In this document: piece by piece, positions 1-64,000 of the stretch
Position numbering within the stretch: position 1 is the first letter of the stretch
Layout of the letters: every line of letters starts with the position of its first letter
Source: [Clostridium] saccharolyticum WM1
Lineage (GTDB): Bacteria > Bacillota > Clostridia > Lachnospirales > Lachnospiraceae
Reading direction: 5' to 3'
Assembly: GCF_000144625.1 (NCBI RefSeq)
Contig: NC_014376.1
Coordinates: 1,488,001 to 1,552,000 of the forward strand
DNA length: 64,000 bases
The notes under the pieces: generated by a model
What the model was told of the DNA's origin: nothing
What the model saw: only the letters and a program-made list of their open reading frames with translations
The model's database searches: none
Position numbers and translations under genes: made by a program

Positions 1-49
1 TGACTGATTAACCCGGTTCATACTCTCCCAAGACATTTTCCGGGCGCCT

Positions 50-80
50 AAGGCTCTTAGCTTATAGCTAGGGGCCTTTT
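50..80 (+). terminator. Rho-independent terminator of a gene left of the window
   Basis: The stem AAGGCTCTTAGC pairs with GCTAGGGGCCTT (two G-T wobbles) around a TTATA loop and is followed by TTTT. It ends a transcript coming from outside the window and insulates the SOS-type promoter that starts 16 bases later. Confidence 0.75.
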
Positions 81-95
81 ATAATATTTTCTAAT

Positions 96-124
96 TTTAC
101 ATATTCGAACATTTGTTCTATACT
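96..124 (+). promoter_or_regulatory. SOS-type promoter with LexA box
   Basis: TTTACA (96-101), a 17-bp spacer and TATACT (119-124) form a sigma-A promoter. The spacer holds CGAACATTTGTTCT (106-119), which fits the Gram-positive LexA (DinR) box CGAAC-N4-GTTCG with one mismatch at the end and abuts the -10. LexA bound here would block RNA polymerase. The same geometry recurs at 25574-25602 and 28312-28340. LexA control is inferred from the motif. Confidence 0.75.
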
Positions 125-215
125 GATTATACAAAACACGCTCTTGTTTTTTGGAATATATTCCCAGTAGACTTGTGATATAATAAAGAAAAATGTCGAA
201 CGGGGAGAATTGAGT

Positions 216-1157
216 ATGCAAAAAGATGAAGGTATAGATAGAAAAATCTATTACTATGATTTTACAGCCTTTACGGAAGAAAACTTAAAAAATGGTGTAA
301 CTGAAGCTGAGCAAGAAATTGTAATAAAAAAAGCATTTCAGCATATAAAGAAAGTAAATGAAAAAATAGAAGCATGTAAAAACGATACTGAAAGACTACA
401 AATTTTAAAAGAGATTGCATTTCATACTTTAGTAGGGGATAATATTTATATTATCGTAGACGATATTCCAAATAAGGGAAATATAAAATTTAGAATTGTG
501 CTCTGTAGGTCTAATGCTTTACCGTATATTGAAAAAAATGGTAAGCTTAGCAACATGGTGTCTGAAGTCAAAGGAAATTTTAAAGTAGCGGAAATTACTC
601 ATTGTGTATTATTTCCAGATAAAATGATTATGGGTGCAGAATTTAATTTCAATGGTGCACGCCCCAGTTCTGTAGTAACTTACATTCCAAAAGTTTTTCC
701 TGAAATTACTATGATAACGTGTAGCGGTAAAATGAGGAATGATGTTTTTGAGCGATTGACTGAAAATAGAGGATATAGTTTGTTTGAATTAGGGGTTAGA
801 AATACAGATGAAATGAAAGTATTATTGAGAGATCAAATGGGAATATTTGGAGCATTCTTTAATAATATTGACGATTTTGACACTTATGAAGTGGTAATTA
901 AGAGAAGAATTACTCAAAAGAAAGAAGGCTTTAAATTACCAGTTTCTATTGAGGAAATCAAAAATATCGTTAATGAAAATAGAGAGGATATTAAAAATTT
1001 CAAAGTTAGTCAAGGTGCTTACAAAGATTGCATAGATCTTTTAAGTGATAAGCTAATTTGTAAAAAAGTTTTTGCAGTAACAGATAGTAAAGTCATTGAT
1101 TCAAATGAAATGTATGCAACAATAGTTAATTATTATAATTCGGTCTTTGGTATGTAA
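216..1157 (+). CDS. Uncharacterised 313-residue soluble protein, prophage accessory
   Basis: I do not recognise this protein with certainty. It has no signal peptide or membrane segment. The N-terminal KIYYYDF strand and the central EITHCVLFPD / EFNFNGARPS segment loosely resemble the uncharacterised DUF6731 type, a match made from memory only. ATG 216 is preferred to the in-frame TTG 210 because GGGGAG lies 8 bases ahead of it. The gene is AT-rich compared with the phage structural genes. It is the first gene of a two-gene unit behind a LexA-box promoter; a four-helix membrane protein follows after 28 bases. The pairing suggests a phage-defence or lysogenic-conversion role, which is inference. 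Confidence 0.6.
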   Translation: MQKDEGIDRKIYYYDFTAFTEENLKNGVTEAEQEIVIKKAFQHIKKVNEKIEACKNDTERLQILKEIAFHTLVGDNIYIIVDDIPNKGNIKFRIVLCRSNALPYIEKNGKLSNMVSEVKGNFKVAEITHCVLFPDKMIMGAEFNFNGARPSSVVTYIPKVFPEITMITCSGKMRNDVFERLTENRGYSLFELGVRNTDEMKVLLRDQMGIFGAFFNNIDDFDTYEVVIKRRITQKKEGFKLPVSIEEIKNIVNENREDIKNFKVSQGAYKDCIDLLSDKLICKKVFAVTDSKVIDSNEMYATIVNYYNSVFGM

Positions 1158-1185
1158 TGAAGAAGAAAGCAAGGAGGGGATTAAG

Positions 1186-1647
1186 ATGAAGATTGTACAA
1201 AGACATTTTGCTCGCCGAATTTTTATTACTCTTTTTCCTCTTGTAATTGGATTGCTTATTCCATATATAGTAATTAAGAATGCACCGCAAAATGCAGAAA
1301 TTTACAATCCTCATAATTTCATAGAATCAGTTAAAGTAGTTATTGATATATGGGGGACGCTATTGGGATTTATAATTACGGTAGTTTCAATATTGGTTGC
1401 ATTTACGGGAAGTAAGCTGACTGAAGAGATAAAAAGAACCGGTCACTTTAAAACTGTTTTATACACATATATTCTAACCTGTTTTACCTTGTTAATAGCT
1501 ATTTCAGTATTTATTCCAGTTATTATAAATAATCTTGTTTCTGATGTATTATTCTGTATATTTATAGGCGCATTAATTATAACATTAATCGATGTCGCTA
1601 TGTGTTTAGTTTTTTTATCGTTAGTTGTATATACCATTTTTAAATAG
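1186..1647 (+). CDS. Small four-helix membrane protein, partner of the upstream gene
   Basis: This 153-residue protein has four predicted membrane helices, at about residues 11-30, 48-72, 87-114 and 119-150, and a basic loop (EEIKRTGHFK) between helices 2 and 3. There is no signal peptide or known catalytic motif. ATG 1186 is placed by AAGGAGGGG seven bases upstream; the longer in-frame start would overlap the previous gene. It is probably co-transcribed with the 313-residue protein and ends at a strong terminator. Pairing of a small four-helix protein with a roughly 315-residue soluble protein recalls the KwaA/KwaB layout of the Kiwa defence system, but gene order differs and I cannot show homology. 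Confidence 0.65.
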   Translation: MKIVQRHFARRIFITLFPLVIGLLIPYIVIKNAPQNAEIYNPHNFIESVKVVIDIWGTLLGFIITVVSILVAFTGSKLTEEIKRTGHFKTVLYTYILTCFTLLIAISVFIPVIINNLVSDVLFCIFIGALIITLIDVAMCLVFLSLVVYTIFK

Positions 1648-1660
1648 AAGAACAATATTA

Positions 1661-1697
1661 GGAGGAGGCGCTCACCCGGTGTCTCCCTCCTTTTTGA
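1661..1697 (+). terminator. Rho-independent terminator of the two-gene module
   Basis: AGGAGGAGGCGC folds onto GTCTCCCTCCT with a short GC-rich loop and is followed by TTTTT. It closes the SOS-type unit and separates it from the DUF3825 gene. Confidence 0.75.
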
Positions 1698-1786
1698 AAC
1701 ACCTGTCGAAATTTGGTCGATGGGTGTTTTCTTTTGGTGATTTTTGGTGTATAATGAAAAAAATGATATAGGGGGAATAAAAAGTC

Positions 1787-2602
1787 GTGGAGAAGGAATA
1801 TTCGCCAGAGGGATATCTATATAAAGATGCATATATGGGAAATCCGGAGTCTTATCAGAAAAAGATTAATTACTTAGCAAACACTGTGCAACCAGAAGAG
1901 TGGGGGTATTCTGAAACGGAGGGAAGTTATAAAGAGAATTTCATTTTAAAAAATTATATTTTATATACATACGATCAAGTAAAAGAAGAAGGAAAGATAG
2001 AGATTTCCTCTGATGGCAATAATATGTGTTTCAACACAGGTTTGCAAACTCTGAATGGAAACGATGTTTTTGCTTTTTTTGCAACTTGTACAAGTAAGGT
2101 CGCTAAGCCTGATCAGAAGTGGTATTTTATAGGTTTTTGTCAAGGTGTGGAAAGCAGGATGAAATGCTTTTCAAAGCTCCCTGATGTAGCGGATTATTTT
2201 ACCAATCCCTCTGATTTCATTTTTGATCGTAAATTGGAATTAATATTGGACTATGATCATATAATAGATGATAATTACGAAAGATTTGTAGATATAGGCT
2301 ATAACGATAAACATTTGATAAAAGCATTACTTATGAATGCGACAGCAACAATAAAAGAAAAGTTAAAAAGAAATTACAAATTGGCCATTCCTCAATATTT
2401 TACTGATAAGGGTACCGGTGAATCTAAAATTCAATTATTATTACCTTTGTTTTTAAAAGGAAACAACAATGTTGCTGACTTAGCGCTGGTGGTGGATAAA
2501 ACAAATCACAATTATATTGGAAAGACGGTTTTGACGATTGGATGGGCATATGTAAATTCAAGACGTATTGTTAAGCCAGATGCTGATTGGCTTAAAATTT
2601 AG
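1787..2602 (+). CDS. DUF3825 domain protein
   Basis: The 271-residue protein carries the DUF3825 signature along most of its length: WYFIGFCQG, LPDVADYF, FDRKLELILDYDHIIDDN, RNYKLAIPQYF, IQLLLPLFL, ADLALVV and a C-terminal AYVNSRR...PDADWL. DUF3825 proteins are cytosolic, of unknown function and common in mobile elements. The start is GTG 1787 with GGGGG about 10 bases upstream; ATG 1838 is an alternative. A -10 TATAAT at 1750-1755 probably belongs to its own promoter, with a poor -35. A terminator follows the gene, so it is a stand-alone accessory gene of the prophage. Confidence 0.75.
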   Translation: MEKEYSPEGYLYKDAYMGNPESYQKKINYLANTVQPEEWGYSETEGSYKENFILKNYILYTYDQVKEEGKIEISSDGNNMCFNTGLQTLNGNDVFAFFATCTSKVAKPDQKWYFIGFCQGVESRMKCFSKLPDVADYFTNPSDFIFDRKLELILDYDHIIDDNYERFVDIGYNDKHLIKALLMNATATIKEKLKRNYKLAIPQYFTDKGTGESKIQLLLPLFLKGNNNVADLALVVDKTNHNYIGKTVLTIGWAYVNSRRIVKPDADWLKI

Positions 2603-2737
2603 GCTTGCAAATTACTGCAATATGTAGTATATTTGATACAGACGTTTAATTAGATTATAAAAAGTAGAGATTTTATTAGTGTTTTATCAAAGTTTTGTAA
2701 GTATAATAGTTTTTTCGTAGACTCTTATAAGATTTGA

Positions 2738-2768
2738 AAAGAGGCGCCCGTGTGGTGCCTCTTTTTTT
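2738..2768 (+). terminator. Rho-independent terminator after the DUF3825 gene
   Basis: AAAGAGGCGCC pairs with GGTGCCTCTTT around CGTGT and runs into a T tract. Confidence 0.85.
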
Positions 2769-2857
2769 CACGGGACGCTCAACCCCGTCTCTTTTTCTTT
2801 ACCCAAAACAAACGAATGAGAAAAGGCAACAAAATAAAAACTTCTTGTGGATAGTTG

Positions 2858-2886
2858 TTGACATACGGTACACCGTATGATATAAT
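2858..2886 (+). promoter_or_regulatory. Consensus promoter with a perfect operator palindrome in its spacer
   Basis: TTGACA (2858-2863), exactly 17 bp and TATAAT (2881-2886) make an ideal sigma-A promoter. The spacer is filled by CATACGGT-AC-ACCGTATG (2862-2879), an 8+2+8 inverted repeat placed where a repressor would shut the promoter completely. A related palindrome (TGAACGGT-TT-ACCGTTCA) follows the XRE gene at 28203-28220; the shared core is ACGGTNNACCGT. Repression by a prophage HTH protein is inferred. Confidence 0.8.
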
Positions 2887-2911
2887 ATATACATAAGGAG
2901 GTGAGATACAG

Positions 2912-3031
2912 ATGAGAGGTAGAAGCCGAAAGAAAAAGCCCGATAGCAAACTCAAGACTTGGCTGGTCGGAGTGCTAACGGACTTAATAGTAGGAATAAT
3001 CCTTCTATTCATATCAAAGCTACTCAAGTAG
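2912..3031 (+). CDS. 39-residue basic single-helix membrane peptide
   Basis: The peptide begins with a very basic stretch (MRGRSRKKKPDSKLK) and continues as one hydrophobic helix (VLTDLIVGIILLFI). AAGGAGGTGAG lies upstream of the ATG, and the strongest consensus promoter of the prophage drives it under an operator palindrome. It ends just before a hairpin. Peptides of this shape in Firmicutes prophages are sometimes small holin-like or type I toxin-like proteins. That function is not shown here, and no antisense antitoxin promoter was seen. Confidence 0.65.
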   Translation: MRGRSRKKKPDSKLKTWLVGVLTDLIVGIILLFISKLLK

Positions 3032-3033
3032 CG

Positions 3034-3055
3034 GAGAGGGGCGAAAGCCCTTCTC
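3034..3055 (+). terminator. Hairpin terminator after the small membrane peptide
   Basis: GAGAGGGGC-GAAA-GCCCTTCTC is a stable nine-pair hairpin with a GAAA tetraloop, followed by a weak T-rich tail (TATAACTTATT). Confidence 0.6.
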
Positions 3056-3188
3056 TATAACTTATTATAACACACTCATCTGTATAAAATCAATATGGCT
3101 GAAAGTTTAAGATTTCTAGGTATTTTCTTCATTGCGCTGGCATGTGCAAAACTGGCAAAAGGTTTATATTGCATGTGGAGGGATAGCT

Positions 3189-3374
3189 ATGGAAGAAAAG
3201 AAAATTAGGCCACAAGACAAATGGAATGCAAAGGCAGGGCTTATAAGTAAGTCATACAAGTTAAAGCAGGAGTTGACAGAGCAGTTTGCGGAAGCCTGTG
3301 ACAAGGCAGGAGTCAGTCAGGCAGGGCAGATCAGCAAGATGATGAGATCATTTATTGATGAACAAAATAAGTAA
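3189..3374 (+). CDS. Small phage protein upstream of terminase, Arc-like
   Basis: This is a 61-residue, highly charged protein without membrane segments. The pattern WNAKAGLISKSYKL ... FAEACDKAGVSQAGQISKMM is typical of short helical DNA-binding proteins found next to small terminase genes in Clostridia phages. ATG 3189 is chosen because GGAGGG lies six bases upstream; the longer in-frame version has no ribosome site. A terminator separates it from the terminase operon. A ribbon-helix-helix fold and a DNA-binding role are inferred. Confidence 0.6.
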   Translation: MEEKKIRPQDKWNAKAGLISKSYKLKQELTEQFAEACDKAGVSQAGQISKMMRSFIDEQNK

Positions 3375-3382
3375 CGAAGAAG

Positions 3383-3412
3383 GCATCCGTTAGTCGTAGC
3401 GGGTGCTTTTTC
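3383..3412 (+). terminator. Terminator before the packaging operon
   Basis: GCATCCGTT pairs with AGCGGGTGC (with wobbles) and is followed by TTTTTCTTT. Confidence 0.65.
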
Positions 3413-3444
3413 TTTACAATAAAAACGATTGAGAGGTGGTGATG

Positions 3445-4146
3445 ATGAGTGGGGCCAGAGCACCAAATAACGAACTTGCCCTGATTGACTATCAGGCAGG
3501 ATTGAAGTACAGGGAAATTGCTGAAAAGTATGGTGTCACCATTAACACCGTGAAATCATGGAAGACCAGGTACAAGTGGGTAAAGGATAGTCAAAAAGGT
3601 GTGCACACAAAAAATGAAAAGGTGTGCACACAAAAGGGAGGGCAACCTGGAAACCAAAATGCTACGGGCCATGGAGCACCGGCCGGAAATAAGAATGCAG
3701 AGAAACATGGCCTGTTTTCTAAGTATCTTCCTGCGGAGACCCTGGAGATTGTAAACAGCATGACCGTAAATCCCCTGGATATCCTGTGGGATCAGATACA
3801 GATTGCCTACGCTGCCATTATCCGAGCTCAGCAGATCATGTATGTCCGGAATCGAGAGGATAAGACCATTGAAAGGGTATCCGAGCAGATCGGCAAGGTA
3901 AGCGGTGAAAAGTGGGAGGTTCAGCAAGCCTGGGATAAGCAGGCAAATTTCATGCAGGCCCAGGCCCGGGCTCAGTCAGAACTACGGTCTCTGATCAAGC
4001 AATATGATGAGTTGTTGCATAAAGATTGGGAGCTGGCTACGGAAGAACAGAAAGCCCGGATTGCAACCTTAAAATCCAAGGTAGAGGACAAGACGGATAA
4101 GCCGATCCGGATAACCTTTAGAAAAGCGAGTGATCGTCATGAGTGA
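3445..4146 (+). CDS. Terminase small subunit, PBSX XtmA type
   Basis: The small terminase subunit recognises the phage packaging site and loads the large subunit. An N-terminal helix-turn-helix ([18 protein letters not shown]) is followed by a polar linker rich in G/N/K and a long helical region, as in PBSX-type small terminases. The length (234 residues) fits. Three starts (GTG 3436, ATG 3442, ATG 3445) follow GAGAGGTGG; ATG 3445 has the best spacing. The 3' end overlaps the large subunit gene by 8 bases, indicating translational coupling. Confidence 0.85.
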
Positions 4147-5425
4147 TGTAAAAAATGTAGATTTCACTCTGAATGATCATTTTTTTGATTTTGTAGACGA
4201 TTGGAATTACAAGATATATTTGACCGTTGGCGGATATGGCAGCTCAAAGAGTTACCATGTGGCCGTAAAGTTGATAAAAAAGCTTCTGGAGGAAAAGCGT
4301 AAGGTTCTGGTGGTTCGAGAGGTATTTGATACAATTCGGGATTCCTGCTTTGACCTTCTGATGGAAGTGTCGGAAGCCATGGGAGTGAGCGATTACATCA
4401 CCTTTACGACTTCCCCAATGCAAGTACGTTTTAGCAATGGTAGTAAGATTATCTTCAAAGGTATGGATAAGCCGGCCAAGCTGAAATCCCTAAACGGTGT
4501 TTCAATCGTCTGGATCGAGGAATGTTCTGAAGTGAAGTATGCTGGTTTTAAAGAGATTCTTGGGCGTTTGCGTCACCCAGAATTGAGCAACCATATTATA
4601 CTTTCCACAAATCCAGTCAGCAAGAGCAACTGGGTGTATAAGCATTTCTTTCAAGATAAATCAACAGGGTACAAGATCCTGAACGATGAGGAATTATATA
4701 CCAGAAGAATTGTTGTGATAGGCAACACGTATTACCACCACAGCACTGTAGATGATAATTATTTTGTGCCGCAGGAATATGTGGAACAGTTGGACGAATT
4801 ACAACAGCATGATCCTGACCTATATCGTATTGCTAGAAAGGGGAGATTTGGTGTCAATGGGAGGTTGGTATTTCCTCAGTTCGTTGTTAAACCAGATGAT
4901 GAGGTTAAAACACTTATTAAACTGATCCGGAACCCTGTTGAAAAGAACGGTATGGACTTCGGTTTTGTAACTTCTTATAATGCTGTAGTGCGTATGATGA
5001 TAGATCATGATAACAAAATCTTGTACCTGTATGATGAGTATTATTCCAGGGATAAGACGGACCCTGAGATAGCAGCTGATCTCGCAAAATGGATAGGTGT
5101 ACTGATAAAAGCAGATTGTGCGGAGCCTAAAGCAATAAGGTACTATAAACAGCAGGGATTCCGTATTAAACCATGCAAAAAGTTTCAGGGATCACGCGAA
5201 GTGTACACTAAAAAGGTGAAACGTTTTATACACATTGTATGCTCAGATAAATGTCAGCACATTATTGATGAGTTGCAGGATCTTACATTTGCTGTTGATA
5301 AGGATGGCGAAATCATAGAGGACGAATTCAACATAGACCCTCATACCTTATCAGCTATATGGTACGGGCTTGATGATTATGAGGTGTCAGACCTTAAGGG
5401 CGGCGGACTGAAAGTATTAAAGTGA
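4139..5425 (+). CDS. Terminase large subunit, PBSX family
   Basis: This is the ATPase/nuclease motor that packages phage DNA into the prohead. The N-terminal ATPase has a Walker A variant GGYGSSKS (about residue 30) and a Walker B VSIVWIEE (about residue 125). The C-terminal RNase-H-like nuclease shows MDFGF and a later aspartate in [10 protein letters not shown]. The size (about 428 residues) matches Terminase_3 proteins. ATG 4139 lies inside the end of the small subunit gene. The portal gene follows after 10 bases in one late operon. Confidence 0.92.
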
Positions 5426-5435
5426 GGTGAAACAC

Positions 5436-6842
5436 ATGGATATAGATGTTATAAAAAGGCTAATCAAGAAATATCAGCCGGGACAATCTGAGTTTATCAT
5501 GCAAGCTAAAAAAGCGCGCAACTACTATAGGAATAAGACTGATATCTTGTTTGACAAACCGAAAAACGAACGTGACCAGGAGGAAAATCCATTAAGGAAT
5601 GCTGACAACCGAATACCTTTTAATTTCCACGGTCTCCTTGTTAATCAAAAAGCCGCCTATATGTTCACGGCACCACCATTATTTGATTTGGGAAATAAGG
5701 CCGCAAACAAAAAACTGACCGGATTCCTTGGTGACAAATATCCTAAAGTATGTAAAGACCTGTGTATTGATGCTTCTAACTGTACAGTAGGGTGGTTACA
5801 TCTTTGGAAGGACAACAAAGGTATATTGAAATATGCGGTAGTACCATCTGAACAAATCATGCCGGTATGGGGTTCGAGTTTAGAAAAGGAACTGCTGGGT
5901 GCATTTAGAGTTTATCAGGATACTGATGAAAACACTGGCGTTGTGTACACTGTCTATGAATATTGGAATGATACAGAGTGTAATGCATACAGGTTAAAGA
6001 CAGGCGATGACATTAGCCTACTAACACCATACCAGATGTTTGTTATAGACCCACAGCTTTGTGATATGTCAGAAACATACAATCACGGTATGGGAGAGGT
6101 GCCATTCTTCCCGTTTTACAACAACAATATAGATACAAACGATCTGGTAAATACAAAGCCACTGATTGATACCTACTGTAAGGTATTCAGCGGTTTTGTT
6201 AATGATCTGGAGGATATCCAAGAAGTTATATTCGTGCTTACAAATTACGGCGGCACAGATCTTGGGCAGTTTTTGAGGGATTTGAAAGACTATAAGACAA
6301 TCCAGGTTGAGAGTGGAGGCTCTGACGATAAATCAGGAGTTTCCACCCTTACGATTGAATTACCGGTAGAGGCTAGGGATAAGCTGCTTGCAATAACTCG
6401 CAAATGTATCTTTGAACAAGGGCAAGGTATAGATCCAGATCCACAGAATTTTGGTAATAGTTCGGGGGTTGCGCTGGGTTTCCTATATTCTCTCTTAGAA
6501 CTCAAAGCAGGGCTTATGGAGACCGAATTTAAACTAAGTTTTGGACGGTTTATACGTTGTGTCTGCAGAGTGTCAAACATTGCAATTAAGGACGATTCTA
6601 TTATCCAGACATGGACCAGAACAAGCGTTAAAAATGACCTGGAACTTTCTCAGATTGCAATGCAGAGTATGGGAGTTATCTCTCAGACGACTATCGTTGG
6701 TCATCACCCGTGGGTAGAGGATCCGGAAGCAGAAATGAACACCATAAAAGAAGAGGAAGGCGAGCACGAGGAACGTAATAAGACCGTCACCGAAATGCTC
6801 ACTGAGAATGGAGCCCCAGGCATTGAAGGAGATGATACATAA
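5436..6842 (+). CDS. Portal protein, SPP1 gp6 type
   Basis: The portal ring forms the DNA entry vertex and binds terminase. Features typical of the SPP1 family are the early NRIPFNFHGLLVNQKAAYMF segment, the tryptophan-rich clip/wing region, GVALGFLYSLLELKAGLME and an acidic C-terminal tail (EEEGEHEERN). ATG 5436 is preferred to GTG 5427 because GAGGTG sits six bases ahead. The stop TAA shares its last base with the next gene's ATG, so the two are coupled. Confidence 0.92.
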   Translation: MDIDVIKRLIKKYQPGQSEFIMQAKKARNYYRNKTDILFDKPKNERDQEENPLRNADNRIPFNFHGLLVNQKAAYMFTAPPLFDLGNKAANKKLTGFLGDKYPKVCKDLCIDASNCTVGWLHLWKDNKGILKYAVVPSEQIMPVWGSSLEKELLGAFRVYQDTDENTGVVYTVYEYWNDTECNAYRLKTGDDISLLTPYQMFVIDPQLCDMSETYNHGMGEVPFFPFYNNNIDTNDLVNTKPLIDTYCKVFSGFVNDLEDIQEVIFVLTNYGGTDLGQFLRDLKDYKTIQVESGGSDDKSGVSTLTIELPVEARDKLLAITRKCIFEQGQGIDPDPQNFGNSSGVALGFLYSLLELKAGLMETEFKLSFGRFIRCVCRVSNIAIKDDSIIQTWTRTSVKNDLELSQIAMQSMGVISQTTIVGHHPWVEDPEAEMNTIKEEEGEHEERNKTVTEMLTENGAPGIEGDDT

Positions 6843-8416
6843 TGTCTTATTGGGAAGATAGGCAGATAATCCGCTACAAGGCTGGGGAAAAGACAATCAA
6901 CCAATATTATAAGGATTTGGAAAAAGCATTTATCCAGGCAAAGAAAGAGATCCAGCAGGTCATAGACTTGTTTTACATGCGCTATGCGGACGAAAACGGC
7001 GTAACGTATGCAAAGGCACGGAAGCTGCTGTCAAAGGCTGAAATCGGGGAGCTTAAAGACTTTATTGATAAGGTAAAGGAAAATATGGGAAAGTATAACC
7101 TTGATGTTGAGAATATGTCCATCAAGGCAAGAGTGACCCGGTATGAGGCCTTGGAAAAGCAGATTGATGCTGTCCTACAAAAGCTTTACGCAGTTGACTA
7201 TGAATATAACGGATCTCTGACATTAGAACAGGTTTATAAAGGCTCCTACTATCAGACATGGTACAACATCGATCAGTACACCGGATTCCACAAGGAATTT
7301 GCACAGATATCCCCATCGTTGATTGATACTTACATCAACTATCCATTTGACGGTGCTAAATTCTCCACCCGGCTATGGAAAAAAAAGGCATACCTGCAAC
7401 AGCAGCTTATGGAATCCATGACTACAATGATGATACAGGGCAAGCACCCTAGCACATTAAGCAAAGGTTTTGCGAAGAAGTTCGGGAGGAGTCAGTGGGA
7501 AGCTTATCGCTTATTACATACCGAGGCTAGTTTCGTAATGTCCCAGGCCACCCATGATGTGTACAAAGAGGACGGAGTAGACAAGTATGAATACATAGCC
7601 GCTCTGGACAGCCGTACATGCGAGATATGCAGGCCTTTGGACAAAAAGGTGTTTGATACCGAAGATGCGGTTACGGGCGTTAATATGGCCCCTATGCATG
7701 CTTTGTGTCGCTGCACAGACGCGCCATACTATGAGGATACACCAACGGCCGGCATGAAGAGAATTGCTAGGGACCCGGAAACCGGTGAATCTTACAAGGT
7801 TCCGGCTGGAATGTCCTATGATGAGTGGCATACCAAATACATAGAGAACGATCCACAAAAAGCGTTAGCTGAATTAAAGATCTTGCATAAAAATGGTGAC
7901 ATGGAACAGTACAAAGATTATAAAGCAATTTTTGGAAAAGATATCGCTGAATCATTTGCAGAATTCCAGGATATGAAGTATACTAAAGTTGAGAAGTGGA
8001 AAGAGGTAAAGGCAGAAAAACAAAGCCGTATTAATCAAATGGACTTCTCCCAGATGGGCAAGCTAAAAGAAAGGCTTGGAAATAAAGAGGTACGTTTATG
8101 GTATAAGTCTCAGGACGAAAAAATTCCGAATTTGGTTGATGGAACAAAGTCGTCAAGAGAACAGGCGATTCGAGCTTTTAACCTTAGAAACGAATACCGC
8201 ACCCAGGCCAGAGAGCTAATGAAGGATAAGAAAGCCCGTGAGGAATTGGATAGAAACCACAAGAACCCCTCGTTTGAGCAGATCATGGAACACAAGAAGA
8301 AAAAGTATGGACTGACAGATGAAGAAGCTTATCAGGATATCATTCGTAGCAGCGCCACTACAAACAAAAAGTATGACCGTATTGCAGGAGTAGAAAGAGA
8401 GGAGGAAGAGAGATGA
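6842..8416 (+). CDS. Minor head protein, SPP1 gp7 family, with C-terminal extension
   Basis: Residues 1 to about 300 match the SPP1 gp7 / Mu F-like minor head family: a long helical N-terminus, then the domain with HTEASFVMSQ, a CxxC pair (TCEICRPLD) and APMHALCRC. Gp7 proteins enter the prohead with DNA-handling roles. About 215 further residues (DPETGESYKVP to the end) form a charged module with DRNHKNPSFEQIMEHKKKKYG near the C-terminus. Such tails in this family can be variable effector-like domains. A 91-residue acidic protein starts inside the last codons (ATGA overlap), which looks like a cargo/immunity pair; that is inference. Confidence 0.85.
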   Translation: MSYWEDRQIIRYKAGEKTINQYYKDLEKAFIQAKKEIQQVIDLFYMRYADENGVTYAKARKLLSKAEIGELKDFIDKVKENMGKYNLDVENMSIKARVTRYEALEKQIDAVLQKLYAVDYEYNGSLTLEQVYKGSYYQTWYNIDQYTGFHKEFAQISPSLIDTYINYPFDGAKFSTRLWKKKAYLQQQLMESMTTMMIQGKHPSTLSKGFAKKFGRSQWEAYRLLHTEASFVMSQATHDVYKEDGVDKYEYIAALDSRTCEICRPLDKKVFDTEDAVTGVNMAPMHALCRCTDAPYYEDTPTAGMKRIARDPETGESYKVPAGMSYDEWHTKYIENDPQKALAELKILHKNGDMEQYKDYKAIFGKDIAESFAEFQDMKYTKVEKWKEVKAEKQSRINQMDFSQMGKLKERLGNKEVRLWYKSQDEKIPNLVDGTKSSREQAIRAFNLRNEYRTQARELMKDKKAREELDRNHKNPSFEQIMEHKKKKYGLTDEEAYQDIIRSSATTNKKYDRIAGVEREEEER

Positions 8417-8688
8417 AAACTTATCAGATAACCGGGAAACCGGAGATTTTGGAATTTACCAATTATGAGAGAATCGATGAGGAAGAGCTCTTCTCCAAGG
8501 TATACGAAAGGTTAAAGGAGAACCCAGATATTGACATGGGAAAAAAGCAGACGGGACCTTCTGAGGACTTCTATGAATGCACCTTCTCAGATGTACCTTT
8601 TACTTTATTTTACGATATAGATTATGGAACCAGTATCTACGCGAAAAGCCCAGAAGTAATAAAAGAATTAATACAGTATTTCGATTAA
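8413..8688 (+). CDS. Small acidic protein coupled to the minor head gene
   Basis: This is an unrecognised 91-residue acidic protein without membrane segments. Its ATG overlaps the stop of the minor head gene (ATGA), with GAGGAAGAGAG just upstream, so synthesis of the two is coupled. Its size, charge and position after a gene with a variable C-terminal domain resemble an immunity protein. Alternatively it is a small head-morphogenesis factor. A terminator follows at once. Confidence 0.65.
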   Translation: MKTYQITGKPEILEFTNYERIDEEELFSKVYERLKENPDIDMGKKQTGPSEDFYECTFSDVPFTLFYDIDYGTSIYAKSPEVIKELIQYFD

Positions 8689-8724
8689 ATACCACCAGTC
8701 AGAAAATGGCCGGTGGTATTTTAA
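8687..8724 (+). terminator. Terminator inside the head gene cluster
   Basis: AAATACCACC pairs with GGTGGTATTTT across a GC-rich loop and is followed by TTTTAAT. It would reduce read-through from the packaging genes into the capsid genes. Confidence 0.7.
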
Positions 8725-8737
8725 TACCCATTTTATC

Positions 8738-8754
8738 GTTGCGACCGTCGCAAC
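8738..8754. repeat. Perfect palindrome GTTGCGA-CCG-TCGCAAC
   Basis: A 7+3+7 perfect inverted repeat in a non-coding gap. A near copy, GTTGCGA-TTG-TCGTAAC, lies in the gap between holin and endolysin (22503-22519). The repeated sequence and its non-coding position suggest a protein binding site or RNA hairpin; its function is unknown. Confidence 0.6.
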
Positions 8755-8772
8755 AGAGGCTGAATAAAAAGG

Positions 8773-8922
8773 CCGGTGATCCTTCTTTTCTCCCTCAAGG
8801 CGGCGGGGTAAAGCCTCCTACTGACAAAATCAAATAATGTGATAAGCACGCAGGAATCCCCTGGGTGTTATTTTTATCGCCTTTTTTGGTATCCCCGGCG
8901 AAAAAGAGGGAGACATCACCGG
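8773..8922 (+). ncRNA. Candidate structured RNA ahead of the scaffold gene
   Basis: Three nested long-range helices can form: CCGGTGAT (8773-8780) with ATCACCGG (8915-8922), CTCCCTC (8790-8796) with GAGGGAG (8906-8912), and CGGGG (8804-8808) with CCCCG (8893-8897). A local hairpin CAGG-AATCC-CCTG lies inside. The roughly 280-base gap has no credible ORF, unusual in a packed head operon. It may be a leader regulating scaffold and capsid expression or an independent phage RNA. Only sequence complementarity supports it. Confidence 0.5.
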
Positions 8923-8971
8923 ACACGACCGGGATAACAAGTGAAGATGAATCGAAAGGAGTAACAGAAAC

Positions 8972-9565
8972 ATGAAGAAAGAGGATTTAATTGCAAAAGG
9001 TTTGACTGATGAGCAGGCCCAGATTGCTGTAGATGCGTGGAATGAATCCATTAAAGCCTATGTACCAAAGGAACGCTTTGACGAGGTTAACGGCAAGATG
9101 AAAGAAGCCAATGCAACCATTGATACATTGAAGAAAAATAATACTGACAATGAGGAGTTGCAGAAGCAGGTAAAAGAATATAAAGACAAGGTTGCAGATC
9201 TTGAGATCAAGTCCGCAAACACGTTGAAAGAATATGCTCTTAAAGATGCCCTTAAAGAATCAGGCACCGTGGATACCGATTACATCATCTATAAACAAGG
9301 TGGCCTTGATAAGTTCACCTTTGACAATGACGGAAAGCCTGTTGGCATTGATGATGTATTGAAGCCGTTAAAAGAAGCTTATCCCCATCTCTTCAAGGCA
9401 GAGAACGGCGGCGGATACAGACCGGCAGGCGGAGGAAATCCTGCGGCAAATAACCCATTTGCAAAAGAAAGTTTCAACCTCACGGAACAAGGGAAGCTGT
9501 TGCGTGATAATCCAACACAGGCTATGGCACTAGCTGCCGCTGCCGGGGTAACAATTAACCAATGA
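8972..9565 (+). CDS. Phage scaffolding protein, GP20 type
   Basis: Scaffold proteins guide assembly of the major capsid protein into the prohead and then leave. The 197-residue protein has the usual layout: short N-terminal motif (LTDEQAQIAVDAW), a long charged coiled coil (about residues 35-85), and a flexible Gly/Pro/Asn-rich part (GGGYRPAGGGNPAANNP) before a C-terminal capsid-binding helix. GAAAGGAG precedes the ATG. It lies directly before the major capsid gene, as expected. Confidence 0.85.
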   Translation: MKKEDLIAKGLTDEQAQIAVDAWNESIKAYVPKERFDEVNGKMKEANATIDTLKKNNTDNEELQKQVKEYKDKVADLEIKSANTLKEYALKDALKESGTVDTDYIIYKQGGLDKFTFDNDGKPVGIDDVLKPLKEAYPHLFKAENGGGYRPAGGGNPAANNPFAKESFNLTEQGKLLRDNPTQAMALAAAAGVTINQ

Positions 9566-9595
9566 ACGAATAAAAGAAGGGAACAGGTGAATTAA

Positions 9596-10594
9596 ATGCC
9601 AACAACAAAATTATCAGACGTAATTATTCCAGAGCTTTATACACCATATGTAGTCAATCGTACTATGGAGTTATCCGCACTCTTCCAAAGCGGAATCATC
9701 ACTAACAACGCAGAATTTGATCGTTTAGCTAGCGAAGCAGCCCCAATTCATAATATGCCTTTCTTCGAGGATTTAACTGGTGATTCCGAAGACATTATTG
9801 AAGATGCAGATCTGACAGCAAAGAAAATTACATCCAATAAGGATGTATCTACCACCATTCGCCGCGCAAATCTGTGGGCATCAACGGATCTGGCTGCCGC
9901 GCTTGCTGGCAGTGATCCGATGGCGGCTATTGGTAATCTCGAAGCTGGATATTGGGCAAGAGAATACCAGAAAATATTAATCCAGGAGCTTACTGGAGTA
10001 TTCGGCAGCTATACAAATACGGAAAGTGCGACGATAACTCCTTTGGCAGATCATATTCTTGATATTTCCGCCTTAAGTACTGCCGCAGCACAGAAAGTCA
10101 GTGCGAGTGCATTCATCGACGCTTTACAGCTTCTTGGAGATGCACAGGGTCAGCTTACTGCTGTAGCCATGCATAGTGCTACTAAAACATACTTGAAGAA
10201 GCTCAACCTTATTACAACGGAGAGAGATTCAACTGATGTAGAATTCGAAGCTTATCAGGGTCGCCGTGTTATCGTAGATGATGGCTGCCCGGTAGCAAAT
10301 GATGTATATACTACCTATTTGTTTGGTCAGGGTGCTATCGCATTTGGTAACGGATCCCCGGTAGGGTTTGTACCAACAGAAGTTGACCGAGATAAAAAGA
10401 AAGGTTCTGGTGTTGATTATCTCATCAGCCGTAAGACTTTCATTATGCACCCACGCGGAATCAAGTGGACCAACCTGGCCCGTGAGCATGTGGAAACACC
10501 AACGAAAGCCGAGCTGATGAATGCTATCAACTATGAGCGTGTGTATGAGCCTAAACAGATCAGAATTGTAGCCTTTAAGCATAAGATTGGATAA
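9596..10594 (+). CDS. Major capsid protein
   Basis: This 332-residue protein is the probable shell protein, of the HK97-like fold by family and position. It follows scaffold and precedes the connector. Recognisable parts are the N-terminal VIIPELYTPYV, the mid-region WASTDLAAALAGSDPMAAIG, the surface of the P domain GRRVIVDDGCPV and a C-terminal TFIMHPRGIKWTN. Codon use looks optimised (many GCA/GAA, strong initiation), as for a highly expressed protein. Confidence 0.88.
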   Translation: MPTTKLSDVIIPELYTPYVVNRTMELSALFQSGIITNNAEFDRLASEAAPIHNMPFFEDLTGDSEDIIEDADLTAKKITSNKDVSTTIRRANLWASTDLAAALAGSDPMAAIGNLEAGYWAREYQKILIQELTGVFGSYTNTESATITPLADHILDISALSTAAAQKVSASAFIDALQLLGDAQGQLTAVAMHSATKTYLKKLNLITTERDSTDVEFEAYQGRRVIVDDGCPVANDVYTTYLFGQGAIAFGNGSPVGFVPTEVDRDKKKGSGVDYLISRKTFIMHPRGIKWTNLAREHVETPTKAELMNAINYERVYEPKQIRIVAFKHKIG

Positions 10595-10603
10595 GGAGGC
10601 AGT

Positions 10604-10957
10604 ATGACAAAATCGGAGATGATCGCAGCAGTTAAAGGTAATCTTAAAATCGAGGACGAAACGCAGGACCTGACCATCTCCGATGTCATCCTACTCGTCT
10701 GCGAATATTGCAATATTAATACTGAGATGATCCCGGAACCCATGGAAAAAATTATCCGAAAGAAAGTAAAGGGTATCATGGATTATGAGGCTGTAAGCGG
10801 TAACGGTTTTGTGCAGGATATCGCAAGCATTAAAGAGGGCGATGGAACCATTACATACGCCACGAGCGGCACGAATGGCAAAGATGGCATATATTGGCTG
10901 TCTGACAGTGACAAGGCAGCCCTGCGGCTGTATAGGAGGCTGAGAGGCTATGTATAA
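10604..10957 (+). CDS. Head-tail connector protein
   Basis: The small alpha-helical protein (117 residues) has a repeated pattern of short amphipathic helices and ends AALRLYRRLRGYV. It follows the capsid gene after nine bases (AAGGAGG ribosome site). Position and size match gp6/YqbG-type adaptor proteins that form the ring under the portal. The stop overlaps the next gene by eight bases. Confidence 0.7.
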   Translation: MTKSEMIAAVKGNLKIEDETQDLTISDVILLVCEYCNINTEMIPEPMEKIIRKKVKGIMDYEAVSGNGFVQDIASIKEGDGTITYATSGTNGKDGIYWLSDSDKAALRLYRRLRGYV

Positions 10958-11288
10958 TCCATATGAGCGAATGTATGATGCAAAGATGGACGTATACCGG
11001 TATATATCTGGTGAGGACGATGACGGATTTGAGACAAACAAGGAATCCAAGGTGATAGAAGGTGCTAAGTGCCGCTATAGCATTTCCTCACAGACCACAG
11101 CAGATAACGGGGTCCCGGTTATTGTAAGCACAGCACAGCTTTTTTGTGGTATTGAACATGACATGAAGCTAGGAGATAAGGTGGTCATCGCTTTGCGAAA
11201 AGGTGATCCAGTTACCGTTAAGCTTGGTGAGTGCCACCCGTACCGCTTTCAATGGCAGTGCAAGATCGAGAAGGACGGAAAAGCATGA
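10950..11288 (+). CDS. Head completion / stopper protein
   Basis: A 112-residue beta-rich protein: MYNPYERMYDAKMDVYRY opens it, followed by strands such as AKCRYSISSQTT and KLGDKVVIALRKGDPVTVKLGECHP. It occupies the place of SPP1 gp16-like stoppers between adaptor and gp10-like proteins. Its ATG lies inside the connector gene and its stop overlaps the next ATG (ATGA), so the three are translated together. Confidence 0.65.
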   Translation: MYNPYERMYDAKMDVYRYISGEDDDGFETNKESKVIEGAKCRYSISSQTTADNGVPVIVSTAQLFCGIEHDMKLGDKVVIALRKGDPVTVKLGECHPYRFQWQCKIEKDGKA

Positions 11289-11791
11289 GCAGCAGTAATT
11301 ACCGTAATAACAAGGCTATGATTGACAAGTTTCGTAAGGAGCTTATGGCAGAGTTGGGAGAAATTAAAGACATTGACAGAAAAATTATGACTCGTGCGGT
11401 AAACGATGGATTAGCCAGAATTAAGAAAAATACCCCCGTAGGCTTACACCCGAATCCAGTTACATTCACAGTAAAGAACGGGAAAGAAGCTGGTACTGTT
11501 GTAAGCTTTAAGGTAAGTAATCAGCGAACCGGAGGTTTTTTACGTGAATCGTGGCGTAAAACCCCAACAGTCAAAGCAACTGATGGAACCCAGGCAGAAT
11601 TAACAAACACTGCGGACTATGCTTCTTTCTGGAATGATGGACACCGGATTGTTACAAAGATAGGCGGGCCAACAAAGGGTTTTGTAAAGGGAACTCATGA
11701 ACTGGAAAAAACCGTCAGCTACGTCAACAAGCGTATGGTCTCCCTGTTCAAGGCAGAAATCGAAAGGATTGACAAGAAGTATGATAAATGA
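11285..11791 (+). CDS. HK97 gp10-like neck protein
   Basis: The 168-residue protein has the HK97 gp10 pattern: N-terminal helix (MIDKFRKELMAEL), VNDGLARIKKNTPVG, a glycine-rich loop (NQRTGGFLRESW), then YASFWNDGHRIV and a C-terminal helix. These proteins sit at the head-tail joint. ATG 11285 overlaps the preceding stop; a longer in-frame ORF from 11231 would overlap the previous gene and is not needed. Confidence 0.8.
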   Translation: MSSSNYRNNKAMIDKFRKELMAELGEIKDIDRKIMTRAVNDGLARIKKNTPVGLHPNPVTFTVKNGKEAGTVVSFKVSNQRTGGFLRESWRKTPTVKATDGTQAELTNTADYASFWNDGHRIVTKIGGPTKGFVKGTHELEKTVSYVNKRMVSLFKAEIERIDKKYDK

Positions 11792-12200
11792 TGTTTATAA
11801 GGGCATATCGGTTGAATGCAAGATTGTTAATCCTGCCGCCAAGATCTACAGGGATAACATACCGCAGAACTTTAAAACGCCGGCCTTTTTTGCAGAATTG
11901 ATTGAATTCTCCCCTATGAGGTCCGTAAACGGCAAGCAACGGATATCATCCCAATTTGATTTGCAATACTTCCCTGATGGGAACCCAACAGAATATAAAA
12001 CGAAATGCATACAGATGCAGGAGGAACTTTCCAGACATTTTCAGGTCCTGGAGGGTTCTTTTTATGTGAAGGACCGGTCCTTTAAGTTGACCGATGATGT
12101 TTTACACTTCCAGTTCACAGTAGACTACACAGAAGCCTTTATTGCCGATGAAACCCCTATGCAGGAGCTGGATACCAATACAAATATGAAGGAGGATTGA
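11781..12200 (+). CDS. Tail terminator / tail completion protein
   Basis: This 139-residue protein begins within the end of the gp10-like gene (11-base overlap), just before the sheath gene. The sequence PAFFAELIEFSPMRSVNGKQR ends a first part; later QFDLQYFP and a C-terminal HFQFTVDYTEAFI show the alternating strand pattern of tail terminator (gpU-like, DUF6838/YqbJ-type) proteins. Family naming rests on position and pattern. Confidence 0.7.
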   Translation: MINDVYKGISVECKIVNPAAKIYRDNIPQNFKTPAFFAELIEFSPMRSVNGKQRISSQFDLQYFPDGNPTEYKTKCIQMQEELSRHFQVLEGSFYVKDRSFKLTDDVLHFQFTVDYTEAFIADETPMQELDTNTNMKED

Positions 12201-12201
12201 C

Positions 12202-13242
12202 ATGGCGGGAACATGGACATCACAGAATAAGATTTTACCCGGTGCGTATATCAATGTGGCTACTAATGAGCCGTTATCGATTACGCCCGGTGATCGTGGT
12301 ACGGTGGTAATCTTGCAGGAGTTAAGCGTGGGAACTGACGGCTCCATTTACACCATTACAGCCACAGAACAGGCTTATCCAAACAATGCCACTGCTGCGG
12401 ATAAGAAACTGGTTAATTTGGCATTGCAGAACGCCAAGACGGTCAAGTTATATAAGCTTCCTGCTACACATGACATTGACGATATAACGGCGGCATTGGT
12501 TACACTCGGGACAGAAAAGTTTGACACCATGGTGTATCCATATGATAATGAAAAAACCGCAGAAAAGACGGCAATCGTTACATGGATTAAAGCAATGAGG
12601 GACGATGAAGGGGTATGGTGTACAGCAGTTCTTGCCAACCACGTGGCGGACAGCGAGGCCATTATCAATGTGCCCCAGGGTTTAAAGCCATCTGCCACAG
12701 AAAGCCTCACGGCGGCAGAAGCAACCGCATGGGTAGGCGGAGCAACGGCAGGGGCCGGTATTACAACATCTAACACAGGAAAGACCGTTGCAGGCGTGAT
12801 TGATGTTTCACCAAGAATGACCCGGTCTGAAATGGAGGCAGCCGTAACCGCCGGGAAGTTTATTTTCAAGGTGGACTCTGCTCAGAATGTAACGGTTGTC
12901 TATGATATCAACTCACTTACTACCACAACGGCCACTAAGGGCGATATGTTCAAGAAAAACCGTGTTATTCGTACCATTGATGGAATCCGAAATGATATAA
13001 CGTCTATTTTTGAAGCGTCCTATGTTGGCAAAGTAAATAACAATGCGGATGGCAGGCTGCTTTTAAAATCGGCTCTTGTGGATTACTTTACTACACTGCA
13101 AAACTTGGGAGCAATCCAGAATTTTGAAACAGGTGATATTACGATCGAAGCAGGAACCGCCATTGACGCAGTACTTGTCACAGCAAACATTCAGCCAGTA
13201 GATAGTGTGGAAAAAATCTACATCTCTGTTAATTTGTCATAA
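12202..13242 (+). CDS. Contractile tail sheath protein, XkdK type
   Basis: The sheath contracts to drive the tube through the host envelope. The 346-residue protein shows sheath hallmarks: an N-terminal ILPGAYINV, RGTVVILQEL, the mid-domain with AWVGGATAGAGI and the conserved C-terminal region RVIRTIDGIRNDI ... SALVDYF. Its presence shows that this is a myovirus-type (contractile) prophage. AAGGAGGATTGAC precedes the ATG. Tube and chaperone genes follow in the order of PBSX. Confidence 0.93.
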   Translation: MAGTWTSQNKILPGAYINVATNEPLSITPGDRGTVVILQELSVGTDGSIYTITATEQAYPNNATAADKKLVNLALQNAKTVKLYKLPATHDIDDITAALVTLGTEKFDTMVYPYDNEKTAEKTAIVTWIKAMRDDEGVWCTAVLANHVADSEAIINVPQGLKPSATESLTAAEATAWVGGATAGAGITTSNTGKTVAGVIDVSPRMTRSEMEAAVTAGKFIFKVDSAQNVTVVYDINSLTTTTATKGDMFKKNRVIRTIDGIRNDITSIFEASYVGKVNNNADGRLLLKSALVDYFTTLQNLGAIQNFETGDITIEAGTAIDAVLVTANIQPVDSVEKIYISVNLS

Positions 13243-13253
13243 GGAGGTAAGAC

Positions 13254-13727
13254 ATGGGAGCATATACAAAAATAACGGACCTCGTGACAGGAAGTGAGGG
13301 AAGCGCTTTTATTACGACAGACGGACAAAACCGGTATTTCTTTGAGCTGTCAAAAATTGAGGCTAATATCGAATTTACCGTCATTGCGAAAAAGTTGTTA
13401 GGACACCGTATGAAGCAGCACAAGGTTGTCGGAGCAGAGGGTAAAGGAAGTATGACAATTTACAATGTAAGCCCTGCAGCCTTGGCGGTCTATCAGCAGT
13501 ATATTAAAGACGGCGGAGTACCGCAGATAAGCATTCAGGTGGCTAATGATGACCCGTCATCTACGATTGGAAAGCGTACTGTCGTTATGAGGAATTGTAT
13601 CCTTTCCAAGGTGCCAGTGGCTTACCTAGAGGACGGCAGCGAGGATTTGAATACCACAGATACAGATTTCACCTTTGATGATCTGGACGATCTTGAAAGG
13701 TATGTATTGCCTGAGAACATGAGGTAA
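13254..13727 (+). CDS. Tail tube protein, XkdM type
   Basis: The 157-residue protein forms the inner tube. It has the XkdM pattern: EGSAFITTDGQNRYFFELSK near the N-terminus, MKQHKVVGAEGKGSMTIYN, and a C-terminal DTDFTFDDLDDLERY. AAGGAGGTAAG precedes the ATG and the gene lies 11 bases after the sheath gene. A strong hairpin overlaps the stop, which should help keep tube and sheath in high excess over downstream tail proteins. Confidence 0.92.
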   Translation: MGAYTKITDLVTGSEGSAFITTDGQNRYFFELSKIEANIEFTVIAKKLLGHRMKQHKVVGAEGKGSMTIYNVSPAALAVYQQYIKDGGVPQISIQVANDDPSSTIGKRTVVMRNCILSKVPVAYLEDGSEDLNTTDTDFTFDDLDDLERYVLPENMR

Positions 13728-13756
13728 GAGAGTGATTGATTTCACTCTCTTTTTTG
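13727..13756 (+). terminator. Strong terminator after sheath and tube genes
   Basis: AGAGAGTGA-TTGATT-TCACTCTCT is a perfect nine-pair hairpin followed by TTTTTT. Partial read-through would set the ratio between tube/sheath and the rest of the tail. Confidence 0.85.
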
Positions 13757-13775
13757 CAGAAAGGAAATATTAAAC

Positions 13776-14186
13776 ATGAGTAGCTTAAAAGCATTCTTAA
13801 ACCCTGTAAAGGTTGAAAACAAAGAAGTTATTATTTCAGATAGATTTGTAGAAGATGGTAAGCCGGTTCCGTTCATCATTAGACCAGTCACTCAGGAAGA
13901 AAACGAAGAGATCCTAAGAAGGTTCCGCAAAACTACAAAAAAGGGTAAGGACGTACAGGAGACATTCGATCAGATTGGATACAGCCATGAGCTTGCAGCA
14001 ACAGCCGTAGTGTTTCCTAACCTTAACGATGCTGATTTACAGAAAGCATATGGGGTGCTTGGGGGTACAAAGCTATTAAAGAAGATGCTGTTAATTGGTG
14101 AGTTTGCTGCATTAGCAGAAGAGGTAAGAAGTTTATCCGGCTTGGAAGAAGATATCAATGATGATATAGAAGAAGCAAAAAACTGA
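13776..14186 (+). CDS. Tail assembly chaperone, XkdN type (short form)
   Basis: The 136-residue protein binds tape measure protein during tail assembly. It has MSSLKAFLNPVKVENKEV and FIIRPVTQEENEEILRRF, typical of XkdN proteins, and an acidic end (EEDINDDIEEAKN). The gene ends on the canonical -1 slippery heptamer A-AAA-AAC next to the stop codon, so part of the ribosomes should continue into the overlapping frame, as in lambda gpG/gpGT. Confidence 0.88.
   Translation: MSSLKAFLNPVKVENKEVIISDRFVEDGKPVPFIIRPVTQEENEEILRRFRKTTKKGKDVQETFDQIGYSHELAATAVVFPNLNDADLQKAYGVLGGTKLLKKMLLIGEFAALAEEVRSLSGLEEDINDDIEEAKN
14177..14183 (+). other. Programmed -1 frameshift site A-AAA-AAC
   Basis: In the reading frame GCA-AAA-AAC-TGA the tandem shift of the P- and A-site tRNAs by one base is favourable and avoids the TGA directly after the heptamer. 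The -1 frame is open for a further 57 codons. GC-rich stem material (GCAGGGCGATGG / TTTGCCCTGC) lies about 6 bases downstream as a possible stimulatory hairpin. Confidence 0.85.
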
Positions 14187-14356
14187 TAAAGCAGGGCGAT
14201 GGAGAAATGAATCTGGCTCATTTTGCCCTGCAAAAGTTACACATTCTGCCTGGAGCATTGCAAGCTATGAGCAATCGTGAAAAAGCATTCGTGTATGCCA
14301 GCATACAGCTACGAGTTGAAGAAGAAAAAAGAGAAATAGCAAGGATTAAGAAGTAA
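14177..14356 (+). CDS. Frameshift extension of the tail chaperone (T part)
   Basis: After slipping, translation reads LIKQGDGEMNLAHFALQKLH and continues through LPGALQAMSNREKAFVYASI to a lysine-rich end. The pattern (LHILPGALQAM, FVYASIQLRVEEEK) is that of the second tail chaperone ORF of PBSX-like phages. The long form should be about 193 residues and much rarer than the short one. An internal ATG at 14208 could also start it independently, but it has only a weak ribosome site. The tape measure gene begins 11 bases later. Confidence 0.8.
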   Translation, partial: KKLIKQGDGEMNLAHFALQKLHILPGALQAMSNREKAFVYASIQLRVEEEKREIARIKK

Positions 14357-14367
14357 GGAGGCAGACC

Positions 14368-16332
14368 ATGGCTACATTAAAAGCAATGTTCAAATTATTT
14401 GATGGATACAGCTCGACAGTTAATAAAATTGTTAGCGGTACAGACAAAGCGGCAGACAGTGTATTAAAAGCCAGTAAAAACACAGATAAATTCAATGACA
14501 GTCTGATAAACACAGGGGCTTCTGCTTCCACCGCCAGTAGTGGGCTGACAAAGCTGATCGGGACTGTGATAACTCTTGCATCTGCAAAAAAGGCAATGGA
14601 TCTGACTGATACTTACACCAACACGGATGCACGTTTGAAAATGATCAATGATGGATCGCAGACACAACTTGAACTCCAGAATAAGATTTACGCAGCGGCT
14701 GACCGGGCCAGGGGATCCTATACGGAGATGGCTTCGACTGTGGCAAAAATGAACCTTCTGGCCGGTGATAGTTTTGGCAGCAATGATGAAGCTATTGGAT
14801 TTACGGAATTACTTCAAAAGTCGTTGAAAGTATCCGGTGCCGGGAAATCAGAACAGGATTCGGCCTTTCTCCAGCTTCCCCAAGCGATGGCGGCAGGTAA
14901 GCTGCAAGGCGATGAATTCCGGTCTGTTATGGAGAATGCCCCAATGGTTGCGAATGCCATAGCAAGCTATATGGGAAAGAGTAAGGGCGAATTGAAAGAA
15001 TTATCTTCAAAAGGAGCTATCACAGCAGATATTATCAAAGGAGCAATGTTTGCGGCTGCTGATGATATCAATGATAAATTCTCCACTATGCCCATGACTT
15101 TCGCTGACGTATGGACTAAGATAAAAAACACCGGAAATCAAGCATTTGGTGAAGTATTTGAAAAAATGAATACAATGCTTAATTCTGAATCGGGACAACA
15201 GATGATAAATGGAATTACTGCTGCAATTTATATGGCTGCCGATGCCGCAAATGATTTACTGGACAGTGCCGCTGCAGTGTATAACTTCATTAGTGATAAC
15301 TGGCAATTTATTGGACCGATTATAGGCGGTGTAGCAGCGGCATTTATAGCCTATAACATAGTTCTTGGTATTACTAATGGCCTTATTGCCTTTGGTGCAT
15401 TGACCAATGGAATTCATGCAGCTTCTTTAATGCTACAAAAAAATGAAACATTTGCGGCAACAGTTGCACAGCATGGATTTAATGCGGCGTTGCTGGCTTG
15501 CCCTATTACATGGATTGTTGTCGGCATAGTACTATTAATAGCCGTATTCTACGCTGGTGTAGCCGCAGTCAATCACTTCGCAGGAACAAGCATAAGCGCA
15601 ACCGGATTGATCGGAGCAGCGTTTGGCGTATTGTATGCCATCATCTATAACACTTTTTTGTATCCGTTCCAGGTGGGCTTTGCTCTGGTAGCAAACTTTA
15701 TAGGGAATGTGTTTAATAACCCCGTGGGTGCGGTGAAGGTGCTATTTCTGGATATGGCCAATACCTGTATTTCTTACATACTTAACATGGCAAAGGCCAT
15801 TGAAAATATTATCAATAAGATTCCTGGGGTGACGGTTGATATTACATCTGGTCTGGATAATCTAAAGGCCGGCATCGAGAAGAAAACCAGCAAAATCAAA
15901 GATGAAACTGGCTGGAAAGAGTATATCAAGCAGCCGGAACTTATGGACATAACAAAGTCGGCTGCAAAGGGGTACAAGATCGGTTCAGGAATTGAAAGCG
16001 GAATATCTGGACTTCTTGAAAGTTTTTCTCCTGATCTACCTGGATATAAGCCTGACTTTAGCCAGTTTGCTACTTCCGGGAATCCAGCAACTATTAAGGG
16101 TACTGGAAAGGGCGGAGCTGTAAAGGTAGAGAATGAAGAAGATATTAATTGGTTGAGAAAGCTTGCAGAGCGTGACTTTGTAGCACGTATAGCCAGTAAT
16201 ACGCTTGCCCCCAACATTAAGGTTGAATTTAGTGGACCAATCACGAAAGAAGCCGATACTGACGGAGTAGCAGCTCATATAGGCAATATTCTCAAAGATC
16301 AGATTGCGACAGCAGCGGAAGGGGTGTATTGA
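14368..16332 (+). CDS. Tail tape measure protein
   Basis: This protein sets tail length and is ejected during infection. The 654-residue protein has a tape-measure N-terminal domain (AAADRARGSYTEMASTVAKM, QAMAAGKLQGDEFRSVMENA), then two hydrophobic stretches (about residues 310-345 and 375-460) that may form the membrane channel, and a polar C-terminus. It is short for the family, implying a tail of roughly 90-100 nm by the usual residue-to-length rule. AAGGAGG precedes the ATG. Confidence 0.92.
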   Translation: MATLKAMFKLFDGYSSTVNKIVSGTDKAADSVLKASKNTDKFNDSLINTGASASTASSGLTKLIGTVITLASAKKAMDLTDTYTNTDARLKMINDGSQTQLELQNKIYAAADRARGSYTEMASTVAKMNLLAGDSFGSNDEAIGFTELLQKSLKVSGAGKSEQDSAFLQLPQAMAAGKLQGDEFRSVMENAPMVANAIASYMGKSKGELKELSSKGAITADIIKGAMFAAADDINDKFSTMPMTFADVWTKIKNTGNQAFGEVFEKMNTMLNSESGQQMINGITAAIYMAADAANDLLDSAAAVYNFISDNWQFIGPIIGGVAAAFIAYNIVLGITNGLIAFGALTNGIHAASLMLQKNETFAATVAQHGFNAALLACPITWIVVGIVLLIAVFYAGVAAVNHFAGTSISATGLIGAAFGVLYAIIYNTFLYPFQVGFALVANFIGNVFNNPVGAVKVLFLDMANTCISYILNMAKAIENIINKIPGVTVDITSGLDNLKAGIEKKTSKIKDETGWKEYIKQPELMDITKSAAKGYKIGSGIESGISGLLESFSPDLPGYKPDFSQFATSGNPATIKGTGKGGAVKVENEEDINWLRKLAERDFVARIASNTLAPNIKVEFSGPITKEADTDGVAAHIGNILKDQIATAAEGVY

Positions 16333-16994
16333 TGTCTTATTCAATCTATTTTAAATACGGCGGTAAAAAATACAAGCTTCCTGTAAATCCGGAGGAAATC
16401 AAGCGCAGCCGGGAATTAAACATTGAGACGTATCAAGTAATAGGCGTAGGGCAGGTTTCTGTGCCCTCCTATTGCTCGCTTGAAACATTCAACTTTGAAG
16501 CTGAGTTTCCTGGACAGGAATATCATTACGTTGAAACAAGTGGAAGGTTTCACGATGCAGATTTTTACGAAAAAATGTTTAGGAAAGCACAGAAAAAAAA
16601 GACACCGATTCGATTTATAGCTTCAAATGAAATTTCAGATGATATCAGTTGCAAAGTATTAATTAAAAGTGTGGAATCTGTAGAAAAGGCGGGGGAAGAA
16701 GGTGACAAGTATATTACTCTCACCTTGATGGAATATAAAGCTCCAGGAAAACGATATATAGCTGTTCCAACTGCGACCGTTACAATAAAACAGGAAGAAA
16801 CTCCAACAGCACAAACAAACCCTGCAATTACGGAGAATAAAACGTATACAGTAAAAAAGGGAGATACATTATGGGGTATTGCTAAAACATTTTATGGGAA
16901 TGGTGCGCTTTTTACAAAGATAGCAGCTGCAAATCCCGGCATAAAAAATCCAAACGTTATTTCTATTGGTCAAGTTCTTGTAATACCGGCTTAA
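16332..16994 (+). CDS. LysM-containing baseplate hub protein, XkdP type
   Basis: The N-terminal 140 residues (YSIYFKYGGKKYKLPVNPEE, ETFNFEAEFPG) match XkdP-type tail proteins. A linker rich in T/E/P leads to a C-terminal LysM domain (YTVKKGDTLWGIAKTFYG ... ISIGQVLVIP) that binds peptidoglycan and helps position the baseplate hub. ATG 16332 overlaps the tape measure stop; the ORF also has an upstream TTG that is not needed. Confidence 0.88.
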   Translation: MSYSIYFKYGGKKYKLPVNPEEIKRSRELNIETYQVIGVGQVSVPSYCSLETFNFEAEFPGQEYHYVETSGRFHDADFYEKMFRKAQKKKTPIRFIASNEISDDISCKVLIKSVESVEKAGEEGDKYITLTLMEYKAPGKRYIAVPTATVTIKQEETPTAQTNPAITENKTYTVKKGDTLWGIAKTFYGNGALFTKIAAANPGIKNPNVISIGQVLVIPA

Positions 16995-17006
16995 CGGAGG
17001 TCTGGA

Positions 17007-17972
17007 ATGGAGTTGTTAATAAAGTCTCAAGATGCAATTTACGATATTTCCGCATCGTGTACTGAGATATCTTGGTCCGATGCACTTAACGATGGAGCAA
17101 GTAGCCTTGAATTTTCTTATATCGGTGATGGTTTTACTGCACAAAACGGGGATTTTGTACGTTTAACTGATAATGATCAAGTAGAAGGGATATTTTATGG
17201 GTCAGTGTTTAAAGTTTCTGGTGATGAAACTGGAATAATTAAAGTTAAAGCGTATGATCAGTTACGCTATGCCAAAGCAAAGGAAATTATAGTACTAGAA
17301 AATGGCACATTAAAAAATCTTGTACAAAACATGTGTACTTTTCTATCGCTAAAAACTGGAACATTGGAGGATCCTGGATATATCCTTGCTACGATTGCAG
17401 ATACAGATAAAACATGGCTTGATGAGGTTTACCAAGCCATATCCGATACTTTGATAGGATCACCAGCACGTGACGAGTATTGTTTACGTGATGAATATGG
17501 ATCTGTATGTTTATGGAACATGCGTAATTTGCAACTTCCCCTTGTACTTGGTGACGACAGTTTATGCACTGGCTATAGCTGGGAAAAGTCCATCGATGAA
17601 GATTTTTATAATCGTATAAAAGTAGGCTGGAAAAATGAAAGCACTGGAAAATTTGATGTAGGTGCGGCTGTAGATCAAGAATCAGTAAATAAGTATGGGC
17701 TGTTACAGTATTTTGAAACATCTGCTTCAGGTATTGATAATGCTGCTAAAGCGCAAGAAAGGGCGAATAACCTTTTGAAATTTTACAACAAAGAGAAAGA
17801 AACCTTAAAACTAGAGTGCTTGGGCGATTTGCGTGTGAGGGCAGGTAACAGCATATATGGCAGTATTACAGATATTGAACTTAACCGGAGATTGATTATT
17901 AGAAAGGTAACTCATGAATTTATCCCAATACATAAAATGTCAGTTGAAGTTATGCTTGCAGAAGCAAATTGA
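17007..17972 (+). CDS. Baseplate hub protein, XkdQ type
   Basis: The 321-residue protein is related to the gp27/late control D class that forms the hub through which the tube passes. It has the XkdQ pattern: [20 protein letters not shown], a middle region [30 protein letters not shown], and an end with [11 protein letters not shown]. The preceding ACGGAGGTCTGG is the ribosome site. It lies between the LysM hub protein and DUF2577, as in PBSX. Confidence 0.88.
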
Positions 17973-17986
17973 TGGAGGTGTTATAT

Positions 17987-18271
17987 ATGGCTGATAGTAA
18001 TGGTGCAAAAGAATTATTCAACCAGATAAAAATTATCATTGATAATTACATTAATAATCGTAAAATAACCGCAACTATGGTGGGCACTTATAACGGTTCG
18101 GCGGTAGTAATTAATGAGCAACTTCCGGTACCTATGAGCATGATAAAAGGCAATATGGCAAACTGCCTTATTAATGGTGATAAGGTGATGCTCCTGCGTA
18201 ATGACGGTGGACGTGAATACTTCGTACTAGAAATAATTGGAAAGCCTTACCAGACCACAACGGGAGAGTAA
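17987..18271 (+). CDS. DUF2577 phage baseplate protein
   Basis: A 94-residue protein with the DUF2577 pattern, including INNRKITATMVGTYNGSAVV and a C-terminal GDKVMLLRNDGGREYFVLE. Function in detail is unknown; members occur between XkdQ and XkdS in contractile tails. ATG 17987 follows ATGGAGGTG; the longer in-frame start overlaps the previous gene. Confidence 0.85.
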   Translation: MADSNGAKELFNQIKIIIDNYINNRKITATMVGTYNGSAVVINEQLPVPMSMIKGNMANCLINGDKVMLLRNDGGREYFVLEIIGKPYQTTTGE

Positions 18272-18272
18272 T

Positions 18273-18659
18273 ATGGCAGAGTTAACAACGGATTTAAAGC
18301 TACAGGAGCGAACTTATGAGAGCAAGACATATAAACTATCAAATGAAAAGATAGAGGGCTTTGTGGACGATCTGGAAGCGTTAAAGCAGTCCATATACAA
18401 GGCCCTGTTAACGGAACAATATGAACACCCGATATATAGCTTTGATTATGGTATTGCATGGAAAGAGCTGATAGGTGAGGACAGGGCCTACGTAAGGGCC
18501 GAAACAAAGCGAATGATACAGGAGGCATTACTCCACGATAGCCGTATTACTGATGTAGATCAATTTGCTTTCATTTTTGAAGGTGATACCTGTACCTGCA
18601 CATTTAATGTAACAAGCAAATATGGCATGTTTGAGATAGAAACGGAGGTGCAGATATGA
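18273..18659 (+). CDS. Baseplate wedge protein, DUF2634 / XkdS type
   Basis: This 128-residue gp25-like protein shows the family sequence HPIYSFDYGIAWKELIGED, then TKRMIQEALLHDSRI. Gp25-like proteins join the sheath to the baseplate wedge. The start MAELTTDLKL is chosen because it follows GGGAG and avoids overlap with DUF2577. Its end overlaps the baseplate J gene by four bases (ATGA). Confidence 0.88.
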   Translation: MAELTTDLKLQERTYESKTYKLSNEKIEGFVDDLEALKQSIYKALLTEQYEHPIYSFDYGIAWKELIGEDRAYVRAETKRMIQEALLHDSRITDVDQFAFIFEGDTCTCTFNVTSKYGMFEIETEVQI

Positions 18660-19666
18660 GCCAGACCTATGAAGAAATATTACAAGGCATGTTGGATAAA
18701 GTACCAAGCAATGTTGACAAAAGGGAGGGAAGTATCATTTATGATGCTTTGGCTCCATGCGCTTACTTTCTGGCACAGCAGCAATTTCAGCTTGATAATT
18801 TTGTAGAATTGGTATTTGCGGATACTGCAGTGGGTGAGTATTTAGACACTGCTGTATCCGATTTTGGTTTAACGCGGAAAGGGGCCTCGGCAGCCATCAG
18901 ACAGGTTACTACCAGCGCAGCTATATCTATTGGCACTGTATGGGGTATTAATGAGCTTGCATATACCATAACGGAGCTAATTGCAACGAATCAATATAAG
19001 GCAAAATGTAATACTGCAGGAACTATAGGAAATCAGTATACCGGTTCTATGAGCCCAATTTCAAGTGTTTCAGGCGTTACAGCAACGTTAGGGGACGTAT
19101 TGACAGCAGGTACAGACATAGAAACAGATGATGCATTGAGAGCAAGGCTGTACAACAAAGTTCGTATGCCTGCGACTTCCGGGAATGCCTATCAATACAA
19201 ACAATGGGCGCTTGAGGTGTCCGGGGTGGGCGATGCAAAAGTATTTCCTCTTGATTCAGGCCCCGGCACTGTAACCGTAATTATTGTTGATGACAACAAA
19301 GCAATATCAGAGACTCTTCCTGAGACAGTGGCAGAATATATAGAAACTGTGCGACCCATTGGTGCAACTGTTACTGTAACGAGCCCCACAGCAAAGCAAA
19401 TCAATATTACCGCCTCCGTTATTCTTGATGGTAGTAAAACCATAGGAGAGGTAGAAACGACCTTTAATACGGCAATAGAGAGTTTTTTAGCAGATACCGT
19501 ATTTTCTTCTTACAGTATCAGTTATGCCAAAATAGGCGGCCTCTTATTAGATACTGTGGGGGTAGAGGATTATAATGGGCTTATGGTAAACTCTGGTACT
19601 GGGAACGTTACAATCGGCAGTAAGGAAATTCCCGTAAAGGGAGTTGTTTCATTAACGGAGGTATGA
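18656..19666 (+). CDS. Baseplate J / gp47-like protein, XkdT type
   Basis: This wedge component of 336 residues carries the Baseplate_J signature: RKGASAAIRQVTTSAAI, TDDALRARLYNKVRMPATSG, GVGDAKVFPLDSGPGTV and the repeated beta-sandwich end. It is translationally coupled to the gp25-like protein. Length and order agree with PBSX XkdT. Confidence 0.92.
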   Translation: MSQTYEEILQGMLDKVPSNVDKREGSIIYDALAPCAYFLAQQQFQLDNFVELVFADTAVGEYLDTAVSDFGLTRKGASAAIRQVTTSAAISIGTVWGINELAYTITELIATNQYKAKCNTAGTIGNQYTGSMSPISSVSGVTATLGDVLTAGTDIETDDALRARLYNKVRMPATSGNAYQYKQWALEVSGVGDAKVFPLDSGPGTVTVIIVDDNKAISETLPETVAEYIETVRPIGATVTVTSPTAKQINITASVILDGSKTIGEVETTFNTAIESFLADTVFSSYSISYAKIGGLLLDTVGVEDYNGLMVNSGTGNVTIGSKEIPVKGVVSLTEV

Positions 19667-19670
19667 CGAT

Positions 19671-20204
19671 ATGGATTTAATGGCGTTATTGCCCGGATTT
19701 TACGATGCGAATGAAACAATGATCAGATTGCAGTCAATTTTATCTTCTGAGACTGAAAGCCTTGATACGGGACTTAGCCAAACCATATCGGAATGTTTTG
19801 TCAGTACAGCAAGTGCCATGCTATCACGATATGAAAGCATTTATGGCCTGGAAGTTGATGTGTCTAAATCTAATATGTTCCGAAGGGAAAGAATTAAAGC
19901 AAAGATTGCCGGTGCTGGCACAACCACAAAACAGATGATCATTAATACAGCAAGAAGCTATTCAAACGGAGAAGTAGAAGTTATTGAGGACAACCCAAAC
20001 AGCCGGTTTACGATTAAGTTTGTTGGTACACTTGGTATACCTGGAAATCTTACTGATCTTAAGCTTACTATTGAAGAAATTAAGCCAGCCCATCTTGCGG
20101 TAACGTATGAATATGTTTACAACACATGGGGAAACGTAAATGCTTTAACATGGGAACAGGCAGAAACTTACACATGGGAACAAATAAGGACGGTGAATAT
20201 ATAA
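19671..20204 (+). CDS. DUF2313 baseplate protein, XkdU / YmfQ type
   Basis: The 177-residue protein links the baseplate to tail fibres. Typical parts are the N-terminal LMALLPGFYDANETM, YESIYGLEVD, RIKAKIAGAGTTTK and the C-terminal double repeat LTWEQAETYTWEQIRTV. GGAGGTATGACG precedes the ATG. Its stop TAA directly abuts the fibre gene. Confidence 0.9.
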   Translation: MDLMALLPGFYDANETMIRLQSILSSETESLDTGLSQTISECFVSTASAMLSRYESIYGLEVDVSKSNMFRRERIKAKIAGAGTTTKQMIINTARSYSNGEVEVIEDNPNSRFTIKFVGTLGIPGNLTDLKLTIEEIKPAHLAVTYEYVYNTWGNVNALTWEQAETYTWEQIRTVNI

Positions 20205-21440
20205 ATGCAGACTACACCTAATTTAGGGCTTAAGAAGCCTGAAAAAAGCGAATACATAAACATTTCTGATCTGAATGGGAATTCCGACACTATTGATACA
20301 GCGGTAAGCCAAAAGGTAACTTCTATCGGTGGAGATATCTCAGAAACCGTTGTTAATACCCTGGAACCCAACGAAACAAAGTTTCCAATTCCATCTGCGG
20401 GGGAGACAATTAAACGTTTTCTGGGGAAAGTACTAACGTTTCTCAAAAACATAAAACCTCTTGAAGCTGATGCGACCTACAATGTGGCTACTACCGGTTC
20501 GGATATAACTGGTGACGGTACTCAGGAAAAACCATATCGTACTATACAATATGCGATTAATATGGTGCCAAAGAATCTGAACGGATACGGTGCAAAAATC
20601 CGAGTTGCTGCCGGCACATATGATGAACATGTTTTAGTGAGTTCATTCTATGGTGGGTACGTTCACTTAATTAGTGATTCAGAAAATACACTTGCTGCAA
20701 CATGTCTTGTAAAATCAATACAGATAAAATTTTGCAGAGGGTATGTACAAGTGAATGGATTTACATGTACACGTGCGGATGATACACCATTTGTAGTGTC
20801 AGGATGTAATTATGCGGCAATACAATATTGTCAATCGACCGTATCTGCTAGGTCAAGGGCAGGAATATACTTCGGCGAGTCTAATGGTGTAGTTACTGGT
20901 TGTAGAATAGCGAACCGTAATGTTGCATTACAAGTAGTAACCTCAAAGGTGTTTTCAGACATTTGGGATCAGGCTGGATCAGTTAATAATGACTATGGTT
21001 TGTCGTCCAATAGAAGTTCCATAATAAGTAAGAGTGGTGCTCAACCAATAGGTCTTGCACGTAATGAAGTTAGTGCCGCGGGGGGTGTATTTTTTAACGA
21101 AAACGGAACACAGATATCAGGCATGATCAATTCTGGTTTATCTTGTACTTGGGGTACAATCACTGGTGGAATTGTGCGTCATGGAATTACTGGTGGCACT
21201 GGAATAATAATAGTTAATATAAAAGTTACCCCTACCGTCGCATTGTCATCAGGATCAACGTATCAGATATCTGGGTTTCCAAAGGCAGTTATGGATTTAG
21301 TTTCTGTTGATGTACATTCGAAAAGTTTGGTGAGTTACTGTCAATTAGGGAATACTGGTACAATGACATTTAATTTAAATGTAGCTAGAAACCCCGGAGA
21401 CTATATGGGATTTAGTTGCACTTATTTAACCAATTCTTAA
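20205..21440 (+). CDS. Tail fibre protein with beta-helix domain
   Basis: The receptor-binding fibre (411 residues) starts with the short joint motif TTPNLGLKKPEKSEYINI and the segment NSDTIDTAVSQK shared by Firmicutes tail fibres. From about residue 95 it forms a pectin-lyase-like right-handed beta-helix (GTQEKPYRTIQYAI, RVAAGTYDEHV). The C-terminus is a different, probably trimeric tip. Its position after DUF2313 and lower GC than the other tail genes suggest a separately acquired host-range module. Confidence 0.85.
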   Translation: MQTTPNLGLKKPEKSEYINISDLNGNSDTIDTAVSQKVTSIGGDISETVVNTLEPNETKFPIPSAGETIKRFLGKVLTFLKNIKPLEADATYNVATTGSDITGDGTQEKPYRTIQYAINMVPKNLNGYGAKIRVAAGTYDEHVLVSSFYGGYVHLISDSENTLAATCLVKSIQIKFCRGYVQVNGFTCTRADDTPFVVSGCNYAAIQYCQSTVSARSRAGIYFGESNGVVTGCRIANRNVALQVVTSKVFSDIWDQAGSVNNDYGLSSNRSSIISKSGAQPIGLARNEVSAAGGVFFNENGTQISGMINSGLSCTWGTITGGIVRHGITGGTGIIIVNIKVTPTVALSSGSTYQISGFPKAVMDLVSVDVHSKSLVSYCQLGNTGTMTFNLNVARNPGDYMGFSCTYLTNS

Positions 21441-21452
21441 AGGAGGAAATTT

Positions 21453-21899
21453 ATGAAATATGAAAAGATTAAAATAGGTGAGACAACTCTTGACATTGCT
21501 GCAGGTAGTTGTAGCTTAGACCGAGCAGGAGATGCAGCTACCGTTGCTATTATAACCGGGTCAAATACTATCGACAGTATCCATGCAGTACTGGCTTCCG
21601 GGGGAACCATTGTAAAATATGATAGGGACGGCGTAGAGGAATGGAAGAAAGATAATCTTATCTATACTGGATTAATCAGACCACAATCGGATTTCCCGGT
21701 TGGGATTGAGCAGAAGCAGACAGGTGTAGATAAAGAAGGAAATCCCACATATAGCAATGAAGAAGTTTTGGGCTCCGTACTGGTTGTTGAATACAGGCTC
21801 CCAACAACTCAGGACGAATTAAATAGACAAAGTAAACAGATTGTCAGTTTAAATGCCCAGGTAGCGTATCTGTCCATGATGTCCGGTATTGAAATTTAG
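21453..21899 (+). CDS. Fibre-associated protein, XkdW-like position
   Basis: An unassigned 148-residue protein. The middle has IVKYDRDGVEEWKKDNLIYT and the C-terminal part (TQDELNRQSKQIVSLNAQVA) is a short coiled coil, as in small proteins found after fibre genes and before XkdX. AAAGGAGGAAATTT precedes the ATG. It may be a fibre chaperone or cap; this is inferred from position. Confidence 0.65.
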   Translation: MKYEKIKIGETTLDIAAGSCSLDRAGDAATVAIITGSNTIDSIHAVLASGGTIVKYDRDGVEEWKKDNLIYTGLIRPQSDFPVGIEQKQTGVDKEGNPTYSNEEVLGSVLVVEYRLPTTQDELNRQSKQIVSLNAQVAYLSMMSGIEI

Positions 21900-21910
21900 G
21901 AGGTAATTTC

Positions 21911-22048
21911 ATGAGTAAAAATTATGAAAAAGTAAAAGAATTTTATAATGCAAACTTATGGTCAGAGGAAATGGTATGGAATGCAGTAGGACGCTGGATC
22001 ACAGATAAAGAATACCTGGTTATCACCGGGAAAGAATATGAAAATTAA
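21911..22048 (+). CDS. XkdX family protein
   Basis: A 45-residue protein with the XkdX pattern: YEKVKEFYNANLWSEEMVWN followed by AVGRWITDKEYLVITG. These small proteins follow the fibre gene in PBSX-like phages; function is unknown. AGGAGGTAATTTC lies ahead of the ATG. Confidence 0.88.
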   Translation: MSKNYEKVKEFYNANLWSEEMVWNAVGRWITDKEYLVITGKEYEN

Positions 22049-22063
22049 GAAAGCGTGAGGAAA

Positions 22064-22498
22064 ATGGAAGTGGATAAAATTATGGAATTACTTGCCCTGG
22101 CATGGGGAAGCCCTATTATTAAACTGGTAATTTTGGCTGTAGTGATGGATACCTGTTTCGGCTGCATCAGAGCGATTAAGGAGCACAAATTTAACAGTTG
22201 CTTTGGAATTGATGGAGCGATCAGGAAAATATCAATGGTGGCCTCTCTGGCGTTTCTCCTTATTCTTGATAAGATCGTTCATCTGAACCTGATCGGCTTC
22301 ATTCCAGAAGCAGTCCGGGCATATCTGCCGGTTTCCGGTATTGGTGTGGCCGAGTTCTTCGGGCTCCTGTACATAGCTTATGAGCTGGTAAGCATTCTTA
22401 AAAACATGACTCTGTGTGGTCTGCCCGTTAAGCATCTGTGGGAGGTTATAAAGAAGTTTCTTTCTCAGTACACGGACGAGCTGCCAGATAACACATGA
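22064..22498 (+). CDS. Phage holin, toxin-secretion/lysis (4_1) family
   Basis: The holin makes holes in the membrane at the end of the lytic cycle so that the endolysin can reach the wall. This 144-residue protein has the BhlA/TcdE-like pattern: N-terminal helix, MDTCFGCIRAIKEHKFNS, a glycine in FGIDGAIRKISM, then two more helices and SGIGVAEFFGLLYIAYEL. ATG 22064 (GTGAGGAAA ahead) is favoured over GTG 22055. Confidence 0.9.
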   Translation: MEVDKIMELLALAWGSPIIKLVILAVVMDTCFGCIRAIKEHKFNSCFGIDGAIRKISMVASLAFLLILDKIVHLNLIGFIPEAVRAYLPVSGIGVAEFFGLLYIAYELVSILKNMTLCGLPVKHLWEVIKKFLSQYTDELPDNT

Positions 22499-22502
22499 TT
22501 CT

Positions 22503-22552
22503 GTTGCGATTGTCGTAACTTTTTTGGCCTGGGATAATCCTGGGCCTTTTTT
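22503..22552 (+). terminator. Palindrome and terminator between holin and endolysin
   Basis: GTTGCGA-TTG-TCGTAAC (22503-22519) is a near copy of the palindrome at 8738-8754. It is followed by the hairpin GGCCTGGGAT-A-ATCCTGGGCC (22526-22546) and TTTTTT. The two elements could limit endolysin synthesis until late in the cycle. Confidence 0.65.
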
Positions 22553-22566
22553 AATTGGAGGTATAC

Positions 22567-23400
22567 ATGGGATCTTTAAAAGGATTAATTAGCAGAGGGG
22601 TAGAAGAAGAAGGGTATATTGAAAAGGCAACCAATGCTCAGTTGGATTCTAAGACAGCTAACAAGGGCAGCAACAACTACACAAAGTACTCACGAGACGT
22701 TAATGCTTGGGGGCTGATGGGGTGTCAGGGGCAACCCTGGTGCTGTACAATGCAATTTGCATTAGAAGGATATGAGTATGGAAAAGATGTTGCCTTGCAG
22801 CACTGGAATATGACTCCTAGCACCTATGTAGGGTATAACTGCTTTTCCACCTACAATGCCTTTAAAAAGGCTGGTAAAGTAGGCATGACTCCAAAACTTG
22901 GAGCAGTAGTTATATTTAACTTTTCCCACGCTGGCAGAGTGATTCAGGTATATTCCAAAAACGGGCAGAAATGGTGGGATTGCCTTGAGGGTAATACATC
23001 ATCGAATCTATCCGATCGTAATGGGGGACAGGTTAAGATCAAGACAAGGCCGTGGAATGACGCTACCGTAAAAGGGTTCTGTTATATCAACTACGATGAA
23101 GATGATAGGCCGGGGTGGGTAAAAGATCAGCATGGATACTGGTATCGCAGAGCAGATGGCAGCTACCCAGCTAATAAGTGGTGTATTATTAATCAACATT
23201 ACTACTTGTTTAACAGAGATGGGTATATGGTCACCGGCTGGCACCGCTGGGACGGAAAAGTCTGTGATTCTGATGATGGTTCAGGTGATTGGTATTTCCT
23301 TGATAATACGAAAGACGGGCCACTTGAGGGAGCTTGCTGGCATACCAAAGATAACGGCGCTCAAGAGATTTGGTTGATTAATCAGGATAATAATATTTAA
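22567..23400 (+). CDS. Endolysin: CHAP-like peptidase/amidase with cell-wall binding repeats
   Basis: The lysin degrades host peptidoglycan. Residues 1-175 form a CHAP/NlpC-like domain: catalytic cysteine in GQPWCCTMQF, histidine in FSHAGRVIQV and the following acidic residue in DCLEGNT. Residues 185-277 carry aromatic cell-wall binding repeats (WVKDQHGYWYRRADGSYP, HYYLFNRDGYMVTGW, GDWYFLD). It has no signal peptide, fitting holin-dependent export. ATG 22567 follows TTGGAGGTATAC; the longer TTG start is unlikely. Confidence 0.88.
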   Translation: MGSLKGLISRGVEEEGYIEKATNAQLDSKTANKGSNNYTKYSRDVNAWGLMGCQGQPWCCTMQFALEGYEYGKDVALQHWNMTPSTYVGYNCFSTYNAFKKAGKVGMTPKLGAVVIFNFSHAGRVIQVYSKNGQKWWDCLEGNTSSNLSDRNGGQVKIKTRPWNDATVKGFCYINYDEDDRPGWVKDQHGYWYRRADGSYPANKWCIINQHYYLFNRDGYMVTGWHRWDGKVCDSDDGSGDWYFLDNTKDGPLEGACWHTKDNGAQEIWLINQDNNI

Positions 23401-23422
23401 GGCTGGCATGAAGAATTATAAA

Positions 23423-23450
23423 GGCGGGTATCCGGTATTCCGGGCCCGCC
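23423..23450. terminator. Bidirectional terminator between endolysin and minus-strand block
   Basis: GGCGGGTATCCGG pairs with CCGGGCCCGCC. It separates the plus-strand late operon from the convergent minus-strand block. Confidence 0.65.
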
Positions 23451-23455
23451 TATTA

Positions 23456-23953
23456 TTAATTATTAAAATCTATTATAGCACCCGGAGTTAGCGCATTAGT
23501 TGTTTCCCTTGTTACTATATCTCTTTCTGCAAGGTCTTTTAAATTATTTACATAGTCTGAAGAGGCCCAATACATATTATTGTAATAGACTACCCTTCCG
23601 TCAGAAATCTCCTGCATAGTATTAGAAATGTTACCACTATATTTTACCCAACCCTCACCTGGTGCGCCTACAGGAGTACCATTTGTTTCGCTAATAGGAT
23701 TTGAACAGCTTCCATCTTCTCTAAAACTATACCAACCATCTGTCAGATGATAGCTGCCTGTTTTCATATATCCCGTACTATCAAAATAATACCATGGTCC
23801 TTCGATTTGTTTTATTAAATTAACTGCATAGCTTCCGTCATCATTCTGGTACCACCAACCTACATTATCCTGTTTCCATTGACCGGCAAAAGCAGTTATG
23901 CTCATCGTAGCAGTAGCAACCATGATCGCAACAAATAATCTTAGTTTCTTCAT
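23456..23953 (-). CDS. Secreted cell-wall binding repeat protein
   Basis: The 165-residue protein begins with a clear signal peptide (MKKLRLFVAIMVATATMSIT, cleavage near AFA-GQ). Two choline-binding-like aromatic repeats follow (DNVGWWYQNDDGSY, GPWYYFDSTGYMKTGSYHL). The C-terminal half has no catalytic motif but ends NLKDLAERDIVTRETTNAL, a typical helical segment of phage wall proteins. ATG 23953 follows AAAGGAGA. A surface protein made by the lysogen would fit superinfection exclusion or adhesion, which is speculation. Confidence 0.75.
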   Translation of the reverse strand: MKKLRLFVAIMVATATMSITAFAGQWKQDNVGWWYQNDDGSYAVNLIKQIEGPWYYFDSTGYMKTGSYHLTDGWYSFREDGSCSNPISETNGTPVGAPGEGWVKYSGNISNTMQEISDGRVVYYNNMYWASSDYVNNLKDLAERDIVTRETTNALTPGAIIDFNN

Positions 23954-24069
23954 TTTGTTCTCCTTTCTAAAATAGACTATTCTCAATATATTGTAAGTGT
24001 AACACATATCCAAAATATGGCAATATTAATCTTGAGACAAGCTATAAAAAATAAATTAAAAACTAATCG

Positions 24070-24993
24070 TTATACCTTACATTCTATTGCTGATTTATCA
24101 TTTCGTATACCTTTGAAAACGGGCTGTCGGAAGCTGTCCTTATCCGTAGGCATAGATTCCACTATGCAAACCAGATCAGGTGCCAACCAAACAGCATTTT
24201 CGTTTCCTGCCGGCACATACCCAAACGGCGAATAATCGATTATTTGGTATTTGTACTGATTAAGTATCCTTAAGCTCACACCAAGCGAAACATGCCCTTT
24301 ATATACAAGTACATCATCATCATATTGCCCCAGGATAAGGCTTGGCATACTTTTCTCTTTTACAATGTATCCGCAGATAATACAATCATCTGTAGCCATT
24401 ACTTTAAACTTAATCCAGTCCTTAGACCGTTTTCCTTGCCAGTATAAACTATTCTTCCTTTTAGCAACCACTCCTTCAAGACCTTTTTCTTTTACAAGAT
24501 CAAATAACATAATCCCCTCATTTTCAACATACCGGGATACGGATATCATGTTATTCTCAATCACAACGTCTTGCAGATATTTCTTGCGCTCCATAAGTGG
24601 TAGCATGGTAATATCCTTGTCTTTATAATATAGAATATCATAAGCTATAATGCTGGCCGGATATCTGTCTGCAGCCAGCTTTATTTTAAAGGAATTTGCC
24701 ATTAAAGCTCTTTTTTGCACCTCATAAAAATCTGGCACACCATTTTTAAGTACAAGAAGTTCATGGTCCAGAATACACTTTGTTTTTACCTGTGCATGTA
24801 GGTTTTTAAGCTCCGGGAAGAGTGGAGCCATGAGCTTGTTTCTTTTGTTCCTTATGTCGGTATCCGTACCCAAATACGAAACACATCTAATTCCGTCCCA
24901 TTTTATTTCATAGATATAATCTGGAGAATCAAACGGGTCCATCATTTCTGAAATCAGCATAGGGCTTATCTTCTTGATATCGAATATATCCAT
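24070..24993 (-). CDS. ATP-dependent DNA ligase
   Basis: The ligase seals DNA nicks with ATP. The 307-residue protein has the adenylation motif EIKWDGIR (K31 is the AMP-accepting lysine, KxDG with W), motif III-like ILDHELLVL, motif IV EGVVAKR and motif V DWIKFKV, followed by a short OB-type C-terminal part. AAGGTGGTGAT precedes ATG 24993; the longer ORF start is not needed. It lies in a minus-strand operon behind a LexA-box promoter, so the phage would make its own ligase during DNA damage or induction. Confidence 0.88.
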   Translation of the reverse strand: MDIFDIKKISPMLISEMMDPFDSPDYIYEIKWDGIRCVSYLGTDTDIRNKRNKLMAPLFPELKNLHAQVKTKCILDHELLVLKNGVPDFYEVQKRALMANSFKIKLAADRYPASIIAYDILYYKDKDITMLPLMERKKYLQDVVIENNMISVSRYVENEGIMLFDLVKEKGLEGVVAKRKNSLYWQGKRSKDWIKFKVMATDDCIICGYIVKEKSMPSLILGQYDDDVLVYKGHVSLGVSLRILNQYKYQIIDYSPFGYVPAGNENAVWLAPDLVCIVESMPTDKDSFRQPVFKGIRNDKSAIECKV

Positions 24994-25056
24994 TATATAT
25001 ATCACCACCTTGGTGTAGTGTGCTGATATATAGTGCTTTTTATGCAATTAAAGATA

Positions 25057-25368
25057 TTACATAACCATAACCCATTTATTGTCCATAATATAGAAAAACA
25101 ACCTGAACACATATAGAATGCTGCCGATCAAAGCTTCACATTTATATTCGTTTACCGGTTCTCCATTATAGAATTTATTATCTGTACATTTGATTTTTAG
25201 ATCGGTTATGGTTTGCAATATGCCGTCCTCACCCTCAAATTTAAAAAGCAGCGGCCGGGGAGGTAAACCGGGAGCATACCAAGCCATGCAAGCTATAGGA
25301 TATATCTTGCCTCTAATTATTCCGCTATTAATTTTACATACGTTTGTCCCGATCCCAAATACACCCAT
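25057..25368 (-). CDS. Unknown prophage protein, 103 residues
   Basis: I do not recognise this protein. It is a mixed alpha/beta sequence with three cysteines spread out (VCKI, CMAW, IKCTD, KCEAL), with a hydrophobic C-terminal helix (ILYVFRLFFYIM) that may be a membrane anchor. AGGTGAGATTATT precedes the ATG. It lies between the small Cys-rich gene and the ligase gene in the SOS-type operon. Confidence 0.6.
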   Translation of the reverse strand: MGVFGIGTNVCKINSGIIRGKIYPIACMAWYAPGLPPRPLLFKFEGEDGILQTITDLKIKCTDNKFYNGEPVNEYKCEALIGSILYVFRLFFYIMDNKWVMVM

Positions 25369-25379
25369 AATAATCTCAC

Positions 25380-25553
25380 CTACTTATAATACTGTTCAAA
25401 CCACTTAGGTGCCTTTGGGCTGGTTGTTTCCTTTACTTTCCCGGTTGGCTCAAAGAATCCACATTTTTTATGATCGGCTCCACAGCCCCTTTTATCTCTG
25501 ATGTAATGCGAACATCTGTTAATGTCTTCCGCAAGTCCACAATTTCCCAACAT
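25380..25553 (-). CDS. Small cysteine-rich prophage protein, probable zinc binder
   Basis: A 57-residue protein with five cysteines and two histidines arranged CGLAEDINRCSHY ... RGCGADHKKCGF, which looks like a compact metal-binding knuckle. The function is unknown. It is the first gene of the minus-strand operon, read from the LexA-box promoter 20 bases upstream; GAGAGGTG lies ahead of ATG 25553. The predicted 5' UTR is very short. Confidence 0.65.
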   Translation of the reverse strand: MLGNCGLAEDINRCSHYIRDKRGCGADHKKCGFFEPTGKVKETTSPKAPKWFEQYYK

Positions 25554-25573
25554 AATAATCACCTCTCATGATG

Positions 25574-25602
25574 ATTATACGAACACACGTTCTGAAAGTC
25601 AA
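25574..25602 (-). promoter_or_regulatory. SOS-type promoter of the ligase operon
   Basis: On the minus strand TTGACT, 17 bp and TATAAT form a near-consensus promoter. The spacer holds AGAACGTGTGTTCG (25580-25593), a LexA-type box touching the -10. It is the same design as at 96-124 and 28312-28340. Control of the ligase operon by LexA is inferred. Confidence 0.85.
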
Positions 25603-25626
25603 AGGAAATAATTTGTAATTTGGTAT

Positions 25627-25660
25627 AAAAAAAGCGGGTACCTTGCATTCTGGCCCCGCA
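25627..25660 (-). terminator. Terminator of the zinc-finger gene
   Basis: On the minus strand TGCGGGG pairs with a matching CCCGC stretch across a loop and is followed by TTTTTTT. Confidence 0.7.
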
Positions 25661-25696
25661 ATTTGTTTTAATTCATGAAACTTTTTTCTTAATTAC

Positions 25697-26758
25697 TTAA
25701 TTCGGATTAATTTTCTTTTTGTCACGTTCACGTTGCTTACGTTTAGCCATGAGTTGAGCGCAACGTGAAGTGCAGTACTTTTTACGGGTATTTCCAGGCT
25801 CAACTTCAAAAAATTGATTGCATGTAGGATTAGAACATTTTTTGAAAATTTTGTCCGAAGAGTAACTTAAATATATATCTAAGTATAATGCGGAAAGCAA
25901 ATCAGGAATATTCCAATCCCCAGAGACCTTTCTACTAAAAGTAATTTTAATACAGGGGTTTATATTATTCAGAATACTATTCAATTCGTTTTCTAATGTA
26001 TAGATGCATATAGAATTTAGAAGATTATAGGCCTCAATGGGGAAAGAGTTAATGCAATTACTAACATTACTACGAAATGCATCTCTCCCATGCTCTGCAA
26101 GTATATCAATATCAAAAACTTTATTAATTATATTGAGTAAAGAAAGGCACTGTTCAAATTTCGGATCTCTATCCCACGATACTCTTCTTTCATCATCGGG
26201 TAAATTAACAATGTATTCGATTTTTTTGCTTAAATTAAGTTCTACAGAATCTAATCTACCTAATCCGTAATATCCCAAATTCCTATACTGATCATAAAAA
26301 TATTGGTTAAAACTTGAGTATAGCAAGTCATAATCATCCACCCATACTTCTGATAACATAAGGACTACAACGTTTGTAATCATGTCAATAAAATTATTTG
26401 TTTGAAATGCGGAAATTAAATTTACTAAACTTTGCAATGATACAATAATAGCTGCCGCATTATTTATATCAATTGCACTTTCAAAGCTTTCATAAACATG
26501 ATCCACCTCATCTTCCTCGGTAAATAGCCAACCAAATTTTGAAATAAAATTAAATATAGCTTGTTCATCAGAACTATTAATACTAAGGATTTCTATGAGA
26601 GCATTATGATTTTCAAAATCATAAACGATACTTCTCGCTGGACCTGTGCTTTTGATAATACTAAATGGAGGGCACGGTTCACCGTATTGAGTTGTTTTTG
26701 TTTCCAAGTAATATTCTCGGACTTGATTTGTAAAAGTAAATGCATCGTTAATTACCAT
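25697..26758 (-). CDS. Unknown 353-residue protein with C-terminal zinc finger
   Basis: The bulk of the protein (helical, no membrane segments) is not recognised. The C-terminus from about residue 305 has a four-cysteine knuckle: KKCSNPTCNQFF ... KKYCTSRCAQ, followed by a very basic tail (AKRKQRERDKKK). This is the layout of CGNR-like fingers seen in prophage and regulatory proteins, probably binding nucleic acid. AAGGAGGTCCAC precedes ATG 26758, which fixes the start; the longer ORF is spurious. It is AT-rich, monocistronic and divergent from the Arc-like gene, like a lysogenic-conversion gene. Confidence 0.65.
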   Translation of the reverse strand: MVINDAFTFTNQVREYYLETKTTQYGEPCPPFSIIKSTGPARSIVYDFENHNALIEILSINSSDEQAIFNFISKFGWLFTEEDEVDHVYESFESAIDINNAAAIIVSLQSLVNLISAFQTNNFIDMITNVVVLMLSEVWVDDYDLLYSSFNQYFYDQYRNLGYYGLGRLDSVELNLSKKIEYIVNLPDDERRVSWDRDPKFEQCLSLLNIINKVFDIDILAEHGRDAFRSNVSNCINSFPIEAYNLLNSICIYTLENELNSILNNINPCIKITFSRKVSGDWNIPDLLSALYLDIYLSYSSDKIFKKCSNPTCNQFFEVEPGNTRKKYCTSRCAQLMAKRKQRERDKKKINPN

Positions 26759-26905
26759 GTGGACCTCCTTAAAATGACATACGTAGAAGTATATAGACAT
26801 ATGACTGAAACAAGTATATAATGACATTGTAACATACTAAAGCAATCTTTACAATACAAGAGATGTGGTTGTAAACAGATTTTTTTACAGAAAGGAGGAG
26901 GGATA

Positions 26906-27049
26906 GTGGGAATAATCAATATTGAAATTGAAAATGAACTTCATAAGAGAATGAAAATGGAAGCTCTACGCCAGGACAAGTCAGTGAAACAATACATTAC
27001 TGATCTGGTCAAAAGAAGTGTAGAAACAAAAAAAGAGCAAACACAGTAA
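26906..27049 (+). CDS. Ribbon-helix-helix (Arc/CopG-like) small regulator
   Basis: A 47-residue protein starting with a strand (GIINIEIENEL) and two helices (HKRMKMEALRQDK, VKQYITDLVKRSV), the layout of an Arc/CopG-type repressor that binds DNA as a dimer. It starts at GTG with AAAGGAGGAGGG six bases upstream. A promoter TTGTAA-17 bp-TACAAT (26827-26855) lies ahead. It precedes the Rha gene and is probably part of the prophage's genetic switch. Confidence 0.7.
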   Translation: MGIINIEIENELHKRMKMEALRQDKSVKQYITDLVKRSVETKKEQTQ

Positions 27050-27086
27050 CTTTGGCGAGCGATGTGTTTACCCTGATAACAAAATC

Positions 27087-27125
27087 CCGAAAGGATATGT
27101 ATTTAGTATAACATGATCCTTTCGG
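27087..27125 (+). promoter_or_regulatory. Long hairpin in the leader of the Rha gene
   Basis: CCGAAAGGAT (27087-27096) pairs perfectly with ATCCTTTCGG (27116-27125). The stem continues partly inward. No T tract follows, so it may be an operator, an attenuator or a terminator of the Arc-like gene. Confidence 0.5.
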
Positions 27126-27158
27126 TGAATCAAGAAAAATGAGAGGAGATATTTTAAT

Positions 27159-27938
27159 ATGTATGATTTAACAGTATTCGAACAGAATGGACAGCTTTTG
27201 ACGGATAGTAGAGAAGTAGCAGTAGCAGTAGATAAAGAACATTACGACTTGATTAAAAACATACGTCAATACATAGGATATCTTACTGACGGAGAATTCT
27301 CCGTCAGTGAATATTTCATTGAAAGTTCATACATAGATAGAACAGGGAGAGCATTACCATGTTTTCTCTGCACAAAGAAAGGTTGCGATATGATAGCCAA
27401 TAAGCTGCAGGGCAAAAAAGGTGTAATTTTCACGGCTCGGTACATAGAAGCTTTTGGAAAGATGAAGGAATTTATTGAAAAGGGTGTACAGTACAGTAAG
27501 CAAGTTTCTTTCAAGGAACAGGTGGAATGTATTGGGGTAGTAGCCGACATGCTCCGCGTAAATGAGGCCAGTAAGTTATTGATGATCGGACAATTATACA
27601 AAAGCTACGACCTTCCGGCAGAATTCCTTCCCCAATATGAGTTTAATGGTAACCGGGAGATGAAATCTGCAACTGATCTACTGAAACGGTACGGTTTAGG
27701 CATGTCAGCAAAGAACTTTAATCTTTTGCTTCTCGAATATGGCTATCTTGAAGAGAGAAGCCGTAAATCGACCTCTGCACCCGGAAAAGAGAAGAAATAC
27801 AAGGCCCTTACCGATAAAGGCTTAAAATATGGTGAGAATGCTGTAAGCCCACAGTGCCAGCGCGAGGTACAGCCTATGTATTATGCTGATTCGTTCAAAG
27901 AATTGTTTGATATAGTGGTTGGTCTGGTAGTAGTGTAA
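27159..27938 (+). CDS. Rha-type phage antirepressor with KilA-C-like C-terminus
   Basis: The 259-residue protein has an N-terminal Rha domain (LTDSREVAVAVDKEHYDLIK, RTGRALPCFLCTKKGCDMIA, ARYIEAFGKMKEFI). A C-terminal phage antirepressor-type winged helix follows (SATDLLKRYGLGMSAKNFN, YGYLEER). Rha proteins modulate the lytic/lysogenic choice. GAGAGGAGA precedes the ATG. Odd feature: a perfect 24-bp palindrome lies in the coding sequence (27285-27308) at residues 43-50. Confidence 0.85.
   Translation: MYDLTVFEQNGQLLTDSREVAVAVDKEHYDLIKNIRQYIGYLTDGEFSVSEYFIESSYIDRTGRALPCFLCTKKGCDMIANKLQGKKGVIFTARYIEAFGKMKEFIEKGVQYSKQVSFKEQVECIGVVADMLRVNEASKLLMIGQLYKSYDLPAEFLPQYEFNGNREMKSATDLLKRYGLGMSAKNFNLLLLEYGYLEERSRKSTSAPGKEKKYKALTDKGLKYGENAVSPQCQREVQPMYYADSFKELFDIVVGLVVV
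27285..27308. repeat. Perfect 24-bp palindrome inside the Rha gene
   Basis: ACTGACGGAGAA is followed directly by its exact reverse complement, with no spacer. It is much longer than expected by chance and lies in coding DNA, so it is a candidate operator or recombination site. Confidence 0.85.
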
Positions 27939-28004
27939 ATAGGAAATTTCTGGAAATCTCTACCACTGTGTTAATAGATTACCGCGTGATAGTATTATTA
28001 CATC

Positions 28005-28205
28005 ATGAAAATACTGCTTGACGATTATATGCGTAAAAAGAAATTAACCGAACGTCAGGTAAGCATTATGACAGGCATTCCACAGTCAACAGTGCATGGG
28101 ATAAAAAAAGGGGCTATGCCGCGAATGGATACAATGGAGCTGCTGGCAAAAGGCTTACATATAATGATAAATGATTTGGTTGATACTCCTTATTTGAAAA
28201 AGTGA
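28005..28205 (+). CDS. XRE-family HTH regulator, Cro/CI-like
   Basis: A 66-residue single-domain helix-turn-helix protein: LTERQVSIMTGIPQSTVHGI is the HTH, followed by the DTMELLAKGLHIMINDLVD helix pair. It would bind DNA as a dimer. There is no clear ribosome site ahead of the ATG, so expression may be low or leaderless. A perfect palindrome (28203-28220) overlaps its stop; the same core occurs in the promoter at 2858-2886, so this protein is a candidate repressor of it. Confidence 0.75.
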   Translation: MKILLDDYMRKKKLTERQVSIMTGIPQSTVHGIKKGAMPRMDTMELLAKGLHIMINDLVDTPYLKK

Positions 28206-28220
28206 ACGGTTTACCGTTCA
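28203..28220. promoter_or_regulatory. Operator-like palindrome TGAACGGT-TT-ACCGTTCA
   Basis: An 8+2+8 perfect inverted repeat overlapping the XRE stop codon. It shares the core ACGGTNNACCGT with the operator in the promoter at 2858-2886. No T tract follows, which argues against a terminator. Confidence 0.6.
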
Positions 28221-28311
28221 AGGCGTTTCATTTCTTTCCTATTTGCGTTTTAAATAATATAATAACGTAAAGGAGGGGGAAGAGATGAAAAAAAAGAGAA
28301 TGTAGACAACC

Positions 28312-28340
28312 TTGACAAATCGAACGTGCGTTCGTATAAT
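28312..28340 (+). promoter_or_regulatory. Consensus promoter with perfect LexA box
   Basis: TTGACA (28312-28317), 17 bp and TATAAT (28335-28340) are consensus. The box CGAACGTGCGTTCG (28321-28334) fits CGAAC-N4-GTTCG exactly and fills the spacer up to the -10. It is the strongest SOS signature in the window and drives the small gene before attR. Confidence 0.9.
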
Positions 28341-28377
28341 TAGGGGAGGAATTAACTACCGTGGATAAAATAGAATA

Positions 28378-28617
28378 ATGCAGATTAGGAGGTTTAGTAG
28401 TGACTTACAAAGGAGGCATAATGGGGACGTGATAAAGACTGATGATGAAATTGTATGGGGAATTTTCAATGATATTATAATACTTCCAGAAGAAGAGTAT
28501 AAAATGGTATGCGATTATATGATGGAAAAAGAACTTATACCGGGTCTAGCAGAAGAAATAATACATAAGGCTGATGAAAAGCGTAAAGAGATAGCAGCGC
28601 ACATCGCCATGAGATAG
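28378..28617 (+). CDS. Small SOS-controlled prophage protein before attR
   Basis: An unknown acidic protein of up to 79 residues; the core is EIVWGIFNDIIILPEEEYKM followed by a helical part and a C-terminal HKADEKRKEIAAHIA. Two starts are possible: ATG 28378, without a ribosome site, or GTG 28429, with AGGAGG about 12 bases upstream. Two mini-ORFs in the leader (GTGGATAAAATAGAATAA and an overlapping GTG/ATG pair with their own AGGAGG) could tune translation. It is the last prophage gene. No function can be given. Confidence 0.5.
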   Translation: MQIRRFSSDLQRRHNGDVIKTDDEIVWGIFNDIIILPEEEYKMVCDYMMEKELIPGLAEEIIHKADEKRKEIAAHIAMR

Positions 28618-28668
28618 CTATTCTGTGTTGTATTTCGTGTTGCATCGTGGTGTAAATTTGTTGTTTTT

Positions 28669-28690
28669 AGGGCATTTAGTTGCCCTTATT
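28669..28690 (+). terminator. Terminator of the last prophage gene
   Basis: AGGGCA-TTTAGT-TGCCCT is a perfect six-pair hairpin followed by TATTTA. Confidence 0.6.
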
Positions 28691-28700
28691 TACAAGATTA

Positions 28701-28742
28701 AAGTACCGGAAAACCTCGTATTTAAAAGGAATTCCGGTACTT
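28701..28742. repeat. Inverted repeat next to attR
   Basis: AAGTACCGGAA (28701-28711) and TTCCGGTACTT (28732-28742) are exact inverted copies 20 bases apart. Their position about 20-60 bases inside attR suggests integrase or excisionase arm sites. Confidence 0.6.
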
Positions 28743-28762
28743 ACAGGCTTTTGCATTAATGA

Positions 28763-28793
28763 TTGTTCATGGGTTCGAATCCCACTATCTCCA
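28763..28793 (+). other. attR: 3'-end fragment of a tRNA or tmRNA gene
   Basis: ATGGGTTCGAATCCCA with the following CTATCTCCA is a T-arm (T-loop TTCGAAT) plus the 3' acceptor strand of a tRNA or tmRNA. No matching 5' part lies within 100 bases upstream, and one T-stem pair is mismatched. This is the usual scar where a phage integrates into a tRNA 3' end: the intact gene should be left of the window at attL. It marks the right prophage boundary. Confidence 0.75.
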
Positions 28794-28802
28794 TTAAACG
28801 GT

Positions 28803-28830
28803 AAGCCGCAGGCATGATTGCTTGTGGCTT
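28803..28830 (+). terminator. Stem-loop after attR
   Basis: AAGCCGCAGGCA-TGAT-TGCTTGTGGCTT is a 12-pair stem (two wobbles). It is probably the original 3' hairpin behind the target tRNA/tmRNA gene. Confidence 0.6.
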
Positions 28831-28869
28831 AAATTATAACTTATAGGGACGGGACACTTGATAAATCAA

Positions 28870-28916
28870 GGGCAAAAAAGGTGCATTTTCGTTTTGAAAA
28901 TGTGCCTTTTTTGCCC
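28870..28916. terminator. Long bidirectional terminator
   Basis: GGGCAAAAAAGG begins a 21-pair stem that ends in CCTTTTTTGCCC. The A- and T-rich core serves as a terminator in both directions. It belongs to the ancestral tRNA/tmRNA locus. Confidence 0.75.
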
Positions 28917-29276
28917 TGATTGTAGATGACAGGGTAGCTATATTAAGGTTATGTAAAATGGCGATTTATTATGTTTGAGATGTAGATAACGTATAATAAA
29001 TTACCACAATTTGTTTGAATTACTTTACAATTTGACATAAAATAAAGAAAGTACTCAAGTATAAAAAGTAAGTAAAAACTTCAAAGGTGGTATATCAATC
29101 AATGGTACATTCTTTAGTCAGGAAGAATTGTTAATACCCGTTTCAGAAACAATGAAATCATTAAAATTAAATCAAGAATAGCAGAATTTATTTAAACATG
29201 TCTCCATGATAGACTATTAATCAAATGATTATTTATTGAAAATCATGAATATACTGTAAAAAAAGTAGAATCATCT
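28917..29276. other. AT-rich gap ahead of the first subtilase
   Basis: About 360 AT-rich bases. A possible remnant peptide frame (29083-29178, reading NGTFFSQEELLIPVSE) follows AAAGGTGG but has no normal start codon. No clear sigma-A promoter was found for the next gene, so a sporulation sigma factor is possible. Nothing else is visible. Confidence 0.4.
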
Positions 29277-31022
29277 ATGAATAGTGGAAAAATCGAAAAT
29301 GAATTAAATTTAGCTTTAGACATTCCCGAACAAGAACGGATAAAAACCTATAATTTAGATGTAGGGTACTCAGCAATTACAAACACATGGGAATTAATTG
29401 TAAAATATAGTGGAGATATTAGTTTCATTGAAGATGATTATGGGATTTCTGTCGTGGAATTGTTAAATGGTTACGCAATTATTACAGCACCTGAAGAAAA
29501 AATTGATCAGTTATCAGAAATTGAACAGATTGAATTTATTGAAAAACCAAAACGAGTATATTTTGAAGTAAATCAGGGTAGAGCAGTTTCTTGTATTAAC
29601 CCGGTTCAGCTTGAAAATAGTTTTAATTTGTTAGGTAATGGTACACTTGTTGCCATCATTGATTCAGGAATTGATTATTCACATATTGATTTCCGTAACT
29701 TAGATGGCACAACAAGAATTGTAGCACTTTGGGACCAAACCAGACCAGGAAATCCACCATTAAATTATGATCAAGGTACTATATATACAAGAGAAATGAT
29801 CAACGAAGCTTTAGCACTTCCTATGCCGGTAAGAATGTCACTTGTTCCAAGCGTTGATTTGTCAGGTCATGGTACTCATGTGGCAGGAATTGCAGCAGGT
29901 AACGGCAGAGCAAGTAATGGCCTGTATCGTGGGGTAGCACCGTTAAGTGAATTGATTGTAGTAAAACTGGGGACTTCCATTGGAGACTCTTTTCCTAGAA
30001 CAACCCAACTGATGACTGGAATTGATTTTGCCATTCGTACTGCTATTTCGCTTAATAAGCCTCTGGCAATAAATCTTAGTTTCGGAAATAATTATGGTTC
30101 TCATACTGGTCGTACTTTATTAGAAACTTATATTAATGATGTTTCAAATCAAGGCAAAATCAATGTAGTAATTGGAACAGGTAATGAAGGCGTATCAGGA
30201 AATCATACACAGGGAATATTAAAAAATGGGGAAACCTCTATCATAGAGATATCAGTTAGTGAAGCTAACCCAACCTTCAGCTTACAAATTTGGAAAAACT
30301 ATTATGACAAGTTTGATATTACATTTATTTCACCAAGCGGATTAAGAGTAGGTCCGATTCCCAGGAGACTTGGTACTCAGCAATTTATTATGAATCAGAC
30401 AAAAATTCTACTTTATTATGGTGACCCAACTCCATTTAATGCGCAACAGGAAATCTATGTTGAATTTGTTCCTTTAAATTTATATGTTAATTCAGGTTTT
30501 TGGAAGTTAGAATTAACACCTCAAAAAATAGTAACGGGAGATTATGACATGTGGTTACCTACAGGTGGCACACTTGGCGCTGATACAAGATTTCTTGCTC
30601 CCTCTGTATTTACTACTTTAACCATACCCTCAACAGCTTACCGGGCAATTACGGTTGGTGCCTATGATGGATACACAGACAGCTATGCCCCATTTTCAGG
30701 CAGAGGATATACCCGGAATCTTGATATAAAACCAGATTTGGTTGCTCCGGGTGTTAATATTATGTCATGTTCTCCTGGAGGAGGTTATACAGCGCGTACC
30801 GGAACCTCTATGGCAACCCCCTTTGTAGCCGGAAGTGCAGCTTTACTTATGGAGTGGGGAATTGTAAGGAATAATGATCCATATTTATACGGGGAGAAAT
30901 TAAAGGCATATTTGATTGATGGTTGCCGTCCTTTACGAATTGAAAATATTTATCCTAACCGAACACTTGGTTATGGAGCTTTATGTCTGCAAAATACCTT
31001 TAATAATATTATTGTCACTTAA
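29277..31022 (+). CDS. Csp-like subtilase with intact catalytic triad
   Basis: An S8-family serine protease of 581 residues, with a retained prodomain (about 1-115), no signal peptide, and the triad D129 (IIDSGID), H198 (GHGTHVAG) and S511 (GTSMATP), with oxyanion N303 (GTGNEG). A roughly 130-residue beta-rich insertion (about 318-430) sits between oxyanion Asn and Ser, as in the jelly-roll domain of Csp germination proteases, which activate cortex-lytic pro-SleC. Length fits CspB. It lies convergent to a cortex-hydrolase-like gene. The ATG lacks a strong ribosome site. An unrelated intracellular role cannot be excluded. Confidence 0.82.
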   Translation: MNSGKIENELNLALDIPEQERIKTYNLDVGYSAITNTWELIVKYSGDISFIEDDYGISVVELLNGYAIITAPEEKIDQLSEIEQIEFIEKPKRVYFEVNQGRAVSCINPVQLENSFNLLGNGTLVAIIDSGIDYSHIDFRNLDGTTRIVALWDQTRPGNPPLNYDQGTIYTREMINEALALPMPVRMSLVPSVDLSGHGTHVAGIAAGNGRASNGLYRGVAPLSELIVVKLGTSIGDSFPRTTQLMTGIDFAIRTAISLNKPLAINLSFGNNYGSHTGRTLLETYINDVSNQGKINVVIGTGNEGVSGNHTQGILKNGETSIIEISVSEANPTFSLQIWKNYYDKFDITFISPSGLRVGPIPRRLGTQQFIMNQTKILLYYGDPTPFNAQQEIYVEFVPLNLYVNSGFWKLELTPQKIVTGDYDMWLPTGGTLGADTRFLAPSVFTTLTIPSTAYRAITVGAYDGYTDSYAPFSGRGYTRNLDIKPDLVAPGVNIMSCSPGGGYTARTGTSMATPFVAGSAALLMEWGIVRNNDPYLYGEKLKAYLIDGCRPLRIENIYPNRTLGYGALCLQNTFNNIIVT

Positions 31023-31055
31023 ATTTACTTTGGTAGTATTCCTAATAGGGGGAGG

Positions 31056-31085
31056 GTAAACCACCGGCTAAGCCGGTGGTTTTAC
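31056..31085. terminator. Bidirectional terminator between subtilase and GH18 genes
   Basis: GTAAAACCACCGGC-type stem: AAACCACCGGC-TAA-GCCGGTGGTTT is perfect with flanking A and T runs. It serves the two convergent genes and overlaps the stop of the minus-strand gene. Confidence 0.85.
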
Positions 31086-32368
31086 TCTGTCTTTTTAACC
31101 CGAAATATTGAACCAACAACATTCCACAAGCCTGGGAAAAATTTCATAATCTGCCATACCCCTCCCCCAATTAATCCATATTGTGGAATTAACCGTAATT
31201 TTTGATTCATACTTCTAACATCATCAAACCAGACAACGTGTTCTATATCATTATAATCAGTATAATAATAGTATGGGGATTGAGCAAGTTCATCAAACAA
31301 TATTGAAACATTAAATAAAGCAGCACGCTCGATTGCCTGCTGATTACTGATGGATTCTGCTTCTGTTGTACCTCTGACAAAAGGAAGCGGCCAGTCATAA
31401 GCATAGTTTGGTATACCCAATAATATCTTATCTGGATCAATTACTGAAATCCCATATTTCAAAACTCTCCTTACATTATTAATTGGAGCAGTAGCCATGG
31501 GAGGACCGAAAGTATATCCCCATTCATAGGTCATTAATAACACTTCATCAGCAACTGCACCTAGCGTAGCGTAATTATGAGCCTCATATAATAAACCTGT
31601 CATTGTTCCGGAGGTTTTTGGAGCCAAAGCAACAGTAGTAAGAAATCCTTCCTGAGATAATCGTGTATGAACCTTTTTGATAAAACTTAAAAATGCTTCT
31701 TTATCCTCAGGCAGAATAAATTCAAAATCGATATCCACACCTCGATACCCTTTTGCTCTTAAAGCAGCAACTAGATTTTCAATTAATTCGTTTTCACCAG
31801 CTTCGTTTTCAAACATTTCTGACGCCAGTTGGCTGTTGAATACTCCAGCTTCATTCATTGGAGCTAACACCATAATCGGCGATACTCCATATTCATTTGC
31901 TATCTGAATTAACTCCTCATCTTCAGTTGGTATTAAAATACCCTCTGGTGTAAAGCCATAATTAAAGATTAATAAGTTAGTTAAAAATGGTAATGTTTTT
32001 CTGAGCACTGTTCTGTCGATAAAAGTATACGCATATCCATTCATAATTACGTCATCAATCTTTTTCTCACCTTGAAAACGTATAATGATTACTTCTCCTG
32101 GTATAAGGTACCGAAGAATCGCTGTTGTTGGGTTGTTCTGCCATAATTGTGTAACTGTAACACCATAATTTGCCGCAATACTATTTAGAGTCTCTCCTTC
32201 TTTAACTATATGTATTAGTTCTGGTATCCTGATAGCAAGACTCTGTCCAACTACCAGATTCTCAGGGTTTGGTAACTCATTTTCACTTATAATTAAACTT
32301 GGGGATATTCCATATTGATTTGCAATGGATTGAAGAGTCTCGCCCGGCGTAACTACATGTATAATCAT
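31082..32368 (-). CDS. LysM-GH18 spore cortex hydrolase, SleL/YaaH-like
   Basis: The 428-residue protein has two N-terminal LysM domains (residues 2-48 and 51-97; TPGETLQSIANQYG, KEGETLNSIAANYG) and a GH18 domain with catalytic D212/D214/E216 in GVDIDFEFI. This layout is that of SleL/YaaH, spore N-acetylglucosaminidases that cut cortex fragments during germination. There is no signal peptide, as in Bacillus SleL. ATG 32368 starts directly at the first LysM; the 43 residues read upstream are AT-rich noise. It is divergent from the amidase gene 78 bases away. Confidence 0.88.
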   Translation of the reverse strand: MIIHVVTPGETLQSIANQYGISPSLIISENELPNPENLVVGQSLAIRIPELIHIVKEGETLNSIAANYGVTVTQLWQNNPTTAILRYLIPGEVIIIRFQGEKKIDDVIMNGYAYTFIDRTVLRKTLPFLTNLLIFNYGFTPEGILIPTEDEELIQIANEYGVSPIMVLAPMNEAGVFNSQLASEMFENEAGENELIENLVAALRAKGYRGVDIDFEFILPEDKEAFLSFIKKVHTRLSQEGFLTTVALAPKTSGTMTGLLYEAHNYATLGAVADEVLLMTYEWGYTFGPPMATAPINNVRRVLKYGISVIDPDKILLGIPNYAYDWPLPFVRGTTEAESISNQQAIERAALFNVSILFDELAQSPYYYYTDYNDIEHVVWFDDVRSMNQKLRLIPQYGLIGGGVWQIMKFFPGLWNVVGSIFRVKKTE

Positions 32369-32446
32369 AATTTTTCTAATCTTTTTTGTAACATTATATA
32401 AATATAATAATAAAATAGAATAAAAAGAATAAAAAGAGATTGATTT

Positions 32447-33025
32447 ATGGCAATAAAAATATTTATAGATCAAGGTCATAATCCAACGGGCTATCATAAT
32501 ACAGGAGCCAGAGGAATGGGTTTAATTGAAGAAAACATCACCTATCAGGTCGGTGTTTATCTAGCAAATCTATTAGAAAATGATCCGAGATTTGACGTTC
32601 GTTTATCAAGGCCGTTGCCTACAACGGTATTGGGGACAACGAATACTACCAGCCTTGCAGAACGGGTACGTTTGGCAAATGAATGGCCTGCAGATTATTT
32701 TATTAGCATACATGCGAATGCGAATGTAAATCCAGCGATTAACGGAGCAGAAATTTATGTACAGGAGTATTATACACAAGCTTATTGGCTGGCTGAACAG
32801 ATTATGGAATCTATTACAAACATTACCCCTTTAACTAACAATGGAATCTTTATAAATCCATCCTTATATGTATTAAGAAGAACAAATATGCCTGCTGTCT
32901 TAGTTGAAATGGGGTATGTAACTAACACATATGACGCAATGATATTACGTGATAACCAGTGGCAAATTGCGTATTCAATTTATTTGGGTATATTAGCTTA
33001 TTTCGGTCTTCAACCTTTATCATAA
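32447..33025 (+). CDS. N-acetylmuramoyl-L-alanine amidase, CwlD-like
   Basis: A 192-residue Amidase_3 zinc enzyme that removes the peptide from muramic acid. Zinc ligands H11 (DQGHN), E29 (GLIEEN) and H89 (SIHANAN) and catalytic E154 (VLVEMGY) are all present. It has no signal peptide or wall-binding domain. CwlD of similar size makes muramic-delta-lactam in the spore cortex, the mark recognised by cortex hydrolases such as SleL next door. Its AGAGATTG ribosome site is weak. Confidence 0.88.
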   Translation: MAIKIFIDQGHNPTGYHNTGARGMGLIEENITYQVGVYLANLLENDPRFDVRLSRPLPTTVLGTTNTTSLAERVRLANEWPADYFISIHANANVNPAINGAEIYVQEYYTQAYWLAEQIMESITNITPLTNNGIFINPSLYVLRRTNMPAVLVEMGYVTNTYDAMILRDNQWQIAYSIYLGILAYFGLQPLS

Positions 33026-33091
33026 AGACAATTAAAAAATGCTTCTTTTTGGTGAAAATAAATTTTTTGTCAAAGAGAAGCAACTCACTTA

Positions 33092-34789
33092 CTAGGTACG
33101 GAGTTCTTCGAATACATTATATATATTTATCACTCCATACCCCCAGTCCCGATTTGGATACACTAGATTCTGACGTCTTATAGCTCCACGTATTAAATAA
33201 CTTTTAATTACTATTGTATCGACTCCTTCAATATTTTGTTTAAATACAGCCCATTCCATAAATAAGGCTGCCACCCCGGCTGCATGTGCAGCAGCTACTC
33301 CAGTACCTGTATAATTTATGAATAAGTTATTTAAGGAAGGTGCAATATAGTTCACACCGGGAGCAGCTAGTTCTGGTTTTACAACATCATCACTTGTATA
33401 TCCTCTGCTGGAATTTGGGTAAAGATTCCGGTTATAAGGATTATATGCTGTAATTGATAAGGGAACATATGCTGTACTTGGTGATAAGACGGTAGTATAA
33501 ATAACAGGCTGAATAAAAAATGTATTATTTGATATAAATTCTCCCATAGGCAGCCATATATTAAAACCTGCTTCTAAATCTCCTTGGGAGTATACATTGA
33601 ATTTCCATATTCCTGATGTTGCATTTTGAAAGCGGAAGAAGATTAATTGATCTCCAGTCAGTGTTTCTGATATCTGAAATTGTAAATTAATGATAGTAAT
33701 ATCAAACAGAAAATTAATTTCCCGGCTTAATCGAATTCCCGAAACAATTCGAGAAATATATTCCCCGCCTGGAGATTGAATATCCACTGAAAATAATCCG
33801 GGAAAATCACCCCAAAGCTCCATACAGAAATTCTTATCATTTTCACCAACATTTAATTCTACAGAAGTACTACCTGTCTGAGTACTGATTCTGGAGAAAA
33901 AATGCCGTCCAGAATTGCCTTCATTCCCGACTGCTACAACAACACATACGTTCGTATAATCCGCAACGATGGATAGGTAATTACCTAAATTAGACTGTCC
34001 GGCATGAGACGTTTGAGATGTTCCAAGTCCTAAGCAAATTACGATTGGTCTGTCTAATCGTCTTGCCATTTGTATACAATAATAAACTCCCCACATGATA
34101 TCATTTTCTTGAAAAGCAATAACATCCTCTTGAATTAAAAAAAGCTCTCTTATATATCTTTTTGCTTGTTTTAATCTGACAACGACTAATTCAGCATCTG
34201 GAGCAACGCCTCTAAAATTAATTTCCTGATTTTCATTTCCAACAGCTACCCCAGCCATCATTGTACCATGACCATTCGTGTCAATACTGGGAACGATATT
34301 TAAGGGTTCGTTGGATATGAGCGCAGCATTGATCATTTCAGAGGTATATTCCGTTCCGTAATTTGTAATAATTGGATATGTTGATTCACTTTGAATCGTC
34401 TGGTCCCATATGGATAAAATTTTAGTCTGCCCATTTTCTTTAATAAATATAGGATTTAAATAATCTATACCTGTATCGATGATTCCAATTAATACACCAT
34501 TTCCTGTTAAATCAAAACCAGGAAGATTTGTTAAATCCGTTACACCGGAAGATTCTACGCTGATTCTGCTAGTTAATCCATATATCTTTGGAATAAAGGA
34601 GTAACTATAGTTATTTAATAAGTTTTTTAATTCAGTGTTGAAAGGGACATGTACAACCGCATAGTATTCATTAATTATATTAACAACAGCATCTTCAAAA
34701 GTATCAAGAATAGCTCTATTGTTTCGGTAATCAATTATAAAATCTAAATAATCATCATTAATAATACGAGTTCTCTCTACTGGTGTCAT
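33092..34789 (-). CDS. Csp-like pseudoprotease (catalytic Ser replaced by Gly)
   Basis: The 565-residue protein matches the third subtilase over its full length, with prodomain, D105 (IIDTGID), H174 (GHGTMMAG), GNEG and the jelly-roll-type insertion (TSVELNVGEND ... FNIWLPMGEF). At the nucleophile site GTSMAxP is replaced by GTGVAAAH, so G497 stands for serine and proline is lost. It should be inactive, like CspC and CspA of C. difficile, which sense or relay germinant signals. AGGGGAAG precedes the ATG. It is the last gene of the three-gene minus-strand operon. Confidence 0.85.
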   Translation of the reverse strand: MTPVERTRIINDDYLDFIIDYRNNRAILDTFEDAVVNIINEYYAVVHVPFNTELKNLLNNYSYSFIPKIYGLTSRISVESSGVTDLTNLPGFDLTGNGVLIGIIDTGIDYLNPIFIKENGQTKILSIWDQTIQSESTYPIITNYGTEYTSEMINAALISNEPLNIVPSIDTNGHGTMMAGVAVGNENQEINFRGVAPDAELVVVRLKQAKRYIRELFLIQEDVIAFQENDIMWGVYYCIQMARRLDRPIVICLGLGTSQTSHAGQSNLGNYLSIVADYTNVCVVVAVGNEGNSGRHFFSRISTQTGSTSVELNVGENDKNFCMELWGDFPGLFSVDIQSPGGEYISRIVSGIRLSREINFLFDITIINLQFQISETLTGDQLIFFRFQNATSGIWKFNVYSQGDLEAGFNIWLPMGEFISNNTFFIQPVIYTTVLSPSTAYVPLSITAYNPYNRNLYPNSSRGYTSDDVVKPELAAPGVNYIAPSLNNLFINYTGTGVAAAHAAGVAALFMEWAVFKQNIEGVDTIVIKSYLIRGAIRRQNLVYPNRDWGYGVINIYNVFEELRT

Positions 34790-34815
34790 TTTCTTCCCCT
34801 ATTTTAATTTAATAA

Positions 34816-35688
34816 TTAAGATAATATTCGACTTGGTGTATATATATTAACAACAGTCACTCCAGTATTAATAAATTTCGGACCTGTATCAAATCCCCTT
34901 AATGCAGCAACTGACTCAGCCATACCCAAATAACCCATTGTATATGGATTTTGTACTAATGTTGCTTGTATAGTATTATCTCTTATCATTTCCTGAATCG
35001 TTTCAGTAATATCAAATCCAATGCCGATAATATTTGTATCATAATCTCTAAAAGCGTATCCCATCCCTAGCGTAGATCCTTCATTCGTTGAAAAAATACC
35101 AACAAGATTGGAATTGTCTTCTATATATTTTTCTGTTGCTTGTTTTGCTAACTCTGGGTCACCATTCGTATATATTGTTTCTAAAATTTGGTATCTGTCA
35201 AACGATTCAAAATAATCTCGAAACCCTATTTCACGATTTACAGTCGTTCTGTTTTCAGGTGTTACCCCAATGATTCCTATTGAGCCATTTGTGACACCAA
35301 TTGCCTCTAATTCGTAATACATATTTTCTCCAGCTATCTTACCAGCTGTATAATTATCTGTAGCTAAGGTTATGATAGCTTCTTCAAACGCTGGTGCATC
35401 AACATAAATAATTTTTACACCCTTTGCTTTCGCTTCTTCAACTGCTCCCGAAATCTTTAAAGGATCACTCGCCGCTAACATGATTGCATCTGCTCCTGCT
35501 GCAACGGCATTATTAAATATTTGAATCTGTTTATTTACATCTCTTTCTAGAGGGGCATCCCATTCATAAGTAACACCTAACATAGATGCCATTTCTCTGG
35601 CACCTTTATCCATAACCATCCAAAATTGATCTCTTTTATCCATGGTTATTAGATAAATTTTATAATTTTCATTCATTATATGGTTCAT
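34816..35688 (-). CDS. Type-1 sugar-binding protein without signal peptide
   Basis: The 290-residue protein is a complete ribose/galactose-type periplasmic binding fold: MDKRDQFWMVMDKGA (ligand-stacking F/W), DAIMLAASDP, NRTTVNREIGF (arginine), GIGFDIT and LVQNPYTMGYLG. It lacks both a signal peptide and a lipobox; the chain starts within the first strand. It is not linked to any ABC transporter genes. It lies between two Csp-like subtilases, 14 bases after one stop and 26 bases before the next start, with AAAGGAGAT ahead of its ATG. A soluble sugar sensor working with the Csp proteins is the natural inference. Confidence 0.85.
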   Translation of the reverse strand: MNHIMNENYKIYLITMDKRDQFWMVMDKGAREMASMLGVTYEWDAPLERDVNKQIQIFNNAVAAGADAIMLAASDPLKISGAVEEAKAKGVKIIYVDAPAFEEAIITLATDNYTAGKIAGENMYYELEAIGVTNGSIGIIGVTPENRTTVNREIGFRDYFESFDRYQILETIYTNGDPELAKQATEKYIEDNSNLVGIFSTNEGSTLGMGYAFRDYDTNIIGIGFDITETIQEMIRDNTIQATLVQNPYTMGYLGMAESVAALRGFDTGPKFINTGVTVVNIYTPSRILS

Positions 35689-35702
35689 TCACAAATCTCC
35701 TT

Positions 35703-37403
35703 TTAATAATTGATTCTTAATCGTAAACTATTTATTGCATTATATATATCTAAAATTCCATATCCCCATTCAGGATTTGGATATTTTATTGTTTCATCTC
35801 TTTTTGCACCTCTTAGTAAAAATTTTTTCAAATCAATTGTATTAAAAACAATATCCGATTTATTAGCCCATTCTAACAACATCGCAGCTACTCCTGCTGT
35901 ATGTGCAGCAGCTACACTTGTTCCTGAAAACTCTGTAAATGTTTGTTTTAATGTTGGTCCAATTACATTGACACCTGGCGCTGCAATTTCCGGCTTAACA
36001 ACGAGTGTTCTGGTATATCCTCGACTTGCATAAAGAAATATACTGTTATTAACATAATTATAAGCGGTAACAGTTAAAGGAATATTTGCATTTCCAGGAG
36101 ATAATACTGTTGTATTTATATCCGGATTAACAAAAAATGTATTTTCTGATATAAATTCATTCATTGGTAGCCATATATGAAATCCAGTTTCCAAATCTCC
36201 ACGTTTATATATATGAAATCTCCAGATTCCCGGTGCAGGTTCATTCATACGAAAAAAGATCACCTGATCACCCGTCTGTCTTTCTATCAGATTATTGATA
36301 ATATCAATAGTAGTTCTCTCGAAAATGAATGAAACCCGTGTACTGTTACTGATTGATGTAGTCATATTAGGAATAAACTCACCAGATGGAGAAGTTATAG
36401 CAACAGAATATATATTGGGGGATTTCCCCCACAATTCTAATACGAATCCTGTTTCATTTTCTCCAACCATAAGTTCCACTGTAGAAAATTCCTTATGATC
36501 TTCTATGATTCCAAAAAAATGTCTGCGTTCATTCCCTTCATTCCCTGCTGCAATAACTACTGCAATCCCAGGACTAGAACCAATCAGGGATAAAGTGTTA
36601 CTTAAGATCCCTCTACCGTCATGCCCCCCCTGGGATGTGCCTAAAGCTAGAAGAATTACCATAGGCCTTTCCAATTCAAATGCTGTTTCAACTAAAAACT
36701 CAATACCAAATAGAATATCAGTTTCTGAATAACAAACAGCCTCCTCTGGAATATTATAAAAATTTCTTAAATTTTGTTTTGCTTGCCGTAACTTTACAAT
36801 CACTAATTCTGAATCTGTTGCAATTCCATAAAAGTTACTTTCAGGTACAACATTACCAGCAGCAATTCCAGCAATCATTGTGCCATGACCATTTTCATCT
36901 TTACTAGGTACTATATCTAGAGGAATATCTGATGCCAGAGCACGATTGATGTCTTCTTTTGCATAAACGGTCCCATACGGAATCGTATCAAAAGTTTGTT
37001 CCTGATTTATAGTCTGATCCCAAAGTTGATTAATTCTTGATGTTCCATCCGCATTTTTAAAAATTGGATTTATATAATCGATTCCTGTATCTACAATTCC
37101 TATTAGTACGCCTTGTCCCCTCAGATTAAAATTTGGAACACTTCTAATCCTGGAAATACCTGTAGCTTCCAGACTTGCTTCACTGATAATACCAAAACAG
37201 TTTGGTAAAGCTGAATATCCAAAATCAGCTATAAAATCAATTGTTATGAGATTCGAAGGAATATGTACAACTGCATAAATATTATTGATAATTGTTCTTG
37301 AGTACACGGAGTATTTATTAAAAAATGACATATTACCACTATATTCAACAAGTAAGTCAAAAAAGTCATTATTTGTCATTTCACTTATTTTTAAGGGAGC
37401 CAT
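35703..37403 (-). CDS. Csp-like subtilase, triad intact (variant GTSVAAAH)
   Basis: This 566-residue S8 protein is the closest relative of the pseudoprotease downstream. Triad D105 (IVDTGID), H173 (GHGTMIAG) and S496 (SGTSVAAAH) is present, as is oxyanion Asn in AAGNEG. The usual proline after the serine motif is replaced by histidine. Prodomain about 1-92, beta-rich insertion about 305-415. It has no signal peptide. It is the first gene of the operon with the sugar-binding protein and the pseudoprotease; the ribosome site GGTGA is weak. Activity is plausible but uncertain. Confidence 0.83.
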   Translation of the reverse strand: MAPLKISEMTNNDFFDLLVEYSGNMSFFNKYSVYSRTIINNIYAVVHIPSNLITIDFIADFGYSALPNCFGIISEASLEATGISRIRSVPNFNLRGQGVLIGIVDTGIDYINPIFKNADGTSRINQLWDQTINQEQTFDTIPYGTVYAKEDINRALASDIPLDIVPSKDENGHGTMIAGIAAGNVVPESNFYGIATDSELVIVKLRQAKQNLRNFYNIPEEAVCYSETDILFGIEFLVETAFELERPMVILLALGTSQGGHDGRGILSNTLSLIGSSPGIAVVIAAGNEGNERRHFFGIIEDHKEFSTVELMVGENETGFVLELWGKSPNIYSVAITSPSGEFIPNMTTSISNSTRVSFIFERTTIDIINNLIERQTGDQVIFFRMNEPAPGIWRFHIYKRGDLETGFHIWLPMNEFISENTFFVNPDINTTVLSPGNANIPLTVTAYNYVNNSIFLYASRGYTRTLVVKPEIAAPGVNVIGPTLKQTFTEFSGTSVAAAHTAGVAAMLLEWANKSDIVFNTIDLKKFLLRGAKRDETIKYPNPEWGYGILDIYNAINSLRLRINY

Positions 37404-37525
37404 TAGATTTTCACCAGATTTACATTTATTTCATTCATATGTAAAATTAAAAAAAAATATGTTAAATGGTATTTTAATCATTCTTATAATATATATATTT
37501 ATAAAAATGAAAGTTCTTATAAGTT

Positions 37526-38806
37526 ATGAAAAGATATCTCAATCCTTTTGACATTTATGTTGAGCCAGATTTTTCCATAAGTGTATTCGCATCGGAGCTA
37601 AACAGTCCTGGAAGTATTCTGATTACTGATAATAATAAAATGTATATAACTGATACTGGCGAATTGACAGGTGAACCCAAATTATTATTATATGAAAATG
37701 GTAAATTCGAGTCTATAGCAGAAGGCTTTAATACTCCTATAACCGGCATTACATACAGATTTGGAAAAATATTTGTCTCACATAGAGGCTCTATAACAAT
37801 TGTAGATGAAAATGGAACCCAAAAAAACATTGTTCAAGGTTTGCCATGTCAAGGAGATTTTCCTAATAGTAATGTTACTTTTCGATCCGATAATCGTCTT
37901 TTTTTTGGAATTGGAACTGCTACAAACTCAGGGGTAGTTGGCCTGGATAATAAATGGGTAATAAACCATCCATATTTTCATGATAAACCAGGCGATAATA
38001 TCATTGTATTTGGTCAAAACTTTGAATCATATAATTATATTAATCATTCAAAAGAACCTGTTTTAACAGGAGCTTTTAGTTCCTTCGGTGAAATGAATTT
38101 TCCATACGAACAAAAAAAAGGAACTTTATTAGCGTCAGGAAGCATTCTTAGCTGTAATCCTGATGGCACGGATATTCAATTATATGCATGGGGATTCCGT
38201 AATATATCTTCATTAAATTTTGGTTATTATGATAGACTTTTTGCTTGCAATAATGGCTATGATGAACGAGGCAGCCGGCCAATTGCTAATGCTTCTGATG
38301 ATTTCTATCATGTCGAGCCTGGGGTATGGTATGGCTGGCCTGACTTTTCAGCAGGAATGCCAGTTACTTCACCAAAATTTGATACGATATATAATCAAAA
38401 AATAGAGCTTTTAATCTCAAATCCTCCTAACATCCCTCCCAGACCAATTACAACGTTTCCAAACGGAACAAATTTAAAAGGTTTTTTAGTAAACGAATAT
38501 CGTGAGTTTGGAAATATAGGAGATATTTTTATTACCGAATATGGTGGTACCACGATTAAGCAACAATACTATGGACGGAAAATCTCAAAAATTAATACCA
38601 TATCAGGAGAAACAACAACGTTTGCCATGAATAAGTCTGGCAATTCTTTATATTCAACTACAGGCGGATTCGGAAGACCCTCTGATTTGGCCTTCGATAC
38701 AGAAGGTGATTTATATGTAATAGATTCCGGCATAAATAACTTAAATAACTCCCATTGTTTATTATCAAATACGGGCGTAATTTGGAAGATTAGTCGAGAA
38801 AGGTGA
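37526..38806 (+). CDS. Sugar dehydrogenase-like beta-propeller protein
   Basis: The 426-residue protein resembles the PQQ-dependent glucose/sorbosone dehydrogenase fold: repeated blade motifs (GSILITDNNKMYITDTGE, SRPSDLAF-like GRPSDLAFDTEGDLYVID) and the segment AWGFRNISSLNFG with FACNNGYDERGSRPI. It has no signal peptide, unlike exported PQQ enzymes, so a cytosolic or spore-surface structural role is possible. It is divergent from the Csp operon and only one base from the rubrerythrin-like gene, probably an operon. Whether it binds a cofactor cannot be told. Confidence 0.7.
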   Translation: MKRYLNPFDIYVEPDFSISVFASELNSPGSILITDNNKMYITDTGELTGEPKLLLYENGKFESIAEGFNTPITGITYRFGKIFVSHRGSITIVDENGTQKNIVQGLPCQGDFPNSNVTFRSDNRLFFGIGTATNSGVVGLDNKWVINHPYFHDKPGDNIIVFGQNFESYNYINHSKEPVLTGAFSSFGEMNFPYEQKKGTLLASGSILSCNPDGTDIQLYAWGFRNISSLNFGYYDRLFACNNGYDERGSRPIANASDDFYHVEPGVWYGWPDFSAGMPVTSPKFDTIYNQKIELLISNPPNIPPRPITTFPNGTNLKGFLVNEYREFGNIGDIFITEYGGTTIKQQYYGRKISKINTISGETTTFAMNKSGNSLYSTTGGFGRPSDLAFDTEGDLYVIDSGINNLNNSHCLLSNTGVIWKISRER

Positions 38807-38807
38807 T

Positions 38808-39353
38808 ATGATGAGCTTTATAGAAAGTGATACATATAAGAATTTAGTTATGTTATATGAAAAAGAGTTAATGTTTAGTGCACGATATGAATTATATAGC
38901 CTGATTGCAAGAAGTGATGGTTTTATTGAATATGCAAACATTTACGATTCTTTCGCAAGGCAAGATCGTGAACATGCTCGCATATGGTTGAGAAACTTAA
39001 GTCAGGGAAATTTACCTGGAACGGCAGAAACTTTGATTGAATCAGCGAAAGCTGAAAACAATTTGGCTAGTATTGAGTATCAAAATGCTATTCAGGTAGC
39101 TCGGCAAGAAGGTTACAATGAAATTGTCTCATTAATGGCTGGAATTGCAAACATAAATTTTAATCATGAATTAGTATTTCAACAGATGTATAATAACATT
39201 ATATTAAATCAGGTTTACTGTAAACCAAACGAAATTTTGTGGACCTGTATACAATGTGGAAACATTATGTCAGGTCTTTGTGCTCCTGAGATTTGTCCTG
39301 TCTGCGGATTTCCTCAAGGTTATTATCGCCCTCTTAACGATTGTATCTATTAA
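38808..39353 (+). CDS. Rubrerythrin-like protein with degenerate iron site
   Basis: The 181-residue protein has a four-helix ferritin-like part (ARYELYSLIARSDGF, FARQDREHARIW; AENNLASIEYQNAI, ANINFNHELVF) and a C-terminal rubredoxin-type knuckle CIQCGNIM ... CPVCGFPQGYY. By eye several diiron ligands are changed: the first-helix Glu is missing, ExxH is DREH in one half and NFNH in the other. It may be a spore-coat-like or non-catalytic relative. The second ATG (38811) is an equal start choice. AGAAAGGTGAT precedes it. Confidence 0.72.
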   Translation: MMSFIESDTYKNLVMLYEKELMFSARYELYSLIARSDGFIEYANIYDSFARQDREHARIWLRNLSQGNLPGTAETLIESAKAENNLASIEYQNAIQVARQEGYNEIVSLMAGIANINFNHELVFQQMYNNIILNQVYCKPNEILWTCIQCGNIMSGLCAPEICPVCGFPQGYYRPLNDCIY

Positions 39354-39480
39354 TTTTAAACTATTTATTAGATAGTTAACGAATGGTTAATTTTAATACA
39401 ACCAAGTACAGCTATATGAACATGGAAGCAATTTTTGTCTTATAGATGCTATATTTTAAAAGTTAGGTTCACAGTACTTA

Positions 39481-39520
39481 AAAGCAGTTCACTCCACCAG
39501 GAGAGTGGTCTGCTTTTTTT
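39481..39520 (+). terminator. Terminator after the rubrerythrin-like gene
   Basis: AAAGCAG and CTGCTTT enclose CACTC/GAGTG pairs and a short loop; TTTTTTT follows. Confidence 0.85.
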
Positions 39521-39703
39521 AAGCCTGTTTCAGGTTTAGTGATGTGACGTGAAAGAGAAATGCTTACTCAAAGAAAATTGCAGAAAAAAACAATTAAAAT
39601 ATATTGTTAATATAACAGATATATCAAGGCAGTTTTGTTTCCTCTATAATATTCCCCAGTATTGTAAATTATGTGTATTTTGCACATTAAATGATATTAC
39701 TAA

Positions 39704-39732
39704 TTGTTGTTATCTATTGTACTTGTTATAAT
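39704..39732 (+). promoter_or_regulatory. Promoter ahead of the c-di-GMP riboswitch
   Basis: TTGTTG, 17 bp, TATAAT (39727-39732). Transcription would begin near 39739 and reach the riboswitch after about 170 bases. The 60-codon ORF before it shows no coding character. Confidence 0.55.
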
Positions 39733-39910
39733 TTGCGCAGTTACAGAAATTAACAAAAGTATCCTTTTGCTATAAATGCATTTATTTAAGAATGAAACAA
39801 ATGCATGTAATTTTAAACAAGTTTTACAGAGTTCAATGCGTATTATTATTACCTGATCCATTTAGAACAGAAGTAGCCATTATAAATAAATAGTTACTAT
39901 TAAAAATAAG

Positions 39911-39993
39911 TCAAAGGAAAACCTGTTAAAAAAGGGACGCAAAGCCGAAGGTCTAAGGCGTTTCTTGTACTATGTTTGCCCAGTTGTCAGAAT
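39911..39993 (+). ncRNA. c-di-GMP-I (GEMM) riboswitch
   Basis: The signature core GGGACGCAAAGCC is followed by GAAGGTCTAAGGC and, further on, TATG-TTTGCC-CAGTTGTC, in the order of class I c-di-GMP riboswitches (GGGACGCAAAGCC, GGCCTAA, TATGGTAGCC-GGTT). The upstream hairpin CCTGTTAAAAAAGG is degenerate compared with the usual GAAA-capped stem. These aptamers commonly control motility, adhesion or surface genes. Here the downstream gene is missing: an IS200-type fragment follows after 260 bases. No clear expression-platform terminator was found. Confidence 0.78.
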
Positions 39994-40249
39994 AATTTAT
40001 TAGGCGTTTGTCCTCATTTGAAGGCAGGTTTTTGTGTTTTGTAACGTCTTTCAAACAAGGAAGATACCAGTTTTTGCATATTACTTAGATAAGAGGTTAT
40101 CTGTATGCTTCATTCCAACATCTGTTTTTTGAGGTGGAGATAAAGACAGCCGAGTACGTACACGTGCTGATTTTTTTGCTTATGGGCTTTAGCCTGTTGA
40201 ACATGGGTGAGTTTCTCTTTAAGAGAAATGAATCCATGTGAAATAATAA
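39994..40249 (+). other. Gap between riboswitch and IS fragment
   Basis: No credible gene. It contains a long palindrome, ACATGG ... TTTCTCTT-T-AAGAGAAA ... CCATGT (40201-40239), possibly part of an IS end, and short T tracts. It is likely what remains of the gene formerly under the riboswitch, or flank of the IS element. Confidence 0.4.
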
Positions 40250-40543
40250 ACCACCCGCTATGCGGGTGCGAGTCAGTAAGTTATACAAAAAATCACCTTT
40301 CCGATTATAATAGAGGTGTCCAAGCCACTATTAGAGAAAGGAAAGGTGATTTCAATGGCGAAGAAAGCCAATGAACTGGCACACACGAAATGGATGTGCA
40401 AATATCATATCGTCTTCACACCTAAGTATAGACGAAAAGTAATTTATAATCAATACAAGGAAGATTTGAGAGAAGTCTTGAAGCAACTATGTAATTATAA
40501 GGGGGTCCAAATCTTAGAAGGCCATATTATGCCGGATCATGTA
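40250..40543 (+). mobile_element. Left end and 5' part of an IS200/IS605-type element
   Basis: The hairpin CCACCCGC-TATG-CGGGTG marks the left end, followed by the leader and the first 63 codons of TnpA. The element breaks off inside tnpA and joins GH78 coding DNA. The right end is not seen. It is a deletion scar. Confidence 0.8.
40355..40543 (+). pseudogene. tnpA: Truncated IS200-type TnpA transposase
   Basis: MAKKANELAHTKWMCKYHIV, FTPKYRRKVIYNQYKEDLRE and LEGHIMPDHV are the unmistakable N-terminal half of a Y1 (HUH) transposase. The sequence stops at the first histidine of the HUH motif (MPDHVH), so the second His and the catalytic tyrosine are lost. The frame reads on by chance through foreign sequence to a stop at 40681. 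GAAAGGTGAT lies ahead of ATG 40355. Confidence 0.85.
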
Positions 40544-40548
40544 CGTGA

Positions 40549-42583
40549 AACGGAAGCAGATGTGTTATTCAAACAGATGAGACTTGGAAAGCGTCAGATT
40601 CAGTTATTTTGGATGCTTCGATCTATAATGGGGAAACCAGGGACGATAGCAAAAATCCATCGGTTCGGACATCTTGTATAAAACAGGAGGTAACATACAG
40701 GTTGGTTCCTGAAAATACATCCGTCAATTTTTGTCTCTCCCAAAGGAGAGCAGATTCTTGATTTTGGGCAGAATATGGTGGGTTTTTGTAAATTCATCTG
40801 CCGTGAAGAAAGAGGCGGGCAAATACATCTTCAATATGGGGAAGTACTGCAGCAGGAATGCTTTTATAATGGCAATTACAGGTCGGCAAAGGCGGAATAT
40901 AACTATACATCAGATGGGTGTATAAAAGAAGTGGAGCCATTCTTTACATTCTATGGTTTTCGTTATGTAAAGGTTTCTGGTATAAGCAAGATTGACCCAA
41001 AGGATTTTACCGGAGTGGTTTTGTATTCTGACCTTCAACAAACCTTGCAGGTAAGTACGGATCATGTAAAATTAAACCGGTTGATGCAAAATTCCTTATG
41101 GGGACAGAGGGGAAATTTTATTGATATACCAACGGACTGTCCCCAACGGGATGAGCGACTTGGCTGGACGGCAGATGCCCAGGTTTTTGTGAATACTGCC
41201 TGCTATCATATGGACTGTTACAGCTTTTATAAGAAATATCTGAATGACTTGCGCTATGATCAAAAGGTTCATTACGAAGGTGATATCCCAATGTATTCTC
41301 CCTCCTTAAAAAAAGCGGCTGGCAGTGGCGGGGCAGTATGGGCAGATGCGGGAACCATAATTCCGTGGAATTTATATCAGGCCTATGGAGATAAAAGGCT
41401 GCTTGATGAAAATTATAGTATGATGAAGGAATATACGGATACGGTAATTACGGTAGATAAAAAAGACGGAAACCATCATATTATAACATCAGGATTTACC
41501 TACGGGGACTGGCTGGCACAGGATGGAGTATGTCCCCAGGCTTTGTTAGGAGGAACCGATGAAAATTTTATTAAAAGTATCTACTATAAAAACAGTCTGG
41601 ATTTAACGGCTAAGGCAGCCAAAGTATTACGTAAAAAGGAAGATGAGAGATACTACTCATCACTTTCAAATCAAGTAAGAAAGGCAATTCTCAGAGAATA
41701 CTTTACACCGGTTGGCAAACTGGCTGTTGATACACAGACAGCATATGTTCTCTCACTTTATTATCAGGTTTTTATTGATAAAAACAAGGTAATTGAAGGC
41801 TTGAAGGCCAGATTGAAGAAAGATCTCTACAGAATTAAGAGTGGTTTTACCGGAACCCCTCTGATGCTGCCGGTGCTGTTTGAAAATGGTATGGATGAGG
41901 AAGCCTACCGGATACTTTTTAATGAAGAATTTCCGGGCTGGCTCTATGCTGTGAATCTTGGCGCAACGACGATATGGGAGAGGTGGAATTCCATGCTGCC
42001 GGATGGAAGGGTGAATGGAATAAACATGAATTCTTTCAATCATTATGCATATGGTTCCGTATGTGAAGCAATCTATAAATATATAGCTGGTCTAAAGTTT
42101 ACGAAGGCCGGATGTAAGTGCGCCCTCATCGCTCCAAAGCTGAATTATAGGCTAAAGCACATGAAGTTAGCCTTTGAATCTCCATTAGGTACGTATCAAA
42201 TTGAATGGTTCATTCAAGAAGACGGAGTCTTCCAAATGGATGTCATGATACCTTATGGAGCAACAGCCAAGGTCATTCTGCCTAACCATAAGGACAAAAG
42301 GATAGATGAGTTAACTTCAGGAGAATATCATTATTGTTATATGCCGGTCATAGATTATCATCATCCATTCAGTGAATCCTCGATAGTACTTGATCTCCTT
42401 AGCAATAAGGAGGCAAACCGAGTTTTCCGTGAAAGACTGCCAAGAATATATGCTATGGTAACCGGAGAAGATGAAGAGTTTCTAGCGATGGACCTAATTG
42501 CTTTTGGTTATCATAAAATGTTTGGAACATCTTTGGACGAAATAGCAGAAGCAGGAAAAGCATTAAGAGTAATTAAGGTTTAA
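40549..42583 (+). pseudogene. GH78 alpha-L-rhamnosidase, 5'-truncated and frameshifted
   Basis: From 40549 one frame reads NGSRCVIQTDETWKASDSVI and on to VPENTSVNF. A run of five T (40728-40732) then has one base too many, and the following frame SPKGEQILDFGQNMVG carries the rest. The catalytic region is complete: TDCPQRDERLGWTADAQ, the WADAGTIIPW barrel and GATTIWERWNSM. About 200-250 N-terminal residues are missing, replaced by the IS fragment. The enzyme class removes terminal rhamnose from plant glycosides or polysaccharides. An internal restart at ATG 40775 (602 residues) could still make the barrel, but this is doubtful. The single-T shift might be a sequencing error. Confidence 0.82.
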
Positions 42584-42654
42584 TCATAAACCTTAAAAGA
42601 AATCGAAACTTTGCTTTCAGAAAGAAAACCCAGTTAAGAATGGAACAGATGTCA

Positions 42655-42856
42655 ATGCTCTCATGTCCGTAGAATTATTTACACCACAAATGCCATAGAG
42701 GGCATTATCGTCAGCTCCGGAAGGTCACTAAAAGCAAGACGATATTTCCAATAGAGAACAGCCTGTGAAAAAGCTATATCTGACAGTTATGGATATCACA
42801 AAAAATGGACCGGTCACCGGCAGGACTGGGGTCAAATAATTTCCCAGTATTTATAA
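42655..42856 (+). pseudogene. Fossil of an IS256-type (mutator) transposase, 3' end
   Basis: With two frame corrections the DNA reads IYTTNAIEG, RQLRKVTKSKTIFPIENSL, KKLYLTVMDITKKWTGHRQD and WGQIISQYL, the C-terminal core of IS256-family transposases. Stops and frameshifts show long decay. It follows the GH78 remnant by 70 bases, so this stretch has been hit by at least two elements. Confidence 0.8.
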
Positions 42857-42920
42857 TACAAACATGGGCAAGAACCTATGAAAAATAGCCTTGCCCATAA
42901 ATTACTACTAAAATTTTATA

Positions 42921-43024
42921 TCAGTTTTTCGCGTTTACACGGACTTTGTAATAGCCTCTGACAAAAGCCCATGCCTCGGTACGCCATCCATCTGCCTCGG
43001 CGATAAAGAAATGGCTTCCAACTA
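42921..43024 (-). pseudogene. Unassigned C-terminal gene fragment
   Basis: The minus strand has an open stretch GSHFFIAEADGWRTEAWAFV followed by RGYYKVRVNAKN and a stop. It has protein-like composition but no start, and directly follows the VOC stop in another frame. It is likely the decayed end of a lost gene. The family is unknown. Confidence 0.35.
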
Positions 43025-43032
43025 GTGAATCT

Positions 43033-43488
43033 TTACATAAGGCTTTTAACAAATGCTACAGGGAACATGGTTCTCTCCGCAGTTTCCTCAATGCTTAGTC
43101 CTTGTGCTAAAAAACGTTTTGCTACACTTGTCATGCTTTCGGCCACTTCTACTATAAATTTATCATAGTCATAAAATCTTATAACACTCTGTCCCCAAGG
43201 ATATTCTTTCGCCTTGTGAATAAATTCAATTCCTTCCGTGCTGCTGATTTTATCTTGCCAATATTCCAAATCTTCCACTTCAAAGTAAAGCTGAAAGTTG
43301 TTCGGCTTCCCCTTGCTGGGCAAATCTGCACCAACAAGTTCGGCGTAATTGGATTGCAGGGAAAGCCCGCTTTCAAAAGACACATGTACCCCCAAATCCA
43401 TCATAATCTTTTGTTCCATCACAGTTTCATAAAAATGCTTTGCCTTCTCCATATCAGATACGGCAATCAAAGTACCTTGATATTGCAT
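43033..43488 (-). CDS. VOC (glyoxalase/dioxygenase-fold) protein
   Basis: A 151-residue vicinal-oxygen-chelate protein: the first beta-alpha module GTLIAVSDMEKAKHFYETVM, the second FQLYFEVEDLEYWQDKI and a C-terminal WGQSVIRFYDYDKFIVEVAE. Such proteins bind small ligands or detoxify antibiotics and aldehydes. A C-terminal helical tail of about 35 residues (LAQGLSIEETAERT) is an extension. AAGGAGTGATAAT precedes the ATG. It lies 35 bases downstream of the AraC-type regulator in the same direction, probably co-transcribed. Confidence 0.85.
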   Translation of the reverse strand: MQYQGTLIAVSDMEKAKHFYETVMEQKIMMDLGVHVSFESGLSLQSNYAELVGADLPSKGKPNNFQLYFEVEDLEYWQDKISSTEGIEFIHKAKEYPWGQSVIRFYDYDKFIVEVAESMTSVAKRFLAQGLSIEETAERTMFPVAFVKSLM

Positions 43489-43523
43489 ATTATCACTCCT
43501 TATTAGTTTTTCTTGATTATATG

Positions 43524-44360
43524 TTAGAATTTGGCTATCTCGCTGTAAAAATCGGACATATTATCCCGATACTCCTGCGGAGTGATACCGCAAATGGCCT
43601 TAAAATCATTGATGAAGTGAGGCATATCATAAAAACCAGTTTCCATAAAAACCTGTGTTAAGCCATAGTTGTGCCGCTGTAAAAGGCGTATAGACTTGTT
43701 TACACGTACAAGGCGAGAGAACGATTTTATACCCACGCCCATATATTCGTCAAAAAGTCGTACCAAATGACGTTCGCTATAAAAAACATTGTGTGAAAGC
43801 TCTTTCACGGAAAGAGTCCCTCCGCTATTTATAATCAAATTACTTGCTTGTGAAAATTCCTGGCGATAAAATGCACCTTTCAAGTGCGCCAGAAAGAGCC
43901 TGTCCATTTTAGTAATTAGGTTATGGATACTAAACGACGTTTCCAGTTCATTTGCCATCAGGCGGTTCATTGAGGGATTAACATCTTCAAAGTCTATTAC
44001 ACAATCTGTCATTTCTTTTTGCGGCATTCCGCTAAAAGCATAATAACCCGCCGGTTGAAACTCTACAATAAACAAGAGGCTAAAATGATTGGCTGACTTG
44101 CCAACATAGGAAGGCTTCGTGATGGGACCAAACAAGTTGCTGTGGATGTAGCAATCAGTACATGATTGCACAAGTGTAGCGCTCCCGTGGGGCACAACAG
44201 CGTAATTATCTGACATCATACCTTTACTCGGAAAAGTGATCGTGTAATTGGATATAAAATTTCTAAGCTCTGAATGTGGTTGAATATATATAAAATCATC
44301 ACCTCGTATTAGTACGCGGCTATAATTCCTATAGTTCTGAATTGAATCTTTTGTAAGCAA
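43524..44360 (-). CDS. AraC-family transcriptional regulator
   Basis: The 278-residue protein has an N-terminal ligand-binding cupin-like part (about 1-170; IQPHSELRNFISNYTITFPS, SLLFIVEFQPAGYYAFSG) and a C-terminal double HTH (SVKELSHNVFYSERHLVRLF; GLTQVFMETGFYDMPHFIND, CGITPQEYR). It probably controls the VOC gene behind it. The start is TTG 44360 with GGGGAGG about 10 bases upstream; no ATG fits. Confidence 0.88.
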   Translation of the reverse strand: MLTKDSIQNYRNYSRVLIRGDDFIYIQPHSELRNFISNYTITFPSKGMMSDNYAVVPHGSATLVQSCTDCYIHSNLFGPITKPSYVGKSANHFSLLFIVEFQPAGYYAFSGMPQKEMTDCVIDFEDVNPSMNRLMANELETSFSIHNLITKMDRLFLAHLKGAFYRQEFSQASNLIINSGGTLSVKELSHNVFYSERHLVRLFDEYMGVGIKSFSRLVRVNKSIRLLQRHNYGLTQVFMETGFYDMPHFINDFKAICGITPQEYRDNMSDFYSEIAKF

Positions 44361-44834
44361 AGCACGGCCACCTCCCCTTTACCATTTGTGATTCAAGTGA
44401 AATGTACACAAAATATAAGCACTCTACAATCCTTATTATGCTATATAAAAGTATTTAATTTTAATGATATTTTACTAAATAAAAATTATTTAAACAAGGA
44501 GAATTTGCCATATATGAAAAGTGAACCCAATAGATGCCCGGAGCTTATGCAACCGCAATAGAATTAAATATAAAAACCACAAATAAAAGCACAGGAGATC
44601 CATAATGGAAAATAGTTTAGCCATACGAAATAGGAATAAAAGTACCGCATAGTTTTTGCACCAAAATTACGGAGACATGTATTCTGATAGGGTAAAAAAG
44701 CAGATGTAGTACAAATATGAGACATTATATCAAGAAAAAAAACAGTAAATTAATATTTTTGTACAAAACTTCTTGCATGTTACGTAGCGTAATGTATTAA
44801 TATGATAGTAACAGGAAAAGGAAGGTGAATCTAT
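44361..44834. other. Gap between AraC and MerR/TipA-like unit
   Basis: Apart from the MerR-type promoter at its right end, this AT-rich stretch has only mini-ORFs (15 codons at 44605 after AGGAGATCC, and 11 codons near 44680) that look like debris. Nothing else recognised. Confidence 0.4.
44773..44803 (+). promoter_or_regulatory. MerR-type promoter with 19-bp spacer
   Basis: TTGCAT (44773-44778), 19 bp and TAATAT (44798-44803). The spacer contains the inverted repeat TTACG-TAG-CGTAA (44780-44792). A spacer two bases too long with a palindrome between the boxes is the mark of MerR-family activation by DNA twisting. The MerR gene is the second gene of the transcript, so the unit should be autoregulated. 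Confidence 0.8.
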
Positions 44835-45170
44835 ATGAAAGATAATAATAGCGACATAAACGACACACAAAAATTTGTTATAAAGACAAAGCAAGGAGAC
44901 TTTGTAATTTCATGGCCCTGTAACCAGAGGACGGGGTTTTGCCCTTATTGTCATAAGTGCATTCCTTTGAACTCCATTGTATTTAAAAAAGAAAATGAAA
45001 ATAGTGTCGAAACCTATTCGGGCATGGAGGCAGTTGAGAAGAAAAAAGACGGCAGACTAAATGAAGAAAGCAAAGACTATAACAGGCAGATTGGGGAATG
45101 TCCATATTGTCATAAGGAAATACCCGTATGCGAGATTCTAATTAAAAAAACAGGTGAGGAAGAACGGTAG
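44835..45170 (+). CDS. Small protein with two CPYCHK zinc knuckles
   Basis: The 111-residue protein has two near-identical knuckles, GFCPYCHKCIPLNS and GECPYCHKEIPVCE, separated by about 60 charged residues. Together they give four Cys/His pairs that could bind one or two zinc ions or soft metals. There is no signal peptide or membrane segment. AAAAGGAAGGTGAAT precedes the ATG. It is the first gene behind the MerR-type promoter, 46 bases ahead of the MerR gene; it may assist the regulator or act in metal or drug binding. Family unknown. Confidence 0.65.
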   Translation: MKDNNSDINDTQKFVIKTKQGDFVISWPCNQRTGFCPYCHKCIPLNSIVFKKENENSVETYSGMEAVEKKKDGRLNEESKDYNRQIGECPYCHKEIPVCEILIKKTGEEER

Positions 45171-45216
45171 ATTCTGTTATATTAAAAACAGGTCAAAGCA
45201 CGCGAAAGTGAATGAT

Positions 45217-46026
45217 ATGGAGAATAAAAAAGATTTGTTAACAATTGGAGAGTTAGCACAAATGGCTGGAGTAACAATACGTACACTTCAGTATTATGAT
45301 GAGAAGAATTTACTGAAGCCAGTTATTACAGAGGGTGGAAGAAGAAAATATACGAGTGATGATGTTTTACGTCTTGAACAGATTTTATTTCTTAAATCAT
45401 TGGGCTTTTCTTTAGATGAAATTGATAAAAAGATACTGAAATATAATGATAAGGCTGACTTAGAGGAAGTATTCGGACAACAGCGAAAAGTTCTGATTGG
45501 TAAGATGGAACACTTAAATAATATGGTGGATATGCTTGATGCGGCTATTGCGGAGACAAAAAATAGCCAGGAAATTAATATGAATTGTATTATTGCGATT
45601 ATTGAGTCGATGAAACGGGGGAATTCCTATGGATTTTTAGTTAGATATTTTAACAATGAACAACTGAAAAGCTTTGCAATTCGATTGTTTGGCATGTCTT
45701 ATGGTTTGAATGCAAAAAAAGCGTTTGATAAACTAAAAGAACTTTATGAAAAAGGTGTTGATCCAGAGGGGAAAGAAGGACAGTATCTAGCAAAGCTCTG
45801 GTGGGATATGGTCAACGATTTTACCTATGGTGACATTGATTTGTTAAAAGCAATGATAGATGCAGGTAGAGATATACAAAATTGGCCGGAGGAAGTGAAA
45901 GATATAAAAAAGCCTATTGAAAGTTTTCTTGCAAAGGCACTTAATTCTTATTTTTATAATAACAGTTTAGATAAAAGCATAAAAAACTTATGGTTGTTGA
46001 ACCGCTTGCCTTTGCAGAACTTATAA
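45217..46026 (+). CDS. MerR-family regulator with TipA-type C-terminal domain
   Basis: The 269-residue protein has an N-terminal MerR HTH and wing (LTIGELAQMAGVTIRTLQYY, DEKNLLKPVITEGGRRKYTS), a dimerisation helix and a C-terminal domain with the TipAS-like pattern (LAKLWWDMVNDFTYGDIDLL, IDAGRDIQNWPEE). TipAS-type domains bind diverse drug-like ligands. ATG 45217 is chosen because the MerR fold starts right after it; the preceding in-frame codons overlap the upstream gene. Confidence 0.88.
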   Translation: MENKKDLLTIGELAQMAGVTIRTLQYYDEKNLLKPVITEGGRRKYTSDDVLRLEQILFLKSLGFSLDEIDKKILKYNDKADLEEVFGQQRKVLIGKMEHLNNMVDMLDAAIAETKNSQEINMNCIIAIIESMKRGNSYGFLVRYFNNEQLKSFAIRLFGMSYGLNAKKAFDKLKELYEKGVDPEGKEGQYLAKLWWDMVNDFTYGDIDLLKAMIDAGRDIQNWPEEVKDIKKPIESFLAKALNSYFYNNSLDKSIKNLWLLNRLPLQNL

Positions 46027-46049
46027 TTGGATGATTGAACGGGCAAAGG

Positions 46050-46649
46050 TCATGAAGACAATATGTGAAAAACGGTTTCGATGATTTGTCGTTTTAGAGC
46101 ATCAAAACTTATGCGTTTATGGGGAAATACAGAATTCTCTTGATTCAAGGAGTCAACCAAGATGCTGCAGACATAAACTTTTTCAAGCAAGTCATGAGAC
46201 ACGAAACCATTTTGATTCAGTATTTCTACAATTTTTGAAATGTATTCATGCTCAAAATCACAGAAATGATGATTGATTTCTTCATCTTCCAGCATCATCA
46301 TTCTTAATGGAGCCAATACCGAACCCGATGTACAAAAGAATTGGATATAGCATTGAATCCATTGATCTATGAAAACAGAAAGGCGAAATGGTTCCGGTAA
46401 TTGCTTCAGCGCTTCAAATAAAAGCTGAGAGTTTGAATCAAGATACTGCTCATATGCAGCAATATAGATATCACGTTTATCCTTGAAATAGCTATATAAC
46501 GCCCCTATGGAAACACCGGCACGCTCCGCAATTTCTATGGTGTTGGTTTTGTGGTAACCTTTTTCGCAGAATAGCTCAAATCCGGTTATTGCAATGTTTT
46601 TCTTTTTATCTATGGACCGTTTCTGTTTGGGGGTTCGTATATTTGCCAT
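46050..46649 (-). CDS. TetR-family repressor
   Basis: The 199-residue protein has an N-terminal HTH (KNIAITGFELFCEKGYHKTN, TIEIAERAGVSIGALYSYFK) and an all-helical ligand domain. It is divergent from the nitroreductase gene, with both promoters and a small palindrome between them, so it probably represses itself and that gene. GGAAGGATTATAATACC precedes the ATG. Confidence 0.9.
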   Translation of the reverse strand: MANIRTPKQKRSIDKKKNIAITGFELFCEKGYHKTNTIEIAERAGVSIGALYSYFKDKRDIYIAAYEQYLDSNSQLLFEALKQLPEPFRLSVFIDQWIQCYIQFFCTSGSVLAPLRMMMLEDEEINHHFCDFEHEYISKIVEILNQNGFVSHDLLEKVYVCSILVDSLNQENSVFPHKRISFDALKRQIIETVFHILSS

Positions 46650-46691
46650 TGGTATTATAATCCTTCCGCAAAACTATCTTCTCATTGTATT

Positions 46692-46777
46692 ATTATACTT
46701 CTTTGCTTATAATTTAGCAACGATATATGAAGTTATCTTCGCATTTTATTGACGTGATTATTATGAAGGAGTATGAT
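46692..46777. promoter_or_regulatory. Divergent promoters of tetR and nitroreductase genes
   Basis: Minus strand: TTGCTA-17 bp-TATAAT (46720 to 46692) for the TetR gene. Plus strand: TTGACG-17 bp-TATGAT (46749-46777) for the nitroreductase gene. The palindrome GAAG-TTAT-CTTC lies between the two -35 boxes (46730-46741) and is a candidate TetR operator. Confidence 0.7.
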
Positions 46778-46820
46778 TGGAATGCGAAGCTTTATTCACT
46801 TTTAGCAAGGAGGAAGCATA

Positions 46821-47384
46821 ATGAATTTTTTAGAATTAGCAAAAGAACGCTGCACAACAAGAGGATTTACAAAACAGAAAATATCGGATAATGACCTTGA
46901 ACAGATTTTATCTGCGGGGCGCGTTGCGCCTACGGCGTGCAATAAGCAGCCGCAAAGGATTATTGTGGTCAGGCATCCGGACAATATTAAAAAGGTGCAG
47001 AAAGCATATAAGACCTTTGGCTCAGAGTGTGTGCTGATTGTTTGCAGGGATAAAAGGTCTGCTTTAGTACGACCTTATGACCAAAAATGTTCAGGTGATT
47101 TGGATATCGGCATCGTTTGTGACCATATGATGCTGGCAGCCAGAGAGCTAAATATAGGAAGTGTGATGGTGGGGTTATTTGACCCTGAAATCATCAGAAA
47201 AGAATTGAATGTCCCTGAATACATAGAACCTACTGCATTATTGATTCTGGGTTATCCGGAAAAAGAGTTTTTGAGTCCTGAACGTCATATTACTGAAAGA
47301 AAACCGCTTACCGATACCGTGATGTATGAAAAATATATAGAGGAAAGAGCTGACCTTGAATCAACCTGTTGGAAAAAACTTTAA
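46821..47384 (+). CDS. Nitroreductase-family FMN protein
   Basis: The 187-residue protein has the FMN-binding pattern RCTTRGFTKQKISDNDLEQI, AGRVAPTACNKQPQ (phosphate and ring contacts) and GSVMVGLFDPEIIRKELNVP. Members reduce nitroaromatics, quinones or flavins with NAD(P)H. The short length and YDQKCSGDLDIGIVCDHMML put it in the small Clostridia subgroup. GGAGGAAGCATA precedes the ATG. Confidence 0.9.
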   Translation: MNFLELAKERCTTRGFTKQKISDNDLEQILSAGRVAPTACNKQPQRIIVVRHPDNIKKVQKAYKTFGSECVLIVCRDKRSALVRPYDQKCSGDLDIGIVCDHMMLAARELNIGSVMVGLFDPEIIRKELNVPEYIEPTALLILGYPEKEFLSPERHITERKPLTDTVMYEKYIEERADLESTCWKKL

Positions 47385-47399
47385 TAAAGAGGTAATGCG

Positions 47400-47537
47400 A
47401 TGAAGATATCATCAAAAAAAATTCTTATTCCTGCTTCTGTCATTATTCTGGCGGCCGTTGCTTTTATTCTATTCCTGTATTTTTGTTGTATCCCATATTA
47501 TAAAACCCTTTCATGGGAAGCCCAAGGAAGCGGTTAA
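47400..47537 (+). CDS. 45-residue single-span membrane peptide
   Basis: A basic N-terminus (MKISSKK), one hydrophobic helix (ILIPASVIILAAVAFILFLY) and CCIPYYKTLSWEAQGSG. AAAGAGGTAATGCG is the ribosome site, 15 bases after the nitroreductase stop. It could be a real small membrane protein co-transcribed with the reductase, or the signal-anchor stub of a truncated secreted protein. Unknown function. Confidence 0.5.
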   Translation: MKISSKKILIPASVIILAAVAFILFLYFCCIPYYKTLSWEAQGSG

Positions 47538-47661
47538 GTCCCATTTGTCAAACGCATAAAACAATGATTATGAGTGATTACAGCAGTAGTCGCTCTTTTC
47601 TTTTTGCCACAAACCAAGTAGGGAAGGCCGCCGCGCCCTAAAGAAAAATTCCAATTCCCTC

Positions 47662-47692
47662 TTGACTCTGACACGGTGTCAGGGGTTAGGGT
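47662..47692 (+). promoter_or_regulatory. MerR-type promoter of the TGase-UvrA/MFS operon
   Basis: TTGACT (47662-47667), 19 bp and TAGGGT (47687-47692), with the perfect palindrome CTGACAC-G-GTGTCAG (47668-47682) filling the spacer. This is the classical arrangement for BmrR/MerR-type activators. A MerR gene with a GyrI-like domain lies at the far end of the locus on the minus strand and is the likely regulator. Confidence 0.88.
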
Positions 47693-47714
47693 CAATTTTG
47701 AGGAGGGAGATAAA

Positions 47715-50700
47715 ATGAAATTATCATCTTTTATAAAACAGAGCATTATGACAAATCCACACCAATATAAGAGCCGGTATGAACCCTTGCCGTCATCCCC
47801 AACAGAACTATTGCGTACCGTGCAAGGTCTGGTGATACACGGCGATCAGGGCAAACTGTACGGCGTTTCCTTCAGTAAACGCCAATTAGAAGAAGAACTG
47901 CTGCGAAATGTGCCGCAAATGCTGGATCGGTTATTTCAAATTGACGAAAGCCCGTTAAATACCATAAGGCTGCCGAACTTACGATTGATTGGAATGTGCC
48001 GGGATTACGCATTGCTTCTGGTATCCTTTTTACGTCACCAGGGGATACCTGCCCGTCTTCGGGTTGGCTTTGCAAATTACTTCAAGAGCGAGCTGATGTA
48101 TGAAGATCACTGGCTGATTGAATATTACAGCATGGAGGAAAAACGGTGGATACGAATGGACGCACAGTTGGATGAAATTCAGAAAACACATTACCGAATT
48201 GCATTTAATACAGAAGATATGCCAGCCGATGCAGGTTATCTTCTCGGCGGTCAGGCGTGGATGCTGTGCAGGTCGGGGGAACAGCATCCGGAGGATTTTG
48301 GTTACAACAAAAATTGGAAAGGCTGGCATTCCGTCAAAGGAAACCTGCTTCACGATTTTAACAGCCTGCTGGGATTGGAGCTTCTTCCATGGGATTTGTG
48401 GACAGAGCTTAGCACAAAAAAATACAGCGATTTAAACAAAAGTGAAAAAAACCTGCTGGATGAGATGGCGGAAATTACCGTGAACCCTGATGTGTCAGAA
48501 AAAGAGCTTTTAAATGTTCTAAGCCAGTTACCGGCAGCGTATATGGAGTCCATCCAATCAAAACTCAGAATGCTGGGTGTTCAAGAGCAGACCGAGATCA
48601 CGGATCCGGATACGCTGGAACCGAAGTTTTTTATACAGTCTGTCCCCAAAACCGGCAATGCTGTTTTACCGGCAAAGCAGCCAAATGACGTATTGATGCT
48701 AACGGGCTGCCGGCAGAACAATTTAAAAAATATCGATGTATCCATTCCGAAAAATAAGCTGACAGTCATCACCGGTGTGAGCGGAAGCGGCAAATCCTCC
48801 TTAGCGTTCGATACGATTTATGCAGAGGGAAAGCGCCGGTATCTTGATCATATGTCCAATGCGGCCAAGATGCAGGAATTCATTGAAAAGCCGGATTTTG
48901 ATGGGATACAGGGGCTTACTCCCACCATTGCCATCGAACAGAAAAAAGGAAGTCAGAACCCTCGCTCCACCGTAGGAACTTTGACGGGGATTATGGATCA
49001 GCTGCGAATGCTTTTTGTGTCTATCGGAAAGCCTTATTGCCCTTACTGCGGTGTACCTGTGAAGAAAGACAGTAAAAACAAAAACCGGTGTCCGGTATGC
49101 GGGAATTTGTTTCAAGCCCTTACCGTGTCCGTCTTTAATGCCAATACCCATACGGGAGCATGTCACGTCTGCAGCGGTCTTGGTTTCCAATATAAGGTCA
49201 ATCCTGCTTCGATTGTAGTCAATGAAAATCTTTCTGTACTGGAGGGAGCAACTTCTTATTTTGGAAAGCTGCGTGGTAAAAAGCCCACCGGAAACTGGAT
49301 GGTTGGAGAATTATATGCCATAGCAGCGGATAGGAACATTGACTTAGATACTCCTTGGAAAGAGTTGCCGGAAGATTTTAAGAATGCGCTGCTTTATGGT
49401 ACTGGGGATAAGGTTTATAGGTTTCAATACAATTCCGGCGGCAGGGATACGGAAATCAACCGTCCGGCGGCCGGAGCGGTTGCCCATATACAAAGATTGT
49501 TCAGGGAATCGAAATCGGAGGATAATCCGTGGAAACAGTATATGTATGAGATCCCATGCCCGGTCTGTCACGGAGAGCTGTTATGCCCGGAAGCCCGGTA
49601 TACCACGATGATGGGCTATCGGCTGCCTGAACTAGCCAAAATGCCCATTGTACGGCTTAGGGAGTGGATATACAGCTTACAAGGTTTACTCTCAGATAAT
49701 CAAAGAAACAAGGCGGGAGAAGTATTGCAGGAGGTCCAGATCCGGATCGATAATTTGCTGCAGGTTGGTCTGCCTTATGTAACTTTAAACCGTACAGCTC
49801 CCACGCTTTCCGGGGGTGAGCTTCAGCGTGTCCGCCTGTCCAGTCACCTCGGCAGTGATTTAATCGGGCTGACCTATATTCTGGATGAACCGTCTATCGG
49901 GTTACATCCGAGAGATCATCATCGGATGATTGATACCATGAAACATTTAAGGGATAAAGGGAATACAGTGATTGTTGTGGAGCATGACCGTGACACTATG
50001 CTGGAAGCGGATTATATCATCGATATCGGCCCCGGAGCAGGCGTTCACGGCGGGGAAGTTGTATCAGCCGGAACAGTAGAGGAAGTAAAAGAGAATTCTC
50101 TTTCCGCTACCGGCCGTTATCTGAAAGGTGAGTATGAATGGAACTTATCAAACAATCGGGTTCCCCATGAATGGTTGATATTAAAGGGCTGTACAGGAAA
50201 CAATCTGAAACATATTGATGCCTATTTTCCGCTTCATGTGATGTGCTGTATTACTGGTGTAAGCGGTTCCGGGAAAAGCTCATTGGTTTTTGGAACACTG
50301 ATTCCAGCATTGGAAGAAGCGATTAAGAACCAAAGAAATTACAAGAAAAGCTACCAAACATTTGAGGGATATGAAACAATCAATGCCTTTGTCCAGATGG
50401 ATCAAAGCCCGATCGGAAAATCCTCCCGATCAACGCCTGCCACCTACATCGGTATATTTGATATGATCCGTGCGCGGTATGCAAAGCAGCCCAAGGCTCT
50501 GGAATGTGGAATGTCAGAGAGCCATTTCAGCTTTCATTCCAAAGATGGGCAGTGCCCTGCATGTGAGGGACAGGGTCAGATTAAGATTGTATTTCAATAT
50601 ATGGCGGATCATTATGTGACCTGTACGGAGTGCAAAGGCAGCCGTTATCAGGAATCCGTACTGGAGGTACTTTACAAAGGAAAAAACATTGCAGAGGTTC

Positions 50701-51146
50701 TGCAAATGGATATTGCCCAAGCAGTTTCTTTTTTTGCTGATGTACCGGAAGTCCGGACAAAACTGCAGTTGATGGAGGAAGTAGGGCTCTCTTATCTGAA
50801 GCTGGGTCAGAGCATTGCGACTCTGAGCGGAGGGGAAGCGCAGAGACTGAAATTAGCGAAAGAGCTTGGAGGAAAGCAGAAAAAACACATGGTTTACATT
50901 TTGGATGAACCCACTACCGGACTGCACTTTCAGGATATTGAGAAGCTTTTGCTGATATTCAGAAAGCTCACAGATGCGGGGCATACCTTATACATCATCG
51001 AACATAATACGGACATTATCCGTGCTTCGGACTGGATGATAGATATAGGCCCGGAGGGAGGAACCGGAGGAGGAAAAATCGTTGCATCAGGGCCCCCGGA
51101 TGAAATCAAAAAAAATACTGCCAGCATTACAGGCAGATATTTGTAA
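47715..51146 (+). CDS. Transglutaminase-like domain fused to a UvrA2-type ABC ATPase
   Basis: A 1143-residue fusion. Residues about 1-250 form a transglutaminase/protease-like core with C95 (GMCRDYA), H132 (EDHWLIEYY) and D149 (RMDAQLD). Residues about 328-1143 are a full UvrA: Walker A GVSGSGKSSLAFDT, zinc knuckle CPYCGVPV...CPVCG, signature LSGGELQRVRLS, Walker B ILDEPSIGLHP, and the second half GVSGSGKSSLVFG, CPACEGQG...CTECKG, LSGGEAQRLKLA, ILDEPTTGLHF. The insertion that binds UvrB is reduced, as in UvrA2/DrrC-type drug-resistance proteins. ATG 47715 follows AGGAGGGAG. It is followed 11 bases later by an MFS exporter under a MerR-type promoter, which suggests resistance to a DNA-binding drug. 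Confidence 0.88.
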   Translation: MKLSSFIKQSIMTNPHQYKSRYEPLPSSPTELLRTVQGLVIHGDQGKLYGVSFSKRQLEEELLRNVPQMLDRLFQIDESPLNTIRLPNLRLIGMCRDYALLLVSFLRHQGIPARLRVGFANYFKSELMYEDHWLIEYYSMEEKRWIRMDAQLDEIQKTHYRIAFNTEDMPADAGYLLGGQAWMLCRSGEQHPEDFGYNKNWKGWHSVKGNLLHDFNSLLGLELLPWDLWTELSTKKYSDLNKSEKNLLDEMAEITVNPDVSEKELLNVLSQLPAAYMESIQSKLRMLGVQEQTEITDPDTLEPKFFIQSVPKTGNAVLPAKQPNDVLMLTGCRQNNLKNIDVSIPKNKLTVITGVSGSGKSSLAFDTIYAEGKRRYLDHMSNAAKMQEFIEKPDFDGIQGLTPTIAIEQKKGSQNPRSTVGTLTGIMDQLRMLFVSIGKPYCPYCGVPVKKDSKNKNRCPVCGNLFQALTVSVFNANTHTGACHVCSGLGFQYKVNPASIVVNENLSVLEGATSYFGKLRGKKPTGNWMVGELYAIAADRNIDLDTPWKELPEDFKNALLYGTGDKVYRFQYNSGGRDTEINRPAAGAVAHIQRLFRESKSEDNPWKQYMYEIPCPVCHGELLCPEARYTTMMGYRLPELAKMPIVRLREWIYSLQGLLSDNQRNKAGEVLQEVQIRIDNLLQVGLPYVTLNRTAPTLSGGELQRVRLSSHLGSDLIGLTYILDEPSIGLHPRDHHRMIDTMKHLRDKGNTVIVVEHDRDTMLEADYIIDIGPGAGVHGGEVVSAGTVEEVKENSLSATGRYLKGEYEWNLSNNRVPHEWLILKGCTGNNLKHIDAYFPLHVMCCITGVSGSGKSSLVFGTLIPALEEAIKNQRNYKKSYQTFEGYETINAFVQMDQSPIGKSSRSTPATYIGIFDMIRARYAKQPKALECGMSESHFSFHSKDGQCPACEGQGQIKIVFQYMADHYVTCTECKGSRYQESVLEVLYKGKNIAEVLQMDIAQAVSFFADVPEVRTKLQLMEEVGLSYLKLGQSIATLSGGEAQRLKLAKELGGKQKKHMVYILDEPTTGLHFQDIEKLLLIFRKLTDAGHTLYIIEHNTDIIRASDWMIDIGPEGGTGGGKIVASGPPDEIKKNTASITGRYL

Positions 51147-51157
51147 GGAGAGTACCG

Positions 51158-52345
51158 ATGAAACCATCAAAAAAAGACACATGGCAGTATAAACTGACGG
51201 CATATATGGTCAGTCAGGGAATCTCTTTGCTGGGCTCATCCATCGTATCTTTGGCAATTATCTGGTATGTTACATTGGGAACAGGCTCCGGCATCATGGT
51301 TGCCGGAGTTACGGTTACCACCTTTTTGCCTCAGGCACTCATCCTGCTGTACGGCGGCGTTTTGGCTGACCGCTATTCACCCAAACGTATTGTGATGATA
51401 AGTGATTCAATGATAGCGCTATCTACTTTTGTTCTTGTGATTTTGTTTATCACCGGTAAGGACAGTATCCGCTGGGTTCTTTTTTTCAATGCACTGCGAT
51501 CCTTTGGTACAGGAATCCAGCTTCCCGCTTCCAAAAGTATTCTGCCGCAGATCGTACCCGGAGAGCAATTAATGAAAGCAAACAGTATCTATACCGGTAT
51601 CTGGAGTACCATCCAGTTGGTATCTCCCGGACTTGGCGGCCTTGTTATGAGCCTGATGTCGATTCCATTTGTTTTTCTAATTGATATAGGAACCGCAATC
51701 ACGGGTGTTTTACTTCTTGCGACTGTAGCAATTCCAGTACGTGAGATGCGGCAAAGTGCTGAAAATAAAAATGAGGGGCTGGTAGATGGATTTCATTACA
51801 TTATGAATTCCATAGCACTGCGAAACAGCATCTTGCTATATACCATATTCTCCTTTCTGGTTGTTCCGGCCTCTCAGCTTACGCCGTTGCTGGCATCCCA
51901 AAATATAGGGAAGGAGGTCTGGATATTAAGTGTAACCGAAACGGCATTTTCCATCGGGGCTTTGGCAGTCAGTGTGTTTATGTCGTACAAAGAACTTCCG
52001 ATTCCTCACGTTAAGCTTATTGGCATTTCGGCTGTTATTTTTGGAGCAACCATGATTTTATTGCTGCCAGCTCACGGCATTGTGGTATTTGCAGTGTTAA
52101 TGATGATTATGGGTGCAGGAAGTCCGTTATACTACACGCCGCTGATTACTCTCATACAGGAGAATACGGAGGATCGCTATATGGGGCGGACGTTTTCATA
52201 TGCAGACTTGTTTTCTACGCTGGCTGCTCCTATTGGCATGGTAGTATTTGGCCCTATGGCCAATGTCAGTATTCTGCTGCCTTTTGTCATTCCAGGTGTT
52301 GGCCTGATCCTTCTGGGGTTTTTGACCGGAAAAAAATTCCGGTAA
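51158..52345 (+). CDS. MFS drug exporter, MFS_3 type
   Basis: The 395-residue protein has about 12 membrane helices and the loop-2/3 motif GGVLADRYSPKRIVM. It resembles enterobactin or macrolide exporters (LGSSIVSLAIIWYVTLGTGS at the start, FNALRSFGTGIQLPASKSIL). It is the second gene of the MerR-type operon, with AAGGAGAGTACCG ahead of the ATG. With the UvrA-type ATPase it would lower the level of a DNA-damaging compound. The substrate is unknown. Confidence 0.88.
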   Translation: MKPSKKDTWQYKLTAYMVSQGISLLGSSIVSLAIIWYVTLGTGSGIMVAGVTVTTFLPQALILLYGGVLADRYSPKRIVMISDSMIALSTFVLVILFITGKDSIRWVLFFNALRSFGTGIQLPASKSILPQIVPGEQLMKANSIYTGIWSTIQLVSPGLGGLVMSLMSIPFVFLIDIGTAITGVLLLATVAIPVREMRQSAENKNEGLVDGFHYIMNSIALRNSILLYTIFSFLVVPASQLTPLLASQNIGKEVWILSVTETAFSIGALAVSVFMSYKELPIPHVKLIGISAVIFGATMILLLPAHGIVVFAVLMMIMGAGSPLYYTPLITLIQENTEDRYMGRTFSYADLFSTLAAPIGMVVFGPMANVSILLPFVIPGVGLILLGFLTGKKFR

Positions 52346-52379
52346 TACAGTCCAGAGGAGCTGCTTTATAAAAATATAG

Positions 52380-53204
52380 TTATAGTTCAATCAAAGGAAT
52401 TTGAATTTCTGTTAAATATTCTTCCGGGTTGTCCGTATCCAGATGATCAATGATAGTAACCTGACGGGAGGTAGTGTCCATTGCATAGGGCTGGTTTTTA
52501 TCAAGCCAGTCCGCAAAGGAACGGTAAGCAGCTGCAATGTTCTCATAGGGGCCGTAAACCATCATGCAGGCCATTTTGTCAACCGGGTCTAGGGTACGGT
52601 AAGTAAAAGCATCTTTGTTATTACCCAAACGCTTCACGAACAGACAGACCTCAATATCCACGCTGGAATCCAAGTGTTCCTCATCATGATAGACTGCCAC
52701 ATTGTTCTGGCTGCTCCGGTCATAGTCTATATGCTCCTGTCCTACAAACTCCATAAGCTCAGCCCAGAGCTTTCCTTCCTCAAAGTGGTTATCCATTTTT
52801 CTGCGGAGGGATATCACGGGATAGGAAGGTATGGATTTAATCGTTACATTATAATATTGATCAAATTTATCTGCTTCAATGTGTGAGATTGAGGAACGAA
52901 TCTGACCGATGCGTTTTTTCTCCACCGTAATGTGTTCTTCTAGTTCTTGAATTTTATCTTGCAGGCATTGAATTAAGAACTGGTCATTCCAATTCTGCAG
53001 TAATTCCTTTGTTTCAGCTACTCCGAAATTAAGATCACGAAGTAAAACGATTTTCTGCAATTCGGGAACTTGTACCGCCGAATACATACGGTATCCCGTT
53101 ACAGGGTCTGTCACTGAGGGCTTTAGTAAGCCTTGATTATCGTAGTAACGGAGCATCCGCACAGAAACATGGGTAAGTTTTGAAAAATCACCGATTTTTA
53201 ACAT
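52380..53204 (-). CDS. MerR-family regulator with GyrI-like effector domain
   Basis: The 274-residue protein begins with a MerR HTH (MLKIGDFSKLTHVSVRMLRY, YDNQGLLKPSVTDPVTGYRM), then a coiled-coil dimerisation helix (about 75-115) and a C-terminal GyrI/BmrR-like ligand domain (IPSYPVISLRRKMDNHFEEG, FTYRTLDPVDKMACMMVYGP). BmrR-type proteins bind lipophilic cations. It is convergent with the MFS gene and is the likely activator of the promoter at 47662-47692. AATATGGAGGTGAACAG is its ribosome site. Confidence 0.9.
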   Translation of the reverse strand: MLKIGDFSKLTHVSVRMLRYYDNQGLLKPSVTDPVTGYRMYSAVQVPELQKIVLLRDLNFGVAETKELLQNWNDQFLIQCLQDKIQELEEHITVEKKRIGQIRSSISHIEADKFDQYYNVTIKSIPSYPVISLRRKMDNHFEEGKLWAELMEFVGQEHIDYDRSSQNNVAVYHDEEHLDSSVDIEVCLFVKRLGNNKDAFTYRTLDPVDKMACMMVYGPYENIAAAYRSFADWLDKNQPYAMDTTSRQVTIIDHLDTDNPEEYLTEIQIPLIEL

Positions 53205-53368
53205 CTGTTCACCTCCATATTACAATTATACGTATTGTTTTATCATACATCAAGTTTGAAAAAGAGTCATTTGAGGTAATTGAATAACAATAACATGTTT
53301 CGAAGTAGGAGATAAATTCTAAAATTGTACTGACAGAAAGAACAGAAAAATCAATACGAAGTATAAAA

Positions 53369-53391
53369 AATCCGAGGTTTATCCTCGGATT
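53369..53391 (-). terminator. Terminator of the FCD-type regulator
   Basis: ATCCGAGG-TTTAT-CCTCGGAT is a perfect eight-pair stem; on the minus strand it is followed by TTTTTTATAC. On the plus strand the trailing TATTTTT could work weakly as well. Confidence 0.8.
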
Positions 53392-53434
53392 ATTTTTAGG
53401 AGAAAGTAATAGACAATATCTCATTTATCTTCAC

Positions 53435-54136
53435 TTAATATATCTGATGCCCTCCTTCCAGGGCTTCATCCAGCTGTTTATCGGTACACCTTCTTGCCGC
53501 TTCCGCATCACGCTCTTTGATGCATTTATAGAGACAAAGTACGCTGTCATACAGTGCCTCTTTCCCGTAACGCAGACAAAAACGCTTCCAAAGCTGTGTT
53601 ACAACCGGCTTAAAAGATATATAAATTAAAGGGATAATACTGTTTCCGCTGATAACGGAAAGTCTGTGATGAAAAGAAAAGGTGGCTGAGACCGTATCTT
53701 CTATCGAAGCGGCATCCGCAACTTCCTCTAATAATCCTTCCAATCCTAGAATATCCTCATTGGATGCATTCTTTATAATCGAATCCGTTGCCAGATGCTC
53801 CAATGCCCGGCGTACTTCAAGTATGGAGTAAATTTCTGCTTGCCCAAGTGTATCTCCGTGATATTCCATAATGGCATTTAAGGTATTGATATTTCCGTTC
53901 TTGCCGAAATCCGCTACAAATACCCCCTGCCTTGGGTGCACTTCCAAAAAACCCTGTTTTTCAAGTTCTGCAAACCCACTGTTAACCACTGCACGGCTTA
54001 CCTGCATCTGCCTTGCAATCTCCCTTTCAGGAGGTAATTTGCTTCCAACCGGGATATGCCCTGATAAAATCATGTCACGAATCTGACATATAAACATTTC
54101 TTTTAAACTCAAAGCACTAAGTTTCTGAAATTCCAT
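53435..54136 (-). CDS. GntR/FadR-type regulator with FCD domain
   Basis: The 233-residue protein has an N-terminal winged HTH (ILSGHIPVGSKLPPEREIAR, QMQVSRAVVNSGFAELEKQG) and a C-terminal FCD helical bundle (EIYSILEVRRALEHLATDSI, FHHRLSVISGNSII). FCD regulators sense small organic acids and use a metal site. A TGGTCATACCA operator lies just upstream of its start, and a second one is in the leader of hypB, so it probably represses itself and the divergent hyp operon. Confidence 0.88.
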   Translation of the reverse strand: MEFQKLSALSLKEMFICQIRDMILSGHIPVGSKLPPEREIARQMQVSRAVVNSGFAELEKQGFLEVHPRQGVFVADFGKNGNINTLNAIMEYHGDTLGQAEIYSILEVRRALEHLATDSIIKNASNEDILGLEGLLEEVADAASIEDTVSATFSFHHRLSVISGNSIIPLIYISFKPVVTQLWKRFCLRYGKEALYDSVLCLYKCIKERDAEAARRCTDKQLDEALEGGHQIY

Positions 54137-54157
54137 ATTTCCCCCTCGTTCTGGCTC

Positions 54158-54168
54158 TGGTCATACCA
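54158..54168. promoter_or_regulatory. FadR/FCD-type operator TGGTCATACCA
   Basis: It fits the GntR/FadR consensus TGGTNNNACCA exactly and extends to CTGGTCATACCAG. It lies 22 bases upstream of the regulator's start codon, the place for autoregulation. Confidence 0.75.
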
Positions 54169-54249
54169 GAAATCAATACTATTTTATCATACATTCTAAC
54201 TAAAAATCAACAAATAAATATGTAATAATGCCAATTATTTTTTGCATTA

Positions 54250-54278
54250 TTGCTAATTTGTATCAAATATTTTATAAT
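54250..54278 (+). promoter_or_regulatory. Promoter of the hypB-hypA operon
   Basis: TTGCTA (54250-54255), 17 bp, TATAAT (54273-54278). Transcription should start near 54285 and give a leader of about 165 bases that has no ORF. Confidence 0.65.
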
Positions 54279-54309
54279 TATATTGTTAAAAAATAAACTA
54301 AGCCATGCA

Positions 54310-54324
54310 CCTGGCTGAACCAGG
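54310..54324 (+). promoter_or_regulatory. Operator-like hairpin in the hypB leader
   Basis: CCTGG-CTGAA-CCAGG is a perfect inverted repeat, about 25 bases downstream of the predicted start. Its core TGGCTGAACCA differs by one base from the FCD operator consensus. Flanking CTAAG (54297-54301) and CTTAG (54328-54332) extend it into a two-step stem, so an RNA role is possible too. Confidence 0.55.
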
Positions 54325-54449
54325 ACTCTTAGGAGAAGTATTCCTGCATCTTGATGGATGAAAGACCTCTGAAGAAAAGGAAAATGCCAAAAATGATGGT
54401 TAAGACAACCGAAGACAGTAAATAGAATGGAAAGAGAGGAGCGCGACAC

Positions 54450-55118
54450 ATGGAAGATTTTAAAGTTCTTGAGATAAAAACAAGTGTCTTTGCTGACAAC
54501 AACATGCAAGCCGGTAAGCTTCGTGAAGAATTAAAGGAGAAAAAGGTCTTCCTTCTTAATCTGATGTCCAGTCCCGGTGCCGGGAAGACCACCACCCTGA
54601 CCCGTACGATTCATGCCCTGAAGAAGGACCTTAACATCGGCGTTATGGAAGCGGATATTGATTCTGACGTAGATGCCCGCACCATTCAGCAAACTGGTGC
54701 AAAGGCGATCCAGCTACATACCGGCGGTATGTGCCATCTGGATGCGGAAATGACCCGCCAGGGGCTAGAGGGTCTTGGTACAGACGGGCTTGATCTTGTA
54801 ATATTAGAAAATGTGGGCAACCTGGTCTGTCCTGCTGAATTTGACACCGGAGCAGTAAAAAATGCCATGATCCTCTCAATACCGGAAGGAGACGACAAAC
54901 CTCTTAAATATCCGCTGATGTTTTCTATTTGCGATGTGATACTGATCAATAAGATGGATGTAATGCCGTACTTTAATTTTGATATGGAAAAATGCAAAGC
55001 TAATATTCGTCTTCGTAATCCCAACGCAATAATCATTCCCATCAGTGCTTTAAAAGAGGAAGGGATTAAGGAATGGACCGACTGGTTAAGCAATGCAGTA
55101 AAATCCTGGTGTGAATAA
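54450..55118 (+). CDS. hypB: Hydrogenase nickel incorporation GTPase HypB
   Basis: HypB supplies nickel for [NiFe] enzyme centres by GTP hydrolysis. The 222-residue protein has the SIMIBI P-loop SSPGAGKTTTL (about residue 37), the metal site with GGMCHLDAEM, VILENVGNLVCP (the cysteine that binds Ni) and the NKMDVMPY guanine motif. There is no His-rich N-terminal nickel store. It is the first gene of the operon with the Fe-S flavoprotein and hypA. GAGAGGAGCGCGACAC precedes the ATG. Confidence 0.93.
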   Translation: MEDFKVLEIKTSVFADNNMQAGKLREELKEKKVFLLNLMSSPGAGKTTTLTRTIHALKKDLNIGVMEADIDSDVDARTIQQTGAKAIQLHTGGMCHLDAEMTRQGLEGLGTDGLDLVILENVGNLVCPAEFDTGAVKNAMILSIPEGDDKPLKYPLMFSICDVILINKMDVMPYFNFDMEKCKANIRLRNPNAIIIPISALKEEGIKEWTDWLSNAVKSWCE

Positions 55119-55188
55119 CATAGGTATCATTATCATATAAAGGTATTCATTACTTCAAATGCGCAAAACAAGTGCGGGAAAGGAAATT

Positions 55189-57873
55189 ATGAGTGAATTA
55201 AGACCTAAAATTGTAAGACTGGCAAAGATGGTAGGCGGTATTGCCGGAGCCATGAACAAAATTAATGAAAATTCTCCCGAATACTACGCTCTAAACGGTG
55301 TTGTAACAGATGACATGGCTGATATTGCTATGATTATCGGGCTGCGTAAGCCCCGTACCTTCGAGTATGTCGCCAAACGCTCCGGAAAGAGTGAAAAAGA
55401 GACAAAGGCCCTCTTAGAGCAGCTGGCCTACACAGGTGTCGCCAAAGTATGGAAGGATAAGGAAGATCATAAAGAACGGTTTTTTGTGAATATCTTTGCC
55501 CCCGGTATGTTAGAAATGATGGTGAATAACCGGGAACAGCTTAACGAACATCCGGAAATCGGCAAAGCCTTTGAAGAATATACCAGACTGCGTCTTGCGC
55601 CTATGGCAGCAAAATTTCCGCAAGGCATGGCAATGATGCGTGTTATTCCGGTAGAAGAGGCCATTAAGGATATCCCCGGTACAAAACCCTGGGAACGTCT
55701 TTCTTACTATCTGGATAAATATGATACATTTTCGGTATCTGACTGTTCCTGCCGCCAGTCACGCCGTGTACTGGATGAGGGCTGCGGTCATCTGGAAAAA
55801 GATATTTGTATCCAGATGGGGGAGGGTGCCGAATATTACATAAAAACAGGCAGAGGACGCCAGATTTCACGGGAAGAAGCGAAAGAAATTATTAAATTTG
55901 CAGAGAATAACGGCCTGATGCATGAAATGCCCCATACCGACGGACTTGGTGAATCAGCGGCCATCTGCAACTGCTGTGGATGCTCCTGCTTCTCCCTGCG
56001 TCTTGCAACCCTTTTTAATACACCGGATTCCATACGTTCCAACTTCACTGCCAATGTAAAAAAGGAAAACTGTGTTGCCTGCGGACAGTGTGTGGAAAAT
56101 TGTCCGGTAAATGCTTTAACGCTTGGCCAAAAGCTCTGCTCCAAAACACCGGTTGCCATAAAGCCAGAACCTACCGCACGTGACCATATCTGGAGAGAAA
56201 GCAACTGGAATGTGGATTACCGGGAGAACCGTAAAGATGTTGCAGAAGAGGGTACCTCTCCCTGCAAGACTGCCTGTCCGGCTCATATTTCCGTGCAGGG
56301 CTACATAAAGCTTGCTGCTTCCGGCCGTTACCACGAAGCATTGGAGCTGATAAAGAAAGAAAATCCTTTCCCTGCTGTCTGCGGACGGATCTGCCCTCAT
56401 GGCTGTGAAAGCGAGTGCACCCGCGGAGATATTGATGAACCGGTTTCCATCGATGAAATCAAAAAGTTTATTGCGGATAAAGAGCTGGATGGTTCGATCC
56501 GCTATATCCCGCCTATGCGTTATCACCTTGGAAATAAAATCGCAGTGGTCGGCTCCGGTCCTTCCGGTCTTTCCTGTGCCTATTACCTTGCTATTGATGG
56601 TTATCAGGTAACCGTATTTGAAAAGGAAGGAAAACTTGGCGGTATGCTTACCCTTGGGATTCCCTCCTTCCGCTTAGAAAAGGAGGTTCTTAATGCGGAA
56701 ATAGACGTTCTGCGTGAAATGGGTGTTGCCTTTCAGACCGGAATTGAAGTCGGAAAAGATATTACTCTTCAAGAACTTCGGAAAGAGGGGTACGAAGCCT
56801 TCTATCTGGCAATCGGCGCACAGGGGGGCAGAAGTCTTGGCATTGAAGGCGAGGACGCTGAAGGTGTTATCTCCGGCGTTGATTTCCTTCGCAATGTAAA
56901 CCTTGGAAGAAAGGCGGAGCTTTCCGGTAATGTCGTTGTGATCGGCGGCGGAAATGTAGCCATTGATGTAGCCCGTACAGGGGTCAGACAGGGGGCTTCT
57001 GCTGTCAATCTTTACTGTCTGGAAAGTCCCGGTGAAATGCCGGCATTACCGGAGGAGATTGCAGAGGCTGAGGAAGATAACGTTTCCTTTCATAATGGCT
57101 GGGGCCCTAAGCGCATCCTGACAGAAGACGGAAAGGTAACCGGGGTGGAATTTAAGCGATGCATCAGTGTATTCGATGAAGACCATCGCTTCGCTCCGAA
57201 GTACGATGAAAATGATACGATCACCGTGGAAGCGGATACCGTACTGCTTTCCATTGGCCAGTCCATTGAGTGGGGCGGACTTCTCTCAGACAGTAAGGTG
57301 GAGCTTGGACGCGGCGGTACTGCCAAAGCGGACAGTCTGACCTTACAGACTTCGGAACCGGACGTTTTTGTCGGCGGTGACTGTTTTACCGGACCTCAAT
57401 TTGCGATCCATGCCATTGCAGCCGGAAAAGAAGGCGCAATCTCGATTCACCGTTATGTACAGCCGGGACAGTCTCTTGTCTTTGGCCGTGACCGCCGGGA
57501 ATACCATGCGTTTGATAAAAATAATGTTGCCATCGGATTACAGGATTTTGATACAACTCCCCGCCAGAGACCAGGTCATTCTCCTGAGAAAAAAGGCAGC
57601 TTCTATGATGAACGGTTGACCTTCACCGAGGAACAGTTAAAGAAAGAGACGGAACGCTGCCTTGGCTGCGGTGCGGTAGAAATCGACCGTTATATGTGTA
57701 TTGGCTGCGGCATGTGCACGACCAAATGCAAATTTGATGCCATTCATTTAGAGCGCACCTATAACACGGTTCCCAATACCTATGAAAAACTTCCTGTCAA
57801 GATTGCCGCCAACGCCATTGTTCGAACCGGAAAGATTGCTGCAACCACCCTCAAAGAAAGCGTTGGCAGATGA
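55189..57873 (+). CDS. Multi-domain 4Fe-4S / FAD-NAD(P) oxidoreductase, GltD-like
   Basis: An 894-residue protein. The N-terminal part has a winged-helix-like region (about 40-110) and a Cys-rich segment (SDCSCRQSRRVL, GCGHLEKDIC, CNCCGCSCFS). A ferredoxin (CVACGQCVENCPV) follows, then a GltD/DPYD-type Fe-S helical domain (CKTACPAHIS, CGRICPHGCESECTRG). FAD- (VVGSGPSGLSCAYYL) and NAD(P)-binding folds (VVVIGGGNVAIDVART) come next, and a last ferredoxin (CIGCGMCTTKCKFDAI). It should pass electrons between NAD(P)H, flavin and ferredoxin. ATG 55189 follows GGAAAGGAAATT; ATG 55159 has no ribosome site. Its place between hypB and hypA suggests a nickel-enzyme link. Confidence 0.85.
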   Translation: MSELRPKIVRLAKMVGGIAGAMNKINENSPEYYALNGVVTDDMADIAMIIGLRKPRTFEYVAKRSGKSEKETKALLEQLAYTGVAKVWKDKEDHKERFFVNIFAPGMLEMMVNNREQLNEHPEIGKAFEEYTRLRLAPMAAKFPQGMAMMRVIPVEEAIKDIPGTKPWERLSYYLDKYDTFSVSDCSCRQSRRVLDEGCGHLEKDICIQMGEGAEYYIKTGRGRQISREEAKEIIKFAENNGLMHEMPHTDGLGESAAICNCCGCSCFSLRLATLFNTPDSIRSNFTANVKKENCVACGQCVENCPVNALTLGQKLCSKTPVAIKPEPTARDHIWRESNWNVDYRENRKDVAEEGTSPCKTACPAHISVQGYIKLAASGRYHEALELIKKENPFPAVCGRICPHGCESECTRGDIDEPVSIDEIKKFIADKELDGSIRYIPPMRYHLGNKIAVVGSGPSGLSCAYYLAIDGYQVTVFEKEGKLGGMLTLGIPSFRLEKEVLNAEIDVLREMGVAFQTGIEVGKDITLQELRKEGYEAFYLAIGAQGGRSLGIEGEDAEGVISGVDFLRNVNLGRKAELSGNVVVIGGGNVAIDVARTGVRQGASAVNLYCLESPGEMPALPEEIAEAEEDNVSFHNGWGPKRILTEDGKVTGVEFKRCISVFDEDHRFAPKYDENDTITVEADTVLLSIGQSIEWGGLLSDSKVELGRGGTAKADSLTLQTSEPDVFVGGDCFTGPQFAIHAIAAGKEGAISIHRYVQPGQSLVFGRDRREYHAFDKNNVAIGLQDFDTTPRQRPGHSPEKKGSFYDERLTFTEEQLKKETERCLGCGAVEIDRYMCIGCGMCTTKCKFDAIHLERTYNTVPNTYEKLPVKIAANAIVRTGKIAATTLKESVGR

Positions 57874-57888
57874 AAAGGAGAGGCAACC

Positions 57889-58230
57889 ATGCATGAGCTT
57901 GGTGTATTAAACTCTATGGTCCACACCATTGAACGTATCGTAAAAGAGCAGAATATAACAGAGGTCCATAAGCTTGTCATCGAAGTCGGCGAGCTTTCCG
58001 GTATCGTGCCCAGATACTTAGAGCAAAGCTGGCCTGCTGCCTCCTATAAGACTTTTATGGAAAAAACAGAGCTGGAACTTATTGTCATTCCCGGTATTGT
58101 GAAATGCAAAGGCTGCGGCAGGGTATTTAATGCCGTCTACAGTGATTTAAATTGCCCTGACTGCGGCAGTATGGATATGGAAATCCTGGAGGGCGATGAC
58201 ATGATTATTAAGGAAATCGTGTGCTACTAA
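57889..58230 (+). CDS. hypA: Hydrogenase maturation nickel chaperone HypA
   Basis: The 113-residue protein has the N-terminal nickel motif MHELG and the zinc site CKGCGRVF ... CPDCGS of HypA. With HypB it delivers Ni to [NiFe] sites. It follows the flavoprotein by 15 bases (AAAAGGAGAGGCAACC). No hydrogenase large or small subunit, and no hypC, hypD, hypE or hypF, lies in the window. Confidence 0.93.
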   Translation: MHELGVLNSMVHTIERIVKEQNITEVHKLVIEVGELSGIVPRYLEQSWPAASYKTFMEKTELELIVIPGIVKCKGCGRVFNAVYSDLNCPDCGSMDMEILEGDDMIIKEIVCY

Positions 58231-58362
58231 AGGATTCCGCCAATGAAGCGTCGGAGGCTTTGGAAGAAGGAATCGCCAGTTAAAAGTCAAAGGAAAATGT
58301 CAGAATGTTCTCATGAATTTAATATGAAAGAATGGAAGCGTGTGAAACAAGGAGGAATGGGT

Positions 58363-59415
58363 ATGTTTGTGTTTTCAGAAAGTGTTCCGACAATATTGGT
58401 GTTACTGGTATGGCTTGGGGTGTTTCTGTCGTTGTTTGCCGCAAATGAATTGAGCCGCCGTTTTAAATGGGTGGGGTTTGGCTGCTTTGTTGTACTTCCG
58501 GTTGTTTTAACCGTTTTATGGGTGACGGCATTAAAGGATACTTCTTATATGGACTGGTTTCATCTGGCAAAGGTTTATTCTTCTACGGCAGGGTGTATCG
58601 GTTTTTGGTGTATCCGTCATATGAAAAAGCTGCAGCATAATAAAATAGCGTTGTGTTTCCCGCCGTTAATTCTGGCGGTCAATATCCTGGAAGCGTGTTT
58701 CCGTGATTTTGAAGTAAGCCGGTATGTGGCACCGGTTATGGAGTATAGGAACAATCAGGTTCAGTACTATATCGGCGGTTCATGGAATGTCATGAACGGG
58801 ATTGCTGGTCTTTTGAATATTGTGACTATTACAGGCTGGTTTGGAATCTGTATCCGAAAGAAGACCAGTAAGGATAAAAGCCAGGATATGCTTTGGCCTG
58901 ATATGATGTGGTTCTGGATTATCGCTTATGATTTATGGAATTTTGCTTATACCTATAACTGCCTTCCGACTCATGCATGGTATTGCGGATTAGCACTTTT
59001 ACTGGCCCCTACCATATGTGCATTTACAGTGGGCAAGGGGGCATGGCTGCAGCATCGTGCCCAGACGCTGGCACTGTGGTGTATGTTTGCCCAGACGTTT
59101 CCGGTATTTCAGGATGCCAGCCGTTTTCTGGTGCATTCCCGGTCCAGTAAGGCGATTGCAGTAGCAGCGATACGGGAAGGTATGCTTTCTCCAGACGGGT
59201 ATACGGTATTGACCAGAACAGGAATCCAGCCGGTGACAGGGGTTTCACCGGATACTACTTTTTTATTTGTTATAAGTTTGCTGGCTCTCCTTGCAAATAT
59301 CGGAGTATTTGTCTATATGATTCACAGAATGCATAAGACAAAGAGAAATCCGTATACCGGGGAACTGTATACGGATCATAAGAAGTATCAGGAGATTAAG
59401 GCTTTGGCAGAGTAA
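58363..59415 (+). CDS. Polytopic membrane protein, DUF5692-like
   Basis: The roughly 350-residue protein has eight or more membrane helices, an N-terminal FVFSESVPTILVLLVWLGVF, a conserved polar motif NELSRRFKWVGFG, MWFWIIAYDLWNFAYTYNCL and ITGWFGICI. It resembles the uncharacterised DUF5692 family of Lachnospiraceae; the match is from memory. ATG 58363 is chosen because AAGGAGGA lies six bases ahead; the reading frame upstream is an extension without coding character. It follows hypA at about 130 bases and may be independent. Function unknown. Confidence 0.7.
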   Translation: MFVFSESVPTILVLLVWLGVFLSLFAANELSRRFKWVGFGCFVVLPVVLTVLWVTALKDTSYMDWFHLAKVYSSTAGCIGFWCIRHMKKLQHNKIALCFPPLILAVNILEACFRDFEVSRYVAPVMEYRNNQVQYYIGGSWNVMNGIAGLLNIVTITGWFGICIRKKTSKDKSQDMLWPDMMWFWIIAYDLWNFAYTYNCLPTHAWYCGLALLLAPTICAFTVGKGAWLQHRAQTLALWCMFAQTFPVFQDASRFLVHSRSSKAIAVAAIREGMLSPDGYTVLTRTGIQPVTGVSPDTTFLFVISLLALLANIGVFVYMIHRMHKTKRNPYTGELYTDHKKYQEIKALAE

Positions 59416-59431
59416 ATTTAATGTATGGAAG

Positions 59432-59462
59432 GGCTGTTGTGAAATCTAAATTTGCAACAGCC
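59432..59462. terminator. Bidirectional terminator
   Basis: GGCTGTTG and CAACAGCC form an eight-pair stem between two convergent genes, with ATTTTCT on the plus side. Confidence 0.7.
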
Positions 59463-59470
59463 ATTTTCTA

Positions 59471-60472
59471 TTACAGAATCTTTTCCTTTTGATATATTTT
59501 TATAAGCTTTTCACCCACCGCAGTCAGATTGCGTTCCTGTGCAATGCGAAGACCGCAAGCTGTAAGGTCAGGCAAAGTGCCATCTAATATTCCGGCTGCT
59601 TTCTCGGCAAATTGCTTGAAATCTTTCGCTTTGTAGATGTTTTTTCCATCATCCAACCATCCTTTATAGACAGGAATATCCCGGACAAGAACAGGTATGC
59701 CGCAGGCGAGAGCTTCCAGCACAACAATTCCTTCGGTCTCTTCATAGGAGAAAAAGGTGAACAGGTCACAGCCGCAATAGGCATCCCGGAGTTCAGCCCG
59801 CCCGATATATCCGGGGAAACTCAAATTTTCAGGAGCGTTTTTCATCGCGGATTGGATGTGCTCTGGCACAAGATTCAGGTTTGTATATCCAAACCAAAAG
59901 AAGCGTACCTTTGGCATGCTTCGGGCAAGCTCTATAAAATCTAGAAGGCCCTTGCGCTCAATATAATGGCCAACGGAGATAACCGCTTTATCGGAAGGAA
60001 AGAGATGGTATTTTGCCCGAAAAGCGGTACGCCTTACCGGACTGGACGCAAAATAGTCCGTGTCAATTCCATTGGACAGGCTATATATCGGGGTTTTGAT
60101 TCCATAACTTTTAAGCAGCATTTTTGAGTAGGCCGTGGGAGTTATAATAACATCCCCCATTTCATAACAGTGGATGATCCACCGTTTAAACAAGGGGGCG
60201 AAAATATTAGAGCCTTTAAATGAATTTCTAAAATCTTCCATGGTGGAATGCCCGTAATAAATAATTTTCATGTGCCGCTTACGGGCCAGCCATGCCGCAG
60301 CGAAAGAATCGGGAAATACGGTATTGATATGCACAACCGAAGCGGATTTTGTGAGTTTAGTTGTTGTCTGAAAGCCGATGCGCTCCAGCATGGCCCTTTG
60401 GTGTAAGATTGCCCGGCCGATACCGCTTTTTTGTACCAGCGAAAAGCAACCGGAATATAAGGTGATAAGCAT
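59471..60472 (-). CDS. GT4 glycosyltransferase, CpoA-like glycolipid synthase
   Basis: The 333-residue GT4 enzyme matches CpoA-type diglycosyldiacylglycerol synthases in landmarks: KSGIGRAILHQ, YYGHSTMEDFRNSFKGSN, FAPLFKRWI, TAYSKMLLKSYGIKTPIYSL, SNGID, and the donor site FFSYEETEGIVVLEALACGI, followed by LVRDIPVYKGW. It probably adds the second sugar to monoglycosyl-diacylglycerol on the membrane's inner face. AAGAAAGGAGTTCTTA precedes the ATG. It is the last gene of the three-gene minus-strand operon. Confidence 0.82.
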   Translation of the reverse strand: MLITLYSGCFSLVQKSGIGRAILHQRAMLERIGFQTTTKLTKSASVVHINTVFPDSFAAAWLARKRHMKIIYYGHSTMEDFRNSFKGSNIFAPLFKRWIIHCYEMGDVIITPTAYSKMLLKSYGIKTPIYSLSNGIDTDYFASSPVRRTAFRAKYHLFPSDKAVISVGHYIERKGLLDFIELARSMPKVRFFWFGYTNLNLVPEHIQSAMKNAPENLSFPGYIGRAELRDAYCGCDLFTFFSYEETEGIVVLEALACGIPVLVRDIPVYKGWLDDGKNIYKAKDFKQFAEKAAGILDGTLPDLTACGLRIAQERNLTAVGEKLIKIYQKEKIL

Positions 60473-60486
60473 TAAGAACTCCTTTC

Positions 60487-61083
60487 TTAAAGCACGCTCG
60501 ATGCGATAGTCTGTAAAATTACATTGAGCCCCAAACTATAAAGGGTAATTGAGAACGGTTTGCCAAGCAGAATAATAGCCGTGAATTTGTTCCAGCTCAA
60601 CGTCGTGGTCCCGGCCAAGTAACACAAAAAGTCATCGGGAGCTACCGGAAAAAAGATTGCAATGGCAAACCATTTTGCAAATTGGCTTTCTTTGTTTGTC
60701 CATGACTCATATTTCGTAATTAACTTCTCATTAAAAAGGGCATGTATAACAGGCTTTCCCAGAGTTCGGGCAATGGCGAACGCCGCAAGAGAACCAATGC
60801 ATATGCCGAGGTAATTGTACAGAAAGCCAAACCAAGGTCCAAAAAACAAGACACCTGCAAGACAGCCAAGTCCGCCAGGAAGAATGGGAATGACGACCTG
60901 AACGGCTTGGAAGGCAATAAAAACCAATGCGCTTAAGGCGCCAAAGCCGGCAAGGTATTCCTGGAGAGCCTCAATGGAAGTAAAGAGGTTATTATGAATG
61001 GCGTATACTGAAAAAACGATGCAGATCAAAAGGCTGATGGCAGAAATAATGCCCATGGATTTTTTGACGGATCTCATTTTCAT
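60487..61083 (-). CDS. VTT/DedA-type (TVP38/TMEM64) membrane protein
   Basis: The 198-residue protein has about six membrane helices and the family signature GGLGCLAGVLFFGPWFGFLY, NYLGICIGSLAAFAIARTLG and FFPVAPDDFLCYLAG. TVP38-type proteins are thought to move or balance lipids between membrane leaflets. It lies between two glycolipid glycosyltransferase genes. Its ATG overlaps the previous stop (ATGA at 61080-61083), so the longer start is rejected. Confidence 0.88.
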   Translation of the reverse strand: MKMRSVKKSMGIISAISLLICIVFSVYAIHNNLFTSIEALQEYLAGFGALSALVFIAFQAVQVVIPILPGGLGCLAGVLFFGPWFGFLYNYLGICIGSLAAFAIARTLGKPVIHALFNEKLITKYESWTNKESQFAKWFAIAIFFPVAPDDFLCYLAGTTTLSWNKFTAIILLGKPFSITLYSLGLNVILQTIASSVL

Positions 61084-62270
61084 GACAATGCCTTCTGACG
61101 GGTGATTTTCCAACTTTCGGAATAATCCCGTATCACATCAAAGTAGATATGCTCGACTTTTTCGGCAAATGTTACGGAGGAAAACATCTGATGAGCCAAT
61201 CCGGCAGCATTTATTTTCATGTTTTTTTGTACTTTGGTGTCAGCAAAGAAAAAATTCAGTTTATCGAAAAATTCATTTTCATTCTCATATTGCCAGCCAT
61301 TGGATCCATTTAATATGACACCGTCCAGACATTTGTCTTTCCGGCAAAGCGCCGGCAGACCGGAAGCCAAGGCTTCAATGTACGTAAGCCCTTGGCTCTC
61401 GCTGGAAGAAGCGCTGAGAAACAGATCCCCAAGATGATAGTAATCGTTGACCTGCTCCGGGGGAATCATACCCGTAAACTGAACAGAATTCCGAATACCA
61501 AGTTCCAATGATAAGTGTTCCAAGTTATCACGATAAGGGCCGTCGCCGACGATTAAAAAGGTCACCTGCGGGATATTGCATTTGGCGTAATATTGAAGAA
61601 GTTCCTCAAGGTTCTTTTCTTTTGCAAGGCGTCCGACATAGAGCAAAATCCGGTTTTCACAAGGAATGCCGAGTTGTTTTTTGATATCCAGGCATCTTTG
61701 GGGAGAGGGGGATTTTGAGAATTGTGCTATATCAATTCCCGTCGGAGCCACATAGATGTTTTGGTTAATACCATATCCGTTTAATAAAGACTGCACTTTT
61801 TCCGTGGGAGCAATCACGCCTGCCGTTTGCCGGATGACCCAGCGCGACAACGAGGCAACCATGAGATGTCCCCATTTTTTATTTGGCAGGCAATAATGGG
61901 TGTAGTCCTCATAAATGGTGTGGTATGAGTGGATAATCGGTATATTCAAGCTTTTAGAAATCCGCCGGGCAATAAGGAAGGTGGAGAATTCACAGTGAGA
62001 GTGGATAATATTTGGCTGCCAATTAATAAGATCTTGCACGAAGCTGCTGAATAAAGCTGTCTTTATACGGGCACCGGGATAGATAACTCCTGCCCCTGCG
62101 GAGCCAATGTATGTCACACCATCCGCTTCAAAGGAATGAACGGTCTGTGACAAGGTAAGCACACGGACATCGTGTCCGCGCTGCATAAGCTCTTTTCGTA
62201 AATTTAACACGGAAGTCACCACTCCGTTGATGGTTGGCTCATACCAGTCTGTTGTAATTAATATTTTCAT
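61080..62270 (-). CDS. GT4 glycosyltransferase, 1,2-diacylglycerol 3-glucosyltransferase-like
   Basis: The 396-residue enzyme has the N-terminal ITTDWYEPTINGVVTSVLNL and HSHCEFSTFL of alMGS-type diacylglycerol glucosyltransferases, APTGIDIAQFS, and the GT4 donor site SSSESQGLTYIEALASGLPA with conserved glutamates. It would make monoglucosyl-diacylglycerol, the first step of glycolipid or lipoteichoic-acid anchor synthesis. GAAAGGAAAACTCATTT precedes the ATG. It is the first gene of the operon. Confidence 0.85.
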   Translation of the reverse strand: MKILITTDWYEPTINGVVTSVLNLRKELMQRGHDVRVLTLSQTVHSFEADGVTYIGSAGAGVIYPGARIKTALFSSFVQDLINWQPNIIHSHCEFSTFLIARRISKSLNIPIIHSYHTIYEDYTHYCLPNKKWGHLMVASLSRWVIRQTAGVIAPTEKVQSLLNGYGINQNIYVAPTGIDIAQFSKSPSPQRCLDIKKQLGIPCENRILLYVGRLAKEKNLEELLQYYAKCNIPQVTFLIVGDGPYRDNLEHLSLELGIRNSVQFTGMIPPEQVNDYYHLGDLFLSASSSESQGLTYIEALASGLPALCRKDKCLDGVILNGSNGWQYENENEFFDKLNFFFADTKVQKNMKINAAGLAHQMFSSVTFAEKVEHIYFDVIRDYSESWKITRQKALS

Positions 62271-62739
62271 AAATGAGTTTTCCTTTCTGATAAGATGGAA
62301 AATCGTCTGCCGTCCGGTAACAAAGCCAGTCCAGGCAAACCGTTTAAAATCAACGGAAACTATGGGTAAAATATCAGAGGACTATATCTTAAATCCATAT
62401 CCTTAATGAAGACGATATTCAATTCTTATAGTTTTCTAAAATAAATATTTACATTTCATAATCAATGATTTGTTGAGTGCTTTGCATGAAAGGAAGGAAA
62501 GTATGAAAACAGTTTTTTGGAAGACAATAAAATTGGATTGCTTTTCCACTGGGTTCCAGTCGGCCAGTGAAAGTTTATGTGTACAAATCTTGTATACAGT
62601 GACAAAGCCACCTTTTAGATATAGCATTGAATCAATAAATGAAATATTCCATGCTATATTTTATTGAAATATTTGCTATAATTAATAACAACGGAAGTTG
62701 CCGGGCAGATATTTTTAAGGAGGCAAACGGAGAATAAGA
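62271..62739. other. Gap between glycolipid operon and Y-family polymerase gene
   Basis: An AT-rich gap of about 470 bases. A 54-codon ORF (62503-62667, KTVFWKTIKLDCFSTGF) follows GGAAGGAAAG but has no recognisable features. An extended -10 TTTGCTATAAT (62673-62682) probably starts the polymerase transcript. No LexA box is visible, unlike the prophage promoters. Confidence 0.45.
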
Positions 62740-64000
62740 ATGAAGAACAGGACCTATATCGCTATTGATTTAAAATCCTTCTATGCTTCGGTCGAGTGTG
62801 TGGAACGGGGGCTCGATCCGCTTACCACCAATCTAGTAGTCGCTGATGCAAGCCGTACCGAAAAAACCATTTGTCTCGCCGTCTCGCCCTCCCTTAAAGC
62901 ATACGGCATTCCCGGCAGAGCCAGGCTGTTTGAGGTTGTACAGAAGGTTAGGGAAGTAAATGCAGCGCGATTACGCAAAGCACCAGGACGGACCTTTTCC
63001 GGTGCCTCTTTCAGCGATACTGAATTGAAATCCGCACCGGGTATCTCGCTGGACTATATCATTGCACCGCCGAGAATGGCGTATTATATCGAGTACAGCA
63101 CACGGATTTACAATATCTATTTGAAGTACATTGCGCCCGAAGATATTCATGTCTACTCCATTGACGAGGTATTCATGGATGCCACCGATTATCTGAATAC
63201 CTATAATCTTTCCGCCCGTGAGCTTGCCACGAGAATAATACTGGATGTTCTGGCAATGACAGGCGTTACTGCAACCGCGGGGATTGGCACAAACCTGTAT
63301 CTTTGCAAGATCGCTTTGGATATTCAGGCGAAACGTATTCCGTCGGATCAAAACGGCGTACAGATTGCTGAATTGGACGAAATGAGCTATCGTCACTTGC
63401 TTTGGTCACACCGGCCTCTAACAGACTTTTGGCGCGTTGGCAAAGGATATGCCAGGAAGCTGGAAGAACAAGGTCTCTTCACGATGGGAGATATTGCAAG
63501 ATGCTCTCTCGGTAAGCCCACCGATTATTACAACGAAGATCTGCTGTACAAGCTGTTTGGTATCCATGCGGAGCTGTTGATAGACCATGCGTGGGGGTGG
63601 GAGCCATGCACGATTGCCCATATTAAAGCGTATAAGCCGAGCTCAAACAGCATTGGATCGGGGCAGGTACTGCAAAGTGCCTATACCTTTGATAAAGCAA
63701 AGCTGATCGTATGGGAAATGACGGATCTGCTGGTACTTGATTTGGTGGATAAAAAGCTTGTGACCAACCAGCTTGTTTTAACGGTCGGATATGATATTGA
63801 AAATCTGACAAACCCGAAGATAAAGAAATTATATCATGGGGCAATTACCACTGACCACTACGGACGGGCCGTTCCGAAATCTGCCCATGGTACGGCAAAT
63901 CTTGACAGACAGACTTCTTCTGCAAAATTAATTCTGAATGCTGTCACAGAGCTGTTTGAACGCATTGTTGATAAAAATCTTCTGATCAGGAGAGTCAATA
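62740..64000 (+). CDS. Y-family DNA polymerase (UmuC/DinB-like), cut by window end
   Basis: The visible 420 residues belong to a translesion polymerase: palm motif YIAIDLKSFYASVECVERG with the first catalytic Asp, VYSIDEVFMDAT with the SIDE catalytic pair, GTNLYLCKIALDI, and a little finger from about residue 265 (GWEPCTIAHIKAYKPSSNSI). The SFSDTELKSAPGISLDYIIA insertion in the fingers and the size are those of the long Firmicutes UmuC/UvrX group. No stop is seen before 64000. GGAGAATAAGA precedes the ATG. No -35/LexA box pair was found upstream. Confidence 0.9.
   Translation, partial: MKNRTYIAIDLKSFYASVECVERGLDPLTTNLVVADASRTEKTICLAVSPSLKAYGIPGRARLFEVVQKVREVNAARLRKAPGRTFSGASFSDTELKSAPGISLDYIIAPPRMAYYIEYSTRIYNIYLKYIAPEDIHVYSIDEVFMDATDYLNTYNLSARELATRIILDVLAMTGVTATAGIGTNLYLCKIALDIQAKRIPSDQNGVQIAELDEMSYRHLLWSHRPLTDFWRVGKGYARKLEEQGLFTMGDIARCSLGKPTDYYNEDLLYKLFGIHAELLIDHAWGWEPCTIAHIKAYKPSSNSIGSGQVLQSAYTFDKAKLIVWEMTDLLVLDLVDKKLVTNQLVLTVGYDIENLTNPKIKKLYHGAITTDHYGRAVPKSAHGTANLDRQTSSAKLILNAVTELFERIVDKNLLIRRVN

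Follow-up and report, generated by a model that had tools for sequence, protein, structure and literature searches.

This locus raises the question of why the gene of a sugar-binding protein should lie between the genes of two Csp-family subtilases. The DNA analysed here (the window) is a stretch of 64,000 nucleotides from [Clostridium] saccharolyticum WM1. Three consecutive genes on its minus strand encode a Csp-family subtilase with a complete catalytic triad D-H-S (Csp_ca, 35703..37403; first in the run), a type-1 sugar-binding protein of 290 amino acids (PBP, 34816..35688), and a Csp-family pseudoprotease whose triad reads D-H-G after a change of Ser to Gly (Csp_ps, 33092..34789). The original observation of a complete type-1 binding protein without a signal, separated from its two subtilase neighbours of the Csp family by 14 and 26 bases, was confirmed: PBP lacks a signal peptide and presents neither a membrane anchor nor a lipobox. 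Because it is surrounded by germination genes and has neither export signal nor transporter, PBP is a candidate spore sensor. On the sequence evidence, we tentatively put forward, as a reasonable possibility, that PBP is a sugar sensor made by the mother cell, deposited in the spore and able to feed the Csp-SleC cascade.

The structural model of PBP (pLDDT 94) presents a complete, two-lobed type-1 sugar-binding fold, and its Peripla_BP_4 domain is full-length. The polar residues of the pocket, whose positions we take to be equivalent to those of RbsB, are also conserved as expected for this family. R152, D226 and Q246 are invariant in 43/43 relatives, and D97, W23 and N202 are found in 42, 41 and 39 of them, respectively; in the ten rows of the genus clade that were inspected, D97, R152, N202, D226 and Q246 were all invariant. 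PBP is thus a member of Peripla_BP_4. It does not qualify as an ABC substrate-binding protein, since it has neither an export signal or lipobox nor an adjacent transporter: no permease or ATPase gene adjoins it among the nine proteins encoded between 27.2 and 39.4 kb.

These properties bear on the idea that PBP is a transport component serving an ABC transporter encoded elsewhere, which we consider very unlikely. The idea draws on the lipoprotein relatives, whose genes follow those of an ABC ATPase and permease in all six of the seven lipoprotein rows that were inspected (by eye), the window genome's own 48% paralogue being one of them. However, the signal peptide is absent from PBP in the window and in 16 genus orthologs, and a tree of 57 relatives separates 46 anchored or signal-less rows, PBP among them, from 11 exported rows with full support (100/100). 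Among those of the 46 loci whose gene lists were read, no sugar ABC operon preceded PBP. Well-supported branches of the tree force at least three changes involving signal-less forms, and repeated loss of the anchor would be the simplest reading. One row labelled as signal-less (L025) has a start broken by Ns, with an anchor readable just upstream.

Two further observations were made within this clade. Tandem arrays of anchored binding proteins are found in Herbinix and related MAGs, with four in a row in L028 and two each in L030, L037 and L041. In L018:5303-10849, a signal-less member of the clade lies directly behind genes resembling those of fucose isomerase, aldolase, mutarotase and kinase (by eye), a hint that this branch may bind a fucose-like ligand.

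The two flanking proteins were assigned to the Csp family on different grounds. Csp_ps has the central insertion of Csps, and its residues 76-564 align to 9pr8, 9t7m, 6mw4 and other Csp structures along their length, whereas Csp_ca was assigned from its matches to the NCBIfam models CspBA and CspC only. These are narrow exception models, and neither protein reaches their cut-offs of 1250 and 675 bits, with scores of 337 and 268 for 33092-34789 and of 305 and 286 for 35703-37403. Csp_ps is the only pseudoprotease of the two. The same Ser-to-Gly change is reported for CspC of C. difficile. D-H-G triads were found in 8/29 Csp proteins examined, two of the eight being near copies: Csp_ps itself, L101:13697-15400, L106:8022-9737, L108:8813-10528, L110:7810-9624, L111:8600-10309, and one each in L090 and L091. 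In Lachnospiraceae, these Ser-to-Gly proteins mostly lie beside a Csp with a complete triad. Judged from their aligned triads, the eight proteins run against statements in passages of two papers, in which the Csps of Lachnospiraceae have complete triads or are predicted to be active (PMC6636752; PMC12880746). The two papers may still be right about the canonical genes, since most of the D-H-G proteins are extra paralogues and not clear orthologs of CspA or CspC. Ser-to-Gly Csp pseudoproteases therefore occur beyond Peptostreptococcaceae, and pseudoprotease-based control of germination may be wider than printed.

Several neighbouring genes also point to spores. An accessory CspB with a CspB prodomain and a complete triad is encoded on the plus strand (29277..31022), 2 kb from Csp_ps; a second CspB of the genome (G000:C1:2360423-2362111) is 56% identical to it. 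Between this gene and the three-gene run lie a LysM-GH18 protein on the minus strand (31082..32497), with a probable internal start near MIIHVV (by eye), and an Amidase_3 protein on the plus strand (32447..33025), of which another copy elsewhere in the genome shows 66% identity; both are without signal peptide. On the other side, an NHL/GSDH-like beta-propeller protein (NHL, 37526..38806) is divergent from Csp_ca and is followed by a rubrerythrin (38808..39353), both on the plus strand. SleC is encoded about 107 kb from the start of the window. The presence of second copies of CspB and the amidase elsewhere is as expected if the set is accessory. Mobile elements were also seen around the cluster: a prophage at about 3400-24000, with terminase, portal, tail, baseplate and endolysin-like genes (by eye), a phage_pRha protein after it, beside the cluster (27159-27938), and at the other edge an IS200-type-transposase-like fragment (40316-40681; by eye), behind which lies a 5'-truncated rhamnosidase-like ORF (by eye).

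A parallel came from G289, a genome from another genus of the same family. A 20-kb stretch of this genome presents PBP (64%, likewise without anchor), Csp_ca (63%) and Csp_ps (65%, also D-H-G) in a rearranged order, with the NHL homologue split into two ORFs between the two Csps. The same stretch encodes CspB (78%), the amidase (81%), a LysM-GH18 protein (31%), a DDE transposase, a CotJC fragment, CotJB and CotJA (CotJ calls by Pfam), a full CotJC-type Mn catalase, and SleC (match to PDB 9h68, E 9.3e-126). CspB and SleC are therefore linked within 20 kb, as in a Csp-SleC locus. The Anaerocolumna MAG L016 encodes a membrane-anchored PBP (59%) followed by a single Csp; this Csp is 59% identical to Csp_ps and has a complete triad. 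The linkage in G289 and L016 places PBP in an accessory germination locus. The original claim of a germination locus is upheld by G289, where PBP, Csp_ca, Csp_ps and NHL share a 20-kb stretch with SleC, CspB and CotJA/B/C, and by the Anaerocolumna MAG.

In a scan of the family, 26/397 genomes matched PBP at E 1e-60 or better, and among the matches listed (at most three candidates per genome) PBP adjoined a Csp in G289 and the window genome only; others are possible. G289 is the only one of four genomes of its genus with PBP, which was absent at E 1e-60 from the other three (completeness 93, 91 and 76%). Eleven other Csp loci of Lachnospiraceae (L103-L113), chosen as high-scoring Csp matches, included nine with a Csp pair and no PBP. 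Since the tandem Csp pair is widespread without PBP, PBP appears to be the addition. One of the eleven loci (L112:8091-12449, from G106) encodes a Csp_ca homologue (61%), CotJB/CotJA-like ORFs (by eye), a rubrerythrin and a protein similar to G289 SleC, with no PBP.

The same neighbourhoods allow for a spore or mother-cell protein that is no germinant sensor and that binds or buffers a sugar or a cell-wall fragment in the mother cell or coat; its place near the Csps would then reflect the clustering of spore genes. The surroundings do include genes for CotJ, rubrerythrin, amidase and GH18 proteins, and PBP persists where the Csp pair is missing (see below). Nevertheless, a position between two Csp genes of one run at such short spacing, and next to a Csp in G289 and L016 as well, speaks for a closer tie to the Csps, and we regard a non-sensor role as rather doubtful.

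Within the genus, a search of 25 genomes at E 1e-60 gave matches to PBP in 21, the window genome included. Orthologs with 78-89% identity were found in 17 of the 24 other genomes; G018 has one at 53%, G017 and G019 only an exported 47% paralogue, and G001, G009, G010 and G011 no match. Close homologues of Csp_ca and Csp_ps were absent in intact form from all 17 ortholog stretches examined, two of which (L089, L095) have one flank shortened by a contig end. Conservation of the gene order, whose lack had been named at the outset as a refutation, thus held only in part: in G289, in rearranged form, and partly in L016, while an intact pair was unseen in the stretches of 17/17 genus orthologs. The original interpretation is accordingly partly supported. 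Remnants were nevertheless frequent. Csp_ca fragments were found by tblastn in five stretches (L086, L087, L088, L090 and L091) and by alignment in L083, L084 and L092, so that at least eight carry csp remnants, and Csp_ps remnants follow PBP in several stretches. In G022 (L091) and G023 (L090), a Csp from a different subfamily lies 3 to 4.5 kb away, and its triad likewise reads D-H-G. The csp and NHL remnants around PBP show that the ancestor of these loci in the genus had the Csp-linked form.

There are signs that the PBP gene has passed from one species to another. In a first subgroup (8 genomes, 28 pairs), median identity at four-fold sites was 91% for PBP vs 43% for a core gene, and PBP exceeded the core gene in 28/28 pairs; in a second subgroup (7 genomes, 21 pairs), the values were 79% and 65%, with PBP higher in 18/21. 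The yardstick is thin, as it consists of one core gene, a GerA-family ORF. Several species share no more than a stretch that surrounds PBP from about -340 to +270, in contexts that are unrelated; non-coding remnants are 85-95% identical between such species, in line with the four-fold result. Such mobility would suit a vegetative cytosolic sugar sensor carried on a small cassette, for which the Csp neighbourhood of the window would be incidental, and whose decayed flanks recur in unrelated contexts with the four-fold excess just described. A same-strand TetR-ABC operon also follows PBP after a gap in six of the eight loci L092-L099 (L095 is cut by a contig end and L099 is different). We nonetheless judge this explanation to be unlikely: what remains in the flanks comes from these same NHL and csp genes, which indicates descent from a Csp-linked form, the linkage recurs in another genus (G289), and the TetR-ABC operon seems to have a lipoprotein of its own (by eye).

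The PBP frame has remained open despite the loss of the pair. No stop was found in 16 orthologs, whereas about 21 were expected without selection, given a tree length of 0.76 substitutions per site (G023, which is nearly identical to G022, was left out of the 17). The median dN/dS was 0.26 over 136 pairs, about 0.2-0.3 in pairs with the window and 0.22 (median) in the second subgroup; the ten closest (lowest-dS) pairs of Csp-less orthologs gave 0.55-1.55. Together, the open frame and the raised dN/dS of close pairs suggest that selection acts, perhaps more weakly without the Csps. By these substitution patterns, PBP is under purifying selection without neighbouring Csps. It is scarcely credible, therefore, that PBP is a non-functional leftover of an exported binding protein: loss of the anchor and the raised dN/dS in some close pairs would fit decay, but the absence of stops next to csp and NHL pieces that decayed in the same loci, along with the unchanged pocket, refutes this for the genus as a whole. 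An open frame and an unchanged pocket without the pair mean that PBP is selected on its own and is not an obligate partner of this Csp pair. Where it persists alone, PBP may pass its signal to other Csps, which are present in all the genomes, or may have another role in the spore or the cell.

We searched for sigma-E-like promoters with our own weights, based on what we take to be the sigma-E consensus, and compared scores with those of 324 control genes. A single site between 29 and 39.6 kb exceeded the 99th percentile of controls. This site (38179..38207, minus strand; ATATATT, 14 nt, CATATAAT) is antisense inside NHL and points at the Csp_ca-PBP-Csp_ps run, 0.8 kb upstream and within another gene; within 250 bases of Csp_ca, and hence of the operon, no site exceeded the control 90th percentile. 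Sites above the 99th percentile were found upstream of 7/16 genus orthologs, a looser motif in 15/16 and an exact 17-mer upstream of PBP in 10/17; the 17-mer also occurs elsewhere in G012, G014, G015 and G021 and is thus not unique to PBP. The CATATAAT block upstream of PBP in relatives was considered as an independent promoter and rejected, since it is homologous to the antisense piece of NHL. Because the site of the relatives is an NHL remnant, its conservation may reflect descent rather than function, and a sigma-E-like site for the PBP run is a weak lead.

The germination background of the genus was also characterized. All 25 genomes present one GerA gene (PF03323; split in G024), and in the window genome it has no recognisable GerB or GerC neighbours (by eye). 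Csp-like proteins number 7-14 per genome (4 in G009, which is 67% complete), and SleC was found in 25/25 genomes, in two pieces in G016 and G020. A single GerA gene with many Csps and SleC fits Csp-driven germination. The Csps of C. difficile are not known to carry an export signal. The predicted label of a 'cytosolic' PBP is doubtful: Csps too lack export signals, yet they reach the spore integument, and the mother cell can likewise deposit a PBP without signal beside them. The integument, upstream of SleC, is where Csps act according to a passage of PMC8617281.

In our favoured reading of a spore-deposited sensor, the PBP gene would be part of an accessory, mobile spore-germination locus. 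The mother cell would make PBP under sigma E, probably together with the Csp pair, and PBP would join the Csps in the spore integument, which would explain its missing export signal. Its cleft would take a sugar or sugar-like ligand, and closure of the two lobes would be the signal, as described for XylFII-LytS in part of PMC9769921. A Csp, either the adjoining pseudoprotease or another Csp of the cell, would read this closure, leading to activation of CspB and to cortex breakdown driven by SleC. The sequence shows the fold of PBP, its conserved pocket, its missing signal, the gene neighbourhood and purifying selection where the Csps are gone; the timing of PBP in sporulation, its place in the spore, its ligand binding and its contact with a Csp are what we infer here. 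XylFII-LytS counts in favour as a precedent for a binding protein that senses without transport; against our reading count the absence of an intact pair from all genus stretches examined and the lack of PBP in nine of the eleven other Csp loci. A more specific version is possible but doubtful on the same genomic evidence: PBP would be a soluble receptor whose germinant is a sugar or nucleoside. Derived from a transport protein by loss of its anchor, it would gate the Csp pair and so SleC, travel from species to species as a cassette and be able to couple to other Csps of its host. If true, a soluble receptor would give a nutrient input to Lachnospiraceae with a single GerA-type gene. The locus of PBP with a Csp protease and pseudoprotease offers a single soluble protein that is accessible to measurement of its ligand, of its place in the spore and of what it does to germination.

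Whether germinants bind directly to CspC:CspA was still a question in 2026 according to a passage of PMC12880746. Our literature search, which covered few subscription papers, found no binding protein tied to a Csp locus and GerA-type receptors only. Like the Csp-SleC systems of Clostridioides difficile and Clostridium perfringens, the present system comprises a CspB with prodomain, a Ser-to-Gly pseudoprotease and SleC; unlike there, the csp genes are separate and a sugar-binding protein lies between two of them. Among GerA-type receptors, the N-terminal domain of GerK3A resembles substrate-binding proteins, as stated in parts of PMC8617281 and PMC13170314, but that domain lies within a membrane protein and has another connectivity, whereas PBP is a free soluble protein. 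CUT2-type binding proteins (RbsB, AraP and kin) have fold, Pfam family and pocket residues in common with PBP, which differs in lacking a signal peptide and lipobox, in a cluster devoid of transporter genes and in a clade of its own. Finally, XylFII-LytS resembles the present case in its type-1 sugar-binding fold and in a gene outside a transporter operon, and XylFII structures are among the fold matches of PBP; XylFII partners a histidine kinase and does so outside the membrane, as described in part of PMC9769921, whereas PBP has neither an export signal nor an adjoining kinase gene.
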